Part shown: positions 1 to 64,000 of the stretch, in pieces
Numbering within the stretch: the first letter of the stretch is position 1
How the letters are laid out: each line of letters begins with the position of its first letter
Made by a program: the position numbers and the translations under genes
Assembly: GCF_028737255.1 (NCBI RefSeq)
Contig: NZ_JAQZAN010000019.1
Coordinates: 62,001-126,000, forward strand
Source: Actinomycetospora straminea
GTDB taxonomy: Bacteria; Actinomycetota; Actinomycetes; Mycobacteriales; Pseudonocardiaceae
Direction of reading: 5' to 3'
DNA length: 64,000 nt
Notes under the pieces: model-generated
The model's input: the letters and a program-made list of their open reading frames with translations, nothing else
Database searches by the model: none
What the model was told of the DNA's origin: nothing

Positions 1-1
1 C

Positions 2-1279
<1,278 letters not shown>

Positions 1280-1302
1280 GCACTCCCGCTGTTCTGAGCG
1301 AC

Positions 1303-1339
1303 GGGCCCCTTCGATCGATCTGGTCGATCGAAGGGGCCC
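1303..1339 (+). terminator. Rho-independent-type terminator after clpC
   Basis: A perfect 16-bp inverted repeat (GGGCCCCTTCGATCGA at 1303-1318 and its complement at 1324-1339) encloses a 5-nt loop 23 nt after the clpC stop. TTCG follows rather than a long U tract, which is common for terminators in GC-rich actinobacteria. Confidence 0.8.
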
Positions 1340-1473
1340 TTCGCTCGTCCCGGGCCGGCCGCGTCGTTCGGCGACGGCCGCGTCCACGGGCGGGTCGTCC
1401 GCCCGAGGGTGCCCTTCGCCCGGAACGGGGTACGAACCTGACGACCCCGTCGACCGAGCAGGAGGACCGAGCC

Positions 1474-1809
1474 GTGAGCGCGTCCGTGGGCGACCGCATC
1501 CGCATGCACTCCAACCACACCGACGTCTCCGACCGCACCGGGACCGTGGTGGCCGTGCTCGGCGAGGACGGCCCGCCCTACCGCATCCGGTTCGACGACG
1601 GCCACGAGACGATCGTGACCCCCGGCCCGGACGCGACGTTCGAGTCGGGCTCGGTCACCGACAAGCTCGGCCTGGCCGCCGAGCAGGCCGGCGCGACGGC
1701 CGCCGAGGTCGCCGGCGCCGCGAAGGAGCAGGCCGAGGGCGCGGCGGGCACCGCCGCGCGGGTCGTCTCCGACCTCGCCGACGACGTGGCGAAGCGCTTC
1801 GACCGCTGA
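1474..1809 (+). CDS. DUF1918 domain protein with alanine-rich tail
   Basis: A small cytosolic protein of 111 aa. Residues about 5-56 match the DUF1918 fold: VGDRIRMHSN, then GTVVAVLGEDGPPYRIRFDDG, then VTPGPDA. This arrangement is familiar from small mycobacterial proteins such as Rv0569, whose molecular function is not established. The last 50 residues are Ala/Glu-rich and probably helical, an extension absent from the minimal family. The GTG start is supported by AGGAGG about 8 nt upstream. The gene stands alone between the clpC terminator and convergent genes. Confidence 0.8.
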   Translation: MSASVGDRIRMHSNHTDVSDRTGTVVAVLGEDGPPYRIRFDDGHETIVTPGPDATFESGSVTDKLGLAAEQAGATAAEVAGAAKEQAEGAAGTAARVVSDLADDVAKRFDR

Positions 1810-1852
1810 CCACGGTCACCCGCGGCGGGGTGATCGCTACGGTCTGGACGCG

Positions 1853-1966
1853 GTGCTCAACACCGACGCGACGGCGTACCGCACGCTCACCGAGCTCGGG
1901 GCGCGGATGGACCGCATCGAGGAGAAGCTCGATCGGGTCCTCGAGCGGCTCGACCCGCCGCGCTGA
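1853..1966 (+). CDS. possible 37-aa small protein
   Basis: A short GTG-started frame ending in TGA 55 nt before the convergent LiaF-like gene. The peptide (VLNTDATAYRTLTELG, then ARMDRIEEKLDRVLERLD) would form one amphipathic helix with a heptad pattern, which is not random-looking. No clear ribosome binding site precedes it and I recognise no family. It may equally be non-coding. Confidence 0.3.
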   Translation: MLNTDATAYRTLTELGARMDRIEEKLDRVLERLDPPR

Positions 1967-2021
1967 CGCTCCTCGGTGACGGGATCCGCGGTGGGCGCGG
2001 GTCCTGCCACCGGGAACCGCC

Positions 2022-2783
2022 TCAGCCCTCGATCTCGTCCTGCCCGCCGCCCTCGATCTCGAGCGGCTTGCGGGCGACCGACACCCCGCCCATCAGCGCC
2101 AGCCCGGTGACCTGCACGCGGGGGCCGTCGGTGCGCTGCGGGCGACCCGATCCGTCCTCGAACCCGCCCATGAGGCCCAGGCCGTCCTCGACGACGGTGG
2201 TGTCCGGGTCGACGGTGACGTCGATGCCGCCCATGATCGCCACGGCCTGGATGGTGACCTCGACGCCGGCGGGGATGCCGCGCAGGTCGACGGACACGCC
2301 GCCCATGATCGCGATCGCGCCGATGGCCAGGCCGGCGTCGTCGAGCCGCGCGTCCCGGAAGGACAGCTCGGCGCCGCCCCAGAACGCGACGACGCGGTGG
2401 GTGAGCCCGGGCGTCCACTCCCCGCGCTTCTGCACCCCGGACAGCACGGCCACCGACAGCGTCGACGACGGCCGGTCGAGGTGCCCGAGCGCCCGGCGTG
2501 ACGGTGCGGCGGCGGTGGTGGAGCGGGCCTCGGCCGGCTGCAGGTCCGCGGTGATCGGCACGAGGTCGCGGCGGAAGACCGCGGCGTAGACGTCGCGCAG
2601 GCGCTCGTCGCCCTCGACGATCGTGAGCCGCCCGTCCGACACCGCCTGGCGCACGACCTCGGCGACCTGCTCGCGCTCGCCGTCCGAGGCCCGGATCGCC
2701 GGCGGCTCGGGCTTCGCCGGGAGCCGCTCCGCCCCGGCGCCCTGCTCGTCGTCCCACTGCTGGTCCGGCGGCGGCTGACTCAT
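2022..2783 (-). CDS. DUF1707 / LiaF-like C-terminal domain protein
   Basis: 253 aa. An N-terminal DUF1707-type segment (about 28-85: IRASDGEREQVAEVVRQAVSDGRL, then ERLRDVYAA) is followed by a LiaF/DUF2154-like beta-solenoid half. That half contains repeated IMGG/LMGG turns (AIAIMGGVSVDLRG, AVAIMGGIDVTV, GLGLMGG, GLALMGGVSV). The second domain is typical of cell-envelope stress proteins that accompany two-component systems. It has no signal peptide or membrane segment. Its ATG overlaps the stop of the upstream sensor kinase (ATGA), so it is the third gene of a regulator-kinase-LiaF-like operon and probably modulates or reports on the kinase. Confidence 0.82.
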   Translation of the reverse strand: MSQPPPDQQWDDEQGAGAERLPAKPEPPAIRASDGEREQVAEVVRQAVSDGRLTIVEGDERLRDVYAAVFRRDLVPITADLQPAEARSTTAAAPSRRALGHLDRPSSTLSVAVLSGVQKRGEWTPGLTHRVVAFWGGAELSFRDARLDDAGLAIGAIAIMGGVSVDLRGIPAGVEVTIQAVAIMGGIDVTVDPDTTVVEDGLGLMGGFEDGSGRPQRTDGPRVQVTGLALMGGVSVARKPLEIEGGGQDEIEG

Positions 2784-4321
2784 GGGCGGGAGGATAGGCC
2801 GCCCTCCGGGACGGCGGGAGCACGCGCCGCGGTGGTCGGTCCGGCCGGCAGGTCCACCACGAACCGCGTCTCCCCCGGCCGGCTCGTGATGTCCAGGCGC
2901 CCGCCGTGCTCGGCGACCACCGCGGCGACGATCGACAGCCCGAGGCCCGTGCTGCCGGTGGTGCGGGCGCGCCCGGTGTCGCCGCGGGCGAAGCGCTCGG
3001 CGACGTGGGGCAGCAGGTCGGGCGGGATGCCCGGGCCGTCGTCGACGACCTCGAGGCGCACCACCGCGCGCCCGTCGACGGTCGCGGCGCGCAGGGTGAC
3101 GGTGACGAGGGTGCCCTCGGGGGTGTGGGTGCGGGCGTTGGCGAGGAGGTTCGCGACGACCTGGTGCAGGCGCTCGGGGTCGCCGACGACCTCGAGCGCG
3201 GGGGCGTCCCCGTCGTCGTCCCCGCCCGGCAGGTCCAGCGACCACCGGTGGTCCGGGGCGGCGACGTGCGCGTCGGTGACGGCGTCGACGACGAGGCGGG
3301 CGAGGTCGACCCGCTCGCGGGCCAGCGGGCGCCCGGCGTCGAGGCGGGCGAGCAGCAGGAGGTCCTCGACGAGCGCGGTCATCCGCTGCGTCTGCGAGCC
3401 CATGCGGTCGAGCAGGCCGGCGACCTCGGGGGGCAGGTCCTCGGCGCGCCGGGCGGCGAGCTCGTTGTAGCCGCGGATCGCGGCGAGCGGGGTGCGCAGC
3501 TCGTGGCTGGCGTCGGCGACGAAGCGCCGCAGGCGGGTCTCGCTGTCCTGGCGGGCGGCGAGCGCGTCGCCGACGTGCCCGAGCATCCGGTTGAGCGCGG
3601 CCCCGACCTGCCCGACCTCGGAGCGCGGGTCGGCGTCGGCGTCGGGCACCCGCTCGGCGAGCTCGACCTCGCCGGAGGCCAGCGGCAGCTCCGAGACCCG
3701 CCGGGCGGTCGCCGAGACCCGGTGCAGCGGGCGCAGCGTCCGCCGCGTGGTGTAGGCGGCAGCCACGCCGGCGAGCACCACCCCGATCCCGAAGATCACG
3801 GCCTCGCGGACGACGAGCTCGCCGACGGTGTTCTCCAGCGCGTCGGTGGACAGGCCGACCACGGTGACCGTGCCGTCCTGGCCGGTCGCGGCGGCGAACC
3901 GGAACCGGCCGAGCCCCTCGAGGTCGAGCGTGTGCGGCGGCCGGCCGGGCGTCGTCGCGATCGCCGGCGCGACCTGCGCGGGGTCGACCGGCCGGCTCGT
4001 CCCGGGCCGCCCGATCAGCACCGCGCGCACGATGCGCCCGTCGTCGACCGTCACCTCCAGGGTGTTCGCCGGCCGGTCCGGACCGCCGCCGACGAACCCG
4101 CCGCCGGCGTCGGGCGGCGGCGGGCGGCGGTCGGGGTCGCCGGGCGGCGGGTCGCTGCGGAAGCGGGCGATCTCGGTGACCTGGTCGTCGAGCTGGCGGT
4201 AGAGGTAGCCCCGCAGCGACAGCGCCGCCCCCACCCCGACGACGAGGAAGACCACCGTGAGCAGCAGGACCGTCGACACGACGAGACGGCTCTGCAGCGA
4301 GGGCACCCAGGAGCGGGTCAC
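2780..4321 (-). CDS. sensor histidine kinase
   Basis: 513-aa membrane kinase of a two-component system. TM1 is at about 13-34 and TM2 at about 173-190, enclosing a sensor loop of about 140 aa with a Pro/Asp/Gly-rich stretch (PPPGDPDRRPPPPDAGGG). HAMP follows, then HisKA with phospho-acceptor His273 in SHELRTPLAAIRGY. The HATPase_c domain has N-box NLLANARTH, G1 DDGPGIP and G2 GSTGLGLSI. The GTG start overlaps the response-regulator stop (GTGA), which settles the start. The much longer frame running upstream to 5467 is a shadow. Confidence 0.93.
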   Translation of the reverse strand: MTRSWVPSLQSRLVVSTVLLLTVVFLVVGVGAALSLRGYLYRQLDDQVTEIARFRSDPPPGDPDRRPPPPDAGGGFVGGGPDRPANTLEVTVDDGRIVRAVLIGRPGTSRPVDPAQVAPAIATTPGRPPHTLDLEGLGRFRFAAATGQDGTVTVVGLSTDALENTVGELVVREAVIFGIGVVLAGVAAAYTTRRTLRPLHRVSATARRVSELPLASGEVELAERVPDADADPRSEVGQVGAALNRMLGHVGDALAARQDSETRLRRFVADASHELRTPLAAIRGYNELAARRAEDLPPEVAGLLDRMGSQTQRMTALVEDLLLLARLDAGRPLARERVDLARLVVDAVTDAHVAAPDHRWSLDLPGGDDDGDAPALEVVGDPERLHQVVANLLANARTHTPEGTLVTVTLRAATVDGRAVVRLEVVDDGPGIPPDLLPHVAERFARGDTGRARTTGSTGLGLSIVAAVVAEHGGRLDITSRPGETRFVVDLPAGPTTAARAPAVPEGGLSSRP

Positions 4322-5052
4322 GCGGCGCCCGGCTTGAGCACGTAGCCCGCGCCGCGGACCGTGTGGATCATCGGGGCGCGGCCGGCGTCGATCTTCTTGC
4401 GCAGGTAGGAGATGTAGAGCTCGACGATGTTCGACTGGCCGCCGAAGTCGTAGTTCCACACCCGGTCGAGGATCTGGGCCTTCGACAGCACGCGGCGCGG
4501 GTTGCGCATGAGGAAGCGCAGCAGCTCGAACTCGGTGGCGGTCAGGTCGATCTGGTCGCCGCCGCGGAACACCTCGTGCGAGTCCTCGTCGAGGGTGAGG
4601 TCCCCGACGACGAGGCCCGCGTCGCCGCGGACGGCGGTCGCGACGGCGGCCCGGCGCAGCAGCCCGCGCAGCCGGGCCACGACCTCCTCCAGGCTGAACG
4701 GCTTGGTCACGTAGTCGTCGCCGCCCGCGGTGATGCCGGCGACCCGGTCCTCCACGGCGTCCCGGGCGGTGAGGAACAGGACCGGCACGTCGGGGTTGTC
4801 GGCCCGCAGCCGGCGCAGCACCTCGAACCCGTCGATGTCCGGGAGCATGACGTCGAGGACCACGACGTCGGGCCGGAACTCGCGGCCTGAGGTCACGGCG
4901 GCGAGGCCGTCCCCGGCGCTGCGCACGTCCCAGCCCTCGTACCGCAGCGCCATCGACAGCAGCTCGGCGAGGGTCGGCTCGTCGTCGACGACGAGGGCGC
5001 GGACCGGGGTGCCGTCGGGTCGGCGCAGGTCGGCGCGGGTGGCGGCGTTCAC
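4318..5052 (-). CDS. OmpR-family response regulator
   Basis: 244 aa with the chosen GTG start (VNAATRADL). The receiver domain begins at RALVVDDEP, has its phospho-accepting Asp in VVVLDVMLPD and the signalling Lys in YVTKPFS. A winged-helix DNA-binding domain follows (LTATEFELLRFLMRNPRRVLSK, then YISYLRKKID and TVRGAGYVLKP). GTG codons at 5069 and 5148 are possible longer starts, and no ribosome binding site decides between them. It heads the operon with the kinase and LiaF-like gene and is divergent from the PhoD phosphatase, a possible target. Confidence 0.9.
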   Translation of the reverse strand: MNAATRADLRRPDGTPVRALVVDDEPTLAELLSMALRYEGWDVRSAGDGLAAVTSGREFRPDVVVLDVMLPDIDGFEVLRRLRADNPDVPVLFLTARDAVEDRVAGITAGGDDYVTKPFSLEEVVARLRGLLRRAAVATAVRGDAGLVVGDLTLDEDSHEVFRGGDQIDLTATEFELLRFLMRNPRRVLSKAQILDRVWNYDFGGQSNIVELYISYLRKKIDAGRAPMIHTVRGAGYVLKPGAA

Positions 5053-5152
5053 GACGGTCAGCGTGACACCCGGTCGTCGGTCCGCGCTGGGTGCTCCCTG
5101 TGCGCCGGCTGTGCACGACCCGGTGACGCCACGGAACGATCCGGTCACGGAA

Positions 5153-5163
5153 GGTTCCGAACC
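5153..5163. promoter_or_regulatory. palindrome between regulator and phosphatase genes
   Basis: GGTTCCGAACC is a perfect 11-nt palindrome in the divergent intergenic region between the response regulator and the phoD-like gene. It is a plausible operator, but no partner copy was found. Confidence 0.25.
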
Positions 5164-5240
5164 GGCGGGTAGGGGTCACTCGTTGGTGGGGCAGGCGCCG
5201 CGGAGGGGCGCGTCCCGGTCCGGACGGCCAGAGGAGTCCC

Positions 5241-6782
5241 GTGAGCGGAGCCCCGGTGTCCCGTCGCACGTTGCTCGGTGGCGCCGCGGCGCTGACCGGG
5301 GCGGCCGTGGCGCTCGGGGCCCCGTGGGTCTCGGCCGCGGACGCGGCCCCGCCGCGCACCGACCCGTTCACGCTCGGCGTCGCGTCCGGCGACCCCGCGC
5401 CCGACGGCGTCGCGCTCTGGGCCCGCCTCGCGCCCGAGCCCCTCGCCCCGGACGGGCGCGGGGGCATGGGCGACCGGCCGGTGCTCGTCGCGTGGGAGGT
5501 CGCCGAGGACGCGGCGTTCGGCCGGGTCGTCGCGCGGGGCAGCGTGGTGGCGCGGCCCGAGGACGCGCACGCCGTGCACGTCGAGGTCGGCGGCCTGCGC
5601 CCGCGGGCCGACCACTTCTACCGCTTCCGGGCCGGGTCGGCGGTCAGCCCGACGGGTCGGACCCGGACGGCGCCGGCGCCCGGCGCCCGGGTCGACCGGT
5701 TCGCGCTGGCCTCCGCGAGCTGCCAGTGCCGCCAGGACGGCTTCTACACCGCCTACGCGGCGATGGTGCGCGACGACCTCGACCTCGTCGTCTTCCTCGG
5801 CGACTACATCTACGAGAGCCCCGCGACGGACTTCGCCGGGCGCGACCACCAGCCCGCCGGTGAGGTGTCGACGCTCGCCGGCTACCGCGTGCGCCACGCC
5901 CAGTACCGGACGGACCCGGACCTGCAGGCCGCGCACGCCGCGTTCCCGTGGGCGGTCACGCTCGACGACCACGACGTCGAGAACAACTGGGCGGGCGACG
6001 TCTCCCAGCGCGACCGGGAGCCCGACGCCGACCCGGCGGTGTTCCGGCGCCGGCGGGCGGACGCGCTGCGCGCGTTCTGGGAGCACATGCCGCTGCGCCG
6101 GCCCCAGCGGCCCGACGGCCCGGCGATGCTCGCGCACCGGCGGCTCACGTTCGGCGACCTCGTCGACGTGCACCTGCTCGACACCCGCCAGCACCGCAGC
6201 GACCAGGACCCCGCCCGCGCCCGGGACCCGGCGCGCACGATGCTCGGCGCCGCGCAGCGGGCCTGGCTGTGGGGCGGGCTCGCCGGGCCGACGGCGCGCT
6301 GGAACGCGCTGGCGCAGCAGGTGTTCTTCGCGCCCCGCGACCTCGCGGCCGGCCCGACGATCGCCCTCGACGAGGAGTCGTGGGACGGCTACGCCGCCGA
6401 GCGCGACGCCCTGCGCGACCACCTCGTCGCCGCCCGCACGTCGAACCCCGTGATCCTCACCGGCGACGTGCACGCCCACCACGCCGCCGACGTGCTCGCC
6501 GACCCCACCGACCCGGCGTCGCCGCGCGTGGCGACCGAGCTGGTCACGTCCTCGATCACCTCGGGCGGCGACGGCGGGCCGCGGGGACCGGGTGACGCCG
6601 CGCTGCTCGCCGCCAACCCGCACCTGCGCGTGCTCGACCGGCGCCGCGGTTACCTCCGCAGCACGGTGACACCACGGGAGTGGCGGGCGGACTTCCGGGT
6701 CGTCGACCGCGTGACCGTCCGCGGCGCGCCGGTGCGCACGGCGGCGACTTTCGTGGTCCCCGAGGTCCCGACGCGGACGTGA
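5241..6782 (+). CDS. Tat-exported PhoD-like alkaline phosphatase
   Basis: 513-aa metallophosphoesterase that hydrolyses phosphate mono- or diesters outside the membrane. The signal peptide has a twin-arginine motif (VSRRTLLGGAAAL) and a cleavage-like AADA near residue 34. The catalytic domain carries VVFLGDYIYE, the DDHDVENNW motif and the late GDVHAHHAAD metal ligands, as in the PhoD family (Ca/Fe enzymes). Length is normal for the family. The GTG start has GAGGAG 4-5 nt upstream. It is divergent from the two-component operon. Confidence 0.9.
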   Translation: MSGAPVSRRTLLGGAAALTGAAVALGAPWVSAADAAPPRTDPFTLGVASGDPAPDGVALWARLAPEPLAPDGRGGMGDRPVLVAWEVAEDAAFGRVVARGSVVARPEDAHAVHVEVGGLRPRADHFYRFRAGSAVSPTGRTRTAPAPGARVDRFALASASCQCRQDGFYTAYAAMVRDDLDLVVFLGDYIYESPATDFAGRDHQPAGEVSTLAGYRVRHAQYRTDPDLQAAHAAFPWAVTLDDHDVENNWAGDVSQRDREPDADPAVFRRRRADALRAFWEHMPLRRPQRPDGPAMLAHRRLTFGDLVDVHLLDTRQHRSDQDPARARDPARTMLGAAQRAWLWGGLAGPTARWNALAQQVFFAPRDLAAGPTIALDEESWDGYAAERDALRDHLVAARTSNPVILTGDVHAHHAADVLADPTDPASPRVATELVTSSITSGGDGGPRGPGDAALLAANPHLRVLDRRRGYLRSTVTPREWRADFRVVDRVTVRGAPVRTAATFVVPEVPTRT

Positions 6783-6814
6783 GCAGTGGCCACCCCCATC
6801 GCCGTGCCGACTCC

Positions 6815-7186
6815 TCACACGGGGGCGGTGACGGCGCGGCTGCCGCCCATCCAGCCGGGCAGGTGCAGCATCTTGATGCCGGGTCCGCCGGCGACGATCG
6901 GGAGGACCTCGGCCGCGCTGGTGTGGTCGCCGCCGGTGCGGGCGCGCAGGGCGGCGTCGGCGCGCTCGCGCAGGGCGGTCGCGGGGTCGCCGGACGGGGC
7001 GAGGCGGGCGGCGACCTCGGGCGGGAGCACGACGGCGTGGGTCATCCCGCGCCCGCGGGCGGGGTCGCCGGCGGCGAGGACCGCGCCGGCCAGGGCGTCG
7101 GCGAGGGGATCGAGCACCGCGTCCGGGTCGGGCCGGTCGTCGCGCGGCAGCACCTCGGCCGTGCCGCCGATCGGCAGCACCGTCAC
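6815..7186 (-). CDS. small uncharacterised protein at the end of the UGSC operon
   Basis: 123 aa, last gene of the selenoprotein operon, starting 23 nt after the preceding stop at GTG (VTVLPIGGTAEVLP). It has an alanine-rich helical middle (PLADALAGAVLAA, then ATALRERADAALRAR) and a Gly-rich, well-defined end (IVAGGPGIKMLHLPGWMGG). It has no cysteine, so it is not obviously redox-active. I recognise no family. Position suggests an accessory or structural role for the DGLPxVPPT proteins. A start further upstream in the same frame cannot be excluded. Confidence 0.7.
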   Translation of the reverse strand: MTVLPIGGTAEVLPRDDRPDPDAVLDPLADALAGAVLAAGDPARGRGMTHAVVLPPEVAARLAPSGDPATALRERADAALRARTGGDHTSAAEVLPIVAGGPGIKMLHLPGWMGGSRAVTAPV

Positions 7187-7209
7187 GGCGTCCGGGGCAG
7201 CGGGGGATG

Positions 7210-7773
7210 TCAGCGACGTGCGAGCGTGCCCCAGGGGCCGTCCGGGGCCTCGGCGAGGCAGCAGGTGTAGCGGGCGGGCTGGGCGGTGGTCGTCATGGTC
7301 GTGACGCCCGGCACCACGCCGCCCGCGGTCGCCAGCGTGAGGGCGAGCGCGCGGCCGACCGCGCCGTTGGTGTGCGGGCCGGGTCCGAGCATCCCGGTGC
7401 CGTGGGACAGGCCGAGCCGCTCCGCGACCGGCCCGGTGACGATCACCGCGATCGCGGCGGTGCCGGTGGTCGTGGCGACCCCGAGCAGGTTGAGCTCCGG
7501 CACCAGGCACGCCGTCGCCGCCGCGAGCACGACGGGCAGGGCCGCCGGCGGGGCGCCCGCGAGCACGCAGCACGTGGCCGCGAGCCGCGGCGTCAGCTCG
7601 CCGAACAGCGGCGGCACCGCGCCGAGGACCGCGTCCGGGTCGGCGGTGCCGGCCAGCACCGCCTCGACCCGCGACGGCGTCGGCGGCACCACCGGGAGCC
7701 CGTCGCCGATGCCGTCGGCGAGCAGCGTCGCCGTCGCGTCGACGACGTCGGTGCCCTCGGGGACGGTCCTCAC
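7210..7773 (-). CDS. DGLPxVPPT-domain protein, short paralogue
   Basis: 187 aa. GIGDGLPVVPPTPSRVEAVL at residues 21-40 matches the same motif in the two larger proteins upstream, followed by LAATCCVLAG where the paralogues have MAGCRP, and by VTGPVAERLGLSHGTGML. It corresponds to only about the first half of the paralogous domain. The GTG start overlaps the stop of the preceding paralogue (GTGA). The function is unknown. Conserved cysteines and the company of a CATC flavoprotein suggest thiol/selenol redox chemistry (inference). Confidence 0.78.
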   Translation of the reverse strand: MRTVPEGTDVVDATATLLADGIGDGLPVVPPTPSRVEAVLAGTADPDAVLGAVPPLFGELTPRLAATCCVLAGAPPAALPVVLAAATACLVPELNLLGVATTTGTAAIAVIVTGPVAERLGLSHGTGMLGPGPHTNGAVGRALALTLATAGGVVPGVTTMTTTAQPARYTCCLAEAPDGPWGTLARR

Positions 7774-8786
7774 GGCACCCGGCGCGACACCAGCGCGGTG
7801 CCGCCGAACGACGGGATCCACGCCGAGTGCTTCCCGGCCCCGCCCGCGACGGCGAGGTGCAGGTTCTCCGGGGCGTCGCTGACCGTGTAGGCGTCCCCGT
7901 CGGGCTCGACGCCCCACTCGACGAACTGCCGCCGGTTGCCCGCCGAGACGTGGGAGACCGGGATGCGCGCGTGCTCCCACAGGTGCGCGCGGATCGTGTC
8001 GGGCGTCCAGCCGTCGCGGTGCAGCGTCGCGGCGTGCTCGGGGCCGAGCAGCAGCAGGTGCGGGCCACGGACGTAGACGTTGTTCGAGCCGGGCTGGGCC
8101 ATCGTCCCGGCGACGGTCAGCAGGATCTCCGCGCCGGTGGTGCTGCCGTGGTCGTTGACGTTGTGCGGCGGCTCGGCGGCCATGACGGACACGACGCCCT
8201 CGTCCGCACCGAAGCCGCGGCGCACCGCGAGCGACTCCCAGGGCGAGTCCGACTCCCCGAAGCAGAACGTGTACTTCGCCGGCGAGCCCTGCGTCGAGCG
8301 GTCGAGCACCCCGGGCCGCGCGCCGCCGACGTGCAGCAGCACGAGCGAGAGCGCCCGCCCGATCACCGCGTTCGCGCGGGTGCCCTGCCCGAGGCAGTTG
8401 CCGCCCGCGTTGATCCCCAGCGCGTCGCACACCGGGCCCGAGACCAGCACCATCGGCGCGCACGGGTGCGTCGTCGCGAGCGTGCCGTGCAGGTTGTAGG
8501 CCTCGTCCTGCACGGCGTCGAGGGCGGCGAGCACCACCGGGAGGTCCGCGGGCCGGCAGCCGGCCATCACCGCGTTCGCCGCGACCGAGCGCAGCGTCGG
8601 CGTCACCCCGCGCGGGGGCAGCGGACCGAGGTGGGGCAGGTCGGGCGGCAGGGCGGCCAGCATCGCCGCGACCCGCTCCTCGGTCGGCGGGACCGTCGGC
8701 AGCCCGTCGCCCCAGCCGCGCTCCTCGCAGGCGGCCGTCCAGGCCCAGGCGTCGTCGACGTCGGGCAGATCCAGGACGTCGGTCAC
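7770..8786 (-). CDS. DGLPxVPPT-domain protein, stand-alone paralogue
   Basis: 338 aa. It is homologous over its whole length to the C-terminal two thirds of the UGSC fusion protein encoded at 10134-11861. Shared landmarks are GWGDGLPTVPPT (25-35), ANAVMAGCRPADLPVVLAAL (71-90), VLVSGPVCDALG and RANAVIGRALSL. It has several cysteines (C20, C77 and others including YTFCFGE) and no signal peptide or membrane segment. The GTG start overlaps the stop of the UGSC selenoprotein (GTGA), implying coupled translation. No biochemical function is known to me for this domain. Confidence 0.82.
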   Translation of the reverse strand: MTDVLDLPDVDDAWAWTAACEERGWGDGLPTVPPTEERVAAMLAALPPDLPHLGPLPPRGVTPTLRSVAANAVMAGCRPADLPVVLAALDAVQDEAYNLHGTLATTHPCAPMVLVSGPVCDALGINAGGNCLGQGTRANAVIGRALSLVLLHVGGARPGVLDRSTQGSPAKYTFCFGESDSPWESLAVRRGFGADEGVVSVMAAEPPHNVNDHGSTTGAEILLTVAGTMAQPGSNNVYVRGPHLLLLGPEHAATLHRDGWTPDTIRAHLWEHARIPVSHVSAGNRRQFVEWGVEPDGDAYTVSDAPENLHLAVAGGAGKHSAWIPSFGGTALVSRRVP

Positions 8787-9313
8787 GACAGCTCCCCCAT
8801 CGACCGCAGCTCCGCCACGACCCCGGCGTAGGCCGTCTCCGTCCGCCCCGCGAGCTCGTCGGGCGAGAGCCCGCCGACGGGGTGGTCGACGACGACGAGC
8901 CGCGGCTCGGCGCGGCGGGCCGTCGCCTGCGCCTGCACCAACGGCAGGAACGACGAGGTGACGACGAGGATCGAGCGCACGCCGCGGCGCTCGAGCTCCA
9001 GCGAGTCGTGGAGACTCCACGACGAGCACGAGCCTCAATCACCGATGGCGACGACGGCGAGCCGGTACTGCGCGGCGAGGTGGTCGAGCAGCGCGGGGTC
9101 GGCGCCGACCGCGGCGCTCGGCTTGGCCTCCAGCCCGTTCGGCCCGAGCCCGTGGTCGTCGGCGAGGCGGCGCCCGATGGCGGCGAGGATGTCGTGGGCG
9201 CCGGGCTTGGAGTTCGACAGGCCGCACAGGGCTCCCGCGGCGCCGTCGGCGGCCGCGACCACGGCGACCGTGTCCTCCGGCGCGGTCCCGGACGTCGGGT
9301 CGACGATGCGCAT
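8783..9313 (-). CDS. UGSC family selenoprotein (in-frame TGA read as Sec93)
   Basis: 176 aa if the TGA at 9037-9035 is read through. Residues 1-92 (MRIVDPTSG, then GLSNSKPGAHDILAAIGRRL, ending LAVVAIGD) continue in the same frame as U-GSCSSWSLHDSLELERRGVRS and then VVDHPVGGLSPDEL to a normal TGA at 8783. This is the architecture of the UGSC family: a parallel alpha/beta protein with Sec-Gly-Ser-Cys after the central strand and an HDxxELERRG helix. The family was recognised as selenoproteins in metagenomes, and its function is unknown. A hairpin resembling a bacterial SECIS begins 11 nt after the TGA. The ATG overlaps the stop of the flavoprotein gene (TGATG). A conventional gene caller would split or truncate it. 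Confidence 0.88.
9005..9023 (-). other. bacterial SECIS-like hairpin for Sec93
   Basis: On the minus strand a 7-bp stem (GTCGTGG at 9023-9017 with CCACGAC at 9011-9005) closes a 5-nt loop, AGUCU. The loop starts 18 nt after the UGA. From memory this matches the E. coli fdhF element, where the SelB-binding loop (GGUCU) also lies 18 nt after UGA. The outer arms could pair further (GCUC with GAGC). Confidence 0.75.
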
Positions 9314-10137
9314 CAGGCCTCCTCGAGGTGGGCGACGACCGCGCGCCCGGCCCGCAGGCCGTCCGCGGCGGCGGTGAGCAGGTACCGGTCGGCGCCGGTG
9401 ACGTCGCCCGCGGACCACACCGGGGCGTCCGCGGGCAGCCCGTCGAGCAGCTCCCGGCGCGGGTCGGCGTGGGTGTAGACGAAGACCCCCGACGCCTCGA
9501 GGACCTCGCCGTCGTCGAGGCGCACGGCGCCGAGCGTGCCGTCGCCCTCCAGCGCGGCGACCGCGGCCGACCGCACCTCGACGGCCCCGGCCAGGCGGCG
9601 GCCCATCGACGCCGACCACGACGGCGCGGTGCTCACCAGCGTCACCCGCTTCGCGATCCCGGCGAGCTCCAGCGCCTCCTGCGCGGTCCACCCGTCGTCG
9701 CCGACGACCACCACCTCGCGCCCGGCGTGCAGCGGCCCGTCGCAGGTCGCGCAGTGCGACAGGCCGCGGCCCTCCCACGCGTCGGCGTCGGGCACGTCGA
9801 GGCGTCCCGGCGTGCGCCCGGTGGCGACGACGACCGCCCGCGCCGTCACCGGGCCCTCGGCCCCGTCGACCGTCAGCGGGTCGGCGCGCAGGCCGGTGAC
9901 CTCGCCGTACGCGATCTCGACGCCGCGGTCCACGACGTCGGTGAGCAGCGCGCCCATGAGGTCCGGACCGGTCGTCGGCGCGCCCGGCCAGTCGGCGAGG
10001 GCGCCGAGGTTGATCAGCTGCCCGCCCGGCGCGAGCGCGTCGTGGGCGACGACGGCGAGCCCGCGGTCGGCGCAGGCCCGGGCCGCGGTGAGACCGGCGA
10101 TGCCCGCCCCGACGACGACCACGTCCCACTCGGTCAC
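9313..10137 (-). CDS. thioredoxin-reductase-like flavoprotein with CATC
   Basis: 274-aa FAD/NAD(P)H pyridine nucleotide-disulfide oxidoreductase of the low-Mr thioredoxin reductase type. FAD site VVVGAGIAGLTAA (8-20), GGQL at 38-41 and VVVATGRTPG (102-111). The redox-active pair is C129-A-T-C132 in SHCATCDGPL, as in TrxB. The second nucleotide-binding site is degenerate (VVVGDDGWTAQEA), and the C-terminal FAD segment SAGDVTGAD is present. The GTG start overlaps the fusion selenoprotein stop (GTGA), and its own stop overlaps the UGSC start. It probably reduces the Sec/Cys centres of its neighbours (inference). Confidence 0.88.
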   Translation of the reverse strand: MTEWDVVVVGAGIAGLTAARACADRGLAVVAHDALAPGGQLINLGALADWPGAPTTGPDLMGALLTDVVDRGVEIAYGEVTGLRADPLTVDGAEGPVTARAVVVATGRTPGRLDVPDADAWEGRGLSHCATCDGPLHAGREVVVVGDDGWTAQEALELAGIAKRVTLVSTAPSWSASMGRRLAGAVEVRSAAVAALEGDGTLGAVRLDDGEVLEASGVFVYTHADPRRELLDGLPADAPVWSAGDVTGADRYLLTAAADGLRAGRAVVAHLEEA

Positions 10138-11861
10138 CGGACCTCCTCGATCCGCCGGCTCACCGGCACGCCCTGCACGTGGTTCTGCACGAAGCCGCGG
10201 GACTGGTTGCGGCTCGCGTTGCCCGCCAGCACGATCCCGATGTCCGCGGCGCGCGGCACCATCGGCACGAGCCGGTCGGGGTGGTCGCCGGCGTAGCGCT
10301 CGTCGAGCTCGCCGGCGGCGACGGCCGCGTCGAGGTCGAAGCTCGTCGAGCCGACGTTCCACGCGCACGCCTGCAGCTGGCGCACCGGCACCCGCATGTG
10401 CTCGGCCAGGTGGGCGCGCAGCGCGTCCTTGTCGACGCCGAAGCCCGCGAGCGCCCGCGCCACCGCCGGCCCGAGCACGAGCAGCGGGTGGAACGCGCCG
10501 AACTCGATCCCGGTGTACGCCCACGGCCCGATCGCGTTGCCGAAGATCGTGGTCAGCGCGTCGAGGTGGTCGGCCGCGCTCTCGCCGCCGGAGTAGATGG
10601 GCGCACTGACCGCGACGACGCTCTGCACCGTGACGACGCTGTCGGCGTCGGCGAAGCCCCGGTCGACCCGGAACGACGGCCAGCCGAGGTCGCGCACCGC
10701 CGCGTCGTCCTCGGCCAGCGCGACGTGCCAGGTCGAGGCGATCGCGCCCTGGTCGGTCTGCCCGGGCGGGATGCGCAGGCCGGCGACGTTGCGCAGGTAG
10801 AGCCGCAGGAAACGCCCGACCGCGGTGTTCGCGCGCCGCCCGACCCGCAGCGCGCCCGTCCCGCTGTGGAAGCCGAGGCGCTCGACGACCGGGCCGGACA
10901 GCACCACCAGGGGCTCCCACCCCGGCGTCGACCCGGCGTCCTGCACCCGGAACGCCGGGTCGGCGACGCACGCGACGATCGCCAGCAGCACCGGCAGGTC
11001 CTGCGGCCGGCAGCCGGCCATGACCCCGCCCACCGCGACGCTGCGCACCGTCGCCCGCCGCAGCTCGGGGGCGAGGACGCCGAGCACCTCGTCGGGGTCG
11101 CGGCGGGTGTGGTCGAGGAACGCCGCGACGCGGTCCGGGGTCGGCGGGACGATCGGCAGGCCGTCGGTCCAGCCCCGCGTCTCGAAGACGTCGGTGATCG
11201 CGTCGAGGTCACCGCGCGCGACGATCTCGGTGGGTCCGTGGTCGACGGCGCCGGCGCCCGCGTCGTCGGCTCCCCCGTCACCACCATCGAGCGACGACGA
11301 CCCCGCCACCAGCGCGTCCACCACCGCCGGCGCCACCTGCTCGCGCATCTTCGCCCGGAACACGTCGCCGGTGTCGGTGAGGATCACGCCCGGGTAGCTG
11401 ACGATCGGGACGTGCCCGACGCCGAGCGACCGGCCGACCGCGCGGCCCATCCCCTCGAACCCCGCGCCGCCGATCGCGACCGCCGGCACCCCGGCGCGCT
11501 CGGCGGTGGCCGCTGCCCGCATCACGGCAGGCATGCAGGAGCCTCAAGCACCGACGGCGGCGACGACGAGGTCGACGCGGTGGGCGCGCAGCAGCTCGGG
11601 CAGCGCGTCGAGCACCCGGCGCTCCTCGGCGGCCGAGGCGTGGAAGTTGCCGAACTCCTCCCAGCCGACGAACGCGACGTCGCCGTGCCGCTCGCGCGCC
11701 ACCTCCGAGATGACGTCGAACATCTCGGGGCCGCGGAAGAGCTCGTCCCAGAGGTAGGCGATCCGCCGGCCGCGCAGCGTCTCGGGGCGCTCGTGCTCGG
11801 CGACGTCGTCGACCTCCCGCGGCCCCAGCGGGCCCAGGACCTCGTAGCGCGGCTCGCTCAC
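10134..11861 (-). CDS. UGSC-DGLPxVPPT fusion selenoprotein (in-frame TGA read as Sec106)
   Basis: 575 aa with read-through of the TGA at 11546-11544. Residues 1-105 (GTG start, MSEPRYEVLGPLGP, ending VVAAVGA) continue as U106-GSCMPAVMRAAATAERAGVPAV, giving a second UGSC domain to about residue 188. A Gly/Asp/Ala-rich linker (about 188-210) leads to a DGLPxVPPT domain (DGLPIVPPT at 233-241, VMAGCRPQDLPVLLA from 280) like the stand-alone paralogue. AGGGGGAG precedes the GTG start, 10 nt after the MFS stop. A conventional caller would give a 105-aa protein and a 466-aa one starting at ATG 11534. The function is unknown. The fusion argues that the two domains work together. Confidence 0.87.
11513..11530 (-). 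other. bacterial SECIS-like hairpin for Sec106
   Basis: On the minus strand a 6-bp stem with one bulged G (CTGCCG at 11530-11525 with CGG-G-CAG at 11519-11513) closes a 5-nt loop, UGAUG, 19 nt after the UGA. Position and size suit a SelB-binding element, though the loop differs from that of the first gene. Confidence 0.55.
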
Positions 11862-11871
11862 GGTGCTCCCC

Positions 11872-13179
11872 CTACTCGTCCGCGGTGATGACGCGACCGG
11901 CCCGGTCGCGCAGGAACAGGGCGGCGACGGTGACGATCGCCGCGCCGACGACGGCGATGCCGACCGCGATGCCGTAGCCGGCGCTCGTGGCCACGACGCC
12001 GCCGATGATCGTCCCGATGCCGGACAGGCCGCGACCCACGTTGTAGGCCGCCGCCGACCCCAGCGAGCGGATGCGGGTCGGGAACAGCTCGCCGAACCAC
12101 ACCCCGAAGATGCCGAAGTAGCCGAGGAACAGGCTGGACGCGAGGTAGAGCCACACGAAGTTGCCCAGCCCCTCGCCGCCCAGGGCCAGCGCGAGCATCA
12201 CGGCGAACGTGACGGTCTGCAGCGCCGCGAACGCGACGAACACCGGCCGGCGACCGAAGCGGTCCGAGAGCCAGCCCGCGAGGATGAAGCCGACGAACGA
12301 GATCGCGGCGGCGACGTAGAGCACCGTGCTCGCGGTGCCGGCGTCGAGGCCGAGGTCGGTCTTGAGCATCGAGGGCATCCAGGCCGTCGCGGTGTAGGGC
12401 ACCCACTGCGCACCGAACGCGACGACGAGCCCGACCAGCACGATCGGCAGCGAGTCCCGGGCCACGAGCTGGCGCCACGTCGACCGGGACGCCTTCGCCG
12501 CGGTGGCGTCGGTGAGCAGGCCCTCCGCCTTGCGCCGCTGCAGCTCCTCCCACTGCCGCGACTCCCGGCACGCGAAGCGGATCCAGACGCAGGCGAGCGC
12601 GGGCAGGACGCCGATGAGGAAGGCCACCCGCCAGTCGACGACGAGCTGGGCGACGAGCACGGCCAGCGCGTAGGCGGGCCACAGCGACGCCTGGACCAGG
12701 CCGCCGCCGAGGCCGCGGCGCTTCGGCGCCCACGCCTCGTTGAGCCAGGCGAACCCGACCGCCCACTCGCCGCCGGTGCCGACGCCGGTGAGCACGCGGA
12801 GCACGACGAACACCGCGAAGTTCGGGGCGACGAAGACCAGGCCGGTCGCGACCGAGTAGATGAGGATCGACCAGATGAGGGTCCGGCGGCGCCCGTAGCG
12901 ATCGCCGAGCCAGCCGAAGAGCACGCCGCCGATCGCGGAGCCGACGAGCTGGCCCGCGATGGCCACCCCGAACACGCCGGCCGAGACGCCGTAGTGCGCC
13001 ATGATCGCGCCCGCGAGCAGCGTCGGGAGCATGAAGTCGAAGTACTCCATGCCCCAGCCGAGGCAGGCCGCGCCGAGGATGCGGCGGCGCTCGCCCGGGG
13101 TGTACTCGGGCGACTCCGTGATCGTCGCGGTCGTGGTGGTGCCGCCTGCTGCCGGCGGGCGGTCCTGCTCGGCGGTCAT
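11872..13179 (-). CDS. MFS transporter
   Basis: 435-aa inner-membrane major facilitator with 12 predicted helices. It has the loop 2-3 signature GWLGDRYGRRRTL and its repeat in the second half (GWLSDRFGRRP), GVGTGGEWAVGFAW in helix 4-5, and a cytosolic central loop (QWEELQRRKAEG). The type resembles organic-acid/H+ symporters (MhpT/NanT-like), so the substrate is probably a carboxylate (inference). The ATG follows GGAGGAG. First gene of the selenoprotein operon, so it may import the compound processed by it. Confidence 0.88.
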   Translation of the reverse strand: MTAEQDRPPAAGGTTTTATITESPEYTPGERRRILGAACLGWGMEYFDFMLPTLLAGAIMAHYGVSAGVFGVAIAGQLVGSAIGGVLFGWLGDRYGRRRTLIWSILIYSVATGLVFVAPNFAVFVVLRVLTGVGTGGEWAVGFAWLNEAWAPKRRGLGGGLVQASLWPAYALAVLVAQLVVDWRVAFLIGVLPALACVWIRFACRESRQWEELQRRKAEGLLTDATAAKASRSTWRQLVARDSLPIVLVGLVVAFGAQWVPYTATAWMPSMLKTDLGLDAGTASTVLYVAAAISFVGFILAGWLSDRFGRRPVFVAFAALQTVTFAVMLALALGGEGLGNFVWLYLASSLFLGYFGIFGVWFGELFPTRIRSLGSAAAYNVGRGLSGIGTIIGGVVATSAGYGIAVGIAVVGAAIVTVAALFLRDRAGRVITADE

Positions 13180-13268
13180 CGGCTCCTCCGCTCCCGACGA
13201 GCGCGTCGGTGCGCGCCGGTCTCCGCGGCGGAGGTTAGGTGGGTCACACCACACAAGTCCAGAGAGGA

Positions 13269-13278
13269 TTGGATACGA
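13269..13278. promoter_or_regulatory. candidate GntR operator upstream of the MFS/UGSC operon
   Basis: TTGGATACGA, an imperfect form of the TTGTATACAA site typical of FCD-type GntR regulators. It occurs again at 14020-14029, before the divergent acyl-CoA synthetase operon. Here it overlaps the 3' end of the GntR gene region and precedes the MFS start by about 90 nt. Confidence 0.5.
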
Positions 13279-13284
13279 TCTCGG

Positions 13285-13959
13285 CTACGACCGGGGCGGC
13301 AGCCCCAGCGCGGCGTGGAGGTCGGCGACCGTGTGGTCGCGGTGCGCGTCCATGAGCGACACCACCGCCCCGAGATCCCCCCGCCGCAGCGCGGTGATCA
13401 TCCTGCGGTGCTCGCGCACCACCCGGGACCGGCCCGCGGAGTCGTAGAGGTGGACGGTCCGGTAGGGCTCGCTGCGCCGCCAGAGCCGGGCGATCTCGTC
13501 GACGACGAGGTCGAGGCCCGAGAGCCGGAACATGGCGAAGTGGAAGGCCTGGTTGGCCGCGACGATGCCCGCGACGTCGACCCGCTCGACCTGCTCGCCG
13601 ATCGCCTCGTTGAGGCTGGTCAGCTCGCGGAGCTGCGCGGCGGACAGGCGCGGCAGCGCGCGCAGGACCTCGGTCTCGAGGGCCCGGCGCATGAGGTAGA
13701 CCTGCGCGAGCTCGTCGGCGTTGAGCCGCGCCACGGCGTAGCCGACGTGCGGCTCGTGGCGCAGGACGCCCTCGGCCTCGAGGGTCTTGAGCGCCTCGCG
13801 CACCGGGATGCGGCTCACCCCGAGCCGCGCGGCGAGCGTCTCCTGGCGGACCTGCTGGCCGGGCACGAGCTCGCGCGAGCGCAGCATCCGGCGGATCTCC
13901 TCGACCGCGCGCTGCACGCTCGTCGCCCGCCGCGCGGGCTCCGTCTCGGTACCGACCAC
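13285..13959 (-). CDS. GntR-family regulator, FCD type
   Basis: 224 aa. A winged helix-turn-helix (about 18-75: VQRAVEEIRRMLRSRELVPGQQVRQETLAARLGVSRIPVREALKTLE) is followed by an all-helical FCD ligand domain with the metal/ligand residues ANQAFHFAMFRLSG and VVREHRRMITALRRGD and a late AHRDHTVADLH. Such proteins sense small organic acids and usually repress adjacent catabolic genes. The GTG at 13959 is chosen because GGAGGGAGG lies about 7 nt upstream; the frame runs on to a TTG at 13980. It sits between the MFS/UGSC operon and the divergent acyl-CoA operon, both preceded by TTGGATACGA. Confidence 0.9.
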   Translation of the reverse strand: MVGTETEPARRATSVQRAVEEIRRMLRSRELVPGQQVRQETLAARLGVSRIPVREALKTLEAEGVLRHEPHVGYAVARLNADELAQVYLMRRALETEVLRALPRLSAAQLRELTSLNEAIGEQVERVDVAGIVAANQAFHFAMFRLSGLDLVVDEIARLWRRSEPYRTVHLYDSAGRSRVVREHRRMITALRRGDLGAVVSLMDAHRDHTVADLHAALGLPPRS

Positions 13960-14019
13960 GCCCCCACCTCCCTCCGGCAAAGCGTAACGAGCGCGGGGTC
14001 CGGCGCGGGTGTGCCGCCA

Positions 14020-14029
14020 TTGGATACGA
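14020..14029. promoter_or_regulatory. candidate GntR operator upstream of the acyl-CoA synthetase operon
   Basis: Second copy of TTGGATACGA, in the 122-nt divergent intergenic region between the GntR gene and the acyl-CoA synthetase gene. It is placed to control both the regulator and the catabolic operon. Confidence 0.5.
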
Positions 14030-14081
14030 AACGGTGTTCGATCGGTTGTGTCGTCCCGGTCGGTCGACCTAGGTTCGGCGC

Positions 14082-16211
14082 GTGGGTCCCGTCGACGCTG
14101 CCGCCACCGACTGGCACCGGGTGCTCGCGCCGCGGTCGGTCGCCCTCGTCGGCGCGACCGGGCGCGCGGACAACCCCATGGCGCGCCCGCTGCGCTGGCT
14201 CACCGAGCGGGGCTTCGCCGGGCGGGTGCACCCGGTCAACCCCAAGTACGACGAGCTGGGCGGCGTGCCCTGTGCACCCTCGCTCGCCGACGTCCCGGGC
14301 GGCGTCGACCTCGTGCTCGCCCTCGTGCCCGCCGAGCGTGCCGCGGCGACGGTCACCGAGGCGGGGGCGGCCGGCGCCGCGGCGGTGATCGTGTTCGCCT
14401 CCGGCTTCGCGGAGGTCGGCGACGAGGGCCGGGCGCGCCAGGAGGAGCTGGTCGCCGCCGCGCGGGCCGCCGGCACCCGCGTCCTCGGGCCCAACTGCCA
14501 GGGGCTCTACGACGCCCGCAGCCGCCTGTTCGCGACCTTCACCGGCGCCGGCGAGCGCCCGCTGACCGGCTCCAGCGGCATCGCCTACGTCGGGCAGAGC
14601 GGCGCCATCGGGGGCGCGGTGCTCGACGTCGCCGCCGAGCGCGGGCTGGACCTGTCGGCGTGGGTGAGCACCGGCAACGAGGCCGACGTGACGCTCACCG
14701 AGGTCGGCCGCCACCTCGTCGCCGACCCCGACGTCTCCGTGCTCGCGGTCTACGCCGAGTCGCTGCCGGACCCCGGCGACTACGCCGCGCTCGCCGCCGA
14801 GGCCGCGGCCGAGGGGACCGCGCTGGTGGTGCTGCGCTCGGGGCGCTCGGCGCCGGGGCGGCGGGCGGCCGTCTCGCACACCGGCGCGATGCTCGGCGAC
14901 GACACCGCGTTCACGCTCGTCTCGCGGCGGTTCGGCGTGGTGCTCGTCGACGACGTCGAGGAGCTGCTGGCCGCGGCGACGATGCTGCGGGGGCGCCACG
15001 GACGGCGCCGCCCGACCGGGCGCTCGGTCGGGCTCGTCACCAGCTCCGGCGGCGCCGGCATCCTCGCCGCCGACCGGGCCAGCGAGGCCGGGCTCGCCGT
15101 GCCCGAGCTGGACGAGCGCACCCAGGCGAAGCTCGGGCGCCTCGTCCCCGCCTTCGGCGCCGTCGCGAACCCGGTCGACGTCACCGCCCAGCTGTTCAAC
15201 GACGGCGGCTCGTTCGGCGAGGTCTGCGGGATCGTGCGCGCCGACCCGCACGTCGACGCGGTGCTCGTGCTGCTGACGATGCTCGTCGGGGAGGCCGCCG
15301 ACGCCCTGGCCCGCGACCTCGCCGCCACGGTCGCCGAGCAGGGTCCCGACGCCCCGCCCGTCGCCGTCGTCTGGATGGCCGGCGAGGACGGCACCGCGCC
15401 CGCCCGCGCGGTGCTGCGCGCGGCCGGGGTGCCGGTGTTCTCGTCGATCGCGCTCGCGGTGCGGGTGCTCGACGCCGTCGCCGCCGGGCCCGGGGCCGCG
15501 CCCGCGCCGCTCGATGCCCTCGACCCCGTGCCCGGCGACGGCTGGGACCTCCTCGACGCCCTCGGGGTGCGCCGGCCCCGGTCCGCGATCAGCACCGACC
15601 CCGCGCACACCGCCGCGGCGGTCGCCGAGCTCGGGGGCCGCGCGGTGCTCAAGACCGAGGGGCTCCCGCACAAGACCGAGGCGGGCGCGGTGCGCCTCGA
15701 CGTGCCGACCGACGCCGCCGCGTCCGTCCACGCCGAGCTCGCGGCCCTGCCCGGCGCGACCGGCGTGCTCGTGCAGGAGCGGGTCCCGGACGGGGTGGAG
15801 CTGCTGGTGTCGGTCGACGGCGGGCGCGACGGCTGGCCGCCCGTGCTGACCGTCGGCCACGGGGGCACCGCGACCGAGGTGCACCGCGACGTCGTCCACG
15901 CCCTCGCGCCGGTGACGCCGGCGACGGCCCGGTCGATGCTCGCGTCCCTGCGCTGCTGGCCCCTGCTCGCCGGGCACCGCGGCGCGCCGGGCGCGGACCT
16001 CGACGCCGCCGTCGACGCGATCGTCCGCCTCTCGCGCGCCGCCGGCCTCCCCGGCCTCGCCGAGCTCGAGGTGAACCCGCTGGTCCTCCCGCCGGCGAGG
16101 AGTACCAGCCTGGCGTCCACGCTGGCACTGGACGCCAGGATCGCCACCCGCTCGGATCCGCGACACGCCGGGCAGGCTGTCGCCGTGGACGTGCTCAGGA
16201 CGGAGACCTAG
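14082..16211 (+). CDS. ADP-forming acetate/acyl-CoA synthetase-type protein
   Basis: 709 aa. N-terminal CoA-binding Rossmann domain (VLAPRSVALVGATGRADNPM), succinyl-CoA-synthetase-like domains (GPNCQGLYD, GIAYVGQSGAIGGA and the phospho-His motif AVSHTGAMLG), and a C-terminal ATP-grasp half (GRAVLKTEGLPHKTEAGAV, LVQERVPDGVELLVS). It converts a carboxylic acid plus CoA and ATP to acyl-CoA, ADP and phosphate, so it can activate the pathway's substrate. An odd segment (ARSTSLASTLALDARIATRSDPRHAG) separates LEVNPLVLPP from the final AVAVDVL. It coincides with a dispersed DNA repeat at 16107-16170 and looks like an in-frame insertion. The start is GTG. Confidence 0.88.
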   Translation: MGPVDAAATDWHRVLAPRSVALVGATGRADNPMARPLRWLTERGFAGRVHPVNPKYDELGGVPCAPSLADVPGGVDLVLALVPAERAAATVTEAGAAGAAAVIVFASGFAEVGDEGRARQEELVAAARAAGTRVLGPNCQGLYDARSRLFATFTGAGERPLTGSSGIAYVGQSGAIGGAVLDVAAERGLDLSAWVSTGNEADVTLTEVGRHLVADPDVSVLAVYAESLPDPGDYAALAAEAAAEGTALVVLRSGRSAPGRRAAVSHTGAMLGDDTAFTLVSRRFGVVLVDDVEELLAAATMLRGRHGRRRPTGRSVGLVTSSGGAGILAADRASEAGLAVPELDERTQAKLGRLVPAFGAVANPVDVTAQLFNDGGSFGEVCGIVRADPHVDAVLVLLTMLVGEAADALARDLAATVAEQGPDAPPVAVVWMAGEDGTAPARAVLRAAGVPVFSSIALAVRVLDAVAAGPGAAPAPLDALDPVPGDGWDLLDALGVRRPRSAISTDPAHTAAAVAELGGRAVLKTEGLPHKTEAGAVRLDVPTDAAASVHAELAALPGATGVLVQERVPDGVELLVSVDGGRDGWPPVLTVGHGGTATEVHRDVVHALAPVTPATARSMLASLRCWPLLAGHRGAPGADLDAAVDAIVRLSRAAGLPGLAELEVNPLVLPPARSTSLASTLALDARIATRSDPRHAGQAVAVDVLRTET
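16107..16170 (+). repeat. dispersed palindromic repeat (family R1) inside the synthetase gene
   Basis: CCTGGCGTCCA and TGGACGCCAGG form an 11-bp inverted repeat, followed by ATCGCCAC and CGCGACACGCCG. The same modules occur at 53403-53469 and 53759-53825. The 35-nt palindromic part occurs in reverse at 39213-39252. It is read in frame, adding about 26 residues near the protein's C terminus. Confidence 0.75.
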
Positions 16212-16960
16212 TGGGCAGCATCGGTCTCGAGATCACCGGCGGCGTGGCGCTGCTGACCGTCGACGCGCCCGAGGTCCGCAACGCGCTGACCCCCGCGATG
16301 GGCCGCGAGCTGGCCGCGGCGTGCGAGGCCGTCGACGCCGACCGCTCGGTGGGCGCCGCCGTGGTCCGCGGCGCGAACGGCACGTTCTGCTCGGGCGCCG
16401 ACCGCCGCACCTGGAACCCCGGCGCCGACCAGGCCGAGGACGCCGCGTTCCGCGACACCGGCGCGGTCTACGGCGCGTTCCGCCGCGTCGGCACGCTCGC
16501 CGTCCCGACGATCGCCGCCGTGCGCGGCGCCGCGGTGGGCGCGGGGCTGAACCTGGTGCTGGCCACGGACCTGCGCGTCGTCGCCCGCGACGCCCGCCTG
16601 CTCGCGGGCTTCCTGCGCATCGGCCTGCACCCCGGCGGCGGCTTCTTCACGATCGCCTCCCGGAGCGCCGGGCGCGAGGCGACGGCGGCGATGGGCCTGT
16701 TCGGCGAGGAGATCGACGGCACCCGGGCGGCGGAGCTCGGGCTGGCCTGGCGGGCGGTCGACGACGCCGAGGTCGAGGACACCGCGCTCGCGCTGGCCGC
16801 GGTGCCGGCGCGGGACCCCGACCTCGCCCGCGAGGCCGTCCGCTCGTTCCGCACCGAGACCGGCCCGCCGGGCCTGCCGTGGGACGCGGCCGTGGAGTTC
16901 GAGCGCGCGACGCAGATGTGGAGCCAGCGCCGGCGCGCGTCCCGGGAGGACAACCGATGA
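16211..16960 (+). CDS. enoyl-CoA hydratase/isomerase family protein
   Basis: 249-aa crotonase-fold protein acting on acyl-CoA esters. The first oxyanion strand is GTFCSGADRRTW and the second AAVRGAAVGAGLNLVLATDLRV. The usual catalytic Glu position reads LRIGLHPGGGFF, so the classical hydratase glutamate is absent, and hydratase activity is not assured. The GTG overlaps the synthetase stop (TAGTG), and the stop overlaps the next ATG. It is the second gene of the acyl-CoA operon. Confidence 0.85.
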   Translation: MGSIGLEITGGVALLTVDAPEVRNALTPAMGRELAAACEAVDADRSVGAAVVRGANGTFCSGADRRTWNPGADQAEDAAFRDTGAVYGAFRRVGTLAVPTIAAVRGAAVGAGLNLVLATDLRVVARDARLLAGFLRIGLHPGGGFFTIASRSAGREATAAMGLFGEEIDGTRAAELGLAWRAVDDAEVEDTALALAAVPARDPDLAREAVRSFRTETGPPGLPWDAAVEFERATQMWSQRRRASREDNR

Positions 16961-18102
16961 TCTTCGACCCGACCCCGCTCTCCCCCGCCGAGGAGGAGCT
17001 GCGCGCCGAGGTGCGCGCCTGGCTCGCCGACGTCCTGCCCGACGACTTCCGCCCGGGCCTCGGTCTCGGCAGTCGCCACGACCCGGAGTTCACCCGCGCG
17101 CTCGCGCAGCGCGGCTGGGTCGGCATGTCGATCCCCACCGAGTACGGCGGCGCCGGCGCGAGCACCGTCCGCCGGTTCGTCGTCATCGAGGAGCTCCTCG
17201 CCGCGGGCGCCCCGATCGCCGCGCACTGGATCGCCGAGCGCCAGACCGCGCCCGCCCTGCTGCGGTTCGGCACCGAGGAGCAGCGCCGCTGGTTCCTCCC
17301 GCGCATCGCGGCCGGCGAGTGCTGGTTCTCCCTCGGCATGAGCGAGCCCGACGCCGGCTCCGACCTCGCCTCGGTGCGCACGACGGCCACGCCGGTCGAC
17401 GGGGGCTGGCGCGTCACCGGCACCAAGGTCTGGACCACCAACGCCCACCTCAACCACTTCGCCGTCGTCCTGTGCCGCACGAGCCCGCAGGGCGACGGCG
17501 ACCGCCACGCGGGCCTGTCGCAGCTGATCGTCGACCTCGGCGCCGACGGCGTGCAGGTCTCGCCGATCCCGCTGATCGACGGCGAGGAGCACGTCAACGA
17601 GGTCGTCCTCGACGGGGTGTTCGTGCCCGACGAGCGCGTCCTCGGCGAGGTCGGGCAGGGCTGGGCGCAGGTGACCGCCGAGCTCGCCCACGAGCGCTCC
17701 GGCCCCGACCGCTACCTCTCGGTGCTCGGGCTCTACCGGGCGTTCCTCGCGGTCCACGGCCGCGATCCCGACGCCGTGCGCGCCGCCGCGATCGGACGGA
17801 TCGGCGCGCAGCTGTGGGCCATCCGCCAGCTCTCGCTCGCCGTCGCCCGCTCGCTGGAGCAGGGCGAGGCGCCCGCGGTGGAGGCGTCGCTGGTCAAGGA
17901 CGTCGGGACGACGTTCGAGCAGCAGGTCGTCGAGACCCTGCGCGACGTCGCCGGCGGCGAGATCGACCCGGGAGGCCCGACGATGTTCGACCGGCTGCTG
18001 GCCGAGTGCGTGCTCAACGCCCCGACCTGGACGCTGCGCGGCGGGACCACCGAGGTCCTGCGCGGCATCGCGGCCAAGGCCCTGACGAGGAGCGCGCGGT
18101 GA
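16957..18102 (+). CDS. acyl-CoA dehydrogenase (FAD-binding, alpha-type)
   Basis: 381 aa; oxidises an acyl-CoA to the enoyl-CoA with FAD. N-terminal helical domain, then the FAD/substrate motif WFSLGMSEPDAGSDLASVRT and the beta-domain segment VWTTNAHLNHF. The C-terminal helical domain ends with TWTLRGGTTEVLRGIAAKAL, where the Glu of GGTTE is in the region used as catalytic base. The ATG overlaps the crotonase stop. It is followed with a 4-nt overlap by a divergent second dehydrogenase. Such alpha/beta pairs form heterotetramers in steroid side-chain catabolism (family knowledge). Confidence 0.9.
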   Translation: MIFDPTPLSPAEEELRAEVRAWLADVLPDDFRPGLGLGSRHDPEFTRALAQRGWVGMSIPTEYGGAGASTVRRFVVIEELLAAGAPIAAHWIAERQTAPALLRFGTEEQRRWFLPRIAAGECWFSLGMSEPDAGSDLASVRTTATPVDGGWRVTGTKVWTTNAHLNHFAVVLCRTSPQGDGDRHAGLSQLIVDLGADGVQVSPIPLIDGEEHVNEVVLDGVFVPDERVLGEVGQGWAQVTAELAHERSGPDRYLSVLGLYRAFLAVHGRDPDAVRAAAIGRIGAQLWAIRQLSLAVARSLEQGEAPAVEASLVKDVGTTFEQQVVETLRDVAGGEIDPGGPTMFDRLLAECVLNAPTWTLRGGTTEVLRGIAAKALTRSAR

Positions 18103-19190
18103 CGGCGACCCTGGACGTGACCGAGGTCCGCGACGCCGTCGCCGACCTGCTCGCCGACCGCGTCACCCCCGCCGTCCTCGAGGACGCCGAGCGTGAAGGC
18201 TGGGCCGCCGGGGTGTGGGAGCCGCTGCACGCGGGCGGCTTCACGACGGTCGGGGTGCCCGAGGCGGCCGGGGGCGCGGGCGGCTCGGTGGCCGAGGCGT
18301 GCGCGGTGCTCGAGGCCGCGGGCGCGGCGTCCGCCCCGGTGCCGGTCGCCGAGACCGGGCTGCTCGCCGGGCGCCTCCTCGCCGCGGCCGGGATCGCGCT
18401 GCCCGACGGGCCGCTGACCACGGGCACGGGCGAGGTCTCCTTCGACGGCCGGGCGCTCAGCGGACGCCTCGCCCGCGTCGCGTGGGCCCGGCAGGCGGCG
18501 CGGATCGTGCTCATCGCCGACGGAGCCGACGGAGCCGACGCAGCCGACGGAGCCGACGGAGCCGACGGCTCGCCCGTCGTCGCCGTCGTCGACCCGGCCG
18601 CCGCCCGGATCACCCCCGGCACCAACCTCGCCGGCGAGCCCCGCGACGCCGTCGACCTCGACGGCGTGGTCCCCGAGACGACGGCCCCGGCCCCCGCCGA
18701 CGCCCGGGAGGCCCTGGCCCGGCGCGGGGCGCTGGCCCGCGCGGCGATGATCGCGGGCGCGGCCCGGCGCGTCGGCGAGCTGACCGTGGCCTACACCGGT
18801 GAGCGCGTGCAGTTCGGCCGCCCGGTCTCGCGGTTCCCCGCCGTCGCCGACCACCTCGTGCGCATCGCCGAGCAGGTCGAGCTGGCCGCGATCGCCGCGC
18901 GGTCGGCGGCGGCGTCGGCCCGGGACGGCGAGCCGGCGGCGCTGGAGGTGGCCGCGGCGTCGGCCGTCGCGTCCGAGGCGGCGGGGCTCGTCGCCGCGGC
19001 CGCGCACCAGGCGACCGGGGCGATGGGCGTGACCCGGGAGTTCGCGCTGGGCGTCCTCACCCGGCGGCTGTGGTCGTGGCGCGACGAGTGGGGTGGCGAG
19101 CGGGCCTGGTCGACGCGCCTCGGCCACACCCTCGCGGCGGGCGGCCCGGAGGCGCTGTGGCCGACGCTGTCGCGAGGGGTGCGGGGATGA
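18099..19190 (+). CDS. acyl-CoA dehydrogenase family protein (beta-type partner)
   Basis: 363 aa. It has the dehydrogenase C-terminal helical half (AYTGERVQFGRPVSRFPAVADHLVRIAEQVELA, then HQATGAMGVTREFALGVLTRRLWSW) but lacks the SEPDAGSD FAD motif of its neighbour. It probably forms the non-catalytic subunit of a heteromeric enzyme with the preceding gene (inference). A low-complexity stretch DGADGADAADGADGADG (about residues 142-158) comes from tandem GGAGCCGAC units and marks a poorly conserved linker. GTG start, GTGA overlap upstream, ATGA overlap downstream. Confidence 0.87.
   Translation: MTATLDVTEVRDAVADLLADRVTPAVLEDAEREGWAAGVWEPLHAGGFTTVGVPEAAGGAGGSVAEACAVLEAAGAASAPVPVAETGLLAGRLLAAAGIALPDGPLTTGTGEVSFDGRALSGRLARVAWARQAARIVLIADGADGADAADGADGADGSPVVAVVDPAAARITPGTNLAGEPRDAVDLDGVVPETTAPAPADAREALARRGALARAAMIAGAARRVGELTVAYTGERVQFGRPVSRFPAVADHLVRIAEQVELAAIAARSAAASARDGEPAALEVAAASAVASEAAGLVAAAAHQATGAMGVTREFALGVLTRRLWSWRDEWGGERAWSTRLGHTLAAGGPEALWPTLSRGVRG
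18521..18569 (+). repeat. 9-bp tandem repeat in the dehydrogenase gene
   Basis: About five units of GGAGCCGAC (one reads GCAGCCGAC), encoding the DGA repeat. Length variation would keep the reading frame. Confidence 0.7.
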
Positions 19191-19972
19191 GGACCGAGAA
19201 CGGGCTGGTCGTCGAGGTCGCCGACCGGGTGGCGACGGTGACCCTCGACCGCCCCGAGCGCCTCAACGCCCTCTCGACCGGGCTCCAGCGCGACCTCGTC
19301 GCCGCGTTCGACGGGTTCGTCGACGACCCCGACGTGTGGGTCGTCGTGCTGACCGGCGCGGGCGGGAAGGCGTTCTGCGCGGGGGTCGACCTGCGGGAGA
19401 TCCGCGAGAACGACGCGTCGTCCGACAAGGGCCTGCGCCCCATGGGCGGAGCGTCGCGCAACGTCTTCGAGACGGTCCTCGAGTGCACCAAGCCGACCAT
19501 CGCCGCGATCAACGGCTGGGCCCTGGGCGGCGGCTTCGAGCTCGCGCTGGCCTGCGACATCCGGCTCGCCGCCGAGCACGCGCGGGTCGGGCTCCCGGAG
19601 GCCAAGCGGGGCATGGGCGCGAACGTCGGTGCCCACCTCGTCGGCCGGATGCTGCCGCCGGGCGTCGCCTACGAGCTGCTCTACACCGGCGACGACCTCG
19701 CCGCCGCCGACGCCGCGCGCTGGGGCCTGGTCAACCGCGTGGTGCCCGCTGCGGAGCTCGCGAGCGATGCGGCATCGCTGGCGTCCCGGATCGCCGCCAA
19801 CGCCCCGCTGACCGTCCGCCGGTACAAGGCCGCGCTCGGCAAGGGCGGCTCGCTGCCGCTGTCGGCCGCCCTGCGCCTCGACGTCGGCCCCGACCCGTAC
19901 ACCAGCGAGGACCGCGTCGAGGGCGTCGCGGCGTTCGTCGAGAAGCGCGATCCGGTCTGGCGCGCCCGCTGA
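19187..19972 (+). CDS. enoyl-CoA hydratase
   Basis: 261-aa crotonase that hydrates enoyl-CoA. Oxyanion-hole motifs AFCAGVDLREI and AINGWALGGGFELALACDIRLA are present, as is the catalytic glutamate region VGLPEAKRGMGAN. The C-terminal helix is normal (ELASDAASLASRIAANAPL). The DNA encoding SDAASLAS matches the R1 dispersed repeat for about 25 nt, but the protein shows no insertion there. The ATG overlaps the preceding stop (ATGA). Last gene of the operon. Confidence 0.9.
   Translation: MRTENGLVVEVADRVATVTLDRPERLNALSTGLQRDLVAAFDGFVDDPDVWVVVLTGAGGKAFCAGVDLREIRENDASSDKGLRPMGGASRNVFETVLECTKPTIAAINGWALGGGFELALACDIRLAAEHARVGLPEAKRGMGANVGAHLVGRMLPPGVAYELLYTGDDLAAADAARWGLVNRVVPAAELASDAASLASRIAANAPLTVRRYKAALGKGGSLPLSAALRLDVGPDPYTSEDRVEGVAAFVEKRDPVWRAR
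19761..19795 (+). repeat. R1-like repeat segment inside the enoyl-CoA hydratase gene
   Basis: CGAGCGATGCGGCATCGCTGG then CGTCC, the first 26 nt, matches the outer part of the R1 elements at 53403 and 53825 with one mismatch. GGATCGCC then follows in shortened form. It is in frame with SDAASLASRIA. Confidence 0.5.
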
Positions 19973-20024
19973 GCCGTGTGACGTACGTGACGCGCGGCAC
20001 CCGGACGAGCGGGTATCCGCGTCC

Positions 20025-20663
20025 GTGGACGTCACCGTGTTCGGCGGCACCGGCAAGATCGGGCGCCTCGTCGTTCGCCGCCTCCTGGACGAGGGTCACC
20101 GCGTCACCGCGCTGGTCCGGTCGCCCGAGAAGCTGGCCCTCGAGAGCGATCGCCTCGAGGTGATCGTCGCGCAGCTCGACGACGAGCCCGCGATCCGCAA
20201 GGCCGTCGACGGTGCGGACGCCGTGATCAGCGCGCTCGGCCCGGCCGTCGACCCGTTCCTGCGCAGCGGCCCGCTCACCGCGGCGATGCGCACGATCGTC
20301 GCGGCGATGCACGAGGCCGGCGTCCGCCGCCTCGTCGCGCTGAGCACCGTCAGCGTGCCCGACCCCCGCGACCGCCCGAGCCTGGTCGAACGGCTCGTCC
20401 CGGCCGGGATCGGGTTCCTGATCCCCGGGGCGCTGGAGGAGGTCCAGGGCATGGCCGAGGCCGTGACGACGTCGGACCTCGACTGGACGCTCGCCCGGAT
20501 GTTCGCCCCGATCGACATCCCGTCCAACGGCACCCTGCGCGCCGGCTTCCTCGGCCGCGACGACGTGGGGACGCCGATGGCGCGCACCGACGTCGCCGCG
20601 TTCCTCGTCGACCAGCTCACCGACGACCGCTTCGTCGGCGCCGCGCCGGCGATCAGCAACTGA
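20025..20663 (+). CDS. NAD(P)-binding SDR/NmrA-like protein
   Basis: 212 aa. N-terminal Rossmann motif VFGGTGKIGRLVVRRLLDEGH, Asp in DGADAVISALG, and the LVALSTVSVPD strand found in atypical short-chain dehydrogenases (YwnB/NmrA-like). The catalytic YxxxK is not evident, so it may be a redox sensor or epimerase-like protein rather than a dehydrogenase. GTG start without a strong ribosome binding site. It is convergent with the membrane protein gene 3 nt downstream. Confidence 0.85.
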   Translation: MDVTVFGGTGKIGRLVVRRLLDEGHRVTALVRSPEKLALESDRLEVIVAQLDDEPAIRKAVDGADAVISALGPAVDPFLRSGPLTAAMRTIVAAMHEAGVRRLVALSTVSVPDPRDRPSLVERLVPAGIGFLIPGALEEVQGMAEAVTTSDLDWTLARMFAPIDIPSNGTLRAGFLGRDDVGTPMARTDVAAFLVDQLTDDRFVGAAPAISN

Positions 20664-20666
20664 CGC

Positions 20667-21032
20667 TCACCGGGGTCGGCGGAAGCCGTCCTCGAGGTCC
20701 TCCTCCCGGCGGCGGCTACGCGCCCGCTCCAGGGCCAGCACCGCCCCGCCGTACACCCCGCCCAGGACCAGCAGGAAGATCCCGATCCGGACGACGATGA
20801 GCTGGACGCCGGCGAGGCCGAGGTCCGCGCCCGCCACCAGGGTCAGCAGGCCCAGGGCGAACAGGTAGTAGAGGGTGACCAGCAGGTAGTTCAGCGAGGT
20901 CGAGATCGACCGGTCGCCGTACACCTCGGCGAGGAAGTCCCGCCCGATCCGGCGCAGGAGCACGCCCACCACCACCGTGACGACGACGCCGATCACCATC
21001 GTCGTCACGAAGCTCGCCGTCGAGACCCCCAT
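20667..21032 (-). CDS. small membrane protein of unknown function
   Basis: 121 aa with three predicted membrane helices: about 7-27 (FVTTMVIGVVVTVVVGVLL), 48-72 (YLLVTLYYLFALGLLTLVAGADLGL) and 76-102 (LIVVRIGIFLLVLGGVYGGAVLAL). A charged cytosolic tail follows (RARSRRREEDLEDGFRRPR). No family recognised. Confidence 0.75.
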   Translation of the reverse strand: MGVSTASFVTTMVIGVVVTVVVGVLLRRIGRDFLAEVYGDRSISTSLNYLLVTLYYLFALGLLTLVAGADLGLAGVQLIVVRIGIFLLVLGGVYGGAVLALERARSRRREEDLEDGFRRPR

Positions 21033-21148
21033 CGGTGACCGCCCTCGTCGTTCCGGTGCGCGATGGGTCCGGCAACGGTGTGGGGGCTCAGAGCGCGCGA
21101 CGTATCTGTCCGACTACCCCTCCGGGGACCGCGACCAACCCGGGGTGC

Positions 21149-21535
21149 TCAGGGCGCGTCGTCCCCGTCCTCCCGCGGCGACGGCCCGTGGGAGCCCGGC
21201 ACCACCCGCGCCTCGAGCCGCGCCCACGTCGCACTCCACTCCGCGAGCGGGACGAGCAGCCGCTGCAGGACCTCGAGCTGCTGGTCGAACGCCGCGAGCT
21301 GGCTCTGCATCGCGCCCACCGCGTCCCGCTGGGCCTGGATCGCCGCGCGCATCGCCCCGAGCTGCGCCGCCGACATCGCGCCGGGGTGCGTCGCGACCTC
21401 CGGCAGCGCGGGCAGCTCGCCGAACGGCGTCGCCGACCCCGCGGCCCTGACGACGTTCTCCGCCAGTCCGCGCAGGCCGGTGACGACGCTCCACAGCGGG
21501 TTCTGGCCGCCCGCAGGCTCCGGTGCCTCGCTCAT
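21149..21535 (-). CDS. uncharacterised coiled-coil protein
   Basis: 128 aa. A Pro/Gly-rich N terminus is followed by a long amphipathic helix (about 50-108: MSAAQLGAMRAAIQAQRDAVGAM, then QLAAFDQQLEVLQRLL). The pattern resembles granule-associated or scaffold helices, but no family is recognised. ATG at 21535 is used; an in-frame GTG lies two codons upstream. It follows the MeaB gene on the same strand with a 47-nt gap. Confidence 0.7.
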   Translation of the reverse strand: MSEAPEPAGGQNPLWSVVTGLRGLAENVVRAAGSATPFGELPALPEVATHPGAMSAAQLGAMRAAIQAQRDAVGAMQSQLAAFDQQLEVLQRLLVPLAEWSATWARLEARVVPGSHGPSPREDGDDAP

Positions 21536-21582
21536 GCCCACGGTCTACCCGACCGCCGGACCTCCGCACCCGTGGGCCCGGG

Positions 21583-22608
21583 TCACGACGGGTCGAGGAA
21601 CGCCGCGAGGATGCGGTCGGCCGCGAGCGCCGGGGTGAGCCCGCCCTCGCGGACCTCGTGCTCGAGCTCGGTGCGCATGCCCTTGACCTGGGGATGGTCC
21701 TGGAGCCGCCCGAGCAGGCGGTCACGGACCATCTGCCAGGTCCAGTCGACCTGCTGCTGGGCGCGCTTCTCGGCCAGCCCGCCCCCGGAGTCGAGGTGCT
21801 CCTGGTGGCGCACCAGCGCCGACCACACGTCGTCGAGACCCGTCCGCTCGGCCGCGCTGCAGGTCAGGACGGGGACCTTCCAGGTCTCCCGCTCCCCGCG
21901 CAGCATCGCGAGCGCCTGCTCGAGCTCCCGCGCGGCACGCTTCGCCTCGCGCGCGTGCGGCCCGTCCGCCTTGTTGACGGCGATGACGTCGGCGATCTCG
22001 AGGATGCCGCGCTTGATGCCCTGCAGCGAGTCGCCCGTGCGCGCGAGGGTCAGGAAGAGGAACGAGTCGACCATCTGCGCCACGGTCGTCTCCGACTGCC
22101 CGACGCCGACGGTCTCGACGATGACGACGTCGTAGCCCGCCGCCTCCATCACGACCATCGTCTCGCGCGTCGCCTTCGCGACCCCGCCGAGCGTGCCGGC
22201 GGTCGGCGAGGGCCGGATGAAGGCGTCGTCGTCGGTGGCCAGCTCGTTCATCCGCGTCTTGTCGCCGAGGATCGAGCCGCCGGACCGGGTCGAGGACGGG
22301 TCGACGGCGAGCACCGCGACCTTCGAGCCGGCGGCGGTCAGGGTCGACCCGAGCGCCCCGATGAACGTCGACTTCCCGACCCCGGGCACCCCGGAGATGC
22401 CGATCCGCCGCGCCCCGCCCGCGTGGGGCAGGAGCTCGACGAGCAGCTCCTGGGCGGCCTCCCGGTGGTCCGGGCGCGTCGACTCGACGAGCGTGATCGC
22501 CCGTCCGATCCAGAGCCGAGACCCGGACCGGACGCCGTCGACGTACTTCTCCAGGTCGATGTCGCTCACGTCGCCTGCCCGATGACCCCGCACGACACGG
22601 TCGGTCAT
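21583..22608 (-). CDS. meaB: methylmalonyl-CoA mutase-associated GTPase MeaB
   Basis: 341-aa G3E GTPase that protects methylmalonyl-CoA mutase and gates loading of adenosylcobalamin. Walker A is GVPGVGKSTF; DPSSTRSGGSILGDKTRM is the switch region typical of MeaB/ArgK; ETVGVGQSE and the guanine-specificity motif NKAD are present. The C-terminal dimerisation helices are complete. Start ATG (MTDRVVRG) chosen; a GTG at VSDIDLEKYV would also fit the family. The mutase subunits lie 3-7 kb away on the same strand, separated by two unrelated genes. Confidence 0.92.
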   Translation of the reverse strand: MTDRVVRGHRAGDVSDIDLEKYVDGVRSGSRLWIGRAITLVESTRPDHREAAQELLVELLPHAGGARRIGISGVPGVGKSTFIGALGSTLTAAGSKVAVLAVDPSSTRSGGSILGDKTRMNELATDDDAFIRPSPTAGTLGGVAKATRETMVVMEAAGYDVVIVETVGVGQSETTVAQMVDSFLFLTLARTGDSLQGIKRGILEIADVIAVNKADGPHAREAKRAARELEQALAMLRGERETWKVPVLTCSAAERTGLDDVWSALVRHQEHLDSGGGLAEKRAQQQVDWTWQMVRDRLLGRLQDHPQVKGMRTELEHEVREGGLTPALAADRILAAFLDPS

Positions 22609-22739
22609 CCTACGGACACGGGTCGCCGCCTCGGCGAGATCGCCGACACTCCTCCGCCGCCGCGGTGCGCAGCACACCCCGACGCCATGGTCGAGGGCGG
22701 AGAGTGGGCGCGGTCATCGCTGACACGGAGGTGCGGCAC

Positions 22740-23945
22740 GTGCCCGGGCAGGGGCTCTCCCCGAACATCCTGGACGGCGTCCTCGTCGTCGTCGGGCTGC
22801 TCGCCCTGCTCCGGGGCTGGCGCCAGGGGGCGCTCGTGGCGCTGCTCTCGCTCGGCGGCCTGGTCCTCGGCCTGCTGGCGGGCGCGTGGGTGGCGCCCCG
22901 GGTCGCGGCGTGGTTCCTCGACGAGCCGGGCGCCGGGACCGCGCTGCTGAGCCTCGGGCTGCTCCTCGTGGCCATCCTCGTCGGGCAGGGGATCGGCCTG
23001 CGTCTCGGTCTGGCGCTGCGGCGCGGCGTCGTCCGGATCGGCGCCGGCCCCGTCGACCGGGTGCTCGGGCTGGGGGTCGGCCTGGCCGGCACCGCCCTCG
23101 TCGTGTGGCTCCTCGCGGGGGTGCTCGCGCAGGGCCCGATCCCGGCGGTGGCCCGCCAGGTGCAGGGCTCGGAGATCGTCGGCGCCCTCGACCGGTCGCT
23201 GCCCCCGAGGCCCGCGGTCGTCGGCGAGGTCGCGGCCTACCTGGACCGGCAGGGCTTCCCCGCGGTGTTCGCCGGGCTGGGCGGCGGGATCTCGGCCCCG
23301 CCGGTCGCGCCGACGGCGGACGCCGCCGTGGCGGCGGCCGCACGGGCCGGGCAGCCGAGCACCGTGCGGGTCCGCGGCCTGGGCTGCGGCACCGCGATCG
23401 GCTTCGGCTCCGGGTTCGTCACGGCGCCCGGCGTCGTCGTCACCAACGCCCACGTGGTGGCCGGCTTCGACCGGTTGACCGTCGAGGACACGACGGGCCG
23501 GTACACCGCGGAGCCGGTCCTCGTCGATCCCGCGCTCGACGTGGCCGTGCTGCGGGCGCCCGAGCTCGGCGCGCCCCCGCTCGCGTGGAGCGAGGCGGGC
23601 GTCGGGCGGGGCGACGAGGGCGCCACCCTCGGCTTCCCGGGCGGGAGCACCGACCTGGTGGTGGAGCCGGCCACCGTCCGCACGCGGATCGACGCCGTCG
23701 GACGCGACGTCGACGGCGGCGCGTCGGTGCGACGCGAGGTGCTGGTCCTGGCCGCCGCGGTGGAGCGCGGCGACTCCGGCGGGCCGTTCGTCACCGCCGA
23801 CGGTCGGGTGGGCGGGGTGGTGTTCGCCGGTGCTCCCGACGGCAGCCCCACCGGCTACGCGCTGACCGTCGAGCAGGTGCGTCCGGTGGTCGCCGACGCC
23901 GTCCTCCGCGACACGCCGGTCGACACCGGGGCCTGCCGGTTCTGA
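22740..23945 (+). CDS. marP: MarP-like membrane serine protease (CvpA plus trypsin)
   Basis: 401 aa, the length of mycobacterial MarP, which protects against acid and oxidative stress from the periplasmic side of the membrane. Four N-terminal helices form a CvpA-like domain (LDGVLVVVGLLALLRGWRQGALVALLSLGG onward). The trypsin-like domain has His in TNAHVVAG, Asp in DPALDVAVLR and Ser in ERGDSGGPF. Two cysteines (LGCGTA and the C-terminal GACRF) could form the regulatory disulfide. The start GTG at 22740 is chosen because GGAGG lies 8 nt upstream; earlier in-frame GTG codons lack such a site. Confidence 0.87.
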   Translation: MPGQGLSPNILDGVLVVVGLLALLRGWRQGALVALLSLGGLVLGLLAGAWVAPRVAAWFLDEPGAGTALLSLGLLLVAILVGQGIGLRLGLALRRGVVRIGAGPVDRVLGLGVGLAGTALVVWLLAGVLAQGPIPAVARQVQGSEIVGALDRSLPPRPAVVGEVAAYLDRQGFPAVFAGLGGGISAPPVAPTADAAVAAAARAGQPSTVRVRGLGCGTAIGFGSGFVTAPGVVVTNAHVVAGFDRLTVEDTTGRYTAEPVLVDPALDVAVLRAPELGAPPLAWSEAGVGRGDEGATLGFPGGSTDLVVEPATVRTRIDAVGRDVDGGASVRREVLVLAAAVERGDSGGPFVTADGRVGGVVFAGAPDGSPTGYALTVEQVRPVVADAVLRDTPVDTGACRF

Positions 23946-23952
23946 GCCGCCG

Positions 23953-25329
23953 TCACCCCTCGGGGGGCTCGGGGATCCAGGAGCCGTGGAAGCCCGAGGG
24001 CACGCCGCGGGGCAGGGTGACCGCGGCGACGGTCCGGGTCACGTCGGTGGCGTCGAGGACGAGCAGCCGCGAGGCCGAGCCGTCGGCGCGCGTGGTGATC
24101 GTCAGCAACCAGCCGTCGTCCTCGCCCCGGTCGGCGCGGGCGGCCGGGACGAACACGGCCTCCCCGGCCTTGACCTCGGGTCCGAGCTCGTGGACGAGGG
24201 TCCGCCCGGTCGTCAGGTCCAGCTTGAGGATCGCGTTGGCGGCCCGCGACGAGGTGACGCCGTAGCGGTAGCGGGCGGCGCGGCCGACGCGCTCCGGGTC
24301 GACGGTGGGGAACTCCACGGGACGGTCGTCGAGCGGGCCCTCGGACACCCGCCCGGTGGCGGGGTCGAGGACCCAGCGGTGCATCCGTGCCGCTCCGGTG
24401 CCGGCCGCCCGGCCCGCGGGGTCCGCGCCGGCGGCCCCGGCCGCGTCACGGGCCGCCTCCGGGGCGGTGTCCCGGGCACGGCCGCGTCGTCGACGGCGCG
24501 TCGGCGGTGCCCACTGCGCCGCCATGTCCGCGGCGTCGTAGCGGGACCCGTCGACGACGATGCGCCCGTCGGCGTCCTCGTGCGCGGTGCCGACGTGGAA
24601 GACGTAGCAGGGGTCGATCTCGAACCACCGCACCGTCGCGGTCGGGTCGTCGTGGCGCATCACGCCGAGGCGCGCGCCGTAGGACTCGTCCCAGACGAAC
24701 GGGAAGCCGGCCCGGATGTGCCGCAGGGAGAACGTCAGCGGGAGGTCCAGCCACACCGTGTGCCGCGCCGTGATGGCGGCGTCGTGCATGAGGGTCGGGC
24801 GCCGGACCGAGACCCGGCGGCTGACCACGAGCTCCCCCGCGGCGGAGAGCCGGTGGTAGGTCAGGAACGGGGGCACCGGCGAGTAGCCGTAGAAGTGCAG
24901 CTCCCCGGTCACCGGGTCGGCCTTCGGGTGCGCGGTCATCGCCGTGCGCAGCCGCCCGCCGAAGTCGCAGGGGCCGACCGTCCCGAGGTCGCGGTCGACC
25001 TCGTACGGCAGGCCCTGCTCGACGAGCGCGAGCAGCCTCCCGCCGTGCTCGATGACGTGGGTGTTGGCCGGCACCGCGGTGAGGTCGACCCCTCGCCAGG
25101 ACAGGTAGCGGCGGCCGGCCAGTGCGCCGGTGCGGACCCAGCGGTTGCGGTACCAGAGCGCCCGCCCGCGCCCGAGGCGCACGCCGTGCAGCATCCCGTG
25201 GCCGCGGAACCAGTGCCCCGGATCGGCGCCGGGCAGCGGGTTCGGGCCGTTGCGGACGTAGCGCCCGTCGAGCTCCGGCGGCAGCGTGCCCTCGACGGGC
25301 AGGTCGACGGCGTCGATCTCGTCGGGCAC
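23953..25329 (-). CDS. carotenoid oxygenase (RPE65/CCD family)
   Basis: At least 458 aa; a non-haem iron beta-propeller dioxygenase that cleaves carotenoids, apocarotenoids or stilbenes. The four iron-binding histidines are visible in TAHPKADP, LMHDAAIT, FHVGTAHED and the terminal GFHGSWIP. N-terminal RYVRNGPNPLPG is diagnostic. An Ala/Arg-rich insertion near residue 290 is unusual. The conserved LTGHYAPV lies upstream of the annotated GTG in the same frame. The true start may be a CTG at 25386 with GGAGG just before it. Confidence 0.87.
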   Translation of the reverse strand: MPDEIDAVDLPVEGTLPPELDGRYVRNGPNPLPGADPGHWFRGHGMLHGVRLGRGRALWYRNRWVRTGALAGRRYLSWRGVDLTAVPANTHVIEHGGRLLALVEQGLPYEVDRDLGTVGPCDFGGRLRTAMTAHPKADPVTGELHFYGYSPVPPFLTYHRLSAAGELVVSRRVSVRRPTLMHDAAITARHTVWLDLPLTFSLRHIRAGFPFVWDESYGARLGVMRHDDPTATVRWFEIDPCYVFHVGTAHEDADGRIVVDGSRYDAADMAAQWAPPTRRRRRGRARDTAPEAARDAAGAAGADPAGRAAGTGAARMHRWVLDPATGRVSEGPLDDRPVEFPTVDPERVGRAARYRYGVTSSRAANAILKLDLTTGRTLVHELGPEVKAGEAVFVPAARADRGEDDGWLLTITTRADGSASRLLVLDATDVTRTVAAVTLPRGVPSGFHGSWIPEPPEG

Positions 25330-25447
25330 CGGCGCGTAGTGACCGGTCAGGTGGAGAGGGCGGGCGTCCTCGGCGGCGGTCAGCAGAACCTCCGTGCTCG
25401 ACTCCCGCGAGCCTCCCCCGCGCGACCCGGGCCTGCCACCCGGGAGC

Positions 25448-27655
25448 TCAGCCGGCGGTGTGCCCCAACCGCTCGGACAGCGTGCCGAGTAGCTGCGTCG
25501 CGGCCTCGGCGATCACCGTGCCCGGACCGAAGATCGCGGCGGCGCCGTTGTCGAGCAGCTCCTGGTGGTCGCCGGGCGGGATGACGCCGCCCGCGACGAT
25601 GAGGATCTCCTCGGCGCCGGCCTCCGCGAGCTCGTCGCGCAGGGCCGGGACCAGCGACAGGTGCCCGGCCGCGAGCGACGAGACGCCGACGACGTGCACG
25701 TCGGCCTCGACGGCCTGGCGCGCGACCTCGGCGGGCGTCTGGAACAGCGGGCCCACGTCGACGTCGAAGCCGAGGTCGGCGAACGCGGTGGCGATGACCT
25801 TCTGCCCGCGGTCGTGGCCGTCCTGGCCCATCTTCGCGACGAGGATGCGGGGCCGGCGGCCCTCGGCGTCGGAGAACCGCGACGCCGCCTGGCGCGCCTG
25901 CTCGACGGCGGAGTTCTCGCCCACCTCGTCACGGTAGACCCCGGAGATCGTCCGGACGTCCGAGCGGTGCCGGCCGTAGACCTCCTCGAGCGCGTCGGAG
26001 ATCTCGCCGACGCTGGCCTTGGCGCGCGCGGCGTCGATGGCGAGCTTGAGCAGGTTGCCGTCGAGACCGGTCTCTCTCGTGCCCTGGTCGGCGGCGCGGG
26101 CGGCGTTGGTCAGCTGCTGCAGCGCCGAGCGCACGGCCTCGTCGTCGCGGTCGGCCCGGAGCTCCTTGAGCCGCTCGACCTGCTGGCGCAGCACGTCCTT
26201 GTTGTCGACCTTGAGCACGTCGACGTCCTCGCCCGCGGTCAGCGGGTACTTGTTGACGCCGATCAGCGGCTGGCGCCCCGAGTCGATCCGGGCCTGGGTG
26301 CGGGCCGCGGCCTCCTCGATGCGCATCTTCGGCAGGCCCTCGTCGATCGCCTGCGCCATGCCGCCGGTGGACTCCACCTCCTGGATGTGGGCCCACGCGC
26401 GGCCGGCGAGCTCGCGGGTCAGGCGCTCGACGTAGGCCGAGCCGCCCCACGGGTCGACGGTGCGCGTGGTGCCCGACTCCTGCTGCAGCAGCAGCTGGGT
26501 GTTGCGGGCGATGCGCGCGGAGAAGTCGGTCGGCAGCGCGAGCGCCTCGTCGAGGGCGTTGGTGTGCAGCGACTGGGTGTGCCCCTGGGTCGCGGCCATC
26601 GCCTCGACGCAGGTGCGGACGACGTTGTTGTAGACGTCCTGGGCGGTGAGCGACCAGCCGGAGGTCTGGCTGTGGGTGCGCAGGGAGAGCGACTTCGGGT
26701 TCTGCGCGCCGAACCCGTGCACGAGCTTCGCCCACAGCAGCCGGGCGGCGCGGAGCTTGGCGATCTCCATGAAGTAGTTCATGCCGATGCCCCAGAAGAA
26801 GGACAGCCTCGGCGCGAACTTGTCGATGTCCAGCCCGGCGTTCCGGCCCGCCCGCAGGTACTCCACCCCGTCGGCCAGCGTGTACGCCAGCTCCAGATCG
26901 GCCGAGGCCCCGGCCTCCTGGATGTGGTAGCCCGAGATGGAGATCGAGTTGAACTTGGGCATCTTCTCCGAGGTGTAGCTGAAGATGTCCGAGATGATCT
27001 GCATCGACGGTTTCGGCGGGTAGATGTAGGTGTTGCGGACCATGAACTCCTTGAGGATGTCGTTCTGGATGGTCCCGGCCAGCTGCTCCGGCGACACCCC
27101 CTGCTCCTCGGCGGCGGCGACGTAGAGCGCCATCACCGGGAGCACGGCCCCGTTCATGGTCATCGACACCGACATGCGGTCCAGCGGGATGCCGTCGAAC
27201 AGCTGGCGCATGTCGAGGATCGAGTCGATCGACACCCCGGCCATCCCGACGTCCCCGGACACGCGGGGGTTGTCGGAGTCGTAGCCGCGGTGGGTGGGCA
27301 GGTCGAACGCGACCGACAGGCCCTTCTGCCCGGCGGCGAGGTTGCGCCGGTAGAACGCGTTCGACTCCGCGGCGGTCGAGAAGCCCGCGTACTGGCGCAC
27401 GGTCCAGGGCTGGGTCACGTACATCGTCGGGTACGGCCCGCGCAGGTACGGCGTGACGCCCGGGTAGGTGTGCAGGAAGTCGAGGCCCTCGAGGTCCGCG
27501 TCGGTGTAGAGCGGCTTGACCCCGATGCCCTCGGGGGTCTCCCAGACGAGGTCCTCGGCGCCCTTGCCGGTGGCCTCCTCGAGCGCTGATTCCCAGTCGC
27601 CCGACGGCCCCTCGGGGGTGCCGAGCTCGACGTCACCGAAGTCGGGGATGCTCAT
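25448..27655 (-). CDS. mutB: methylmalonyl-CoA mutase, large (alpha) subunit
   Basis: 735 aa; interconverts (R)-methylmalonyl-CoA and succinyl-CoA with adenosylcobalamin. The TIM-barrel domain carries [31 protein letters not shown] and [12 protein letters not shown]. The C-terminal B12 domain has the cobalt-ligating His in DGHDRGQK, with GVSSLAAGH and GGVIPP. The ATG overlaps the small-subunit stop (ATGA). With MeaB it gives a route from propionyl-CoA to succinyl-CoA. Confidence 0.97.
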
Positions 27656-29532
27656 CGGACCTCCAGGGCCTCGAGGGTGTCGCGGAGAACGGCGGCGGCG
27701 TCGCACCCGGCGTAGAGGGTGGCGTCGACGCCCTCGACGTCCTTCTTCCCTGCCAGCAGGATGCGCGTCGCTCCGGCCTCGCGCAGGGCCGCGGCGACGC
27801 CGGCGGCGTGCTCGTCGTAGCGCTTGTCCGACGACGCGATCACCGCCACCGGGGTGCCGGCCTCGCGGAAGGCGTCCGCGATCTCCTGCGGGTCGGTGCC
27901 ACCGGGGCCGTCGAGCGTGGCCACGCCCCCGGCGTTCAGCAGGTTCGTGGTGAACGAGGCGCGGGCGGTGTACTCGGCGAGGGCGCCGATCGTGGCGAGG
28001 AAGACGGTCGGGCGCTGCCCCGTCGACGCCGCGGCGTCGGCGCGGTCGCGGAGCTCCTCGAAGACCTGGGCGTAGCGCCGGCGGGGCAGGCCGCCGTCGT
28101 GCTCGGTGATCGGCAGGGGGGCCCGCTGCGGGAGCTCCTCGTGCAGGTTCGGGAACTCGCTGACGCCGGTGATCGGGTCCTTCCGCCGGGCGATGCGCGT
28201 CGCCCGCTGCTGCCACGTCTCGTCGAGGCGAGCCGCGAGGCTGCCGTCGTCCAGCACCGCCGCGATGCCGCCGTCGCGCTCGGTACGCGTGAACTCCTCC
28301 CAGGCGGCGTGGGCCAGCGCGTCGGTCAGCGACTCGACGTACCAGGAGCCGCCGGCCGGGTCGATGACGTGCGCGAGGTGCGACTCCTCGAGCAGCAGCG
28401 CCTGGGTGTTCCGCGCGAGGCGGCGGGCGGCCTCGTCGGGACGGCCGAGCTCGCTGTCGAAGGGCAGCACGGTGACCGCGGCGGCCCCGCCCAGCCCGGC
28501 GCCGACGGCGGCGACGGTGGTGCGCAGCATGTTCACCCACGGGTCGCGGCGGGTGATCATCGCCGGGCTCGTGACGGCGTGCTGGACCATCGCCCGCGCG
28601 CTCTCGGAGGCGCCGGACACGGACCCGATCCGCTCCCAGCAGCGGCGCGCGGCGCGGAGCTTGGCGAGCGTCGCGAACTGGTCGGCGGTGGCGGCGAACC
28701 GGAACTCGATCCGGCGGAACGCGTCGTCGGTGCTCAGGCCCGCGTCGGTGAGCAGGCGCAGCGCGTGGACGCCGGCGGCGAGCGCGGCACCGAGCTCCTG
28801 GGCGTCGCTGCCGCCCGCGCGGTGGTACGGCAGGGCGTCGGCGACGACGGTGCGCAGCTCGGGGTGGCTCCCGGCGGCCTGCCGGGCGTGCTCGAGGAGG
28901 GCGTCGGTGTACGGCTGGTCCAACGCCGGCCCGCCCTGGGTGCGGTCGAGCAGCGGGTCGTAGCCGAGCGAGCCGCCGATCGCCCCGGAGCCCGCCTGCT
29001 CGGCGAAGCGCAGCAGCGCCGCGGCGGCGTCCGGGGTGTCGCGGCCGGCGTCGAGCGCGATCGGCGCCAGGTCGACGAACACGCCCTCGAGCAGGGTCGG
29101 CAGCGCGTCGACGGGCGGGCCGCCGGCGTCGCCGAGCACGAGCCACAGCGACGAGACACCGTTCTCCAGCTCGGCCATGACCACGTCGTGGGCCTCGCCG
29201 AGGTCACCGTCGGCGGGGAACGCGTGGCGCTGGCGGACCAGCCAGCCCTCGGCGACCTGGCCCTCGGGGCGGGCGCCGCGGACGAACGGCGGCAGGCCCG
29301 GCACCCCGACGGGCACGTGCGGGGCGTCCTCGGCGGCGTAGAGGCCGGCGATGGTGATGCCGTCGTCGGTGACGGTCGCGAGCGCCGCCTCGGCCTCCTC
29401 CGGGGACAGCTCGCGGCCCGACTTCGCCAGCACGCCCGCGACCAGCTCGCGCCACTGCTCGCGGGTCGGCGCCTCGAACTCGCCAGCCAGCGTCAGGTCC
29501 TCCGGGCTCTCGGTGGGCTCCGCTGCGGTCAT
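27652..29532 (-). CDS. mutA: methylmalonyl-CoA mutase, small (beta) subunit
   Basis: 626 aa; structural, non-catalytic partner of MutB. A mutase barrel is recognisable ([48 protein letters not shown]). The C-terminal B12-like domain is degenerate and lacks the DxHxxG cobalt ligand, as expected for the beta subunit. First gene of the mutA-mutB operon, ATG start. Confidence 0.95.
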
Positions 29533-29631
29533 GCGCGGGATCGTAGGACGGTCAGGCCCGACCGGTTCGCCTCCGTGCGCCAGGCCACCGGTGCGGGCGA
29601 GCGGAATCGGTCGAGTCGGGGTGCGGGTGTT

Positions 29632-29682
29632 GCAGCGAACGGGCGGTTCGCTGCCTCTACGCGCGCGAACTCCCCGTTCGCG
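29632..29682. repeat. double-hairpin repeat (family R4), copy 1
   Basis: Two hairpins: GCAGCGAAC/GTTCGCTGC with loop GGGCG, then CGCGAAC/GTTCGCG with loop TCCCC. An inverted copy lies at 31882-31931. It includes the stop codon of the XRE-cupin gene and may terminate transcription. Confidence 0.65.
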
Positions 29683-30238
29683 TCCCCCGCATGTGCACCC
29701 GCTCGCCCTGGCGCCCGAACAGCGCGAGCACCTCGACCGGCCCGTCGCCGGTGCTCCCCAGCCAGTGGGGACGCCGGGTGTCGATCTCGGTGGCCTCGCC
29801 CGGCCGCAGAACGAGGTCGCTGTCGCCGTTGATGACGCGCAGCCGCCCGGCGAGGACGTAGACCCACTCCCAGCCCTGGTGGGTCGGCAGCTCGGCGGGC
29901 GGGGTGTGCCGGGCGGGCGAGAAGACGAACTTGTAGGCCGCGGGCTGGCCGGGGCTGCGCGAGAGCCGGTACATCACCGTGTCCTCGCTCTGCGCGACCG
30001 GCGCGTCGCGGGCGGGCGGGGCCTCGCGCAGGCCGACGAGCTCGTCGAGCCCGGTGCCGTAGACGGTCGCCAGGGGCAGGAGCAGCTCGAGGGTGGCGCG
30101 CCGGCCACCGTGCTCGAGCCGCGAGAGGGTGCTGACCGAGATGCCGGTGCGCTCGGAGAGCTCGGCGAGGCCCAGGCCCTCGCGGCGCCGCCGCGTGGCC
30201 AGCCGGGCGCCCAGGTCGCCGAGGACGTCGGTGGACAT
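29657..30238 (-). CDS. XRE-family regulator with C-terminal cupin
   Basis: 193 aa. Helix-turn-helix at about 8-62 (LGARLATRRRREGLGLAELSERTGISVSTLSRLEHGGRRATLELLLPLA). Cupin ligand domain at about 105-180 (THQGWEWVYVLAGRLRVINGDSDLVLRPGEATEIDTRRPHWLGS). Proteins of this build usually repress an adjacent operon and respond to a small molecule. Start ATG; just upstream is the palindrome TTGCCACTATGGCAA, the likely operator. It is divergent from the flavoprotein/methyltransferase pair. Its last codons lie inside the R4 repeat. Confidence 0.9.
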   Translation of the reverse strand: MSTDVLGDLGARLATRRRREGLGLAELSERTGISVSTLSRLEHGGRRATLELLLPLATVYGTGLDELVGLREAPPARDAPVAQSEDTVMYRLSRSPGQPAAYKFVFSPARHTPPAELPTHQGWEWVYVLAGRLRVINGDSDLVLRPGEATEIDTRRPHWLGSTGDGPVEVLALFGRQGERVHMRGTRTGSSRA

Positions 30239-30240
30239 GT

Positions 30241-30255
30241 TTGCCACTATGGCAA
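30241..30255. promoter_or_regulatory. operator for the XRE-cupin regulator
   Basis: TTGCCA-CTA-TGGCAA is a perfect palindrome 3 nt upstream of the regulator's ATG and about 40 nt before the divergent flavoprotein gene. It suits autoregulation and control of the pair. Confidence 0.65.
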
Positions 30256-30296
30256 GAATCCTCGTCGCCGGCCCGCCGTCGGCGCACGGTGGTCCC

Positions 30297-31253
30297 ATGA
30301 CCGACGAACCCCTCGACGCCCTCGTCCTCGGGGGTGGCGCGGCCGGGCTCTCCGGCGCGCTGACCCTCGCCCGCTCCCGCCGCTCGGTGCTCGTGCTCGA
30401 CGCCGGCGAACCCCGCAACGCCCCCGCCGAGGGGGTGCACGCCTTCCTCACCCGCGACGGCCTGCCGCCCGCCGAGCTCGTGCGCCTCGGGCGCGCGGAG
30501 GTGGAGTCCTACGGCGGCCGGTTCCGCTCCGGCGCCGCCGTCGCCGCGCGCCGTGAGAGCGAGCTGTTCGCCGTCGACACCGCCGACGGCGACACGCTGC
30601 GCGCGCGCCGGCTGCTCGTCGCGACCGGCCTGGTCGACGAGCTGCCCGACCTGCCCGGCGTCCGCGAGCTGTGGGGCCACGACGTGCTGCACTGCCCGTA
30701 CTGCCACGGGTGGGAGGTGCGCGACCAGCCCGTCGCCGTGCTGGGCAGCGGGCCGAACAGCCTGCACCAGGTCAAGCTCTTCTCGCAGCTGACCGCCGAC
30801 CTCGTCTACCTGCGCCACCACGCGCCGGCGCTCTCGCCCGACGAGGCGGAGGAGCTCGCCGCGCTCGGCGTCACGGTGATCGACGAGGAGGTGGCCCGCC
30901 TGGAGATCGCCGACGGCCGCCTCACCGGTGTCCGCCTCGTCGGCGGGCGGGTCGTGCCGCGCACCGCACTCGTGGTCGGGCCGCGGTTCGTGGCGCGCAG
31001 CGCGGTGCTCGAGGACCTCGGCGTCCCCGTCGTCGACCACCCGTGGGGCGGGCGCTACGTCGCGACCGCCGACGTCACGGGCCGGACCGAGGTGCCCGGC
31101 GTCTGGGTCGCGGGCAACGTCGCCGACCTGTCCGCGCAGGTCGTCGCGGCCGCCGCGGCGGGCACGATGGCGGGCGCGCGGATCAACGCCGACCTCGTCG
31201 AGGAGGACATCGCGCGGGCCGTCGCCCGCCACCGGGAGGGAGCACTCGCATGA
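30297..31253 (+). CDS. thioredoxin-reductase-like FAD oxidoreductase
   Basis: 318 aa. FAD-binding GGGAAGLSGALTLA (12-25), GLVDELPDLPGV, and a redox-active C133-P-Y-C136 in LHCPYCHGWEV. NADPH-binding VLGSGPNSLHQ and the C-terminal AGNVADLSAQVVAAAAAG complete the fold. It resembles the NAD(P)/FAD proteins paired with methyltransferases and XRE-cupin regulators in actinobacteria. The substrate is unknown. The stop overlaps the methyltransferase ATG (ATGA). Confidence 0.88.
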   Translation: MTDEPLDALVLGGGAAGLSGALTLARSRRSVLVLDAGEPRNAPAEGVHAFLTRDGLPPAELVRLGRAEVESYGGRFRSGAAVAARRESELFAVDTADGDTLRARRLLVATGLVDELPDLPGVRELWGHDVLHCPYCHGWEVRDQPVAVLGSGPNSLHQVKLFSQLTADLVYLRHHAPALSPDEAEELAALGVTVIDEEVARLEIADGRLTGVRLVGGRVVPRTALVVGPRFVARSAVLEDLGVPVVDHPWGGRYVATADVTGRTEVPGVWVAGNVADLSAQVVAAAAAGTMAGARINADLVEEDIARAVARHREGALA

Positions 31254-31906
31254 CGACCCACGAGCAGTACACCGCCGCGTTCTGGGACGAGCGCTACGGG
31301 AGCAGCGAGAGGATCTGGAGCGGCGAGCCGAACGCGGTGCTCGTGGCGGAGGTCGCCGACCTCGCGCCCGGCACCGCCCTCGACGTCGGCAGCGGCGAGG
31401 GCGGCGACGCGATCTGGCTCGCCGCGCGCGGGTGGCGGGTCACCGCGGTCGACGTCTCGGGTGTGGCGCTCGAGCGCGTGGCCGCCCGGGCCGCGGCCGA
31501 GGGCCTCGGCGAGCGGGTGACGACGCGCGCCGTCGACCTCTTCGCCGACGACCTCCCCGGCGGCTTCGACCTCGTCACGATGCACTTCATGCAGCTGCCG
31601 GGTGCCGAGCGTCCGCGGCTCTACCGAGCCGTCGCCGGCGCCGTCGCGCCCGGGGGCACGCTGCTGATCGTGGGGCACGACCCGGAGGGCATGCCGCCGG
31701 AGGCCGAGCACCACCACCCGCCGGACATGTTCGCCACGGCCGAGCAGCTGGTCGGCGAGCTCGGCGACGCGATCGCGGGCTGGACGGTCGAGGTCGCCGA
31801 GCGCCGGGGCCGCGACGCCGTCCAGCCCGACGGACGCCCGCGCTTCCTCTACGACGCCGTGCTGCGGGTGCGCCGGCCGGGGCGAATGGGGCCTTCGCGC
31901 GCGTAG
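31250..31906 (+). CDS. class I SAM-dependent methyltransferase
   Basis: 218 aa. Motif I LDVGSGEGGDAIWLAARGW (about 43-61) with the acidic post-I residue in VTAVDVSGVALERV; DLVTMHFMQLPG and GTLLIVGHDPEGMPP follow. The N terminus (FWDERYGSSERIWSGEPN) is typical of the tellurite/thiopurine-type small-molecule methyltransferases. The translational overlap with the flavoprotein gene suggests a joint detoxification step. The stop TAG is provided by the R4 repeat. Confidence 0.87.
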   Translation: MTTHEQYTAAFWDERYGSSERIWSGEPNAVLVAEVADLAPGTALDVGSGEGGDAIWLAARGWRVTAVDVSGVALERVAARAAAEGLGERVTTRAVDLFADDLPGGFDLVTMHFMQLPGAERPRLYRAVAGAVAPGGTLLIVGHDPEGMPPEAEHHHPPDMFATAEQLVGELGDAIAGWTVEVAERRGRDAVQPDGRPRFLYDAVLRVRRPGRMGPSRA

Positions 31907-31931
31907 AAGCAGCGAACAGCGCGTTCGCTGC
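31882..31931. repeat. double-hairpin repeat (family R4), copy 2; likely bidirectional terminator
   Basis: GCGAA/TTCGC hairpin, then GCAGCGAAC/GTTCGCTGC with loop AGCGC, inverted relative to 29632-29682. It lies between the convergent methyltransferase and MatB-like genes and overlaps both of their 3' ends. Confidence 0.65.
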
Positions 31932-33379
31932 TACGACAGGCGCGCCTTCTGCACCTTGCCCATCGCGTTGCGGGGCAGGGCGTCGACGACGCGGACCTCG
32001 CGGGGGCGCTTGTGCGCCGAGAGGCGGTCGGCGACGAAGGCGATGACCTCCTCGGGGTCGACGGGGTCGCCGACGAGGACGACGTGGGCGACGATCCGCT
32101 GGCCCAGGTCGTCGTCGGGCTCGCCGACCACGGCCGCCTCGCGGATGCCCTCGTGCTCGAGGAGCGCGGTCTCGATCTCGCCGGCCCCGACGCGGTACCC
32201 GCCGGTCTTGATGAGGTCGACCGAGCGGCGGCCGACGATCCGGTGGTAGCCGCCCTCGTCGATCACCGCGGCGTCGCCGGTGCGGAACCAGCGGTCCGTG
32301 GTCCACGTCGCGGCGGTCGCCTCGGGGCGGCCGAGGTAGCCGTCGAACAGGCCGGGGCCGCGCAGCTGCAGCTCGCCGATGGTCTCGCCGTCGTGCGGGA
32401 GCAGCTGGACACCGTCGTCCTGGGCGGTCTCCTCGTCGGTGGACGCCAGTCGCGTCTCCACCCCGGCGACGGGCACCCCGACCCAGCCGGGCCGGCGCTC
32501 GCCGTCGGCCCGGACCGACAGGGTGATCATGGTCTCGCTCATCCCGTAGCGCTCGACCGGCGCCTGCCCGGTGAGCTCGCGCAGCTGCTCGAACACCGGC
32601 ACGGGCAGCGGCGCGCTGCCCGAGACGAGCAGGCGGGCCGGTCGCAGCGCGGCCGCGGCCTGCGGGTCGGCGGCGATGCGCGACCAGATCGTCGGGACCC
32701 CGAACAGCAGCGTCGCGCCGTGGTCGCGGACGGCCGCCGCGTACGCCGACGGCTTCGGCCGCCCGACGTGCACCAGCGGCGAGCCGATCCGCAGCGCGCC
32801 GAAGACCCCGAGCACCAGCCCGTGCACGTGGAACAGCGGCAGGCCGTGCGCGAGGGTGTCCCGCGCCGTCCAGTCCCAGGCCTCGGCGAGCCCGTCGAGC
32901 CCGGCGCCCATCGCGGCCCGCGAGAGCAGCACGCCCTTGGGCGCGCCGGTGGTGCCGGACGTGTAGAGCACCAGCGCCGGGCCGTCGTTCGGGGCCTCGC
33001 GGGCGACGTCGCCGCTGCGGCGGTTGATGTCGACCTTGCGCATCGGCAGCGAGACGTCGTGCGGCCGGTCGCCGATCCACAGCGAGGCGCCGGAGTCGGT
33101 GATGACGTGGCTGCGCTCGCCCGGGCCGGTGTCGGGCGGCACCGGGACGACGGGCACGCCGGCGAGCAGGCCGCCGACCATCGCGACGACGGCCTGCGCC
33201 GTCGGCTCGGCGAGCACGGCGACCGGGCCCTCGTCGGAGCGTTCGCGGATCTGGTCGGCGACGACGGCCGCCGCCCCGAGGAGCTCGGGACCGGACATGG
33301 CGGCGTCACCGACACGGATCGCGTCGGGGTCGTCGAGGGCCCCCTCGGCCAGTGCCCGCAGCAGCGTCATGGCGCCCAT
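31931..33379 (-). CDS. matB: MatB-like malonyl/methylmalonyl-CoA synthetase
   Basis: 482-aa AMP-forming ligase that would make malonyl-CoA or methylmalonyl-CoA from the diacid, CoA and ATP. P-loop LVLYTSGTTGAPKG, the MatB-type segment HGLPLFHVHGLVLGVFGALR, FGVPTIWSRIA, ERYGMSETM, hinge WFRTGDAAV, IVGRRSVDLIKTGGYRVGAGEIE and the catalytic C-terminal Lys in RNAMGKVQK. The close match to actinomycete MatB in length and motifs supports the name. ATG at 33370 is an alternative start. It fits the methylmalonyl-CoA genes nearby. Confidence 0.83.
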   Translation of the reverse strand: MGAMTLLRALAEGALDDPDAIRVGDAAMSGPELLGAAAVVADQIRERSDEGPVAVLAEPTAQAVVAMVGGLLAGVPVVPVPPDTGPGERSHVITDSGASLWIGDRPHDVSLPMRKVDINRRSGDVAREAPNDGPALVLYTSGTTGAPKGVLLSRAAMGAGLDGLAEAWDWTARDTLAHGLPLFHVHGLVLGVFGALRIGSPLVHVGRPKPSAYAAAVRDHGATLLFGVPTIWSRIAADPQAAAALRPARLLVSGSAPLPVPVFEQLRELTGQAPVERYGMSETMITLSVRADGERRPGWVGVPVAGVETRLASTDEETAQDDGVQLLPHDGETIGELQLRGPGLFDGYLGRPEATAATWTTDRWFRTGDAAVIDEGGYHRIVGRRSVDLIKTGGYRVGAGEIETALLEHEGIREAAVVGEPDDDLGQRIVAHVVLVGDPVDPEEVIAFVADRLSAHKRPREVRVVDALPRNAMGKVQKARLS

Positions 33380-33622
33380 GATGGGTTCTGCCCCCGCGGG
33401 CGCGCGCGGCTACCCCGGCGGGCGGCCTCGCACCAGCAGCTTGTCGACGATCACCCCGCAGCTTCCGGGCGTCGCGCTCGCCGCCCCCACCGGTTGTCAA
33501 CGGGGGGCGGGCGGCCGTGATCGTCGGGAGGACGGCCGGGTCGAGCGCGACATCGCCAGCGTCGAGACGGCCCGTGACGTCCGGCGCCCCTCGTCGCGTC
33601 GGGCCTGGAGCAGGCTGAGCCG

Positions 33623-34495
33623 CTACCCGTCCCGGCGTCGCATCTGCCACACCGTGACCGCGGCGCCGAGGACGACGTAGACCAGCGCCCGCCCCGTGCT
33701 CGAGGCCAGGCCGTCGAGCGGGAGCGGGTCGCGCAGGGCGTCGGCGCCGGCGGTCCAGCCCGAGGTCAGCAGCAGGGGCTGGAGCCACTCGAGCGACGGC
33801 ACCGCCGCGAGCACCCCGAAGACGATCAGGCCGCCGAGGACGGCGGCCAGCACGACGAGCGGGTGCTCGGTGAACGCCGACACCGCGAGGGCGACCGCCG
33901 CGATGGCCAGCAGCTGCACGATCGTCCAGCCCGCCACCAGCGCGACGCGGCCGAGGGCCTCGCCGAGCCCGAGCGTGGTGCCCGACAGCGTGATCATGGT
34001 GCCGCTCGGGCCACCCACGACGACGAGGCCCGTGAGCACGCCGACCACCGCGACGACGAGCACCGCCAGCACGGCGACCGTGAGCACCCCGGCCGCCTTC
34101 ATGACGACCAGGCGGACCCGGCCCACCGGGGCGAGCAGCAGCCCCCGCAGCGTGCCGTGCGCGGCCTCGCCGGCCAGGGCGTCCGCGGCCGCGGTGGCCA
34201 CCGTCAGCGGGAGCAGGAGCGAGAGCGCGAGGCCCAGGGCGGCGATCGGCAGCACGAGGCCGTTGCCGGCCACCGCGGCGACCAGGCCCGGGCCGTCGCC
34301 GTCGCCCGGACCGCCGGTCAGCGCGATCCCGACCCCGAGCGCGATCGGCACCAGCGCCAGGAGCCCGAGCAGGACCAGCGTGCGGGGCCGGCGCAGGACC
34401 CACCGGATCTCTGCGGCAGCGAGCCGTCCGAGCGGGGCGACCGAGCGGGTCGAGGCCCGGCTCGCGGGCGGGGCGCTCGCGGACACCGTCGTCAC
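33623..34495 (-). CDS. ABC-2 type transporter permease
   Basis: 290-aa membrane protein with about six helices (LVLLGLLALVPIALGVGIAL, VLPIAALGLALSLLLPLTVATAAADALAGE, AGVLTVAVLAVLVVAVVGVLTGLVVV and others). The GEAAHGTLRGLLLAPVGRVRL motif is typical of ABC-2 exporters. GTG start overlaps the ATPase stop. With the ATPase and the LolA/MucB-like gene it forms a three-gene operon divergent from a two-component system. Confidence 0.9.
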   Translation of the reverse strand: MTTVSASAPPASRASTRSVAPLGRLAAAEIRWVLRRPRTLVLLGLLALVPIALGVGIALTGGPGDGDGPGLVAAVAGNGLVLPIAALGLALSLLLPLTVATAAADALAGEAAHGTLRGLLLAPVGRVRLVVMKAAGVLTVAVLAVLVVAVVGVLTGLVVVGGPSGTMITLSGTTLGLGEALGRVALVAGWTIVQLLAIAAVALAVSAFTEHPLVVLAAVLGGLIVFGVLAAVPSLEWLQPLLLTSGWTAGADALRDPLPLDGLASSTGRALVYVVLGAAVTVWQMRRRDG

Positions 34496-35448
34496 GCGTC
34501 CTCCTCGGTCAGGCGGGCGAAGAGCTCCTCGAGGTGGGCGCGGCGGCGGTGGACCTCCCACACCGCGACCCCGGCCCCGACGAGCGCGGCCACGATCTCG
34601 GGTGCCTCGAGCGCGCCCGGCGGGACCGCGACGCCGCCCTCGGCGCGGTAGGACGGCGCGCCGGCCTCGCGGAGCGCGAGGATCGCGTCGTCGACGTCCG
34701 GAGTGCTGACGACCAGGCCGCCGGCGTCCGCCTCGAGCAGGGCCCGGAGCTCGCCGGACACCAGCAGCGTCCCGGTCTGCAGCACCGCGACGTGGGTGCA
34801 CACGGCCTCGACCTCGGCGAGCAGGTGCGACGACAGCAGCACCGTGGCGCCCGCGTCGCGCAGCTCGGCCACCACCCGGCGCACGTCGCGCGTGCCGGCC
34901 GGGTCGAGCCCGTTGGTCGGCTCGTCGAGCACCACGAGCCGGCGCGGGACGAGCAGCGCCGCGGCGAGCCCGAGGCGCTGCTTCATGCCGAGGGAGTAGC
35001 CGCGGTAGCGCCGGCGGGCGGCGTCGGCGAGCCCGACCCGCTCGAGCGCCGCGTCGACCGGGCCGCGCAGGTCGCCGTCGAGGCGGGGCTCGGCGGTCGC
35101 GGCGCGCAGCAGGTTGTCGCGGCCGGACAGGAACGGGTGGAAGCCGGGCCCCTCCACCAGCGCGCCGACGTCCGGCAGCGCGGCGGTGAGGTCGTCGCCG
35201 GCGTGCCCGAGCAGCTCGACGGTGCCCGCGGTGGGCCGGGTGAGGCCGAGCAGCATGCGGATGAGGGTGGTCTTCCCCGACCCGTTGGGCCCGAGCATCC
35301 CGAGCACGGCGCCGGCCGGGACGTCGAGGTCCACGTCGTCGACGGCCACCGTCGCCCCGAACGTCTTGCGCAGCCCGCGCACACGCGCGGCGACCGCGTC
35401 CGGGGCGGCGGCGGTGGCCGGCGCGGCGACCGAGGGGGCGGCCGTCAC
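34492..35448 (-). CDS. ABC transporter ATP-binding protein
   Basis: 318 aa. Walker A GPNGSGKTTL, signature YSLGMKQRLGLAAAL, Walker B RRLVVLDEPTNGLDP and switch His in SSHLLAEVE. The type is that of drug/bacitracin-resistance exporters. An Ala-rich N-terminal leader of about 20 aa and a C-terminal region of about 90 aa (REAGAPSYRAEGGVAVPPG) are usual. GTG start overlaps the preceding stop (GTGA). Confidence 0.93.
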   Translation of the reverse strand: MTAAPSVAAPATAAAPDAVAARVRGLRKTFGATVAVDDVDLDVPAGAVLGMLGPNGSGKTTLIRMLLGLTRPTAGTVELLGHAGDDLTAALPDVGALVEGPGFHPFLSGRDNLLRAATAEPRLDGDLRGPVDAALERVGLADAARRRYRGYSLGMKQRLGLAAALLVPRRLVVLDEPTNGLDPAGTRDVRRVVAELRDAGATVLLSSHLLAEVEAVCTHVAVLQTGTLLVSGELRALLEADAGGLVVSTPDVDDAILALREAGAPSYRAEGGVAVPPGALEAPEIVAALVGAGVAVWEVHRRRAHLEELFARLTEEDA

Positions 35449-36497
35449 CGGGCCAGGGCCTCGGTGAGCACCTGCTGCGGCACCGCGCCGGCGGCGATCC
35501 GGCCGTCGTCGGTGACGATCACCGTCGCCACCGCCGTGGTGATCACCCGGCCGCTGCCCCAGGGGCCGGAGACCGGCTGCCCGAGCGCGGACAGGTCCGG
35601 GGCGCCTTCGGGCCGCTGGTCCTGACCGTCCTGGCCGTCCCGCGGCCGGCCATCGCCGGGCTGCGGCGCCTGCCCGATCACCACGGTGTCCCAGCCGTCG
35701 CCGACGGTGCTGCGCGGCCGGTCGCCCTCGGGACGCTGCTCGCCGTCGCGGGCGGGCGCGTCGCGCACGGTGGTCCCCGGCGGCGGGGTGAAGGTGAACA
35801 GCGACGGGTCCTGCGGCCCGTAGGTGATCTCGGAGAAGCCCACCCGCAGCGCCGGCTCGCCCTGCCCCTGTGCGAGCACCGTGAGCTGCAGCGGCTGGCG
35901 GGTCTCGGCGTCGACCGCGACGCGCACCTCGCGCAGCAGCGTGCGCTCGGTGGGCTGCGGCGTCAGGACCAGCTGGTAGACCGCGCGCCCCGCGACCTCC
36001 GCGGTGCCGTCGACCGCGACGGTGCTGGTCTGCCGCAGGGTCGCGATGGCCTGGGTGGCCGCGGCGGTCGGGTCCTGCTGCTGGCCCTCCGGCGGGCCGC
36101 CGTGGTCCCCGGCGGGCGCCCGGGTCGCGGTGCGGTCGCGCGAGTCGTACGCCCAGCGCGTCGTGCCGTCGGAGACCAGCGTCCGCTCGCCGTCGGGCGA
36201 CGGGATCGCGACGCGGCCGCGGTCCTCGCCGCCGGACCAGACGCGGACCGTCGAGGTGCCGTCGGCCAGCTGCGGCACGCCGGGGACCGCGGGCAGGCCC
36301 AGGGCGTTGTCGACCTCGACCTCCCCGGCGAACGGGCCGCGCTGGGCCGTCATCACCGAGGACACGAGGTCCTCCGGGCTCACCGGCGGCAGCGGTGGCG
36401 CCGCGGACGCGCCCGCCGGGGCCACCAGCAGCCCCACGCCGACGGCGCCGACGAGCGCCGCCCCCAGCCCTGCCCCGACCCAGCTCCTGCGACCCAT
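35445..36497 (-). CDS. exported LolA/MucB-like lipid-sensing protein
   Basis: 350 aa. Signal peptide at 1-33 (MGRRSWVGAGLGAALVGAVGVGLLVAPAGASAAP). The mature part has the half-barrel pattern of outer-membrane lipoprotein carrier/RseB-like proteins (VRVWSGGEDRGRVAIPSPDGERTLVSDGTTRWAYDSRDRTATR, then EVAGRAVYQLVLTP, then EVRVAVDAETRQPLQLTV). A Pro/Asp/Gln-rich segment follows (GDGRPRDGQDGQDQRPEG). Likely an extracellular lipid- or drug-binding partner of the ABC exporter. Divergent from the response-regulator gene. Confidence 0.82.
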   Translation of the reverse strand: MGRRSWVGAGLGAALVGAVGVGLLVAPAGASAAPPLPPVSPEDLVSSVMTAQRGPFAGEVEVDNALGLPAVPGVPQLADGTSTVRVWSGGEDRGRVAIPSPDGERTLVSDGTTRWAYDSRDRTATRAPAGDHGGPPEGQQQDPTAAATQAIATLRQTSTVAVDGTAEVAGRAVYQLVLTPQPTERTLLREVRVAVDAETRQPLQLTVLAQGQGEPALRVGFSEITYGPQDPSLFTFTPPPGTTVRDAPARDGEQRPEGDRPRSTVGDGWDTVVIGQAPQPGDGRPRDGQDGQDQRPEGAPDLSALGQPVSGPWGSGRVITTAVATVIVTDDGRIAAGAVPQQVLTEALAR

Positions 36498-36519
36498 GAC
36501 CCCATCGTGGCCGCGGGAT

Positions 36520-36536
36520 GCTGAGACCGTCTCAGC
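36520..36536. promoter_or_regulatory. palindrome between the exporter operon and the two-component system
   Basis: GCTGAGA-CCG-TCTCAGC, a perfect 7-bp-arm palindrome midway in the 84-nt divergent gap. It is a good candidate operator for the adjacent regulator or a sigma-linked site. Confidence 0.45.
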
Positions 36537-36581
36537 GTCGGTCGGCCGCCCCTGTCCGACCGAGGCCCTACCGTCGGGAGC

Positions 36582-37253
36582 GTGCCGAGGGTGCTGGTGG
36601 TCGACGACGAGCCCGGGGTGCGCGACGCCCTGCGCCGCGGCCTCGCCGCCGAGGGCATGGAGGTGCACGCGGTCGCCGACGGCCACGCGGGCCTGCGCGA
36701 GGCCGCCACCGGCGCCTACGACGCCGTGGTGCTCGACATCCTGCTGCCCGGGCTGTCGGGCTACCGGGTGCTCGAGGCGCTGCGGGCCGAGGGCGTCGCC
36801 ACGCCGGTGCTGCTGATCTCGGCGAAGGACGGGGAGGTCGACCAGGCCGACGGTCTCGACCTCGGCGCCGACGGCTACCTGGTCAAGCCGTTCTCGTTCG
36901 TCGTGCTCGTCGCCCAGCTGCGGGCGGTGCTGCGCCGTGCGGGCCCGCCGGCGCCGCGGGTCGTGCGGGGCGGGCTGCGCCTCGACCCGGCGACGCGGTC
37001 GGCGACCTGGGAGGGCCGCGAGGTGGAGCTCTCGGCGCGCGAGTTCGCGGTGCTGCACGCGCTCGCCGTGCGCCCGGACGCCGTGCTGACCAAGGACGAC
37101 CTGCTCGCCGCGGTGTGGGGCGGGGGCGGGTCGGCGAGCCGCAACGTCGTCGAGGTCTACGTCGGGTACCTGCGGCGCAAGCTCGCGGCGGTCGGGGCGG
37201 GCGAGCTGGTGCGCACCGAGCGCGGGCGGGGCTACCGGCTGGGGGTGGGGTGA
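36582..37253 (+). CDS. OmpR-family response regulator
   Basis: 223 aa. Receiver (VLVVDDEPGVRDAL, phospho-Asp in DAVVLDILLPG, Lys in YLVKPFS) and winged helix (LSAREFAVLHALAVRPDAVLTKDDLLAAVW, then VEVYVGYLRRKL and RTERGRGYRLG). GTG start with GGGAG about 5 nt upstream. The stop overlaps the kinase GTG. Target is probably the divergent ABC-2 exporter/LolA-like operon (inference from arrangement). Confidence 0.93.
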   Translation: MPRVLVVDDEPGVRDALRRGLAAEGMEVHAVADGHAGLREAATGAYDAVVLDILLPGLSGYRVLEALRAEGVATPVLLISAKDGEVDQADGLDLGADGYLVKPFSFVVLVAQLRAVLRRAGPPAPRVVRGGLRLDPATRSATWEGREVELSAREFAVLHALAVRPDAVLTKDDLLAAVWGGGGSASRNVVEVYVGYLRRKLAAVGAGELVRTERGRGYRLGVG

Positions 37254-38554
37254 GCCGGACCGCGGGCTGGTGGGCGCGGCGGTCGCTGCGGACGCGGATC
37301 ACGGTCGTCGTCGGGGTCGTGGCCGTCGTGGCCCTGCTCGCGGTGGGCCGGGTGGCTGGCGGGCTGCTGTTCTCGGCGGTGGTGCGCAGCGGCGACGCCG
37401 CGCTCGCGGAGCGGGCCGCCGCCGCGTCGGGCGCGGTGGCGGCCGGGACGCCGGTGCCGCTCGGGGTGCGGGTCGTCGACGTCGCGGGGGCGCCGGTGGA
37501 CGGGCGGGGGCCGGGGCCGGTGGATCCCGACGCCGTGCGCCTCCTCGCGGCCGGCGAGCCGGTGACGGTGCCGGGCCCGCTCGGGCCGCAGCGCTGGGTG
37601 GCGGTGCCCGTACCGGCCCCGGACGGGTCACCGCGCCTCGTCCTCGCCGCGCGCGACCTCGTGGACGCGGCGGCGCTGGTCACCGAGGCGGCGCGGGTGC
37701 TGGCGCTCACGGTGCTGCTCGGCGCGGTGGGGGTGACGGCGGCGGCGTGGGTCGCGGTGCGGGTGGCGCTGCGCCCGGTCGACCGGATGCGGAGCGCGGC
37801 CGCGGCGCTCCCGCCCGGCGAGCGACTGCCCGTGCCGCCCGCCCGCGACGAGCTCGCCGCGCTCGCGGGCGAGATCAACGCGCTGCTCGCGCGCCGGGAC
37901 GACGCCGTGGCGCGCCTCGAGCGCTTCACCAGCGAGGCGGCGCACGAGCTGCGCTCCCCCATCGCCGCCCTGCGCGCCCAGGCCGACGTGGCCGTCGCGC
38001 ACCCCGGCGAGGCGTCGGGGGCGGCGACGTGGCGGTCGGTGGCCCGCGAGGCCGAGCGGCTGTCGACGCTGGTCGCGGACCTCCTCGCGCTCGCGCGGGC
38101 CGACGCGGGCGAGCGGGTGCCGGCCCGTCCCGTGGACCTCGTCGACGCGGTCGGCGAGGCGCTCGCCCGCCTGCCCGAGGACGTGACGGTGGCGATCACC
38201 CTGTGGGCGCCGATGCCCGTCGCGGTCGCGGCGACGCCCGCCGAGGTGGCGATCGTGCTCGACAACGTGCTCGCCAACGCGCGTCGGCACGCGGCGACCG
38301 TCGTGCACGTGGCGGTGGTGCCCGCGGGGCGGTGGGTGCGGCTGCTCGTCGACGACGACGGGCCGGGCGTGGCCCCCGCGGAGCGCGAGCGCATCTTCGA
38401 CCGCTTCACCCGGCTGCGGCCCGACGCCGGCGAGGGCAGCGGGCTCGGCCTCGCGCTGGTCGGGCGCCTCGTCGCCGGGCGCGGCGGCACCGCCCGGGCC
38501 ACGACCTCCCCGGACGGCGGGCTGCGCGTGGTGGTGCGCTGGCCGGCGGGCTGA
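37250..38554 (+). CDS. sensor histidine kinase
   Basis: 434 aa. TM1 about 17-38, a short extracytoplasmic loop of about 110 aa, TM2 about 148-170, HAMP (LRPVDRMRSAAAAL). HisKA has the phospho-acceptor in SEAAHELRSPIAALRAQADVA. ATPase N-box LDNVLANARRHAATV, G1 DDDGPGVAP, G2 GEGSGLGLALVG. The start GTG overlaps the regulator's stop. Pairs with the preceding gene. Confidence 0.93.
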   Translation: MSRTAGWWARRSLRTRITVVVGVVAVVALLAVGRVAGGLLFSAVVRSGDAALAERAAAASGAVAAGTPVPLGVRVVDVAGAPVDGRGPGPVDPDAVRLLAAGEPVTVPGPLGPQRWVAVPVPAPDGSPRLVLAARDLVDAAALVTEAARVLALTVLLGAVGVTAAAWVAVRVALRPVDRMRSAAAALPPGERLPVPPARDELAALAGEINALLARRDDAVARLERFTSEAAHELRSPIAALRAQADVAVAHPGEASGAATWRSVAREAERLSTLVADLLALARADAGERVPARPVDLVDAVGEALARLPEDVTVAITLWAPMPVAVAATPAEVAIVLDNVLANARRHAATVVHVAVVPAGRWVRLLVDDDGPGVAPAERERIFDRFTRLRPDAGEGSGLGLALVGRLVAGRGGTARATTSPDGGLRVVVRWPAG

Positions 38555-38585
38555 GGGTCGCGGGCTTTCTTCGGGGGGCGGCTGG

Positions 38586-38811
38586 GGTGTGGGAGCGAGG
38601 GACGCCTCCGCTGCCTCCCACGCAGCCAGGGACGCCCTCGCACCGGGTGGGCGCGGCGGGGGGTGTGGGAGCGAGGAACACCTCCGCTGCCTGCCACGCA
38701 GCCAGGGAGGCCCTCGCTCCCGGTCGGCGCGGCGGGGGTGTAGGAGCGAGGGACACCCCCGCTGCCTGCCACGCAACCAGGGACGCCCTCGCACCCGGTC
38801 GGCCAGGAACC
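38586..38811. repeat. three tandem 76-bp repeats (family R2)
   Basis: Units start at 38586, 38662 and 38737 and share GGTGTGGGAGCGAGG, CCGCTGCCT, ACGCAGCCAGGGA and CCCTCGC, ending in GGCGCGGCGGGG. Each contains complementary GCGAGGG/CCCTCGC and GCTGC/GCAGC arms and can fold. Single related copies lie at 40754-40810 and 43434-43492. Together with short flanks they fill the 370-nt gap between the kinase gene and the next small gene, where I see no reading frame with coding character. Confidence 0.85.
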
Positions 38812-38924
38812 GCGCCCGCGCGGCTCCCCGCTGTCGGGGGTCGCGGGCACAATCGAGGGCGTCGCGCTTCCCCCGCGGCCCCGCCGACCGGACCGCGGTC
38901 GGCCCTGCCCGAGGGGAAGCCACC

Positions 38925-39182
38925 GTGTCCACGCTCGACCACCGCCGCGCCCGCGCGCGCCTCGACGCCGAGACCATCGACCGCGCCGCCGCCGTGCTCC
39001 GGCGGCGGGTGGCCATCGGTCGCTACGCCGGCCTCGCCGGGGACTACGCGGGGTTCGAGGTGTGTGCGCTGCTCGAGGCCGTCGCGCACGCCTCCGGCGA
39101 GGACCCGCGGTCCTCGCGCATCCGCGAGGCGGCGCTGCGCGTCGCGCGGGCGGTGCTCGCCGACGAGCCCGGCGCCTCGTGA
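38925..39182 (+). CDS. small uncharacterised protein
   Basis: 85 aa, mostly helical and charged (HRRARARLDAETIDRAAAVLRRRVAIGRYAGLAGDYAGFEVCALLEAVAHA), with the GTG preceded by GAGGGGAAG. No family recognised; no signal peptide or membrane helix. Its 3' half is overlapped on the other strand by the extended 3' end of the EamA gene. Confidence 0.65.
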   Translation: MSTLDHRRARARLDAETIDRAAAVLRRRVAIGRYAGLAGDYAGFEVCALLEAVAHASGEDPRSSRIREAALRVARAVLADEPGAS

Positions 39183-40183
39183 CCATGACTGTGACCGGCG
39201 TGATCGCGGGGGCTTCCCTGGCGTCCAGTGCCAGCGTGGACGCCAGGCTGGCTCACCTCGTGAGCCACGTCAGCCACGGACGCGCGCTCCCGCCGCTCGC
39301 GGTGCCCGTCGGTGACCACCGCGAGGGCGACGCCCGCCACCAGCGCCACCTCGCCGAGCAGGGCCACCCGGCCCGGCACGGCGCCGGCGAGCAGGGCCGC
39401 GAAGACGAAGCCCCAGGCCGTCTCGGTCGCCATGAGCTGGCTGACCAGCACGGACGACAGGCGCGCCGCCGCGGCGTGCCACAGCCGCACCGCGAGCCAC
39501 GACGACACCAGGCCGAGGAAGAGCACGACGAGCAGCGCGCGCACCGGCTCGGCCGGCACGCCCTCGGTCGCGATCAGCCAGGCGCCGACGGGCAGGGCGA
39601 GCACGCCCGCCGCGAGGCCCTGGGCGCCCGCGAGCACGGGCCCGAGGTCGGGGCGCGCCGCGATCAGGCGGTGCGAGTCGAGTCCGTACCAGCTCCACGA
39701 GGCCACGGCCACCAGCGCGAGCACCGTGCCGACGACCGTCGACCACCCGCCGGGGCCCGGGGTCGGCGACAGGTGCACGAGCACCTGCCCCACGCCGACC
39801 AGCGCCAGCGCCGGCAGGAGGGCGGCCAGACCCGCGCGCCCCCGGTGCCGGGCGGCGATCAGCGCCATGACGGCGGGGACGAGGCCGATGGTGGCGACGG
39901 CGATGGTCGGGCCGGCGAGACGGACGGACAGCGCGACGAGGCCGTAGTAGAGCAGCGAGCCGGTGACGCCGTGGGCGACGACCCGCACCCAGGGGACGTC
40001 GGCGCGCAGCACCGCGCGCAGCTGGGGCAGCGACACCGCCCCGAACGCCACGAACCGCCCCATCGCCAACAGCAGGGCGGGGGCGAGCGGCGCCAGCTCC
40101 GGGGCCACGAAGACCGCTCCCCAGCCCGCGCCCGCCAGCACCATCGCCACCAGCGCCGTCCGGCGCGACAAGCCTCCCGTCAT
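39044..40183 (-). CDS. EamA-family (DMT superfamily) exporter
   Basis: 379 aa as an open frame. Ten predicted helices in two EamA halves (LSRRTALVAMVLAGAGWGAVFVAPELAPL onward; AGAQGLAAGVLALPVGAWL; SQLMATETAWGFVFAALLAG) end around VALLGEVALVAGVALAVVTDG. The last 70 or so residues (QPGVHAGTGRQGS onward) are not EamA-like. The frame runs through an R1-type repeat at 39213-39252 and antisense to the small gene at 38925-39182, so the natural stop was probably lost. Divergent from an Lrp regulator, the usual arrangement for amino-acid exporters. Confidence 0.82.
   Translation of the reverse strand: MTGGLSRRTALVAMVLAGAGWGAVFVAPELAPLAPALLLAMGRFVAFGAVSLPQLRAVLRADVPWVRVVAHGVTGSLLYYGLVALSVRLAGPTIAVATIGLVPAVMALIAARHRGRAGLAALLPALALVGVGQVLVHLSPTPGPGGWSTVVGTVLALVAVASWSWYGLDSHRLIAARPDLGPVLAGAQGLAAGVLALPVGAWLIATEGVPAEPVRALLVVLFLGLVSSWLAVRLWHAAAARLSSVLVSQLMATETAWGFVFAALLAGAVPGRVALLGEVALVAGVALAVVTDGHRERRERASVADVAHEVSQPGVHAGTGRQGSPRDHAGHSHGHEAPGSSASTARATRSAASRMREDRGSSPEACATASSSAHTSNPA
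39213..39252 (-). repeat. R1 repeat core at the 3' end of the EamA gene
   Basis: CCTGGCGTCCA and TGGACGCCAGG arms around GTGCCAGCG. On the minus strand the 35-nt core is the same as in the synthetase gene at 16107-16141. Confidence 0.65.
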
Positions 40184-40263
40184 GCTTCCACCGTGCGCGC
40201 GCACCTGCGGGCGATGCCGGGCGATCATCACGGTGAGATCGCCAGGAGGCGCATGATGAGCCC

Positions 40264-40752
40264 ATGACCGCGCCGAAGCGTGCACGATCCGCCCAGCCGT
40301 CGCTGGACCGTGTCGACCGCCGCATCCTCGACCACCTCGCGGGCCACGGACGGTCCAGCCTCGCCGACCTCGCAGAAGCGGTGTCGATCTCCCCGTCCTC
40401 GGCGCAGCGGCGGTTGCGGCGCCTGGAGAACGAGGAGGTGGTGCGCGGCTACCGGGCGGTCCTCGACCCGATCGCGGTCGACCGCGGGCTCGTCGTGCAC
40501 CTGACGGTGACGCTCGTCGACCACACCGAGAACACCGTCGGGCGGTTCGAGCGCCACATCGTCGACCTCGCGGGCCTCGTGAGCTGCCACCACGTCACCG
40601 GCGACGTCGACTACCTGCTGCGCATCGACCTCGCCGACGTCGAGGCCCTCGACGTCCTGCTCCGCCGCACCCTCGCCCGCGTGCCGGGCGTCGCGCGGTT
40701 CACGACGATGGTCGCCACGTCCGCTCTCGTCGACCGGGTCACGCGCGTCTGA
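40264..40752 (+). CDS. Lrp/AsnC-family regulator
   Basis: 162 aa. N-terminal HTH (LDRVDRRILDHLAGHGRSSLADLAEAVSISPSSAQRRLRRLENEEVVRGYRAVLDP) and C-terminal RAM amino-acid-binding domain (VVHLTVTLVDHTENTVGRFERHI, then CHHVTGDVDYLLRIDLADVEALDVLL). Probably senses an amino acid and controls the divergent EamA exporter. ATG start. Its stop is followed after 5 nt by an R2 hairpin that may serve as terminator. Confidence 0.92.
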   Translation: MTAPKRARSAQPSLDRVDRRILDHLAGHGRSSLADLAEAVSISPSSAQRRLRRLENEEVVRGYRAVLDPIAVDRGLVVHLTVTLVDHTENTVGRFERHIVDLAGLVSCHHVTGDVDYLLRIDLADVEALDVLLRRTLARVPGVARFTTMVATSALVDRVTRV

Positions 40753-40753
40753 G

Positions 40754-40810
40754 CCGGGCGAGGGTCACCCTCGCTGCCTCCCCCGCAGCCAGGGCGTCCC
40801 TCGCTCCCCC
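40754..40810 (+). repeat. R2 repeat, single copy after lrp; possible terminator
   Basis: GCGAGGG-TCA-CCCTCGC (40758-40774) forms a perfect 7-bp hairpin just after the Lrp stop. The R2 consensus (CTGC, CGCAGCCAGGG, CCCTCGCTCCC) follows. Confidence 0.7.
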
Positions 40811-40856
40811 ACCGCGCGCCCCACCGCGCGCCCCACCGCACGCCCCACCGCGCACC
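40807..40856. repeat. 12-bp tandem repeat
   Basis: About four units of CCCCACCGCGCG, slightly varied, in the gap between the Lrp and glycosyltransferase genes. Confidence 0.7.
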
Positions 40857-40898
40857 CGCCGGAAAGCGCGCCCGTCAGCCCGCCGGTCAGCCCGACGA

Positions 40899-42275
40899 TC
40901 AGCCCGCGGTCAGCCGGTCGACCTCGGCGAGCAGGTCCGACACCTGCTTGACGACGCTGAACCCGTCGTGGGCGTAGCGCGCCGCCTCGGGCCCCTTGCC
41001 CTGCTTCCAGTCCTCGTCCAGGGCCGTCGTCACCGCGGCGGCCAGGGACTCGGCCAGCACCGCGCGGTCGTCGGTCTCGGGCACGAGCGTCCCGACTGCG
41101 TCGACCACGAAGTCGCGCGGCCCGCCCGAGTCCGCGCCGATGACGGGTGTCCCGCAGGCCATGCACTCGAGGAACACCAGCCCGAACGGCTCGCGGTAGG
41201 ACGGGAACACGCCGACGTCCGCGCAGGCGAACAACGTCGCGAGCTCGCTCTGCTGGCGCGGTCCGACGAGGTAGGTCCGCTCGAGTCCGAGCGTGGCGAC
41301 GAGCTCGTGCATCGCCACCTGCTGCTCCACGGGTCCCGAGCCCGCGATCACGGTGAGCACCCTCCGGTCGCCGCGCTCGTAGGACGCCGCCGCGGTCAGC
41401 AACGCGTCGAGACGCTTCCAGTCGGCGAACTTCCCCACGAACGCGACGACGGCGTCGAACCCGCCGGCCGGCGCGACCGGCTCCGGGCCCCGCTCGACCC
41501 CGGGCGGCGGCTGGGTGGAGAAGCCGGCGAGGACCTGCTCCCGGTCGGCGTAGGTCTCCGGCGACGGGTGGAAGACCTGCTGGTTGTAGCCGTTGTGCGA
41601 GAGCACCATCCGCTCGCGCGGGAACTCGGGGAAGATCGCCGAGAACGCCTCGATCTGCTCCGAGGAGATCGCGGCGACGACGTCGACGCCGTGGTCCGGG
41701 TCCGCCCACTCGAAGATCTTCTCTTGCTGCACGAACGGCAGGAACCGCCACGGGAACTCGGCGGGGTCCTCACCGCGCTGCTCGTGGACGTACATCTTCA
41801 GCTCGGTGCCGTGGGCGAAGCAGACCACCGGCACGCGCGAGCGCCCGGCGGCGACACGCGCGCGGTTCACGTCGCGCAGCACCACGGTGTTCATGAACGC
41901 GTGGTGGGCGATGAACAGCCCGAACTCGCCGCCGGTGCCGGCCTCGACGTCGTCGACGAACGCGGTGACCTCGGCGACCAGGCGCGCCCGGTAGGCGTCG
42001 ACCTCCTCGGGGCTCATCGCGTGCCAGCGGTAGCTGCTGACCGGCGACACCGACTCGCAGATCGGGATGTCGTGCTCGAGCGCGAACACCCGGACGTCGT
42101 CCTCGCCGGGCCGGGTCCGCTGCACCCGCGAGGGATACATCGAGTAGGCGCGTACCCCGTCGATCTCGTTGTAGGCGCGGTGGTGCGCCTCGTGGAGGAT
42201 CCCGGAGCCCGGGGCGAACTCCCCGTCGCGCTGCCAGTTGTTGGTGCCCAGCTGGAAGATCAGCCGGTCGCCCAT
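40899..42275 (-). CDS. GT4-type glycosyltransferase
   Basis: 458 aa with two Rossmann halves of the GT-B fold. The N-terminal half (LIFQLGTNNWQRDGEFAPGSGILHEAHH; VPVVCFAHGTELKMY; SHNGYNQQVF) and C-terminal nucleotide-sugar half (VVAFVGKFADWKRLDALL, VIAGSGP, EPFGLVFLECMACGTPVIGADSGGPRDFV) carry the EX7E-type motif. Cytosolic; donor and acceptor are unknown. It is not in a polysaccharide gene cluster, so the role cannot be inferred from context. ATG start. Confidence 0.88.
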   Translation of the reverse strand: MGDRLIFQLGTNNWQRDGEFAPGSGILHEAHHRAYNEIDGVRAYSMYPSRVQRTRPGEDDVRVFALEHDIPICESVSPVSSYRWHAMSPEEVDAYRARLVAEVTAFVDDVEAGTGGEFGLFIAHHAFMNTVVLRDVNRARVAAGRSRVPVVCFAHGTELKMYVHEQRGEDPAEFPWRFLPFVQQEKIFEWADPDHGVDVVAAISSEQIEAFSAIFPEFPRERMVLSHNGYNQQVFHPSPETYADREQVLAGFSTQPPPGVERGPEPVAPAGGFDAVVAFVGKFADWKRLDALLTAAASYERGDRRVLTVIAGSGPVEQQVAMHELVATLGLERTYLVGPRQQSELATLFACADVGVFPSYREPFGLVFLECMACGTPVIGADSGGPRDFVVDAVGTLVPETDDRAVLAESLAAAVTTALDEDWKQGKGPEAARYAHDGFSVVKQVSDLLAEVDRLTAG

Positions 42276-42387
42276 CGGTGTCTCCCCGGGTCTCGAGCCT
42301 CGTCGGGGCGCAGCCTAGGTGCGGGGCCGTGCCGCCCCGCGCCGGGCCGGGCGAGGCCCGGTGACGGTCGGCCGCGCGACCGCCCCC

Positions 42388-43224
42388 TCACCCCTGCCCG
42401 GACGCCGCCTCCTGCTCGGCGGCCGCCATCCAGCCGTCGAGGTCGGTCTGGGTGAACTCCTGCCACGGCTCGACGCCCGGGAGCCCGTGGAGCAGGTCGA
42501 ACGCCTCCGCAACCCGCGGTCCGCGCAGCACCGGCGTGTGGCAGCCCGCGATCACGGCGGCGCCGAGCGAGGAGAAGCGGTTCACGACCGCGCTGAACTT
42601 CTCGCTGTCCAGCCACGCCGTCCACGGCGCCACGAGACGGCCGCCGAACAGCTGGCCGTCGCGGAAGTCATCGTCGCCCAGGTCCCCGATCTCGCCCGTG
42701 GGCGCCGGCAGGTTCGTCGCGAAGGTGTCGACCGACCACAGGACGCTGGTCGCGGGGTCGAAGAGGGCCCGGGTGGTGGGGTTGTCGAACAGCGGCGGGC
42801 GCATCGCGACGAGCGTGCGATCGCCGACGTCGATCGTGTCGCCGTCGTTGACGAACCGGCACCGCTCGATCGGTGTCTCCCACTCCTCGGCCATCCGCCC
42901 GAGCGAGAACCAGGTGGTCAGCACCGTCGCGTTCGGGCAGGCCGCGAGGACCGGCAGGAGGTTGCCCGCGTGGTCGCGGTCGTCGTGGGTGAGGAACACC
43001 CAGCGCACGTCGAGCGGGTCCACGATCGACCACACGGCGTCCAGCCACTGGGCACGCACCGCTGGGCACCCGGTGTCGACGAGCACCGGCTCCGACCCGC
43101 GGATCACCATCGAGTTCATGGGGAAGTGCCCCATCGGCGGGGCCTCCAGATCCCACGGGATCACGAACGTCTCCTCGGCGATCGGGTACGGCTGGAGGAT
43201 CTCGAAGGTCTCGGTCGTCGTCAT
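42388..43224 (-). CDS. ODP-type metallo-beta-lactamase-fold protein
   Basis: 278 aa. The first metal motif reads THDDRDHAGN, with Asp where flavodiiron proteins have Glu (HxExDH); SVDTFAT and AGCHTPVLRGP supply later ligand positions. VRGSEPVLVDTGC-like (RGSEPVLVDTGCPAV) and the fold resemble oxygen-binding-diiron domains without the flavodoxin part. A dioxygen or NO-related role is possible, but unproven. ATG with GGGAGGTG upstream. Lone gene. Confidence 0.82.
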   Translation of the reverse strand: MTTTETFEILQPYPIAEETFVIPWDLEAPPMGHFPMNSMVIRGSEPVLVDTGCPAVRAQWLDAVWSIVDPLDVRWVFLTHDDRDHAGNLLPVLAACPNATVLTTWFSLGRMAEEWETPIERCRFVNDGDTIDVGDRTLVAMRPPLFDNPTTRALFDPATSVLWSVDTFATNLPAPTGEIGDLGDDDFRDGQLFGGRLVAPWTAWLDSEKFSAVVNRFSSLGAAVIAGCHTPVLRGPRVAEAFDLLHGLPGVEPWQEFTQTDLDGWMAAAEQEAASGQG

Positions 43225-43433
43225 GACACCTCCCGGATGGGCCACCCTGCGGCGCGGACACCGCTCGGTGCGAGCGGCGTCCGAGCACGGTGGACCCGCA
43301 CCGGGGGTGCTCCACAGCCGCTCATCGGGCGAGGAGTGCGGAGGTCCGACCGGCAGGTCTACGGAGATCTCCGCGGACGGGGTCCAGCGTGCCGGTCGTC
43401 GGCGCTGGCCGACCGGGTCACGGCGCGCGTCCG

Positions 43434-43492
43434 CGCCGGGCGAGGGTCACCCTCGCTGCGTCCCACGCAGCCAGGGCGTCCCTCGCTCCCCG
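43434..43492. repeat. R2 repeat, single copy with lrp-like flank
   Basis: GCGAGGG-TCA-CCCTCGC (43440-43456) and GCTGCGT-CCC-ACGCAGC hairpins, nearly identical to 40754-40810. The bases before it (43411-43433) also resemble the last codons of the Lrp gene. It occupies the end of the 269-nt gap between the MBL-fold and pobA genes, where I see no intact gene. Confidence 0.7.
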
Positions 43493-43493
43493 A

Positions 43494-44687
43494 TCAGACC
43501 GCTCCGAGCGCCAGCCCCCGGTAGTTCTCCGCCAGCGCGCGGCGGGCCGACTCCGAGGTCCCGATGTGGCGCAGGTGGGACAGGGCGAGCTGCTCGTCGA
43601 ACGGGTCGCCGTCGGGGTCGACGTGCAGCATCGTCGTCATCGTCCAGGAGAAGTGCGACGCCCTCCAGACGCGGCGCAGCGCGGTGTCGGAGTAGGCGTC
43701 GACGAGGCGCTCGTCCTTGGTCGCGAACCACTCGCCCAGCGCCTCGGCCAGCACCCGCACGTCGGCCACGGCGAGGTTGAGGCCCTTGGCGCCGGTCGGC
43801 GGCACGATGTGCGCCGCGTCGCCGGCGAGGAAGAGCCGTCCGTGGCGCATCGGCTCGCACACCATGCTGCGCATCGGCGTCACCGACTTGTCGGTGATCG
43901 GGCCCCGCGCGAGCGTGAACGACCCGTCGTCGAGCGCGAAGCGGGCCGAGAGCTCGTCCCAGATGGCGTCGTCGGCCCAGTCGGCGGCGTCGGTGCCGTT
44001 GGGGACCTGGATGTAGGCGCGGGTGACCGTGGGCGAGCGCATCGAGGCCAGCGCGAAACCGGTCCGTCCGCGCGCGTAGATCAGCTCGTGCGACGACGGC
44101 GCGACGTCGGCGAGGATCCCCAGCCAGGAGTACGGGTAGACGCGCTCGAAGCGGCGCACGAGGTGCTCGGGGATCGCCCGGCGCGCCGGCCCGTACGACC
44201 CGTCGGCCCCGACGACGACGTCGGCGTGCAGCACGTGCTCGGTGCCGCCGTGGCGGTAGCGCACCGACGGGCTGTCCGTCTCCACGTCGGAGACCTCCAG
44301 GACCTCCGCCTCGAACAGCAGCGGCTCGCCCTGGTCCAGGCGCAGCGCGATGAGGTCCTTGGTGACCTCGGTCTGCGCCCAGATCATGACGTTGTGGCCG
44401 GTCAGCGCCTGCATGTCGACACGCACGCTGCGCCCGGAGAACCGCAGCTCGAAGCCGTCGTGGGGCAGCCCGAGCTCGTCCATCCGCGCGTCGGCGCCGA
44501 CCTCGCGCAGCGCGTCGACGGTGCCGTGCTCGAGGATGCCGGCGCGCTGGCGGGTCTCGACGCGCTCCCGCGGGCGCGCCTCGAGCACCACCGAGTCCAC
44601 CCCGCGCAGGCGCAGCAGGTGGGCCAGCATCAGCCCGGCCGGACCGCCACCGACGATCGCGACCTGGGTGCGGGCCGGGGCGCTCAT
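43494..44687 (-). CDS. pobA: 4-hydroxybenzoate 3-monooxygenase
   Basis: 397-aa group A flavoprotein hydroxylase converting 4-hydroxybenzoate to protocatechuate with NAD(P)H and O2. FAD motif VAIVGGGPAGLMLAHLLRLRG, the PobA signature RAGILEHGTVDALRE, DG motif VVVGADGSYGPARRAIP and GRLFLAGDAAHIVPPTGAKGLNLAVADV are all present. Length equals characterised PobA. ATG overlaps the pcaG stop (ATGA). Third gene of the pcaHG-pobA operon. Confidence 0.96.
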   Translation of the reverse strand: MSAPARTQVAIVGGGPAGLMLAHLLRLRGVDSVVLEARPRERVETRQRAGILEHGTVDALREVGADARMDELGLPHDGFELRFSGRSVRVDMQALTGHNVMIWAQTEVTKDLIALRLDQGEPLLFEAEVLEVSDVETDSPSVRYRHGGTEHVLHADVVVGADGSYGPARRAIPEHLVRRFERVYPYSWLGILADVAPSSHELIYARGRTGFALASMRSPTVTRAYIQVPNGTDAADWADDAIWDELSARFALDDGSFTLARGPITDKSVTPMRSMVCEPMRHGRLFLAGDAAHIVPPTGAKGLNLAVADVRVLAEALGEWFATKDERLVDAYSDTALRRVWRASHFSWTMTTMLHVDPDGDPFDEQLALSHLRHIGTSESARRALAENYRGLALGAV

Positions 44688-45289
44688 GCCGGGGTCTCGG
44701 CGGTGGCCGCCGGGGGCTGGGCGAGGCCGTGGGTGGACAGGTCGAGGAAGACCGTCTCGCCGGGGCCCTGCATGCGGACGTCGAAGCGGTAGCCGGGGCC
44801 GGTCGGGCCGCCGTCGGGCACCGCGATCAGCGTCGCGCGGCGCTCCTCGTCGAGGACCGAGAGCAGCGGGTCGGCGGCGTTCGCCTCGACGTGGTTCGGG
44901 AAGTAGACCCGCGTGAACAGGTGGTGCAGCAGGCCGCGCGCGAACACCGTCACCGCGAGGTGCGGGGCGTGGGGCGAGCCGGCCGGGGCCGCCGGGCGCA
45001 GGGTGCGCAGGTGGTAGTCGCCGGCGCGGTCGGTCGGGACGCGGGCGAACCCGGTGAACGACCGGCCGTCGCGGTGCAGGGAGCCGGGCCGGGTGGGCAC
45101 GCGCCCGTCGGGGCCGGCCTGCCAGAACTCGAGCAGCGCGTCGGGGACCGGGGCGCCGGCGCCGTCACGCACGGTGCCGTACAGCGTGATCGCGCCGGGG
45201 GTGCCGAGGGGGACGACGTCGCCGCCGCCCTCGACGGGCAGGCCGAACGCGAAGAACGGGCCGACGGTCTGGGAGGGCGTGAGGTCCAT
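44684..45289 (-). CDS. pcaG: protocatechuate 3,4-dioxygenase, alpha subunit
   Basis: 201 aa; with PcaH cleaves protocatechuate to 3-carboxy-cis,cis-muconate. TPSQTVGPFFAFGL is the typical N terminus. The intradiol fold is intact (ITLYGTVRDGAGAPVPDALLEFWQAGPDGR, SFTGFARVPTD, LLHHLFTRVYFPNH). The Fe-ligating residues belong to the beta subunit. ATG overlaps the pcaH stop (TGATG). Confidence 0.95.
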   Translation of the reverse strand: MDLTPSQTVGPFFAFGLPVEGGGDVVPLGTPGAITLYGTVRDGAGAPVPDALLEFWQAGPDGRVPTRPGSLHRDGRSFTGFARVPTDRAGDYHLRTLRPAAPAGSPHAPHLAVTVFARGLLHHLFTRVYFPNHVEANAADPLLSVLDEERRATLIAVPDGGPTGPGYRFDVRMQGPGETVFLDLSTHGLAQPPAATAETPA

Positions 45290-46041
45290 CAGTCGCGGTC
45301 CTCCGGGGTGGCGTGGGCGCCGTCGAGCACGATGTCCCAGCGGTAGCCCAGAGCCCACTCGGGCTCGGTGACGTCGTGGTCGTAGGCGGCGACGAGGCGC
45401 TGCTGGGCCTTCTCGTCGGTGACCGACTGGAAGATCGGGTCGAGCCCGAACAGCGGGTCGCCCGGGAAGTACATCTGCGTGACGAGGCGCTGGGTGAACG
45501 CGGTGCCGAACAGCGAGAAGTGGATGTGCGCCGGCCGCCAGGCGTTGGTGTGGTTGCGCCACGGGTACGCGCCGGGCTTGATCGTCACGAAGCGGTAGCG
45601 GCCCTCGTCGTCGGTGATCGCGCGGCCGCCGCCGGTGAAGTTCGGGTCGAGCGGGGCCGGGTGCTGGTCGCCGTCGTGGCGGTAGCGGCCCGCGGCGTTG
45701 GCCTGCCAGATCTCGAGGAGCTGGTGGCGCACCGGGCGCCCGTCGCCGTCGAGCACGCGGCCGGTGACGATGATCCGCTCACCGAGCGGGTCGCCGGTGT
45801 GGTGGCGGGTCAGGTCGGCGTCGATCGGCGCCACGTCGCGCGCGCCGAAGACGGGCGCGGCGAGCTCGGTGAGGCTGGGCGGCGAGACGACGAGGGGCTG
45901 CTGCGGGGCGCGCAGCGCGGTGCTGCGGTACGGCCCGTAGGCCCGCTCGGGGTGACCGTCGGCGCGCGGCGGCACGCCGGCCGCGGTCGCGATCTCGGCG
46001 GACACCTCCCGCTGCGTCGGGGGCTGCTGGGGTGCGCTCAC
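45289..46041 (-). CDS. pcaH: protocatechuate 3,4-dioxygenase, beta subunit
   Basis: 250 aa; iron-bearing catalytic subunit. LLEIWQANAAGRYRH, YRFVTIKPGAYPWRNHTNAWRPAHIHFSLFG and QRLVTQMYFPGDPL carry the Tyr and His Fe(III) ligands of the intradiol dioxygenases. GTG start. First gene of the operon, divergent from the IclR regulator across 68 nt. Confidence 0.95.
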   Translation of the reverse strand: MSAPQQPPTQREVSAEIATAAGVPPRADGHPERAYGPYRSTALRAPQQPLVVSPPSLTELAAPVFGARDVAPIDADLTRHHTGDPLGERIIVTGRVLDGDGRPVRHQLLEIWQANAAGRYRHDGDQHPAPLDPNFTGGGRAITDDEGRYRFVTIKPGAYPWRNHTNAWRPAHIHFSLFGTAFTQRLVTQMYFPGDPLFGLDPIFQSVTDEKAQQRLVAAYDHDVTEPEWALGYRWDIVLDGAHATPEDRD

Positions 46042-46083
46042 CCGTATCAGGGTGCCTGGTGGCGACGCCGTGCCAGAATCGAG

Positions 46084-46100
46084 CTTCCGGCCACCGGAAG
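46084..46100. promoter_or_regulatory. palindrome between pcaH and the IclR gene
   Basis: CTTCCGG-CCA-CCGGAAG is a perfect palindrome 9 nt before the IclR GTG, overlapping its ribosome binding region. It suits autoregulation by the IclR protein. Confidence 0.5.
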
Positions 46101-46109
46101 GAGCCAGGA

Positions 46110-46931
46110 GTGAGCCCAGCGCAGGGCGCCCGCGAGAAGCCCGCGGGGCCGTCGGTGACCGGCCGCGTGCTCGGGATCCTCTCCGCGTTCGGTCCCGGCG
46201 CCGAGGCGTTGACGCTCTCGGGCATCGCGCGCACCGCGGGCCTGCCGCTCTCGACCGCCCACCGGCTCGTCGGCGAGCTCGCCGCGTGGGGCGCGCTCGA
46301 GCGCGGCGAGGACGGGCTCTACCGGATCGGCCTGCGGCTCTGGGAGGTCGGCGCGCTCGCCCCGCGCAGCCTGGGCCTGCGGGAGCGCGCCATGCCCTAC
46401 CTCGAGGACCTCTACGAGGCGATGCGCCAGAACGTGCAGCTCGCGGTGCGCGACGGGCACGAGGTCGTCTACGTCGAGCGGCTCGCCCACCCCGAGGCCG
46501 TCCGCGTCTTCAGCCGCGTCGGCGGGCGGATGCCGCTGCACGCCACCGGCGTCGGCCAGGTGCTGCTCGCATACGCCCCGGCCCCGGTGCAGGAGGAGGT
46601 GCTCGCCGCCCCGATGGCCGCGCTGACCCCGCGCACGATCACCGACCCCTCCGAGCTGCGGCGCGCCCTCGCCGCCGTGCGCCGCGAGGGCGTCGCCGTG
46701 TGCGACGGGATGGTCGACCTGCTCGCGCTGTCGGTGGCGGCCCCGGTGCGCGGCGAGGACGAGCGCGTCGTGGCGTCGCTGTCGGTGGTGGTGCCGAGCG
46801 CGGGCGCCGAGCCGCGGGCGATCGTGCCCGCCGTGCGCGCCGCGGCCCGCGGTATCTCCCGGGCCCTCGGCGCGCCCTCGGCCCGCCGTCGCCCGGTGGG
46901 CGTCGTCAGCCCCGGTGCCTCCGGCACGTGA
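46110..46931 (+). CDS. IclR-family regulator of the protocatechuate operon
   Basis: 273 aa. Winged HTH (VTGRVLGILSAFGPGAEALTLSGIARTAGLPLSTAHRLVGELAAWGALE) and an IclR effector domain (ERAMPYLEDLYEAMRQNVQLAVRDGHEVVYVERL, GRMPLHATGVGQVLLAY, VREGVAVCDGMVDLLALSVAAPV-like region). PcaR/PobR-type proteins of this family sense protocatechuate or related acids. GTG preceded by GGAAGGAG. Its TGA lies within an R3 palindrome. Confidence 0.92.
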   Translation: MSPAQGAREKPAGPSVTGRVLGILSAFGPGAEALTLSGIARTAGLPLSTAHRLVGELAAWGALERGEDGLYRIGLRLWEVGALAPRSLGLRERAMPYLEDLYEAMRQNVQLAVRDGHEVVYVERLAHPEAVRVFSRVGGRMPLHATGVGQVLLAYAPAPVQEEVLAAPMAALTPRTITDPSELRRALAAVRREGVAVCDGMVDLLALSVAAPVRGEDERVVASLSVVVPSAGAEPRAIVPAVRAAARGISRALGAPSARRRPVGVVSPGASGT

Positions 46932-46985
46932 GCAGAAAGAAGTGCCGGAGCACTTCTTTCTGCTCACGAGCGCGCAGCGCACCTC
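46928..46985. repeat. palindromic repeat (family R3), copy 1; likely terminator
   Basis: GTGAGCAGAAAGAAGTGC (46928-46945) and its exact complement (46950-46967) enclose loop CGGA, an 18-bp perfect stem. GCGCGCAGCGCAC follows. It overlaps the IclR stop codon. A near-copy lies at 59407-59458. Confidence 0.8.
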
Positions 46986-47070
46986 TCCGATCGGTCGTGG
47001 GAGGGGCGGGGTTTGCCCGGGGCCCGTGATCGGCGAAACCCGGGCACCACCACCGTCCGGGAGGACCCCC

Positions 47071-47952
47071 ATGCGCCCGTTCGACGACATCGACCGCCTC
47101 GCGAACACCCCCGCCCTCGACAAGGTCGCGGCGCCGCTGCGGGACGCGGTGCACAAGGTCCTCCGGCGCCAGGACGTCAAGGACGCGCTGCACGGCGTGT
47201 GGCTCGGCCACCCGCTGCACCCGGTGCTCGCCCAGCTCTCGATCGGCAGCTTCGCCTCCGCCGGGCTGCTCGACGCCGTCCCGCGCACACGTCGCCCGGC
47301 CGCCACGCTCATCGCGGTCGGGCTGGTCTCCGCGGTGCCGACGGCCGCGGCGGGGTGGGCCGACTACGCCGACGGCCACGAGGAGCAGCAGCGCGTCGGC
47401 GTGGTCCACGCGGCCGCGAACGGCGTGATGCTCGCGGGCTACGTGGCCTCGCTCGCGGCGCGGGCACGCGGGCGCAGCCTGCGCGGCGCGCTGTGGGGCT
47501 GGGCCGCGCTGGCCGTCGGCACCGCCGGCGCCACCCTGGGCGGCCACATGGCCTACCACCAGGCGATGGGGGCGAACCACGCCGAGGGCTACCCGCACAT
47601 CGGTCCCGGCGACTGGACCGACGTCGGTACCGTCGCCGAGCTGCCCGAGGGCGAGCCGACGCGCCGGATCGTCGGCGACGTGGGGGTGCTGGTCGTGCGC
47701 CACGGCGACGTCGTCAAGGCGCTGGCCGACCGGTGCGCCCACGCGTCGGCCCCGCTGCACGAGGGCCACCTGACCGGCACCGACGGCTCCGAGTGCGTCG
47801 TCTGCCCCTGGCACGGCAGCGTGTTCCGCCTCGACGACGGCTCCGTGGTCCACGGGCCGGCCACCGCGCCGCAGCCGACGTTCCGCACGCGGGTGCGCGA
47901 CGGGCGCCTCGAGCTGGCGGTCACCGGCTACGAGGCCGTGCCCGCGAGCTGA
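47071..47952 (+). CDS. DUF2231 membrane protein fused to a Rieske [2Fe-2S] domain
   Basis: 293 aa. The N-terminal half has four helices of DUF2231 type (WLGHPLHPVLAQLSIGSFASAGLLDAV; TLIAVGLVSAVPTAAAGWADY; VVHAAANGVMLAGYVASLAARARG; LWGWAALAVGTAGATLGGHMAYH). The C-terminal Rieske domain has ligands CAHASAPLHEG and CVVCPWHGSVFRLDDG. Probably a membrane-bound electron-transfer protein with the cluster exposed to the cytosol or the outside (not determinable here). ATG after GGGAGG. Confidence 0.88.
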   Translation: MRPFDDIDRLANTPALDKVAAPLRDAVHKVLRRQDVKDALHGVWLGHPLHPVLAQLSIGSFASAGLLDAVPRTRRPAATLIAVGLVSAVPTAAAGWADYADGHEEQQRVGVVHAAANGVMLAGYVASLAARARGRSLRGALWGWAALAVGTAGATLGGHMAYHQAMGANHAEGYPHIGPGDWTDVGTVAELPEGEPTRRIVGDVGVLVVRHGDVVKALADRCAHASAPLHEGHLTGTDGSECVVCPWHGSVFRLDDGSVVHGPATAPQPTFRTRVRDGRLELAVTGYEAVPAS

Positions 47953-48028
47953 GCGTCACGCGTGCGCCGGGACCGGCGCCGGGCACCCGGCGCCGTCCCG
48001 CACCGCACACCCCCTGGAGGACCGCCCG

Positions 48029-48316
48029 ATGACCGTGCACGCCCTCGCCGACTTCCCCACCGACGGCTTCGACCACTTCCGCCAGGCCTTCACCGAGGCC
48101 GACGGCGCCCGCGAGTGCGAGAGCGCCCGCGTCTTCCGCGCGGACGACGACCGCGTGGTGGTCCTGCTCACCTTCCCGGACGACGACGCCCTCGCCCGGT
48201 TCCGCGCCGAGACCGAGAAGGACATGGCCTCGGGCGGGGACATGGCGCCGCCGGTGTTCACCGAGCTGCACGAGGAGTCCGACCTCACGGCGCAGGCCAC
48301 GGCCACCGGGAGCTGA
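48029..48316 (+). CDS. small ABM/DUF-type alpha-beta protein
   Basis: 95 aa (MTVHALADFPTDGFDHFRQAFTEAD, then ARVFRADDDRVVVLLTFPDDDALARFRAE). The pattern of a ferredoxin-like alpha/beta fold resembles small antibiotic-biosynthesis-monooxygenase-like or cyclase-like domains, but no catalytic motif is visible. ATG with GGAGG 8 nt upstream. Confidence 0.75.
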   Translation: MTVHALADFPTDGFDHFRQAFTEADGARECESARVFRADDDRVVVLLTFPDDDALARFRAETEKDMASGGDMAPPVFTELHEESDLTAQATATGS

Positions 48317-48509
48317 CGAGGTTGACCGCCGGCGCGCCGGTGCGTCGTCCGGATGAGCGCGCGGCGACCGCCGGGCGAACCTCGTCGGGCCACCTGCGCC
48401 CGGAGCGCGGGACGTCCGAGCGCCGTGTCAGGGTGGTGGAGAAGGCAACCACCACTCTGGTCGACGAGCCCGTCGCCCAGGACCGCCCGCCCCTCGGGAG
48501 TCTCCCCGC

Positions 48510-49517
48510 ATGACGTCCGGTCCGGCTTCCCCGCCCGCCGACCCCCAGTCCGTCGACCCCGCCGAGCCCGTCCGGCCCACCGTCACCGCCCCGGCCGAGC
48601 CCACCCGGCAGGAGGACATCTCCGACCACGAGCGGCACATCGCCCCGCACGTCATGGTCTACCTCTTCGCGTTCGTGCCGTTCGTCGCGCTCGTCGCGGC
48701 CGTGCCGCTGGCCTGGGGCTGGGGGCTGACGTGGCTCGACGTCGGCCTGACCGCCGGCTTCTACGTGCTGACCATGCTCGGCGTCACGGTCGGGTTCCAC
48801 CGCTACTTCACCCACGGCGCCTTCCGGGCCGCGCGCGGCCTGCGGATCGCCCTCGGCGTGGCGGGGAGCATGGCCGTGCAGGGCCCGATCCGGCACTGGG
48901 TCGCCGACCACCGCCGCCACCACGCCTTCTCCGACAAGGAGGGCGACCCGCACTCGCCGTGGGCGTTCGGGACGTCGCCGGCGGCGCTGGTGCGCGGGTT
49001 CTGGCACGCGCACATGGGGTGGATCTTCGACCGCTCGCTGACCAACCAGAAGCGCTTCACCCCGGACCTCCTCGAGGACCCGGACATGCGCGCGGTGCAC
49101 CGCTGGTTCACGCCGCTGACGGTGATCAGTCTGGGCGCGCCGCCGCTGATCGGCGGGCTCGTGACGTGGTCGTGGTGGGGCGCGCTCACCGCGTTCTTCT
49201 GGGCGAGCCTGGTGCGCGTCGGCCTGAGCCACCACGTCGCCTGGTCGACGAACTCGATCTGCCACCTCGTCGGCGAACGTCCGTGGGGCGCGCGCGACCG
49301 GTCGACCAACGTGTGGCTGCTCGCCATCCCCAGCATGGGCGAGTCGTGGCACAACCTGCACCACGCCGACCCGACCTCGGCGCGCCACGGTGTCGGCCGC
49401 GGTCAGCTCGACATCTCGGCGCGGACGATCTGGCTGTTCGAGAAGCTCGGCTGGGCCACGCACGTCAAGTGGCCGACGGCCAAGCGCCTCGACCGGCTGG
49501 CGCGCGCCGCGGCGTGA
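48510..49517 (+). CDS. acyl-CoA desaturase (delta-9 type)
   Basis: 335-aa membrane diiron desaturase that inserts a double bond into fatty acyl chains. The three His boxes are HRYFTH, HRRHH and HNLHH, with four hydrophobic helices. The N terminus is a Pro-rich cytosolic leader (about 1-40). ATG start. The preceding 193 nt show no gene. Confidence 0.9.
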   Translation: MTSGPASPPADPQSVDPAEPVRPTVTAPAEPTRQEDISDHERHIAPHVMVYLFAFVPFVALVAAVPLAWGWGLTWLDVGLTAGFYVLTMLGVTVGFHRYFTHGAFRAARGLRIALGVAGSMAVQGPIRHWVADHRRHHAFSDKEGDPHSPWAFGTSPAALVRGFWHAHMGWIFDRSLTNQKRFTPDLLEDPDMRAVHRWFTPLTVISLGAPPLIGGLVTWSWWGALTAFFWASLVRVGLSHHVAWSTNSICHLVGERPWGARDRSTNVWLLAIPSMGESWHNLHHADPTSARHGVGRGQLDISARTIWLFEKLGWATHVKWPTAKRLDRLARAAA

Positions 49518-49521
49518 CCAC

Positions 49522-50394
49522 TCAGTACGCGCGTCGGTAGCGGGCGTCGAGGAAGCAGTAGGCCCCGAACGCGGCGAGCCCCAGCGAGATCGCCACGAGC
49601 GGCGTGACGCCCTGCCACTGGCTGACGAGCACGCGCAGCGCCTCGTCGAGGCCGCCGACGCGGGCGGGGTCGGCGTTGATCGCGGCCACACCGAACAGCA
49701 CCCCGACCGCCCCGAAGGCGACGGCGCGGGCGAGGTTGCCGACCGCGCCGAGCACGACGGCGGCGCGGCGGGCCCAGCCCGGCAGGTCGTCGACGAGGTC
49801 GCCCATGAACGTCCGGGCGAGGCCGGTGTAGACCATCGTGCCCGCGATCACCACGACGGTGACCGCGATCGCGGCGACCAGGAGCCAGCCGAGCGGCAGC
49901 GCCAGCAGCCAGACGACGAGCTTCTGCGGGCCCGCGCGGCCCTCCTCGGGCTCGCCGAGCACGGTGCGGGCGGCGACGACGGCGACGGCGAGCACGGCGA
50001 TCGCCTTGGCCGCCGCGCCGACGCGCTTGCGGAACCGCTCCCCGCCCGACACCCAGCGGAAGCCGGCGACCACCGCCGTGATCTGCCACAGCGCGAACGC
50101 CACGAGGCCCGCGACGAACAGGACCAGCAGGACCACCCCGACGAACCCGACGGCCGCGACGGCCGAGACCGCGCCCTGCTGGTCCACCTCGGACGCCTGC
50201 CCGAACGCCAGCCGCAGCCCCAGCCCGGCGACGAGCAGGTGCACGGCGCCGTAGGCCACGAGCCCCGCCCGCCCGAGGAGCTCGACGAGCCGGCTGGGCG
50301 CGTCGCCGCCGCCGTGCAGGGCCCGGTCCGCCGCCTCGTGCACGGCGTGCCCGGCGGCCTCCTCGACCCTCTCGGCCCCCTCCGACGTCGTCAT
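49522..50394 (-). CDS. DUF1206 membrane protein
   Basis: 290 aa with six membrane helices arranged as three DUF1206 repeats (GRAGLVAYGAVHLLVAGLGLRLAFG; YTGLARTFMGDLVDDLPGWARRAAVVLGAVGNLARAVAFGAVGVLFGVAA and so on). Widespread in actinobacteria; function unknown. ATG start; convergent with the desaturase. Confidence 0.85.
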   Translation of the reverse strand: MTTSEGAERVEEAAGHAVHEAADRALHGGGDAPSRLVELLGRAGLVAYGAVHLLVAGLGLRLAFGQASEVDQQGAVSAVAAVGFVGVVLLVLFVAGLVAFALWQITAVVAGFRWVSGGERFRKRVGAAAKAIAVLAVAVVAARTVLGEPEEGRAGPQKLVVWLLALPLGWLLVAAIAVTVVVIAGTMVYTGLARTFMGDLVDDLPGWARRAAVVLGAVGNLARAVAFGAVGVLFGVAAINADPARVGGLDEALRVLVSQWQGVTPLVAISLGLAAFGAYCFLDARYRRAY

Positions 50395-50470
50395 CCCCGG
50401 GAGATCGCCGGACCCACCCCCCGGCGAAACCCCGCTGCGAGCCTGGTCACGGGATCGCTCACGGGATCGC

Positions 50471-50795
50471 TCAGTAGTCGGGGCCGAAGTCGGTCGGCAT
50501 GCCCGGCGCCTGCGGCACGCGCTGCAGGTGCACCCGGCGGGAGAACCGGATCACCGGCCGGGATGAGCAGCTCGACGCTGCCGATGACGAAGAACCAGGT
50601 GCCGAGGTAGGTGGTCGCCTCGGAGAAGAACAGGATGCTGCCGACGAGGAACCACAGGCCGACGAGGATGTCGTTGACGATCGACAGCACCTCGTAGCGG
50701 CGGCGGATGACCAGTTCCTCGTGCCCGAGCTTGTAGACCAGGGGCGGCAGGTGCCCGCCCGGGGTGTCGCTGCTGCTCGGCGTGCCTGCGCTCAT
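50471..50795 (-). pseudogene. YrhK-domain gene with a one-base frameshift
   Basis: ATG MSAGTPSSSDT leads into a clear YrhK domain (HEELVIRRRYEVLSIVNDILVGLWFLVGSILFF, then LGTWFFVIGSVELLI) with two helices. After SVELLI an extra base in the GGG run at 50560-50562 shifts the frame. Removing it restores the family ending RPVIRFSRRVHLQRVPQAPG and a stop at 50471. As written, the frame runs on to 50391 and overlaps the DUF1206 start. Either a recent mutation or a sequencing error. Confidence 0.75.
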
Positions 50796-50829
50796 GGACG
50801 GGCAGCCTGCCGCGTCCCGGTCGGCCGCG

Positions 50830-51972
50830 TCAGGTGCGTACCCCGAGCGTGCGGGCGTGGCGCTCGGCGGTGTCGGCGTCCTCGCGGGCCCGGTCGGCCT
50901 CGCGGCGGCGGGTGTCGCGCTCGCGCGCGGCGGTGTCGGCGCGGTCCCAGGCGGCGCGGCGGGCCTCCTCGGCGGCGTCGAGCCGGGCGCGCAGGTCGCT
51001 GACGGTGGCGTCGGCGTCCTCGGCCTCCTGCGTCGCGGTGTCGGCGGCCTCGGACGCCTCCCGGGCCTGCTCGGCAAGCGCGTCGGCGCGCTCCCGGGCC
51101 TCGCGTGCCGCCTTCTCGGCGCGCTCGCGCTCCTCCCGCTCGCGGCGCTCCCGCTCCTCGCGACGCCGGCGCTCGCGCTCCTCCTGCTCGGCGCGCCGGC
51201 GCTCCTGGTCGGCCCGGTCGCGCTCCTCGCGCTCGCGGGTCTCCTGGTCGTCGCGGATGTCGGCGGTGTCGTCGAGGTCGGTGTCGTCGAGGTCGGTGTC
51301 GTCGCGGTCGGTGTCGTCGCGGTCGATCTCCTCGGCCGGCGGGCGGGGGCGCTGCGGGCGACGGTCGGGGCGGCGGTGCGACGGGCGGCTGGGCCGGTCG
51401 CGCCGGGCGGGGCGGGCGCCGGAGGCCGGGCCGCCCAGCGCCGCGCTGATCCCGCCGTCGCCCAGCCCGGGGCCCGCCTCCATGCCGCCCGCGAGCTGCC
51501 CGCCGGCCAGGGCGCGGGCGGCCGCGGGGTCGGCGAGGGCGGCGCCGATGGTGCGCTCGAGCTCCCGGACGGACTGGTCGCCGAGGCGCACGGCCTCCTC
51601 GCGGGCGATGCGCCGGCCGCGCTCGACCAGCGCGTTGATGAGCCCGTGGCGCTGGCGGGAGAGCTGGCGCAGCGCGTCGCCCTCGAGCTTGGACTGGGCG
51701 TCGCGCAACGAGGAGCCCAGCTCCTCGAGCGCCTCGACCTCGTCGGGGTACTCGCGGGCCAGCCGGTTCGCGACCCACGCGGCGACCGAGGGCTTGCGCA
51801 GGGCGGCGATGTCCTTGGCCAGCTCGCGGTCCCCGGCCTGGCGGACCTCCTTGACCATCGCGTCCCGGACCCCGATGAACTCCTCGCGCCCGACCCCGTA
51901 GAGCAGGTCGGCGGCGTCCTCGAGGGAGGTGGGGAGCTCCTCCTCGGCGGGGTCGTCGGGACCCTGGGACAT
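50830..51972 (-). CDS. long coiled-coil protein of unknown function
   Basis: 380 aa. A folded N-terminal part (LEDAADLLYGVGREEFIGVRDAMVKEVRQAGDRELAKDIAALRKPSVAAWVANRLAREYPDEV) occurs as a recognisable pattern in actinobacterial hypotheticals. A basic Pro/Arg linker, an acidic DDTD repeat (about 224-243) and a charged coiled coil of about 130 residues rich in Arg/Glu/Ala follow. No signal or membrane segment. The function is unknown. ATG start. Confidence 0.78.
   Translation of the reverse strand: MSQGPDDPAEEELPTSLEDAADLLYGVGREEFIGVRDAMVKEVRQAGDRELAKDIAALRKPSVAAWVANRLAREYPDEVEALEELGSSLRDAQSKLEGDALRQLSRQRHGLINALVERGRRIAREEAVRLGDQSVRELERTIGAALADPAAARALAGGQLAGGMEAGPGLGDGGISAALGGPASGARPARRDRPSRPSHRRPDRRPQRPRPPAEEIDRDDTDRDDTDLDDTDLDDTADIRDDQETREREERDRADQERRRAEQEERERRRREERERREREERERAEKAAREARERADALAEQAREASEAADTATQEAEDADATVSDLRARLDAAEEARRAAWDRADTAARERDTRRREADRAREDADTAERHARTLGVRT
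51268..51327. repeat. 15-bp tandem repeat in the coiled-coil gene
   Basis: Four units of GTCGTCGAGGTCGGT or GTCGTCGCGGTCGGT, read on the minus strand as DDTDR/DDTDL repeats. Confidence 0.7.
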
Positions 51973-52000
51973 GCGGGCACCTCGTCGCGGGGTCGTGCGC

Positions 52001-52177
52001 GCCGGCGGCGCGGGTGGGCACACCGTGCCCCATGGCGGTGCCTCGGCGCACGCACGAGGCGCCGCGCCGCGCCGGTCGTCGCCCGCCCACGGCGGTGCGG
52101 ACCACCCGTCGCTCGTCTCCGCCCGCCGCACGGGTCGTTCACGCCGGCGGCGCGGGTGGGCACACCGTCCCCCATGG
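52001..52177. repeat. 35-bp direct repeat pair upstream of FUSC
   Basis: GCCGGCGGCGCGGGTGGGCAC followed by ACCGT(G/C)CCCCATGG occurs at 52001-52035 and 52143-52177, with one mismatch. Each contains the near-palindrome GGGCAC-ACC-GTGCCC. The second copy covers the FUSC start codon. They occupy the 200-nt divergent region between the coiled-coil and FUSC genes. Confidence 0.7.
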
Positions 52178-53400
52178 GGCCCTCTGTGCGCACGCTCGCC
52201 CGCCGGGCACGCCGTCAGCTCCTGCGCCCGCCGCGCTTCGTCGCGCGGGCCGCCGGGGCGAGCGGGCCGGAGCGGGAGGCCGTCATCCAGGCCGTCAAGG
52301 CCGCCGCGGCGGCGGGCGTCGCCTGGCTGCTCGCCCGCTGGGTGCTGGAGGCGCCCCAGCCGTTCCTCGCGCCCTACGCGGCGGTGTTCCTCGTGGTGCA
52401 GGTGACCGTGTACCGGTCGGTGCGCGACGCCGGCCAGCAGCTCGCGGTGGTGGCCACGGGCGTGGTGCTCGCCCTGGTGGCGACGCTGCTGACCGGGCAG
52501 GTCGTCGTCGGGCTCGTCCTCGTGGTGCTCGTGGGCCTGCTGCTCGGGCGGCTGCGGGTGTTCGGGGAGCACGGGCACTGGGTGGCGGTGACGGCGCTGA
52601 TCCTCGTCACCCAGGCGGGCCCGGCGGCGGGCTCGCCGGTCGACGCGCTCGTGCGGCTGGTCGAGATCGCACTCGGGGCGGCGGTCGGCGTCGTCGTCAA
52701 CATGCTGGTGCTGCCGCCGGTCTACCAGCGGGACGCGAGCGCGGCGCTGACCGGCGTCACCGCGCGGCTCGCCGACCTGCTGCGCGGCGTCGCCGCGTCG
52801 CTGCGCGAGGACCAGGAGCCGCGGGAGGACCTCGTGCACGACTGGCTGCACCGCGCCCGCGGGCTCGACGGCGAGGCGCGCCGCGCGCGGGACAGCGTCG
52901 CCTGGGCTCGCGAGAGCCTGCGCCTCAACCCGCTGCGCCGCCGCCGGCAGAGCCCCGAGCCCGTCGCGGTCCTCGCGCCCGCCGCCGACGCGGTGGTCGA
53001 GGTGGCGGGGCACCTGGTCGACCTGTGCGAGGCGGTCGTCGAGGCCGCGGAGGAGCAGGACCAGGCCGACTCCCCCGAAGAGCCGGGCCTCGACCCGCTG
53101 TTCGTCGGGTCGTTCGCCGACCTCCTCGACCACCTCGCCGAGGCCCTCGAGGAGATCCGCGACGACCCGGGCTCGCTCTCCCCCCGGTCCGACCGCCACC
53201 CGCCCGGCTCGGCGGCCCTGGAGCTCATGACCGCGGTGCACCGCGACGCCGCCCGGCGCCTGCCCGGCGCGTCGGGCGAGGTCCGGACGGGCTGGAGCGT
53301 CGAGGGGGCGCTGCTCAACGCGGCCCAGCGCGCGGTCGTCGACCTGACCGGCCGCCGCCCCACCCGCCCCCGCGACGCCCCGGGCCCCGACGAGGGCTGA
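52174..53400 (+). CDS. FUSC/aromatic acid exporter family membrane protein
   Basis: 408 aa. Six N-terminal helices (AVIQAVKAAAAAGVAWLLARWVL; FLAPYAAVFLVVQVTVYRSVRDAGQQLAVVATGVVLALVATLL; VGLVLVVLVGLLLGRL; ALGAAVGVVVNMLVLPPVY) are followed by a large cytosolic helical domain with an Asp/Glu-rich segment. The FPYAAVF/VTVYRSVRDAGQQ pattern is typical of FUSC proteins, some of which export aromatic acids. ATG start lies within a direct repeat. Confidence 0.87.
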   Translation: MGPSVRTLARRARRQLLRPPRFVARAAGASGPEREAVIQAVKAAAAAGVAWLLARWVLEAPQPFLAPYAAVFLVVQVTVYRSVRDAGQQLAVVATGVVLALVATLLTGQVVVGLVLVVLVGLLLGRLRVFGEHGHWVAVTALILVTQAGPAAGSPVDALVRLVEIALGAAVGVVVNMLVLPPVYQRDASAALTGVTARLADLLRGVAASLREDQEPREDLVHDWLHRARGLDGEARRARDSVAWARESLRLNPLRRRRQSPEPVAVLAPAADAVVEVAGHLVDLCEAVVEAAEEQDQADSPEEPGLDPLFVGSFADLLDHLAEALEEIRDDPGSLSPRSDRHPPGSAALELMTAVHRDAARRLPGASGEVRTGWSVEGALLNAAQRAVVDLTGRRPTRPRDAPGPDEG

Positions 53401-53402
53401 GT

Positions 53403-53469
53403 ACGAGCGATGCGGCATGGCTGGCGTCCATCACCGGGATCGCCACAACGTCGACCCCGCGACACGCCG
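53403..53469 (+). repeat. R1 repeat, left inverted copy
   Basis: 67 nt beginning ACGAGCGATGCGGCATGG and ending CGCGACACGCCG. The right copy at 53759-53825 is its inverted near-duplicate (about 60 of 67 identical). Confidence 0.8.
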
Positions 53470-53582
53470 TGGGCGGGGGTTCTCCCCCGCACGGTGGGGT
53501 CCGGACGCGGGTTCGCCCCACTCCGCCGTCGCCGCCGGCTCCCTACCGTCGGGAGCCCGAGACGGGCGAGGAGGCGGACGGG

Positions 53583-53750
53583 ATGCTCAGCGGGACGGTG
53601 GCACAGCGGGAGGTCGACGCCCGGCGGGTCGACGTCGAGCACGACCCGGGCCGCGACCGGTCCCGGGCCGTCACCCGACGCCGCCCGCCGGAGATGCGGA
53701 TGCCGCGCGACGAGTGGCCCCGACGCGCACGGCGGCGGCGCACCGTCTGA
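53583..53750 (+). CDS. 55-aa basic small protein within the R1 inverted repeats
   Basis: ATG (MLSGTVAQREVDARRVDVEHDPG) preceded by GAGGAGG 9 nt upstream. The C terminus is strongly basic (ATTRRRPP-like stretch RAVTRRRPPEMRM, then RRARRRRTV). No family recognised; it could bind nucleic acid. It is the only frame with a good ribosome binding site between the FUSC and FAD-Rieske genes, and the R1 copies flank it on both sides. Confidence 0.55.
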   Translation: MLSGTVAQREVDARRVDVEHDPGRDRSRAVTRRRPPEMRMPRDEWPRRARRRRTV

Positions 53751-53758
53751 CACGCGCG

Positions 53759-53825
53759 CGGCGTGTCGCGCCGGCGAGGATGTGGCGATCCCGGTGATGG
53801 ACGCCAGGGATGCCGCATCGCTCGT
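53759..53825 (-). repeat. R1 repeat, right inverted copy
   Basis: Inverted near-copy of 53403-53469. Together they enclose 289 nt with the small gene. It ends just before the stop of the FAD-Rieske gene. Confidence 0.8.
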
Positions 53826-53831
53826 GGACCC

Positions 53832-55379
53832 TCAGCCGCGCGGCGTCACGACCCGGGCGAGGCCGGGCGGGGCGGCGAGGCCGGCGGTGGCCGGGCCCTC
53901 GAGGACGTCGCCGTCGGGGGCGAAGCGGGATCCGTGCAGCGGGCAGTCCCAGCTCTGCGCGGCGTCGTTCCACGCCACGATGCCGCCGAGGTGCGGGCAC
54001 ACCGCGCCCCGCTCGTGCTCGACACCGCCGACGCGGCAGCGGGCGATCTTGCCCCGCGTCGTCGTCTCCACCCGCCCCTCGCCCTCGCGCAGCGGCTCCG
54101 ACGTGGGCAGGTGCGGGCGGGCCCAGCCGGTGGCGAGGTAGCGGCCGACCTCGGTGTTCGCCCGCGCCAGGCTCGGCAGGGCCGACGCGGCCGGGGCGCG
54201 GTCGGCGCGCAGCGCGGCCATCCACGGGTTGGCCCGCCCCACGACGTGGTCGCGCAGCGCCAGCGCGGCCGCGGTGCCGCCGGTCATGCCCCACTTCGCG
54301 AACCCGGTCGCGACGAGGATGCGCGGCTGCCAGCGCATCGGCCCGACGAAGGGCAGGCCGTCCTCGGGCAGGTAGTCCTGCGCCGACCAGCGGTGGGTGA
54401 TCGCGCGGACCGGGAAGTGGGCGGCGGCCCAGTCGGCGAGGGCACGTTCGTGGGACGACGTCGGCGTGCTGGCCCCGACGCGGTGGCCGAAGCCGCCGGT
54501 GAGCAGCAGGCGCTCGCCCTCGATCTCGGCGGTGCGCAGCGACACCGTCGGCTCGTCGACCGACAGGTACATCGCCTCGGGCAGCGGGCCGTCCACGCGG
54601 ACCGCCTGCGCGTACGAGCGGCTGGGCTCGACGCGGGCGAAGAACAGGCCGCGGTCGAGCACCGGGATGCCGGTGGCGACCACGACCCGCTCGGCGCGGA
54701 CCTCGCCGTGGTCGGTGCGCAGCCGGGGGGCGCCGAGCAGGGAGATGCTGCGCGCCCGGGTGGCCTCGGCGACCAGGTGGCCGCCGTCGTGCAGCTCCTG
54801 GGCGAGGTCGGCGAGGTAGGGCATGGGGTCGAACTGGGCCTGGTCGGCGAGCGTCACGGCCTCGGACACCGCGAACGGCAGGCCGACGTCGGTGCCCAGC
54901 TCCGCGGGCAGCCCGGCGCGGCGCAGCACCGACGCCTCGTGGCGGACCGCGTCCGCGCCGGCGGAGGAACGCCCGGCGGTCGAGAACGTGACGGCGTCGC
55001 GGCGCTCGAGGTCGCAGTCGGCGCGCCGGGCCCGGTCGAGGAGCCAGTCGAAGCCGGCGCGGTGGGCGGCCAGGTAGGCCTCGACGGTGTCGTGGTCGTG
55101 GCGCCGGTCGAGCGTCGCCGCCCGCGTGCCCTGCAGCAGGGAGATCTTCGCGGTGGTGTTGCCGCTGGCCACCGCCCCGACCCGGCGCGCCTCGAGCAGC
55201 GCCACGTGCAGGCCCTCGCGCGCGAGCAGCACCGCCGTCGTCAGCCCGGTGATCCCGGCGCCGACCACGGCGACGTCGACCCGGCGGTCGCCGTCGAGGC
55301 GCGGGTAGGTGTCGGGCTCCTCGGCGTGCTCGGGGTCGTGCCACGCGGAGAGCTCGCGCGCGGGGAGTGGTGGCCGCAT
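53832..55379 (-). CDS. FAD-dependent oxidoreductase with C-terminal Rieske domain
   Basis: 515 aa. DAO-type flavoprotein (VAVVGAGITGLTTAVLLAREGLHVALLEARRVGAVASGNTTAKISLLQG; VVVATGIPVLDRG; WSAQDYLPEDGLPFVGPM; VATGFAKWGMTGGTAAAL) followed from about residue 420 by a Rieske domain with ligands VCPHLGG and CPLHGSRFAPDG. Such fusions are widespread but poorly characterised; the Rieske cluster may pass electrons to or from the flavin. ATG start. Cytosolic. Confidence 0.9.
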   Translation of the reverse strand: MRPPLPARELSAWHDPEHAEEPDTYPRLDGDRRVDVAVVGAGITGLTTAVLLAREGLHVALLEARRVGAVASGNTTAKISLLQGTRAATLDRRHDHDTVEAYLAAHRAGFDWLLDRARRADCDLERRDAVTFSTAGRSSAGADAVRHEASVLRRAGLPAELGTDVGLPFAVSEAVTLADQAQFDPMPYLADLAQELHDGGHLVAEATRARSISLLGAPRLRTDHGEVRAERVVVATGIPVLDRGLFFARVEPSRSYAQAVRVDGPLPEAMYLSVDEPTVSLRTAEIEGERLLLTGGFGHRVGASTPTSSHERALADWAAAHFPVRAITHRWSAQDYLPEDGLPFVGPMRWQPRILVATGFAKWGMTGGTAAALALRDHVVGRANPWMAALRADRAPAASALPSLARANTEVGRYLATGWARPHLPTSEPLREGEGRVETTTRGKIARCRVGGVEHERGAVCPHLGGIVAWNDAAQSWDCPLHGSRFAPDGDVLEGPATAGLAAPPGLARVVTPRG

Positions 55380-55530
55380 GCGCACGAGGTGTCCGGCCCG
55401 TCGGTGCGGCAAACGGCGGCACGTGCGCACTTCACCGTCGTCGGCGATGGCCGAACGAGCGGGAGGGGCCGTCCCGGCCGCTGCTCCGGATCGACGGGAC
55501 CCGGAGCAGCGACCCGGACGGGGCGGACCC

Positions 55531-56322
55531 TCAGACCGCGACGAGCTGGTCGGCGCCCATCTCGCGCTCGATCTGCTCGCGCAGCGCGGCGAGCGTGCGG
55601 GACAGCAGCCGCGAGACGTGCATCTGCGAGATGCACAGCACCGCCGCGATCTCGGCCTGCGTCTTCTCGTGCACGAAGCGCAGGGCGAGCATCGTGCGCT
55701 CGCGCTCGGGCAGGTCGCGGACCAGCGAGCCGACGAGCGTGCGGACCTCGACACGGTCCAGCTCGCCGTCGAGCACCCCGAGGATGTCGACGAGCGCGGA
55801 GTCGTCGCCGTCGCCGAGGGACTCGTCGAGCGAGGCGGGCTGGTACGAGCCGTGCGCGGCGACGGCCTCGGCGACCTCGTCGCGGGTCATGCCCAGGTGC
55901 TCGGCGAGCTCGACCGCCGTCGGCGCCCGCCCGAGCCGCTGCGACATCGACGCGGTGGCCGAGCCGACGGCGACGTAGCGGTCCTTGACGCTGCGCGGCG
56001 TGCGCACCGACCAGGCCGAGTCGCGGAAGTGCCGCCGCACCTCGCCCATGATCGTCGGGACCGCGTAGGACAGGAAGTCACGCTCGCGTCCCGGGTCGAA
56101 GCGCTCGAGCGCGTGGAGCAGGCCCAGCGACGCGACCTGCTCGAGGTCGTCGGTGGGCTCGCCGCGCCGCGCGAAGCGGCGGGCGATGTTGCGGGCAACG
56201 GGCAGGAAGCCGACGACCAGTTTCTCGCGGACGCCTTCACGTCGCGGGTCGTCGTCGGAGAGTGCGGCGTACTCCTCGAGGAGGGGCACGTACTCGTCGT
56301 AATCACTGCTGCGGCCGGCCAT
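55531..56322 (-). CDS. SigB/SigF-type RNA polymerase sigma factor
   Basis: 263 aa. Region 2 (VGFLPVARNIARRFARRGEPTDDLEQVASLGLLHALERFDPGRERDFLSYAVPTIMGEVRRHFRD), region 3 (RLGRAPTAVELAEHLGMTRDEVAEAV) and region 4 (LPERERTMLALRFVHEKTQAEIAAVLCISQMHVSRLLSRTL). General or envelope stress sigma factor of the SigB/F/G group. No anti-sigma or anti-anti-sigma gene is adjacent, so control by partner switching cannot be seen here. ATG start. Confidence 0.93.
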   Translation of the reverse strand: MAGRSSDYDEYVPLLEEYAALSDDDPRREGVREKLVVGFLPVARNIARRFARRGEPTDDLEQVASLGLLHALERFDPGRERDFLSYAVPTIMGEVRRHFRDSAWSVRTPRSVKDRYVAVGSATASMSQRLGRAPTAVELAEHLGMTRDEVAEAVAAHGSYQPASLDESLGDGDDSALVDILGVLDGELDRVEVRTLVGSLVRDLPERERTMLALRFVHEKTQAEIAAVLCISQMHVSRLLSRTLAALREQIEREMGADQLVAV

Positions 56323-56503
56323 CGGTCACCCCCGGACGGGGCCCCGGACACCGGACCGTGACTGCTCGGACCAGGCGGGGGCTCGTGGTGTGTGAGCTGA
56401 CCCGGCTGGTGTCTGAACCGGAGTTCCTTCGTGGAGGGCTGAGTGCCCCGTGCGGGCCGCACCCACACCTCTCCGCTCACGGGCGACTACGAGCGGTTCC
56501 CCG

Positions 56504-57532
56504 TCACCGGTGCCGCAGGCCGTCGACCAGGTCCAGCAGGGCCGCGTCGACGACCGCGTGGTGGGTCTGGTTGACGGCGTGACCCGCGTCCTCGACCACC
56601 ACCAGCCGCGCCCGCGGCCCGAGCTCCTCGGCGATGCGCCGCCCGTGGGCGGCCGGGGTCAGGCGGTCGCCGGTGGCCGCGACCACGGTCGTCGGGACGC
56701 GCGCCAGGGCCGGGAGAGCGGCGCTCTCGTCGTGGGCGAGCAGCGACGACGAGAACGCCGAGGTGACCGCCAGCGGCACGCTCTCGGTGACCGCCTGCAG
56801 ACGGCGCACCTCCTCGTCGCTCGCGTCCTTGGTGAACGCCATGTGCCGGACGAACCAGCGCCCGAGCAGCGAGTCACGCCACGGCAGCTGCTCGGCGAAC
56901 GGTGCGGCCAGCCGGGCGCCCTGGAGGACCGCCGGCAGCACGCCGGCGCGCCGGGCCGCGGCGTGCAGGACGCCGAGCGGGCCGTCGGAGAACAGGTCCC
57001 CGGCCGAGGTCGCGACGAGGAACACGCCCGCGACCCGCGTGCCGAACCACTCGGGGTGCTGGCGGGCGAGCGCGAGGACGGTCATGCCGCCCATCGAGTG
57101 CCCGCCGAGCACGACCCGCCCGCACGGGGCGACGGCCTCGACGACCGCGGCGAGGTCGCGGCCGAGCTGGTCGACCGTGGCGTGGGCGGGGTCGCCCCAG
57201 CCGGAGCGGCCGTGGCCGCGCTGGTCCCAGGTGACGACGCGCGCGCGGTGCGCCAGGGCCGCGATCTGCGGCGACCACTCGGCCGAGTCCACGGTGAACC
57301 CGTGGCTGAGCACCACGACGGGGCCCTGGTGACCGCGGATCTCGACGTGCAGGGGCACGCCGTCGCTGGTCCGCACGCCGTGGACCGGGCGCGGGCGCAC
57401 CACACGAACCACCGCGGGGGACGGGGGTGTCGCGGCGGATGAGGAGGCCGGTGCGGGCGCCGACCCCGTCCTCGCGGTGTCGGTCGCCGCGCCGGCCGCC
57501 GTGGCGGGCAGGGTGGAGGGCAGGACGGCCAT
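56504..57532 (-). CDS. alpha/beta hydrolase
   Basis: 342 aa. An Ala/Pro-rich leader of about 45 residues precedes the hydrolase core: oxyanion VVLSHGFTVDS, nucleophile elbow GGHSMGGMT, acid in VVAATGDRLTP and His in VVEDAGHAVNQ. The leader could be a weak signal or linker. ATG at 57532 chosen; an in-frame GTG lies 7 codons upstream. Substrate unknown (esterase or epoxide/C-C hydrolase types share this pattern). Confidence 0.87.
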   Translation of the reverse strand: MAVLPSTLPATAAGAATDTARTGSAPAPASSSAATPPSPAVVRVVRPRPVHGVRTSDGVPLHVEIRGHQGPVVVLSHGFTVDSAEWSPQIAALAHRARVVTWDQRGHGRSGWGDPAHATVDQLGRDLAAVVEAVAPCGRVVLGGHSMGGMTVLALARQHPEWFGTRVAGVFLVATSAGDLFSDGPLGVLHAAARRAGVLPAVLQGARLAAPFAEQLPWRDSLLGRWFVRHMAFTKDASDEEVRRLQAVTESVPLAVTSAFSSSLLAHDESAALPALARVPTTVVAATGDRLTPAAHGRRIAEELGPRARLVVVEDAGHAVNQTHHAVVDAALLDLVDGLRHR

Positions 57533-57658
57533 GTCCCCAGGATCGGCCTCCACGGCGCCGTCTCCACCCCGTCACGACGTGACGTCGGCCAAGGGCGGCG
57601 AGCACCCGACGGACGGTGTGACCCAGCCCATGGCACCGCTCGCCGACGCGGCGGTGGC

Positions 57659-59350
57659 TCAGTGGCGGGCCTCCACCGCCAGGGTCACCGACGTGGGGTG
57701 GCCGGCGTCGTGGAGCACCTCGCGGGGCTGGGGCACCAGCGTCGTCGCCTCGCCGAGCGGGTCGCCGGTGCCCGGGTGGCGGGCGAAGCGCGGGTGGGCG
57801 CCGCCGGAGAGCTGCAGGCGCAGGCGGTGGCCGGCGGCGAAGCGGTGGCCGGTGGGCCACAGGTCGACGGTGACCGCGCGGGCGCCGTCGGCGGCCGTGG
57901 CGGGCGCGCCGGGGGCGAGGCGGACGAGGCCGTCGGTGACGTTGATCGAGCGCCCGCGCGGGTCGACGTCGCAGATCCGCACGAAGACGTCGAGGTGCTC
58001 GACCTCGGCGCGCAGGTGCACGGTCGCCGACACCGGTCCGAGGGCGACGAGGTCCTCGGCGAGCACGTCGGAGGTGAACACCGCGACGTCGGCGCGCGAC
58101 TCGAGCGGGGCCTGGTCGCGGGGGCCCGACTTCCCGGTGAGGATCGGGCCGCCGACCGCGGGCGTGGGGTCCGTGGGGTCGTAGTCGACGAGCGTGCCGG
58201 GCCAGCGCACGGCGCCGTCGGTGCGGTCGGGCGGCGGCTGCACCGACAGCGAGTGGTCGGCGCGCAGGAACCAGGTGCGCTGCGAGGCGTGCGGCGGGGG
58301 CCAGTCGGTGAGGTGGCGGGTGCCGCCGTCGCCCGAGAGCGTCACGGCGACCGGGGCCTCCTCGGTGGTGGCCGCCGCGACGCCGCCGCTGCCGTGGGTG
58401 CCGTCGAAGGCGCGCTCGAAGGCGGCCAGCGCCTCGCGCAGCCCGGCCGCGAGGCCCGGGCCGGACGTGTGCACCCACGGCCCGAGCACCAGGCGCGGTC
58501 GGCCGCCGGCGGCGCGCAGCGCGGCGTGGTCGGCGAGCTGCCAGGGCAGGAAGATGTCCTGGAAGCCGCCGAGCATGGTCACCGCGACGTCCGCGCGGGC
58601 CACGGCGGCGACGTCGCCGGTGTGGTCGCGGCGCGCCCAGTAGGCCGAGGCGGGGTCGGTCTCGCGCAGCCAGTCCTGGTACCAGTCGACCTCGCCGCCG
58701 GTGGCCCGCAGGTCTCCGGTGCGCAGCGGCAGCGCGTCGAGGGCCTCGAGGATCTTCTTGCGGCCGCGCAGCATCCCGGTGACGCGGGCGAGGCCGCCGG
58801 CGGCGCTCGTGCGCATCATCGAGGTCCACGACAGCGCGTTGTCCAGCGAGAACGCGCCGCCGGCGTAGGTCTGGTCGCGGAACGACGACGCGGTCACCAG
58901 CGTGCCCATGGCCTTGAGCGAGCGGCCCGCGGCGGGCGCGAGGGCCCACTGCGTCAGCCCCAGGTAGCTCGGGCCGAGCGTCGCGAGCCGGCCGTCGCAC
59001 CAGGGCTGGTCGAGCACCCAGGAGACGGTGGCGCGGCCGTCGTCGGCCTCCTCGAACGGCGCGAGCCGCCCACCGGAGCCGGCGGTCCCGCGCACCGACT
59101 GCACCACGACCTGCAGCCCGCGCTCGGCGACGAGGCGCCCGAACACGGTGCCGATCCAGCCGGCGCGCCCGTACGGGCTGCGCACGATGACGACCGGGCC
59201 CCGGTGCACCCCGGCCGGGCGGTGGTGGTCGTGGCGCAGCACCACCCCGTCGGGCATCGGCACCGCGACGTCGCGGTGCACCGACACCCGCGGCGTGCGC
59301 GGCGGGGGCAGGCGCAGGGCCCGGCGCAGGATCCCGGTCACGAGGCTCAC
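57659..59350 (-). CDS. CocE/NonD-family hydrolase
   Basis: 563 aa. X-Pro dipeptidyl-peptidase (S15)-type alpha/beta hydrolase: VVIVRSPYGRAGW, nucleophile in TLGPSYLGLTQW, acid region MLGGFQDIFLPW and His in LGPWVHTSGPG. The C-terminal jelly-roll domain ends with the WPTGHRFAAGHRLRLQLSGGAHPRF block typical of CocE/cephalosporin acylase relatives. No signal peptide. GTG start. Confidence 0.9.
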   Translation of the reverse strand: MSLVTGILRRALRLPPPRTPRVSVHRDVAVPMPDGVVLRHDHHRPAGVHRGPVVIVRSPYGRAGWIGTVFGRLVAERGLQVVVQSVRGTAGSGGRLAPFEEADDGRATVSWVLDQPWCDGRLATLGPSYLGLTQWALAPAAGRSLKAMGTLVTASSFRDQTYAGGAFSLDNALSWTSMMRTSAAGGLARVTGMLRGRKKILEALDALPLRTGDLRATGGEVDWYQDWLRETDPASAYWARRDHTGDVAAVARADVAVTMLGGFQDIFLPWQLADHAALRAAGGRPRLVLGPWVHTSGPGLAAGLREALAAFERAFDGTHGSGGVAAATTEEAPVAVTLSGDGGTRHLTDWPPPHASQRTWFLRADHSLSVQPPPDRTDGAVRWPGTLVDYDPTDPTPAVGGPILTGKSGPRDQAPLESRADVAVFTSDVLAEDLVALGPVSATVHLRAEVEHLDVFVRICDVDPRGRSINVTDGLVRLAPGAPATAADGARAVTVDLWPTGHRFAAGHRLRLQLSGGAHPRFARHPGTGDPLGEATTLVPQPREVLHDAGHPTSVTLAVEARH

Positions 59351-59406
59351 CCGGCCGAGTCTCGCCGATCACCCTCGGGCGCTGCCCGGCGGTGCCGGTG
59401 CGCTCC

Positions 59407-59458
59407 GCGCAGGTGAGCAGAAACAAGTGCCCCAGCACTTCTTTCTGCTCACCTGCGC
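59407..59458. repeat. palindromic repeat (family R3), copy 2
   Basis: GCGCAGGTGAGCAGAAACAAG then TGC pairs with 59435-59458 around loop CCCA, a 24-bp stem with one C-C mismatch. Near-copy of 46928-46985. Here it lies between the start codons of two divergent genes, so it is not a simple terminator. Confidence 0.8.
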
Positions 59459-59501
59459 GCAGCGCACGTAGCCCGAACGGACGTGCGCGTGTGAAGCAGG
59501 C

Positions 59502-60488
59502 ATGATGCTCCGGGTGCGCGCCCACCCCGTCCTGGACGTCCTGGCCGACCGCCGCGCCGAGGGCACGTGCCCGAGCAACCGCCGCGACCCCCACCGCGTC
59601 GCGCTCGCGGTCGAGGGCGGCGGCAGCCGGGCGACGTACTCCAGCGGCATGGTGCTGGCGCTCGAGGAGCTCGGCCTCGCCGAGTGCTTCGACGACATCT
59701 ACGGCTCCTCCGCCGGCGCGCTGGCGGGCAGCTGGCTCGTCGGCGCGCAGGCCGCCCACTGCGCCGCGGGCTGGTACCGGCCCGGGCTCATGGAGCGGGT
59801 GACCCGGCCGGGGCGGGGGCTGCGCGGCCAGCCGGTGGTCGACGTCGAGTACCTCATCAACACCGTCGGCGAGGAGATCGTCCCGTTCGACTGGCATCAG
59901 GTGCTCGACGCCGAGGTCCCGCTGCACCCCATCGCCACCGACGTCGAGACCGGCGAGGCCGTCGACCTCGCCGACACGATCGTCGACAAGGCCTCGCTGC
60001 AGTTGGCCCTGCGCGCGAGCGCCGCGGTGCCGCTGCTCGCCGGGCTGCCGGTCGAGATCGAGGGTCGCCGCTACGTCGACGCCGCGGTCGCCGAGCCGAT
60101 CCCGTTCCACACGGCGCTGCACCAGGGCGCCACGCACGTGCTCGTGCTGCGCACCCGCCGCGCCGACCAGACCGCCATCGACGCGACGCGCCTGGAGAAG
60201 GCGCTGGTCTCGCGCCTGGGCGCGGTGAACGTCCCGGGCCTGGTCCACGTGATCGGCAACCGTCTGGAGAACCGGCGCGCCGACGACTCCCGCCTCGCCC
60301 ACGCCACCGCCTCGCCCGCCGACGAGGGCCCGTTCCTCTTCGAGGTCCGCCCGCCGGCCGGCGCGGACACCATCAACCCGCTCGAGACCGACCCCGACGT
60401 CCTGCGCCGCGGCATCGAGACCGGGCAGGCGGCCCTGCGCGAGGCCCTGGACCTCGAGGAGCCAGAGGCCGAGCCCGCCACCGCCTGA
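59502..60488 (+). CDS. patatin-like phospholipase
   Basis: 328 aa. Oxyanion loop VEGGGSRATYSSG, nucleophile Ser in YGSSAGALAGSW and the dyad Asp region RRYVDAAVAEPIPF (DAA where classical patatins have DGG). Bacterial patatins of this build are cytosolic or peripheral lipases. ATG start (MMLRVRAHPVLDVL). Divergent from the CocE-type gene; ends at a strong bidirectional terminator. Confidence 0.88.
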   Translation: MMLRVRAHPVLDVLADRRAEGTCPSNRRDPHRVALAVEGGGSRATYSSGMVLALEELGLAECFDDIYGSSAGALAGSWLVGAQAAHCAAGWYRPGLMERVTRPGRGLRGQPVVDVEYLINTVGEEIVPFDWHQVLDAEVPLHPIATDVETGEAVDLADTIVDKASLQLALRASAAVPLLAGLPVEIEGRRYVDAAVAEPIPFHTALHQGATHVLVLRTRRADQTAIDATRLEKALVSRLGAVNVPGLVHVIGNRLENRRADDSRLAHATASPADEGPFLFEVRPPAGADTINPLETDPDVLRRGIETGQAALREALDLEEPEAEPATA

Positions 60489-60503
60489 GCCCGCGCCCTC
60501 GGC

Positions 60504-60554
60504 GGGTTACTGGCCCGTATCGCTCGCTGAGCGAGCGATACGAGCCAGTAACCC
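60504..60554. terminator. bidirectional terminator
   Basis: GGGTTACTGGC(C)CGTATCGCT and CGC at 60504-60527 pair with 60531-60554 around loop TGA, a 24-bp stem with one mismatch. It lies exactly between the convergent patatin and reactivase genes. Confidence 0.85.
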
Positions 60555-60956
60555 TCAGGCGCGCCGGGCCGCGTCGCCGACGGCGGCGTGGTCCTCGTCG
60601 GACACGAACTTGAGAGGGATGCCGGTGACGACGCGGGCCGCGTCGTGACCCATCCGACGGGCGACCTCTCCGGTGACGTCGGGGTCGACCGTCACCGGTC
60701 GCGCCACCGGGAGTTTCGCGTGGTGGACGGCGATCCCGCGCTCGGTGAGGCCGACGCCGACCTCGAGCGGTGACTCGCGCGCGATGCGGTGGGCCAGGGC
60801 GGTCGGGTCGGGCTCGTCGTCGTGCCCGGGCCGCAGCTCGTGGGGCACGCCCTCCTCCTCCAGCCCGGCGCAGAGCTCCCGCAGGACCGCGGTGGGGAAC
60901 GTCCCGGTGGCGGCGACGAGCACCACCGGACGGGTCGGGCCGTCGTCGACGCTCAC
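60555..60956 (-). CDS. diol/glycerol dehydratase reactivase, small subunit
   Basis: 133 aa of the DdrB/PduH type. RPVVLVAATGTFPTAVLRELCAGLEEEGVPHELR, then LEVGVGLTERGIAVHHAKLP. It partners the large reactivase subunit, which exchanges damaged cobalamin out of the dehydratase using ATP. GTG start overlaps the large subunit's stop. Confidence 0.9.
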   Translation of the reverse strand: MSVDDGPTRPVVLVAATGTFPTAVLRELCAGLEEEGVPHELRPGHDDEPDPTALAHRIARESPLEVGVGLTERGIAVHHAKLPVARPVTVDPDVTGEVARRMGHDAARVVTGIPLKFVSDEDHAAVGDAARRA

Positions 60957-62824
60957 GCCGCCCCCGAGACCCGGCGACGGCGGGCGTGCCCGGACACCAG
61001 CCCGGACGCCACCGCGTTGCGGGGGCCCAGGCTGCCCCGGACGTTGCCGGTGCCGCAGACGATGCCGTACGGCGCGACCGCGTCGGCGATCATGTCGGGG
61101 ATCTCGAAGTCGAGCGCGGACCCGCCGAGCAGCACCACGAACTCGATCTGGCGCAGGGTGCCGCCCGGCGCGATCTGCTCGAGGGCCCGCAGCGCGTTGA
61201 CCACGAACACCCGCCGCTTGGCCTCGCGCCGGGTGTGACGCAGCGTCGCCAGGTCGTGGCGGCCCGGGACCGCGTGCATGCCGTCGTCGGTGAGCACCAC
61301 GACCCGGGCGAAGAGCTCCGGGGACAGCGGCTCGGTGAAGAACTGGACCGTGCCGTCCTCGTGCCGGACGTGGAAGAAGCTCTCCACCTTCGCCAGCGGG
61401 TAGCGCTTGACCTCCTCGGCCACCTGCTTGTCGTCCAGGCCGAGCTCGGCGTCGATGAGGGTGGTGACGAGGTCCCCGGCACCCGCGACGTGCACCGCGT
61501 ACACCTCGCCGTCGGTGTCGGCGTGGGCCGCGTCCGTCGAGCCGCCGCCCAGGTCGAGCACCACGATCGGCTCGCCGGTGCCCGGGGTGGTCAGCGCGCC
61601 GCCGACCGCCATCTCGGCCTCGACGCCGCCGATCTCGACCTCGAGCACCCGTTCGGCTTCCTCGGCGAGCACGCGACGCACCTCGGCGGCCACCTGCTCC
61701 ATCGGCCCGCGACTCGTGCGCACCATCGCGGCGAGCAGGACGGCGTCCTCCCGGGCGACCTCCTTGGCCAGACCGCCGCGGACCTCCTGCGGCACCAGCG
61801 TGTCCACGGCCAACAGGTCCTCGATGGCGACCTCGTCGGGACGCTGCCCGGTCAGCTCCGACATCGCGTCACGGACACCGGCGAGCATGCCGCCGACGTG
61901 GGTGCCGCTCTCCCCCTCGGCGTCGACCAGCGGCCGGATCCGGGCCAGCGACCGCATGATCTCGTCGGCGCCCGCGTCGACCTCGACCGACACCGTCGAG
62001 GACCGCCCGCGCAGGGCGATCGACCCGGCCGGCACCCGGCGGTCGGTGATGTCGCCGCCCGGGGTGCGCACGACGACCGCGGACCGGTTGCCGGTGAGCG
62101 ACCGGGCCACGGGCGAGATCATCTTCGTCTGCTCGGCGTCGAGGTCGAACAGGGTGGCGATGCCGTAGGAGTTGGACAGGGTGCGGATGGTGCGTCCCGG
62201 CTCGGCGACCTCGACGGCGGCGAGCATGCCCAGGGGGACCTCGTCGACCAGGGTCACCTCGTCGACGATCGGCAGGGTCTCCTCCAGCCGGTTGGCCACC
62301 AGCACCGCGTCGTCGCCCCCCAGGATCGCGCCGCGCACCCCGACCCCCCGGTGAGCCGCCGCGACCAGGGCCTCGGCGACGTCCTCGAAGTCCGCGGCCG
62401 CGGGCACCACGACGAGGACGTCCTCGCCGACCGGTCGGTCGGCGAGGTCGGCCAGGGCGACCGTGGTGCCCACCCCGATCCCGCTCCCGCCCGGGGTCCG
62501 GGGGTCGTGGCCGATCATCGTCGACTCGGTCACGACGGTCTCGGTGATGGTCTCCATGGCGAGCCCGCTGATCACCGGGGTGGCCTCGTTGGTGAGGACG
62601 AGGTCGACCTCCGGCCACCGGCACCCGCCGTCGGCCAGCGCCTGCCCGGCCGCTCTCCGCACGCCCTCGGCGTTGTCGGGGGTGCCCTTGATCCCGGTGG
62701 TGGGCGCGAGGCCGCTGCCCAGGTACTCCAGGCCGCCGTCGTCGTCGACGCGGGCGCAGCAGGCCTCGGTGGTCGAGTTGCCGATGTCCACGCCGACGAC
62801 GAGGCGCGGCGCGCCGGATGCCAC
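60953..62824 (-). CDS. diol/glycerol dehydratase reactivase, large subunit (DdrA/PduG type)
   Basis: 623 aa. Actin/Hsp70-like ATPase: VVGVDIGNSTTEACCARV (phosphate 1), VVLDLGGGSTDAA (phosphate 2), ALRALEQIAPGGTLRQIEFVVLLGGSALDFEIPDMI (adenosine), and the DdrA insertion LTNEATPVISGLAMETITET. Releases inactivated B12 from the dehydratase. GTG start 5 nt after the medium-subunit stop. Confidence 0.95.
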   Translation of the reverse strand: MASGAPRLVVGVDIGNSTTEACCARVDDDGGLEYLGSGLAPTTGIKGTPDNAEGVRRAAGQALADGGCRWPEVDLVLTNEATPVISGLAMETITETVVTESTMIGHDPRTPGGSGIGVGTTVALADLADRPVGEDVLVVVPAAADFEDVAEALVAAAHRGVGVRGAILGGDDAVLVANRLEETLPIVDEVTLVDEVPLGMLAAVEVAEPGRTIRTLSNSYGIATLFDLDAEQTKMISPVARSLTGNRSAVVVRTPGGDITDRRVPAGSIALRGRSSTVSVEVDAGADEIMRSLARIRPLVDAEGESGTHVGGMLAGVRDAMSELTGQRPDEVAIEDLLAVDTLVPQEVRGGLAKEVAREDAVLLAAMVRTSRGPMEQVAAEVRRVLAEEAERVLEVEIGGVEAEMAVGGALTTPGTGEPIVVLDLGGGSTDAAHADTDGEVYAVHVAGAGDLVTTLIDAELGLDDKQVAEEVKRYPLAKVESFFHVRHEDGTVQFFTEPLSPELFARVVVLTDDGMHAVPGRHDLATLRHTRREAKRRVFVVNALRALEQIAPGGTLRQIEFVVLLGGSALDFEIPDMIADAVAPYGIVCGTGNVRGSLGPRNAVASGLVSGHARRRRVSGAA

Positions 62825-62829
62825 CGCGG

Positions 62830-63420
62830 TCAGCTCCCGGCGCGTCGGATCGACACGTCGACCTCGACGATGCCCCCGTCCGGCTCGATCATCTCGGTCT
62901 CCTTGAGGTGCAGCAGGGCCGCCTTGGCCTGGTAGCGCGGGCGGGCCATGAAGTCGTTCTGGACCGGAACCGGTGCGGGCGACTCCCCCTTGGCGTACTG
63001 CGCGGCGTTGCTCCCGATGGCGCGGAAGGTCTCCGGCGTCAGCAGCGGGGCCTGCGGGAACAGCTCGAGGTTGCTGAGCTTGGCGAGGTCCTTCTGGTGG
63101 ATCATCGAGGTCCCGCGGGACAGAATCCCCACCCCGATCCCCGACCCGGACAGGCGCGCCGCCCGGTGGGCGATCTTGGCCAGGTCGCTGGAGTCCTTCA
63201 CGCGCACGATGCGCAGCGAGACGCCCTGCTCCTCGACGCCGGCCATCACCTCGCGCAGCACCTCGGCGAGCGGGATGTTCGAGATGGTCTTGGTGAAGAA
63301 GGAGCAGAAGGCGGGCGAGATCCCCAGAACGACCTCGTCCTCGCGCTCACCGCGTCCGGCCGGCCCCTTCTCCGTGATCTCGGCGGTGCGCTCCGGCCGA
63401 TCGGTCTCGGTGCTGGTCAC
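62830..63420 (-). CDS. propanediol/glycerol dehydratase, medium subunit (PduD type)
   Basis: 196 aa. EVVLGISPAFCSFFTKTISNIPLAEVLREVMAGVEEQG, RVKDSSDLAKIAHRAARLSGSGIGVGILSRGTSMIHQKDLAKLSNLELFPQAPLLTPETFRAIGSNAAQYAKGESP, the B12-contacting medium-subunit sequence. GTG start 1 nt from the large-subunit stop. No small-subunit (PduE) gene follows it; the next gene is the reactivase. Confidence 0.93.
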   Translation of the reverse strand: MTSTETDRPERTAEITEKGPAGRGEREDEVVLGISPAFCSFFTKTISNIPLAEVLREVMAGVEEQGVSLRIVRVKDSSDLAKIAHRAARLSGSGIGVGILSRGTSMIHQKDLAKLSNLELFPQAPLLTPETFRAIGSNAAQYAKGESPAPVPVQNDFMARPRYQAKAALLHLKETEMIEPDGGIVEVDVSIRRAGS

Positions 63421-63421
63421 G

Positions 63422-64000
63422 TCACTCGACCTCCTGCTCGGGGTTGCTGGCGGACAGCACGTGGCGCAGCCGCTTCATCTCCTCCCAGCGCTCGCCCGAG
63501 GGGCGGTAGCCGGTGCCGGGACCCGCGTAGTCGTTGGCGTCGTTGATCGCCGACCGCACGGAGAAGTCGCCATCGAGGATTGCCGAGGTCTGCAACAGGT
63601 CGCCGGAGACGCGCTGGCGCAGCACGCCCAGCAGGTTCTCGGCGACGTCGCGGAACCCGCCCTTCTCCAGGGCGGCCACCAGGTCCAGCCCGGTGATGCC
63701 GCGGTCCATCACGCTCTTGGCCGCCTTGAGGTCCTCGAGCACGTCGCGCTCCGGGAGCTCCTCGCTGCCGTGGGCGTAGATGCCGGCGTCGACCTCCTCG
63801 TCGGTGATCGGCGGCAGGTCGAGGCCGGCGAAGACGGCCTGCAGGGCGCGGATCGCCTTGCCCCGCACCGCCAGGACCTCCTTCTCGGCGACGTGGCGCA
63901 GCCCGCCGTCGACCTTGAGGTCGCGCTGGATGGTGTTCCAGTCGTCGTAGTCCTCCGGGTCCCAGTTGGAGCCCGCGAACATGTTGTCGGCGTTGGGGAC
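63422..64000 (-). CDS. propanediol/glycerol dehydratase, large subunit (5'-truncated)
   Basis: C-terminal 192 aa of the PduC-type catalytic subunit, which dehydrates 1,2-diols or glycerol to aldehydes with adenosylcobalamin. NMFAGSNWDPEDYDDWNTIQRDLKVDGGLR, ITDEEVDAGIYAHGS, GITGLDLVAALEKGGFRDVAENLLGVLRQRVSGDLLQTSAIL and YAGPGTGYRPSGERWEE are diagnostic. The frame continues upstream of MFAGSN to the window edge (VPNADN), so the start lies outside. Confidence 0.95.
   Translation of the reverse strand, partial: VPNADNMFAGSNWDPEDYDDWNTIQRDLKVDGGLRHVAEKEVLAVRGKAIRALQAVFAGLDLPPITDEEVDAGIYAHGSEELPERDVLEDLKAAKSVMDRGITGLDLVAALEKGGFRDVAENLLGVLRQRVSGDLLQTSAILDGDFSVRSAINDANDYAGPGTGYRPSGERWEEMKRLRHVLSASNPEQEVE

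Follow-up and report, generated by a model that had tools for sequence, protein, structure and literature searches.

Selenoproteins with a U-G-S-C motif (PF24696, NF041046) are the family that the GOS survey (PMC2398784) calls 'UGSC-containing protein'. That 2008 report also gives, in Figure S1A, a UGSC/Unknown_1 fusion, in which a UGSC selenoprotein is joined to a conserved domain without a name, which may be the one called DGLP below. In Geodermatophilaceae, the use of UAG for selenocysteine (Sec) in UGSC genes is known, and UGSC-motif selenoproteins are named among the UAG-Sec genes in PMC5330540, which cites a 2016 report. GrdB and PrdB (PF07355), the Sec-containing subunits of the reductases for glycine, sarcosine and betaine and for D-proline, are encoded in operons with a partner subunit, which is of the pyruvoyl GrdE/PrdA type. 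An electron donor of the TrxR type is typical of grd operons. The fluoroacetate reductase FarB/FarE combines a GrdB-type Sec subunit with a non-pyruvoyl partner, and for GrdB-like enzymes, GrdB and FarB, PMC10838667 proposes that Sec attacks a polarised C-N or C-F bond.

We analysed a window of 64,000 nucleotides from Actinomycetospora straminea, in which one gene encodes a UGSC domain joined to a second domain, DGLP (DGLPxVPPT). The product is like the UGSC family in the domain itself, which scores above the Pfam cut-off, in the U-G-S-C motif and in a site that is occupied by TGA, TAG or Cys among relatives, but it differs by the joined DGLP, by a score of 44.2 bits on the equivalog model NF041046, below the cut-off of 125, and by divergent residues after the motif (UGSCMPAV, versus the family consensus CGSCTSxSVHD). 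Within a selenoprotein family that is already known, the A. straminea fusion is a divergent variant. The fusion proposed in the earlier note, which was made from the sequence alone, is real, but it is one of several arrangements of the two domains and, since the 2008 survey already has a UGSC protein fused to a domain without a name, the fusion as such is not new. The new parts are the DGLP partner family and the link between UGSC and GrdB: in the accessible texts of the open-licence literature we found no report linking UGSC to GrdB or giving DGLP as its regular partner, and no name for a UGSC partner beyond 'Unknown_1'.

The fusion gene and the decoding of its in-frame TGA

The fusion gene (10134..11861, minus strand) starts with GTG, has 5ʹ of it a GGGGAG which on inspection resembles a ribosome site, and ends with TGA. 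As the earlier note had claimed, the frame from GTG 11861 is interrupted solely by the TGA at 11546-11544, and our translation agrees that this sole internal stop, at residue 106, is followed by GGC TCC TGC (Gly-Ser-Cys). Read as Sec on the basis of the frame and the homologue alignment (11544..11546, minus strand), it yields a protein of 575 residues. The UGSC domain occupies residues 7-185 (11307..11843, minus strand; PF24696, 87.6 bits, cut-off 25), with a Pfam match that crosses the TGA uninterrupted, and the DGLP domain occupies residues about 219-575 (10137..11207, minus strand), with no credible match in Pfam, NCBIfam or PDB sequences. The two strands of the whole window together contain 803 TGA trinucleotides, of which only two are followed by in-frame Gly-Ser-Cys (11546-11544 and 9037-9035), and both sit inside UGSC genes. 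The AF2 model of the fusion had a pLDDT of 90.4 and a pTM of 0.91.

Related fusions were found in the genomes G267 (80% identical to the A. straminea fusion) and G041 (60%), and the dN/dS values against these two were 0.18-0.32 in the three segments compared (before the TGA, after the TGA and DGLP); against the more distant Chloroflexota locus L116 they were 0.31-0.45. The possibility that homologues end at the TGA and are followed by an unrelated gene was contradicted by G267, G041 and L116, all of which keep the in-frame TGA and a second domain of full length, and locus L123 keeps both up to the limit of its contig.

We searched the A. straminea genome (6.29 Mb, 98.96% complete) for the machinery of Sec insertion, a check that the earlier note had suggested, and all the components were present above their curated cut-offs: tRNA-Sec with anticodon UCA (73.5 bits, cut-off 47), selA (396 bits, cut-off 267.9), selB (250.9 bits, cut-off 242.25) and selD (398.8 bits, cut-off 125). 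tRNA-Sec(UCA) shares a contig with selA and selB, at a distance of 6.7 kb, and selD lies on another contig.

The homologue alignment at residue 106 revealed Sec (TGA), Sec (TAG) or Cys, which together with the machinery supports the reading of the gene as a 575-residue selenoprotein. The fusion protein was matched in 64 of 397 genomes of the order (E 0.001), and in the loci fetched from this search the site was TGA in A. straminea, G267, G041 and G096; 23 genomes belonging to a single family had TAG there, and others had Cys. When 34 genomes from the search were examined for tRNA-Sec, the anticodon was UCA in 4/4 TGA genomes and CUA in 23/23 TAG genomes; one of the latter, G085, carries an additional tRNA-Sec, with anticodon UCA, elsewhere than on the contig of the first. 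Among the seven genomes with a Cys UGSC, UCA was present in G207 and G302 and CUA in G253, and no tRNA-Sec match was obtained at E 1e-8 in G361, G052 and G087. The candidate from the seventh, G030 (51 bits), was read as tRNA-Ser by ARAGORN and was consequently not counted; it was the one low-scoring match re-examined, and the other tRNA-Sec matches of 49-53 bits were taken as scored. The TAG-bearing family appears to be Geodermatophilaceae, because the Blastococcus locus L142 also has TAG at the Sec site and UAG-Sec UGSC genes are known there. The TAG relatives with tRNA-Sec(CUA) fit the UAG-Sec usage of that family, from which A. straminea differs in using TGA and UCA. It would be difficult to account for a stop codon that tracks the tRNA-Sec anticodon at one site if the codon did not encode Sec. 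Judged by this comparison of genomes, the TGA at 11546-11544 is almost certainly read as selenocysteine by SelB and tRNA-Sec(UCA).

Just after the TGA we noticed a SECIS-like hairpin (11514..11533, minus strand) with a 7-bp stem and a 6-base loop. In Sec genes of the family, columns 15-22 after the codon pair with columns 26-33, and the hairpin of the fusion gene sits one register off this commonest one. For the analysis of covariation we used 52 rows (51 distinct), consisting of 51 Sec sites, hand-picked for diversity from 90 distinct ones, and the A. straminea site, whose 48 bases are identical to those of G267. In this set 88.7% of cells were paired, versus 49.5% or less when the partner was slid, changes on both sides were found in 7/8 pairs, and the covariation score was matched by 0/500 shuffles. 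With the partner slid by -3, also 7 pairs had changed on both sides, with 16 further pair types versus 15, but this register fell below the unslid one in pairing and in covariation score. The 19 Cys genes had 57.9% of cells paired, also above their own shuffles (0/500). Folding energy pointed the same way: the mean z was -1.79 for 74 TGA sites, -0.94 for 22 TAG sites and -0.57 for 19 Cys sites. Taken singly, the hairpins of the A. straminea fusion (z -0.88), G267 (-0.88), G041 (-0.48) and L116 (-0.84) were not significant; L123 had -2.69 and the stand-alone UGSC gene of the A. straminea operon -1.95, and the fusion clade departs from the exact family stem. Thus the hairpin supports the UGSC family strongly and the A. 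straminea fusion gene weakly, because the hairpins of the fusion clade mostly fail to beat shuffled sequence.

Two other explanations of the internal TGA have to be weighed against Sec. If it were a true stop, the locus would encode a UGSC fragment of 105 residues and a separate protein of 466 residues from ATG 11534; these are exactly the two ORFs in a mechanical table-11 list, and the ATG lies only four codons past the TGA. We regard this as very improbable, since the Pfam UGSC domain spans the TGA, the in-frame TGA is kept in 5/5 members of the fused clade, all parts of the Sec machinery were found, the codon changes with the tRNA-Sec anticodon from genome to genome, and L116 and L123 have Thr codons at the position of the A. 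straminea ATG. A sequencing error in place of a sense codon, or a decaying gene, has the broken third copy of DGLP next door in its favour, which means that the assembly or the locus has at least one lesion; however, the same TGA occurs in the independent genomes G267, G041, L116 and L123, and the low dN/dS against G267 and G041 extends to either side of it, so that this explanation seems more improbable still. Translation through the TGA as Sec is the reading retained below.

Operon context and the pairing of UGSC with DGLP

The operon was described as tight in the earlier note, and the four junctions from the fusion through a flavoprotein, a stand-alone UGSC and two further DGLP genes do overlap, by 1-4 bases depending on the gene starts chosen. 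The flavoprotein is thioredoxin-reductase-like, with a CATC motif (9313..10137, minus strand; Pyr_redox_2, 63.4 bits); it overlaps the fusion stop by 4 bases and obtained 136 bits on TIGR01292, under the cut-off of 343.45. The stand-alone UGSC selenoprotein, UGSC-2 (8783..9313, minus strand), has its TGA at 9037-9035 and scored 122.8 bits on PF24696 and 107.9 bits on NF041046, again below 125. The second domain of the fusion indeed occurs also alone next door, as had been noted, in DGLP-2 (7770..8786, minus strand), assigned by homology and modelled by AF2 with a pLDDT of 94.3, and in the broken copy DGLP-3 (6815..7773, minus strand), in which the frame changes at about 7249-7210 in the assembly; its counterpart in the sister genome G267 is one open frame. 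Directly upstream of the fusion lies an MFS transporter (11872..13179, minus strand; PF07690, 170.5 bits), followed further out by a GntR/FCD regulator (13285..13980, minus strand); both, like the flavoprotein, are conserved in G267 and G041. On the opposite strand beside the operon there are genes for a CoA-ligase-like protein and an acyl-CoA dehydrogenase, kept in G267 and not found in the G041 stretch.

We then consider how regularly the two domains accompany each other. From a search seeded with DGLP the best 80 of 585 relatives were taken as loci, and 70 of these 80 have a UGSC no more than 2 kb away on the same strand; the 74 UGSC domains at these loci have TGA (64), TAG (1) or Cys (9) at the site. 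Poribacteria account for five of the ten loci without an adjacent UGSC. In the nine genomes searched for these ten loci, the genome of L146 being left out, PF24696 was present elsewhere in 9/9, each match with one TGA. In the reverse direction, 396 genomes of the phylum gave 45 PF24696 matches in 27 genomes, 37 with one TGA and 8 without a stop, and in 30/30 of the UGSC loci examined among these 45 DGLP was located within 1.5 kb. Since both UGSC-first and DGLP-first orders occur, the link is not one frozen arrangement. The hint at a functional partner that had been seen in the fusion was thus borne out by adjacency far outside the window, and by comparison of these loci DGLP is the regular partner of UGSC.

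In-frame fusions were found in 10 of the same best 80 loci, with 11 junctions. Fused genes are those of A. straminea, G267 and G041, those of G288 and G312 (TAG), that of G253 (Cys), and plasmid-borne ones of Acidovorax (TGA), Sporomusa and Vibrio (both with Met replacing Sec). In a tree of 116 DGLP domains, which is the product of a short search and has long branches flagged, the fused state needs 8 changes, and the A. straminea fusion falls in an all-fused clade of five members (support 100) with G267, G041 and two Chloroflexota. The fusion of UGSC to DGLP is thus found in several lineages.

No established family or fold was recovered for DGLP. A comparison of 19 members with Pfam and NCBIfam gave a best E of 0.12, none of the PDB sequences was below E 0.1, and neither PDB folds (Foldseek) nor the viral library gave a match at E 0.001. 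The best Foldseek hit in PDB, class I fumarase alpha (E 3.8e-3), was not significant and was rejected; cyclic amide hydrolases came next, and the query TM-score was 0.27 or less throughout the rows listed. Homology to GrdE/PrdA was likewise rejected (0.04% against a GrdE profile of 9 rows, two of which repeat genes already included), as was a relation to UGSC itself (0.3%). In DGLP proteins certain Asp-Gly, Arg and Gly residues are invariant and one Cys (AVMAGC) is nearly so; a second nearly invariant Cys is Ala in the A. straminea fusion.

Probable kinship with GrdB/PrdB and a proposed function

In single-sequence scans of Pfam the fusion and the stand-alone UGSC match PF24696 alone (E 0.1). 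When 36 UGSC proteins were scanned at E 1, PF07355 was absent among the 25 listed of 27 matching families; each of the remaining two matched a single UGSC protein, it seems with an E of 0.26 or weaker. The A. straminea genome gave no match at E 0.01 to PF07355 or to the GrdE/PrdA-type partner (PF09338). A PF07355 search of 19 genomes or records gave matches in 13 (E 0.01), and in 8 GrdB-type genes that were fetched the frame halts at a TGA, followed by GTS/GTG or PNC/PVC/PLC/PRC, and is open beyond, a pattern that would be expected for Sec.

The profile of these 8 genes, compared by hhalign with the 36 UGSC proteins, gave 92.4% (E 5e-7), with the Sec columns aligned, and 88.6% after masking of the four motif columns. 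Among the controls, 60 column-shuffled profiles reached at most 0.6%, the reversed profile 0.1%, and GrdE, aligned at the corresponding stretch, 3.3%. We therefore consider that UGSC is quite probably a distant relative of GrdB/PrdB rather than a member, because single-sequence Pfam scans omit PF07355. The two are similar in the place of Sec and in the operon with a partner subunit, and short PrdB-like forms also have Cys three residues past Sec. Unlike GrdB/PrdB, UGSC has as its partner DGLP, which is unrelated in sequence to the pyruvoyl subunits. FarB/FarE resembles UGSC-DGLP in its non-pyruvoyl partner and in the attack proposed in PMC10838667; however, FarE is a GrdE relative, which DGLP is not, and FarB is closer to GrdB proper. 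In the Sporomusa and Vibrio relatives and in L230, Met-Gly-Thr-Ser replaces UGSC, so the UGSC core can also occur where the site holds neither Sec nor Cys.

A two-subunit Sec-dependent UGSC-DGLP enzyme in one 575-residue chain is the best explanation of the whole, and we favour it with moderate confidence; on the comparison of loci the DGLP half is very probably the other subunit of that enzyme, which elsewhere is mostly a protein of its own encoded nearby, and we infer that the two form a complex. By analogy with GrdB and FarB, the likely function would be the reductive, Sec-dependent cleavage of a small organic acid; the cleavage of a C-X bond as its chemistry is put forward tentatively. The MFS protein would import the acid and DGLP would bind and polarise it; the UGSC selenolate would then attack and reductively cleave the C-X bond (X = N, S, O or halogen). 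The Cys of U-G-S-C could resolve the selenolate into a Sec-Cys bridge, to be re-reduced, here presumably by the CATC-motif flavoprotein, and the product of cleavage may enter CoA-dependent breakdown. Against this scheme stand the flavoprotein, matched in only 8 of 100 loci, the relatives that have neither Sec nor Cys at the site, the absence of GrdB and GrdE matches from the A. straminea genome, and the differences in gene neighbourhood between loci.

With respect to the substrate, a crude script called 277 ORFs in the neighbourhoods, and we scanned 229 of them (117 + 112). Among the neighbour families listed (25 of 138 and 25 of 177), TctC receptors (12) and family III CoA-transferases (11) were the commonest, and acyl-CoA dehydrogenases and enoyl-CoA hydratases were also frequent, which suggests organic-acid catabolism. 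A common metabolic neighbourhood was rejected, since the listed families give no consistent substrate pathway and the neighbourhoods vary.

Alternatively, the two-domain selenoprotein may be real and its UGSC half a thioredoxin-like thiol/selenol redox protein, which keeps the Cys of DGLP reduced and cleaves no substrate. UxxC resembles a redox motif, DGLP has the nearly invariant Cys of AVMAGC and a second one, the A. straminea operon contains a TrxR-like protein, and a likely Trx-like fold was stated for UGSC in 2008 (PMC2398784). On the other hand, the profile comparison ties UGSC to GrdB/PrdB, the second DGLP Cys is replaced in the very fusion under study, and a matching flavoprotein was found in only 8 of the 100 loci searched. 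A Foldseek search with the AF2 model gave 1266 hits, of which the 50 listed were all weak (none at E 0.001 or below), many of them flavodoxin, receiver or sugar-binding folds and none a thioredoxin. A purely redox role seems to us rather unlikely, and the UGSC-DGLP enzyme remains our preferred reading.

More broadly, UGSC-DGLP might constitute a hitherto unrecognised and widespread class of Sec-dependent C-X bond reductases, present in many bacterial phyla and in haloarchaea (where UGSC had Cys at each of three loci). Such a class would be a cousin of the glycine and proline reductases of the Stickland type; its Sec subunit would have exchanged the pyruvoyl partner for a new fold, and the pair would have been fused several times. 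We offer this as a conjecture, with less confidence than the chemistry itself. Annotation can split UGSC genes at the Sec codon, of which two plasmid records are examples, and the DGLP family, which neither Pfam nor NCBIfam labels, merits a model of its own. The partner gives a lead to the job of the UGSC family: with a regular partner and the GrdB/PrdB kinship, a 'redox protein of unknown function' becomes a testable two-subunit enzyme.

Copies in the source and sister genomes

The third DGLP copy of the window operon, DGLP-3 (6815-7773, minus strand), is interrupted by a frame change at about 7249-7210. Its counterpart in the sister genome G267 is a single open frame, and the frame change in the window could be either an error or decay. 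We also noticed a third UGSC selenoprotein gene (TGA) on contig 16 of the source genome (L059:7673-9275), which is of the split type with DGLP first in the gene order.

Gene arrangement and accompanying Sec genes

A Chloroflexota contig carries, besides a UGSC-DGLP fusion, an in-frame DGLP-UGSC reading frame of reverse order (L116:6995-8596). UGSC was absent alongside DGLP in five of five Poribacteria loci (L096, L097, L101, L110 and L111), each of whose genomes holds UGSC elsewhere. Short PrdB-like Sec genes (L182-L186) were also seen in some UGSC-bearing genomes; those at L182, L184 and L185 continue for 239-256 residues past Sec. A match to PF09338, the GrdE/PrdA-type pyruvoyl partner family, was absent from the genomes searched, those of L182-L185.

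Variation at the Sec site

At the Sec codon, the public Acidovorax plasmid record has the preceding part entered as a short hypothetical protein (L064:6983-7273), and the Paracoccus plasmid record has the gene, which lies near selB, cut into two (L067:6411-6980). In 23 genomes of one family, the Sec site of UGSC genes is TAG and tRNA-Sec(CUA) is present, consistent with known recoding (loci L024, L025, L027-L042, L044, L045, L048-L050, L053, L056 and L060). In the UGSC-DGLP relatives L066:6323-8047, L069:6386-8071 and L230, Met-Gly-Thr-Ser replaces Sec-Gly-Ser-Cys, and aconitase X and DUF126 are found near such relatives on the Sporomusa and Vibrio plasmids. The Met-Gly-Thr-Ser relatives are perhaps a non-redox branch.
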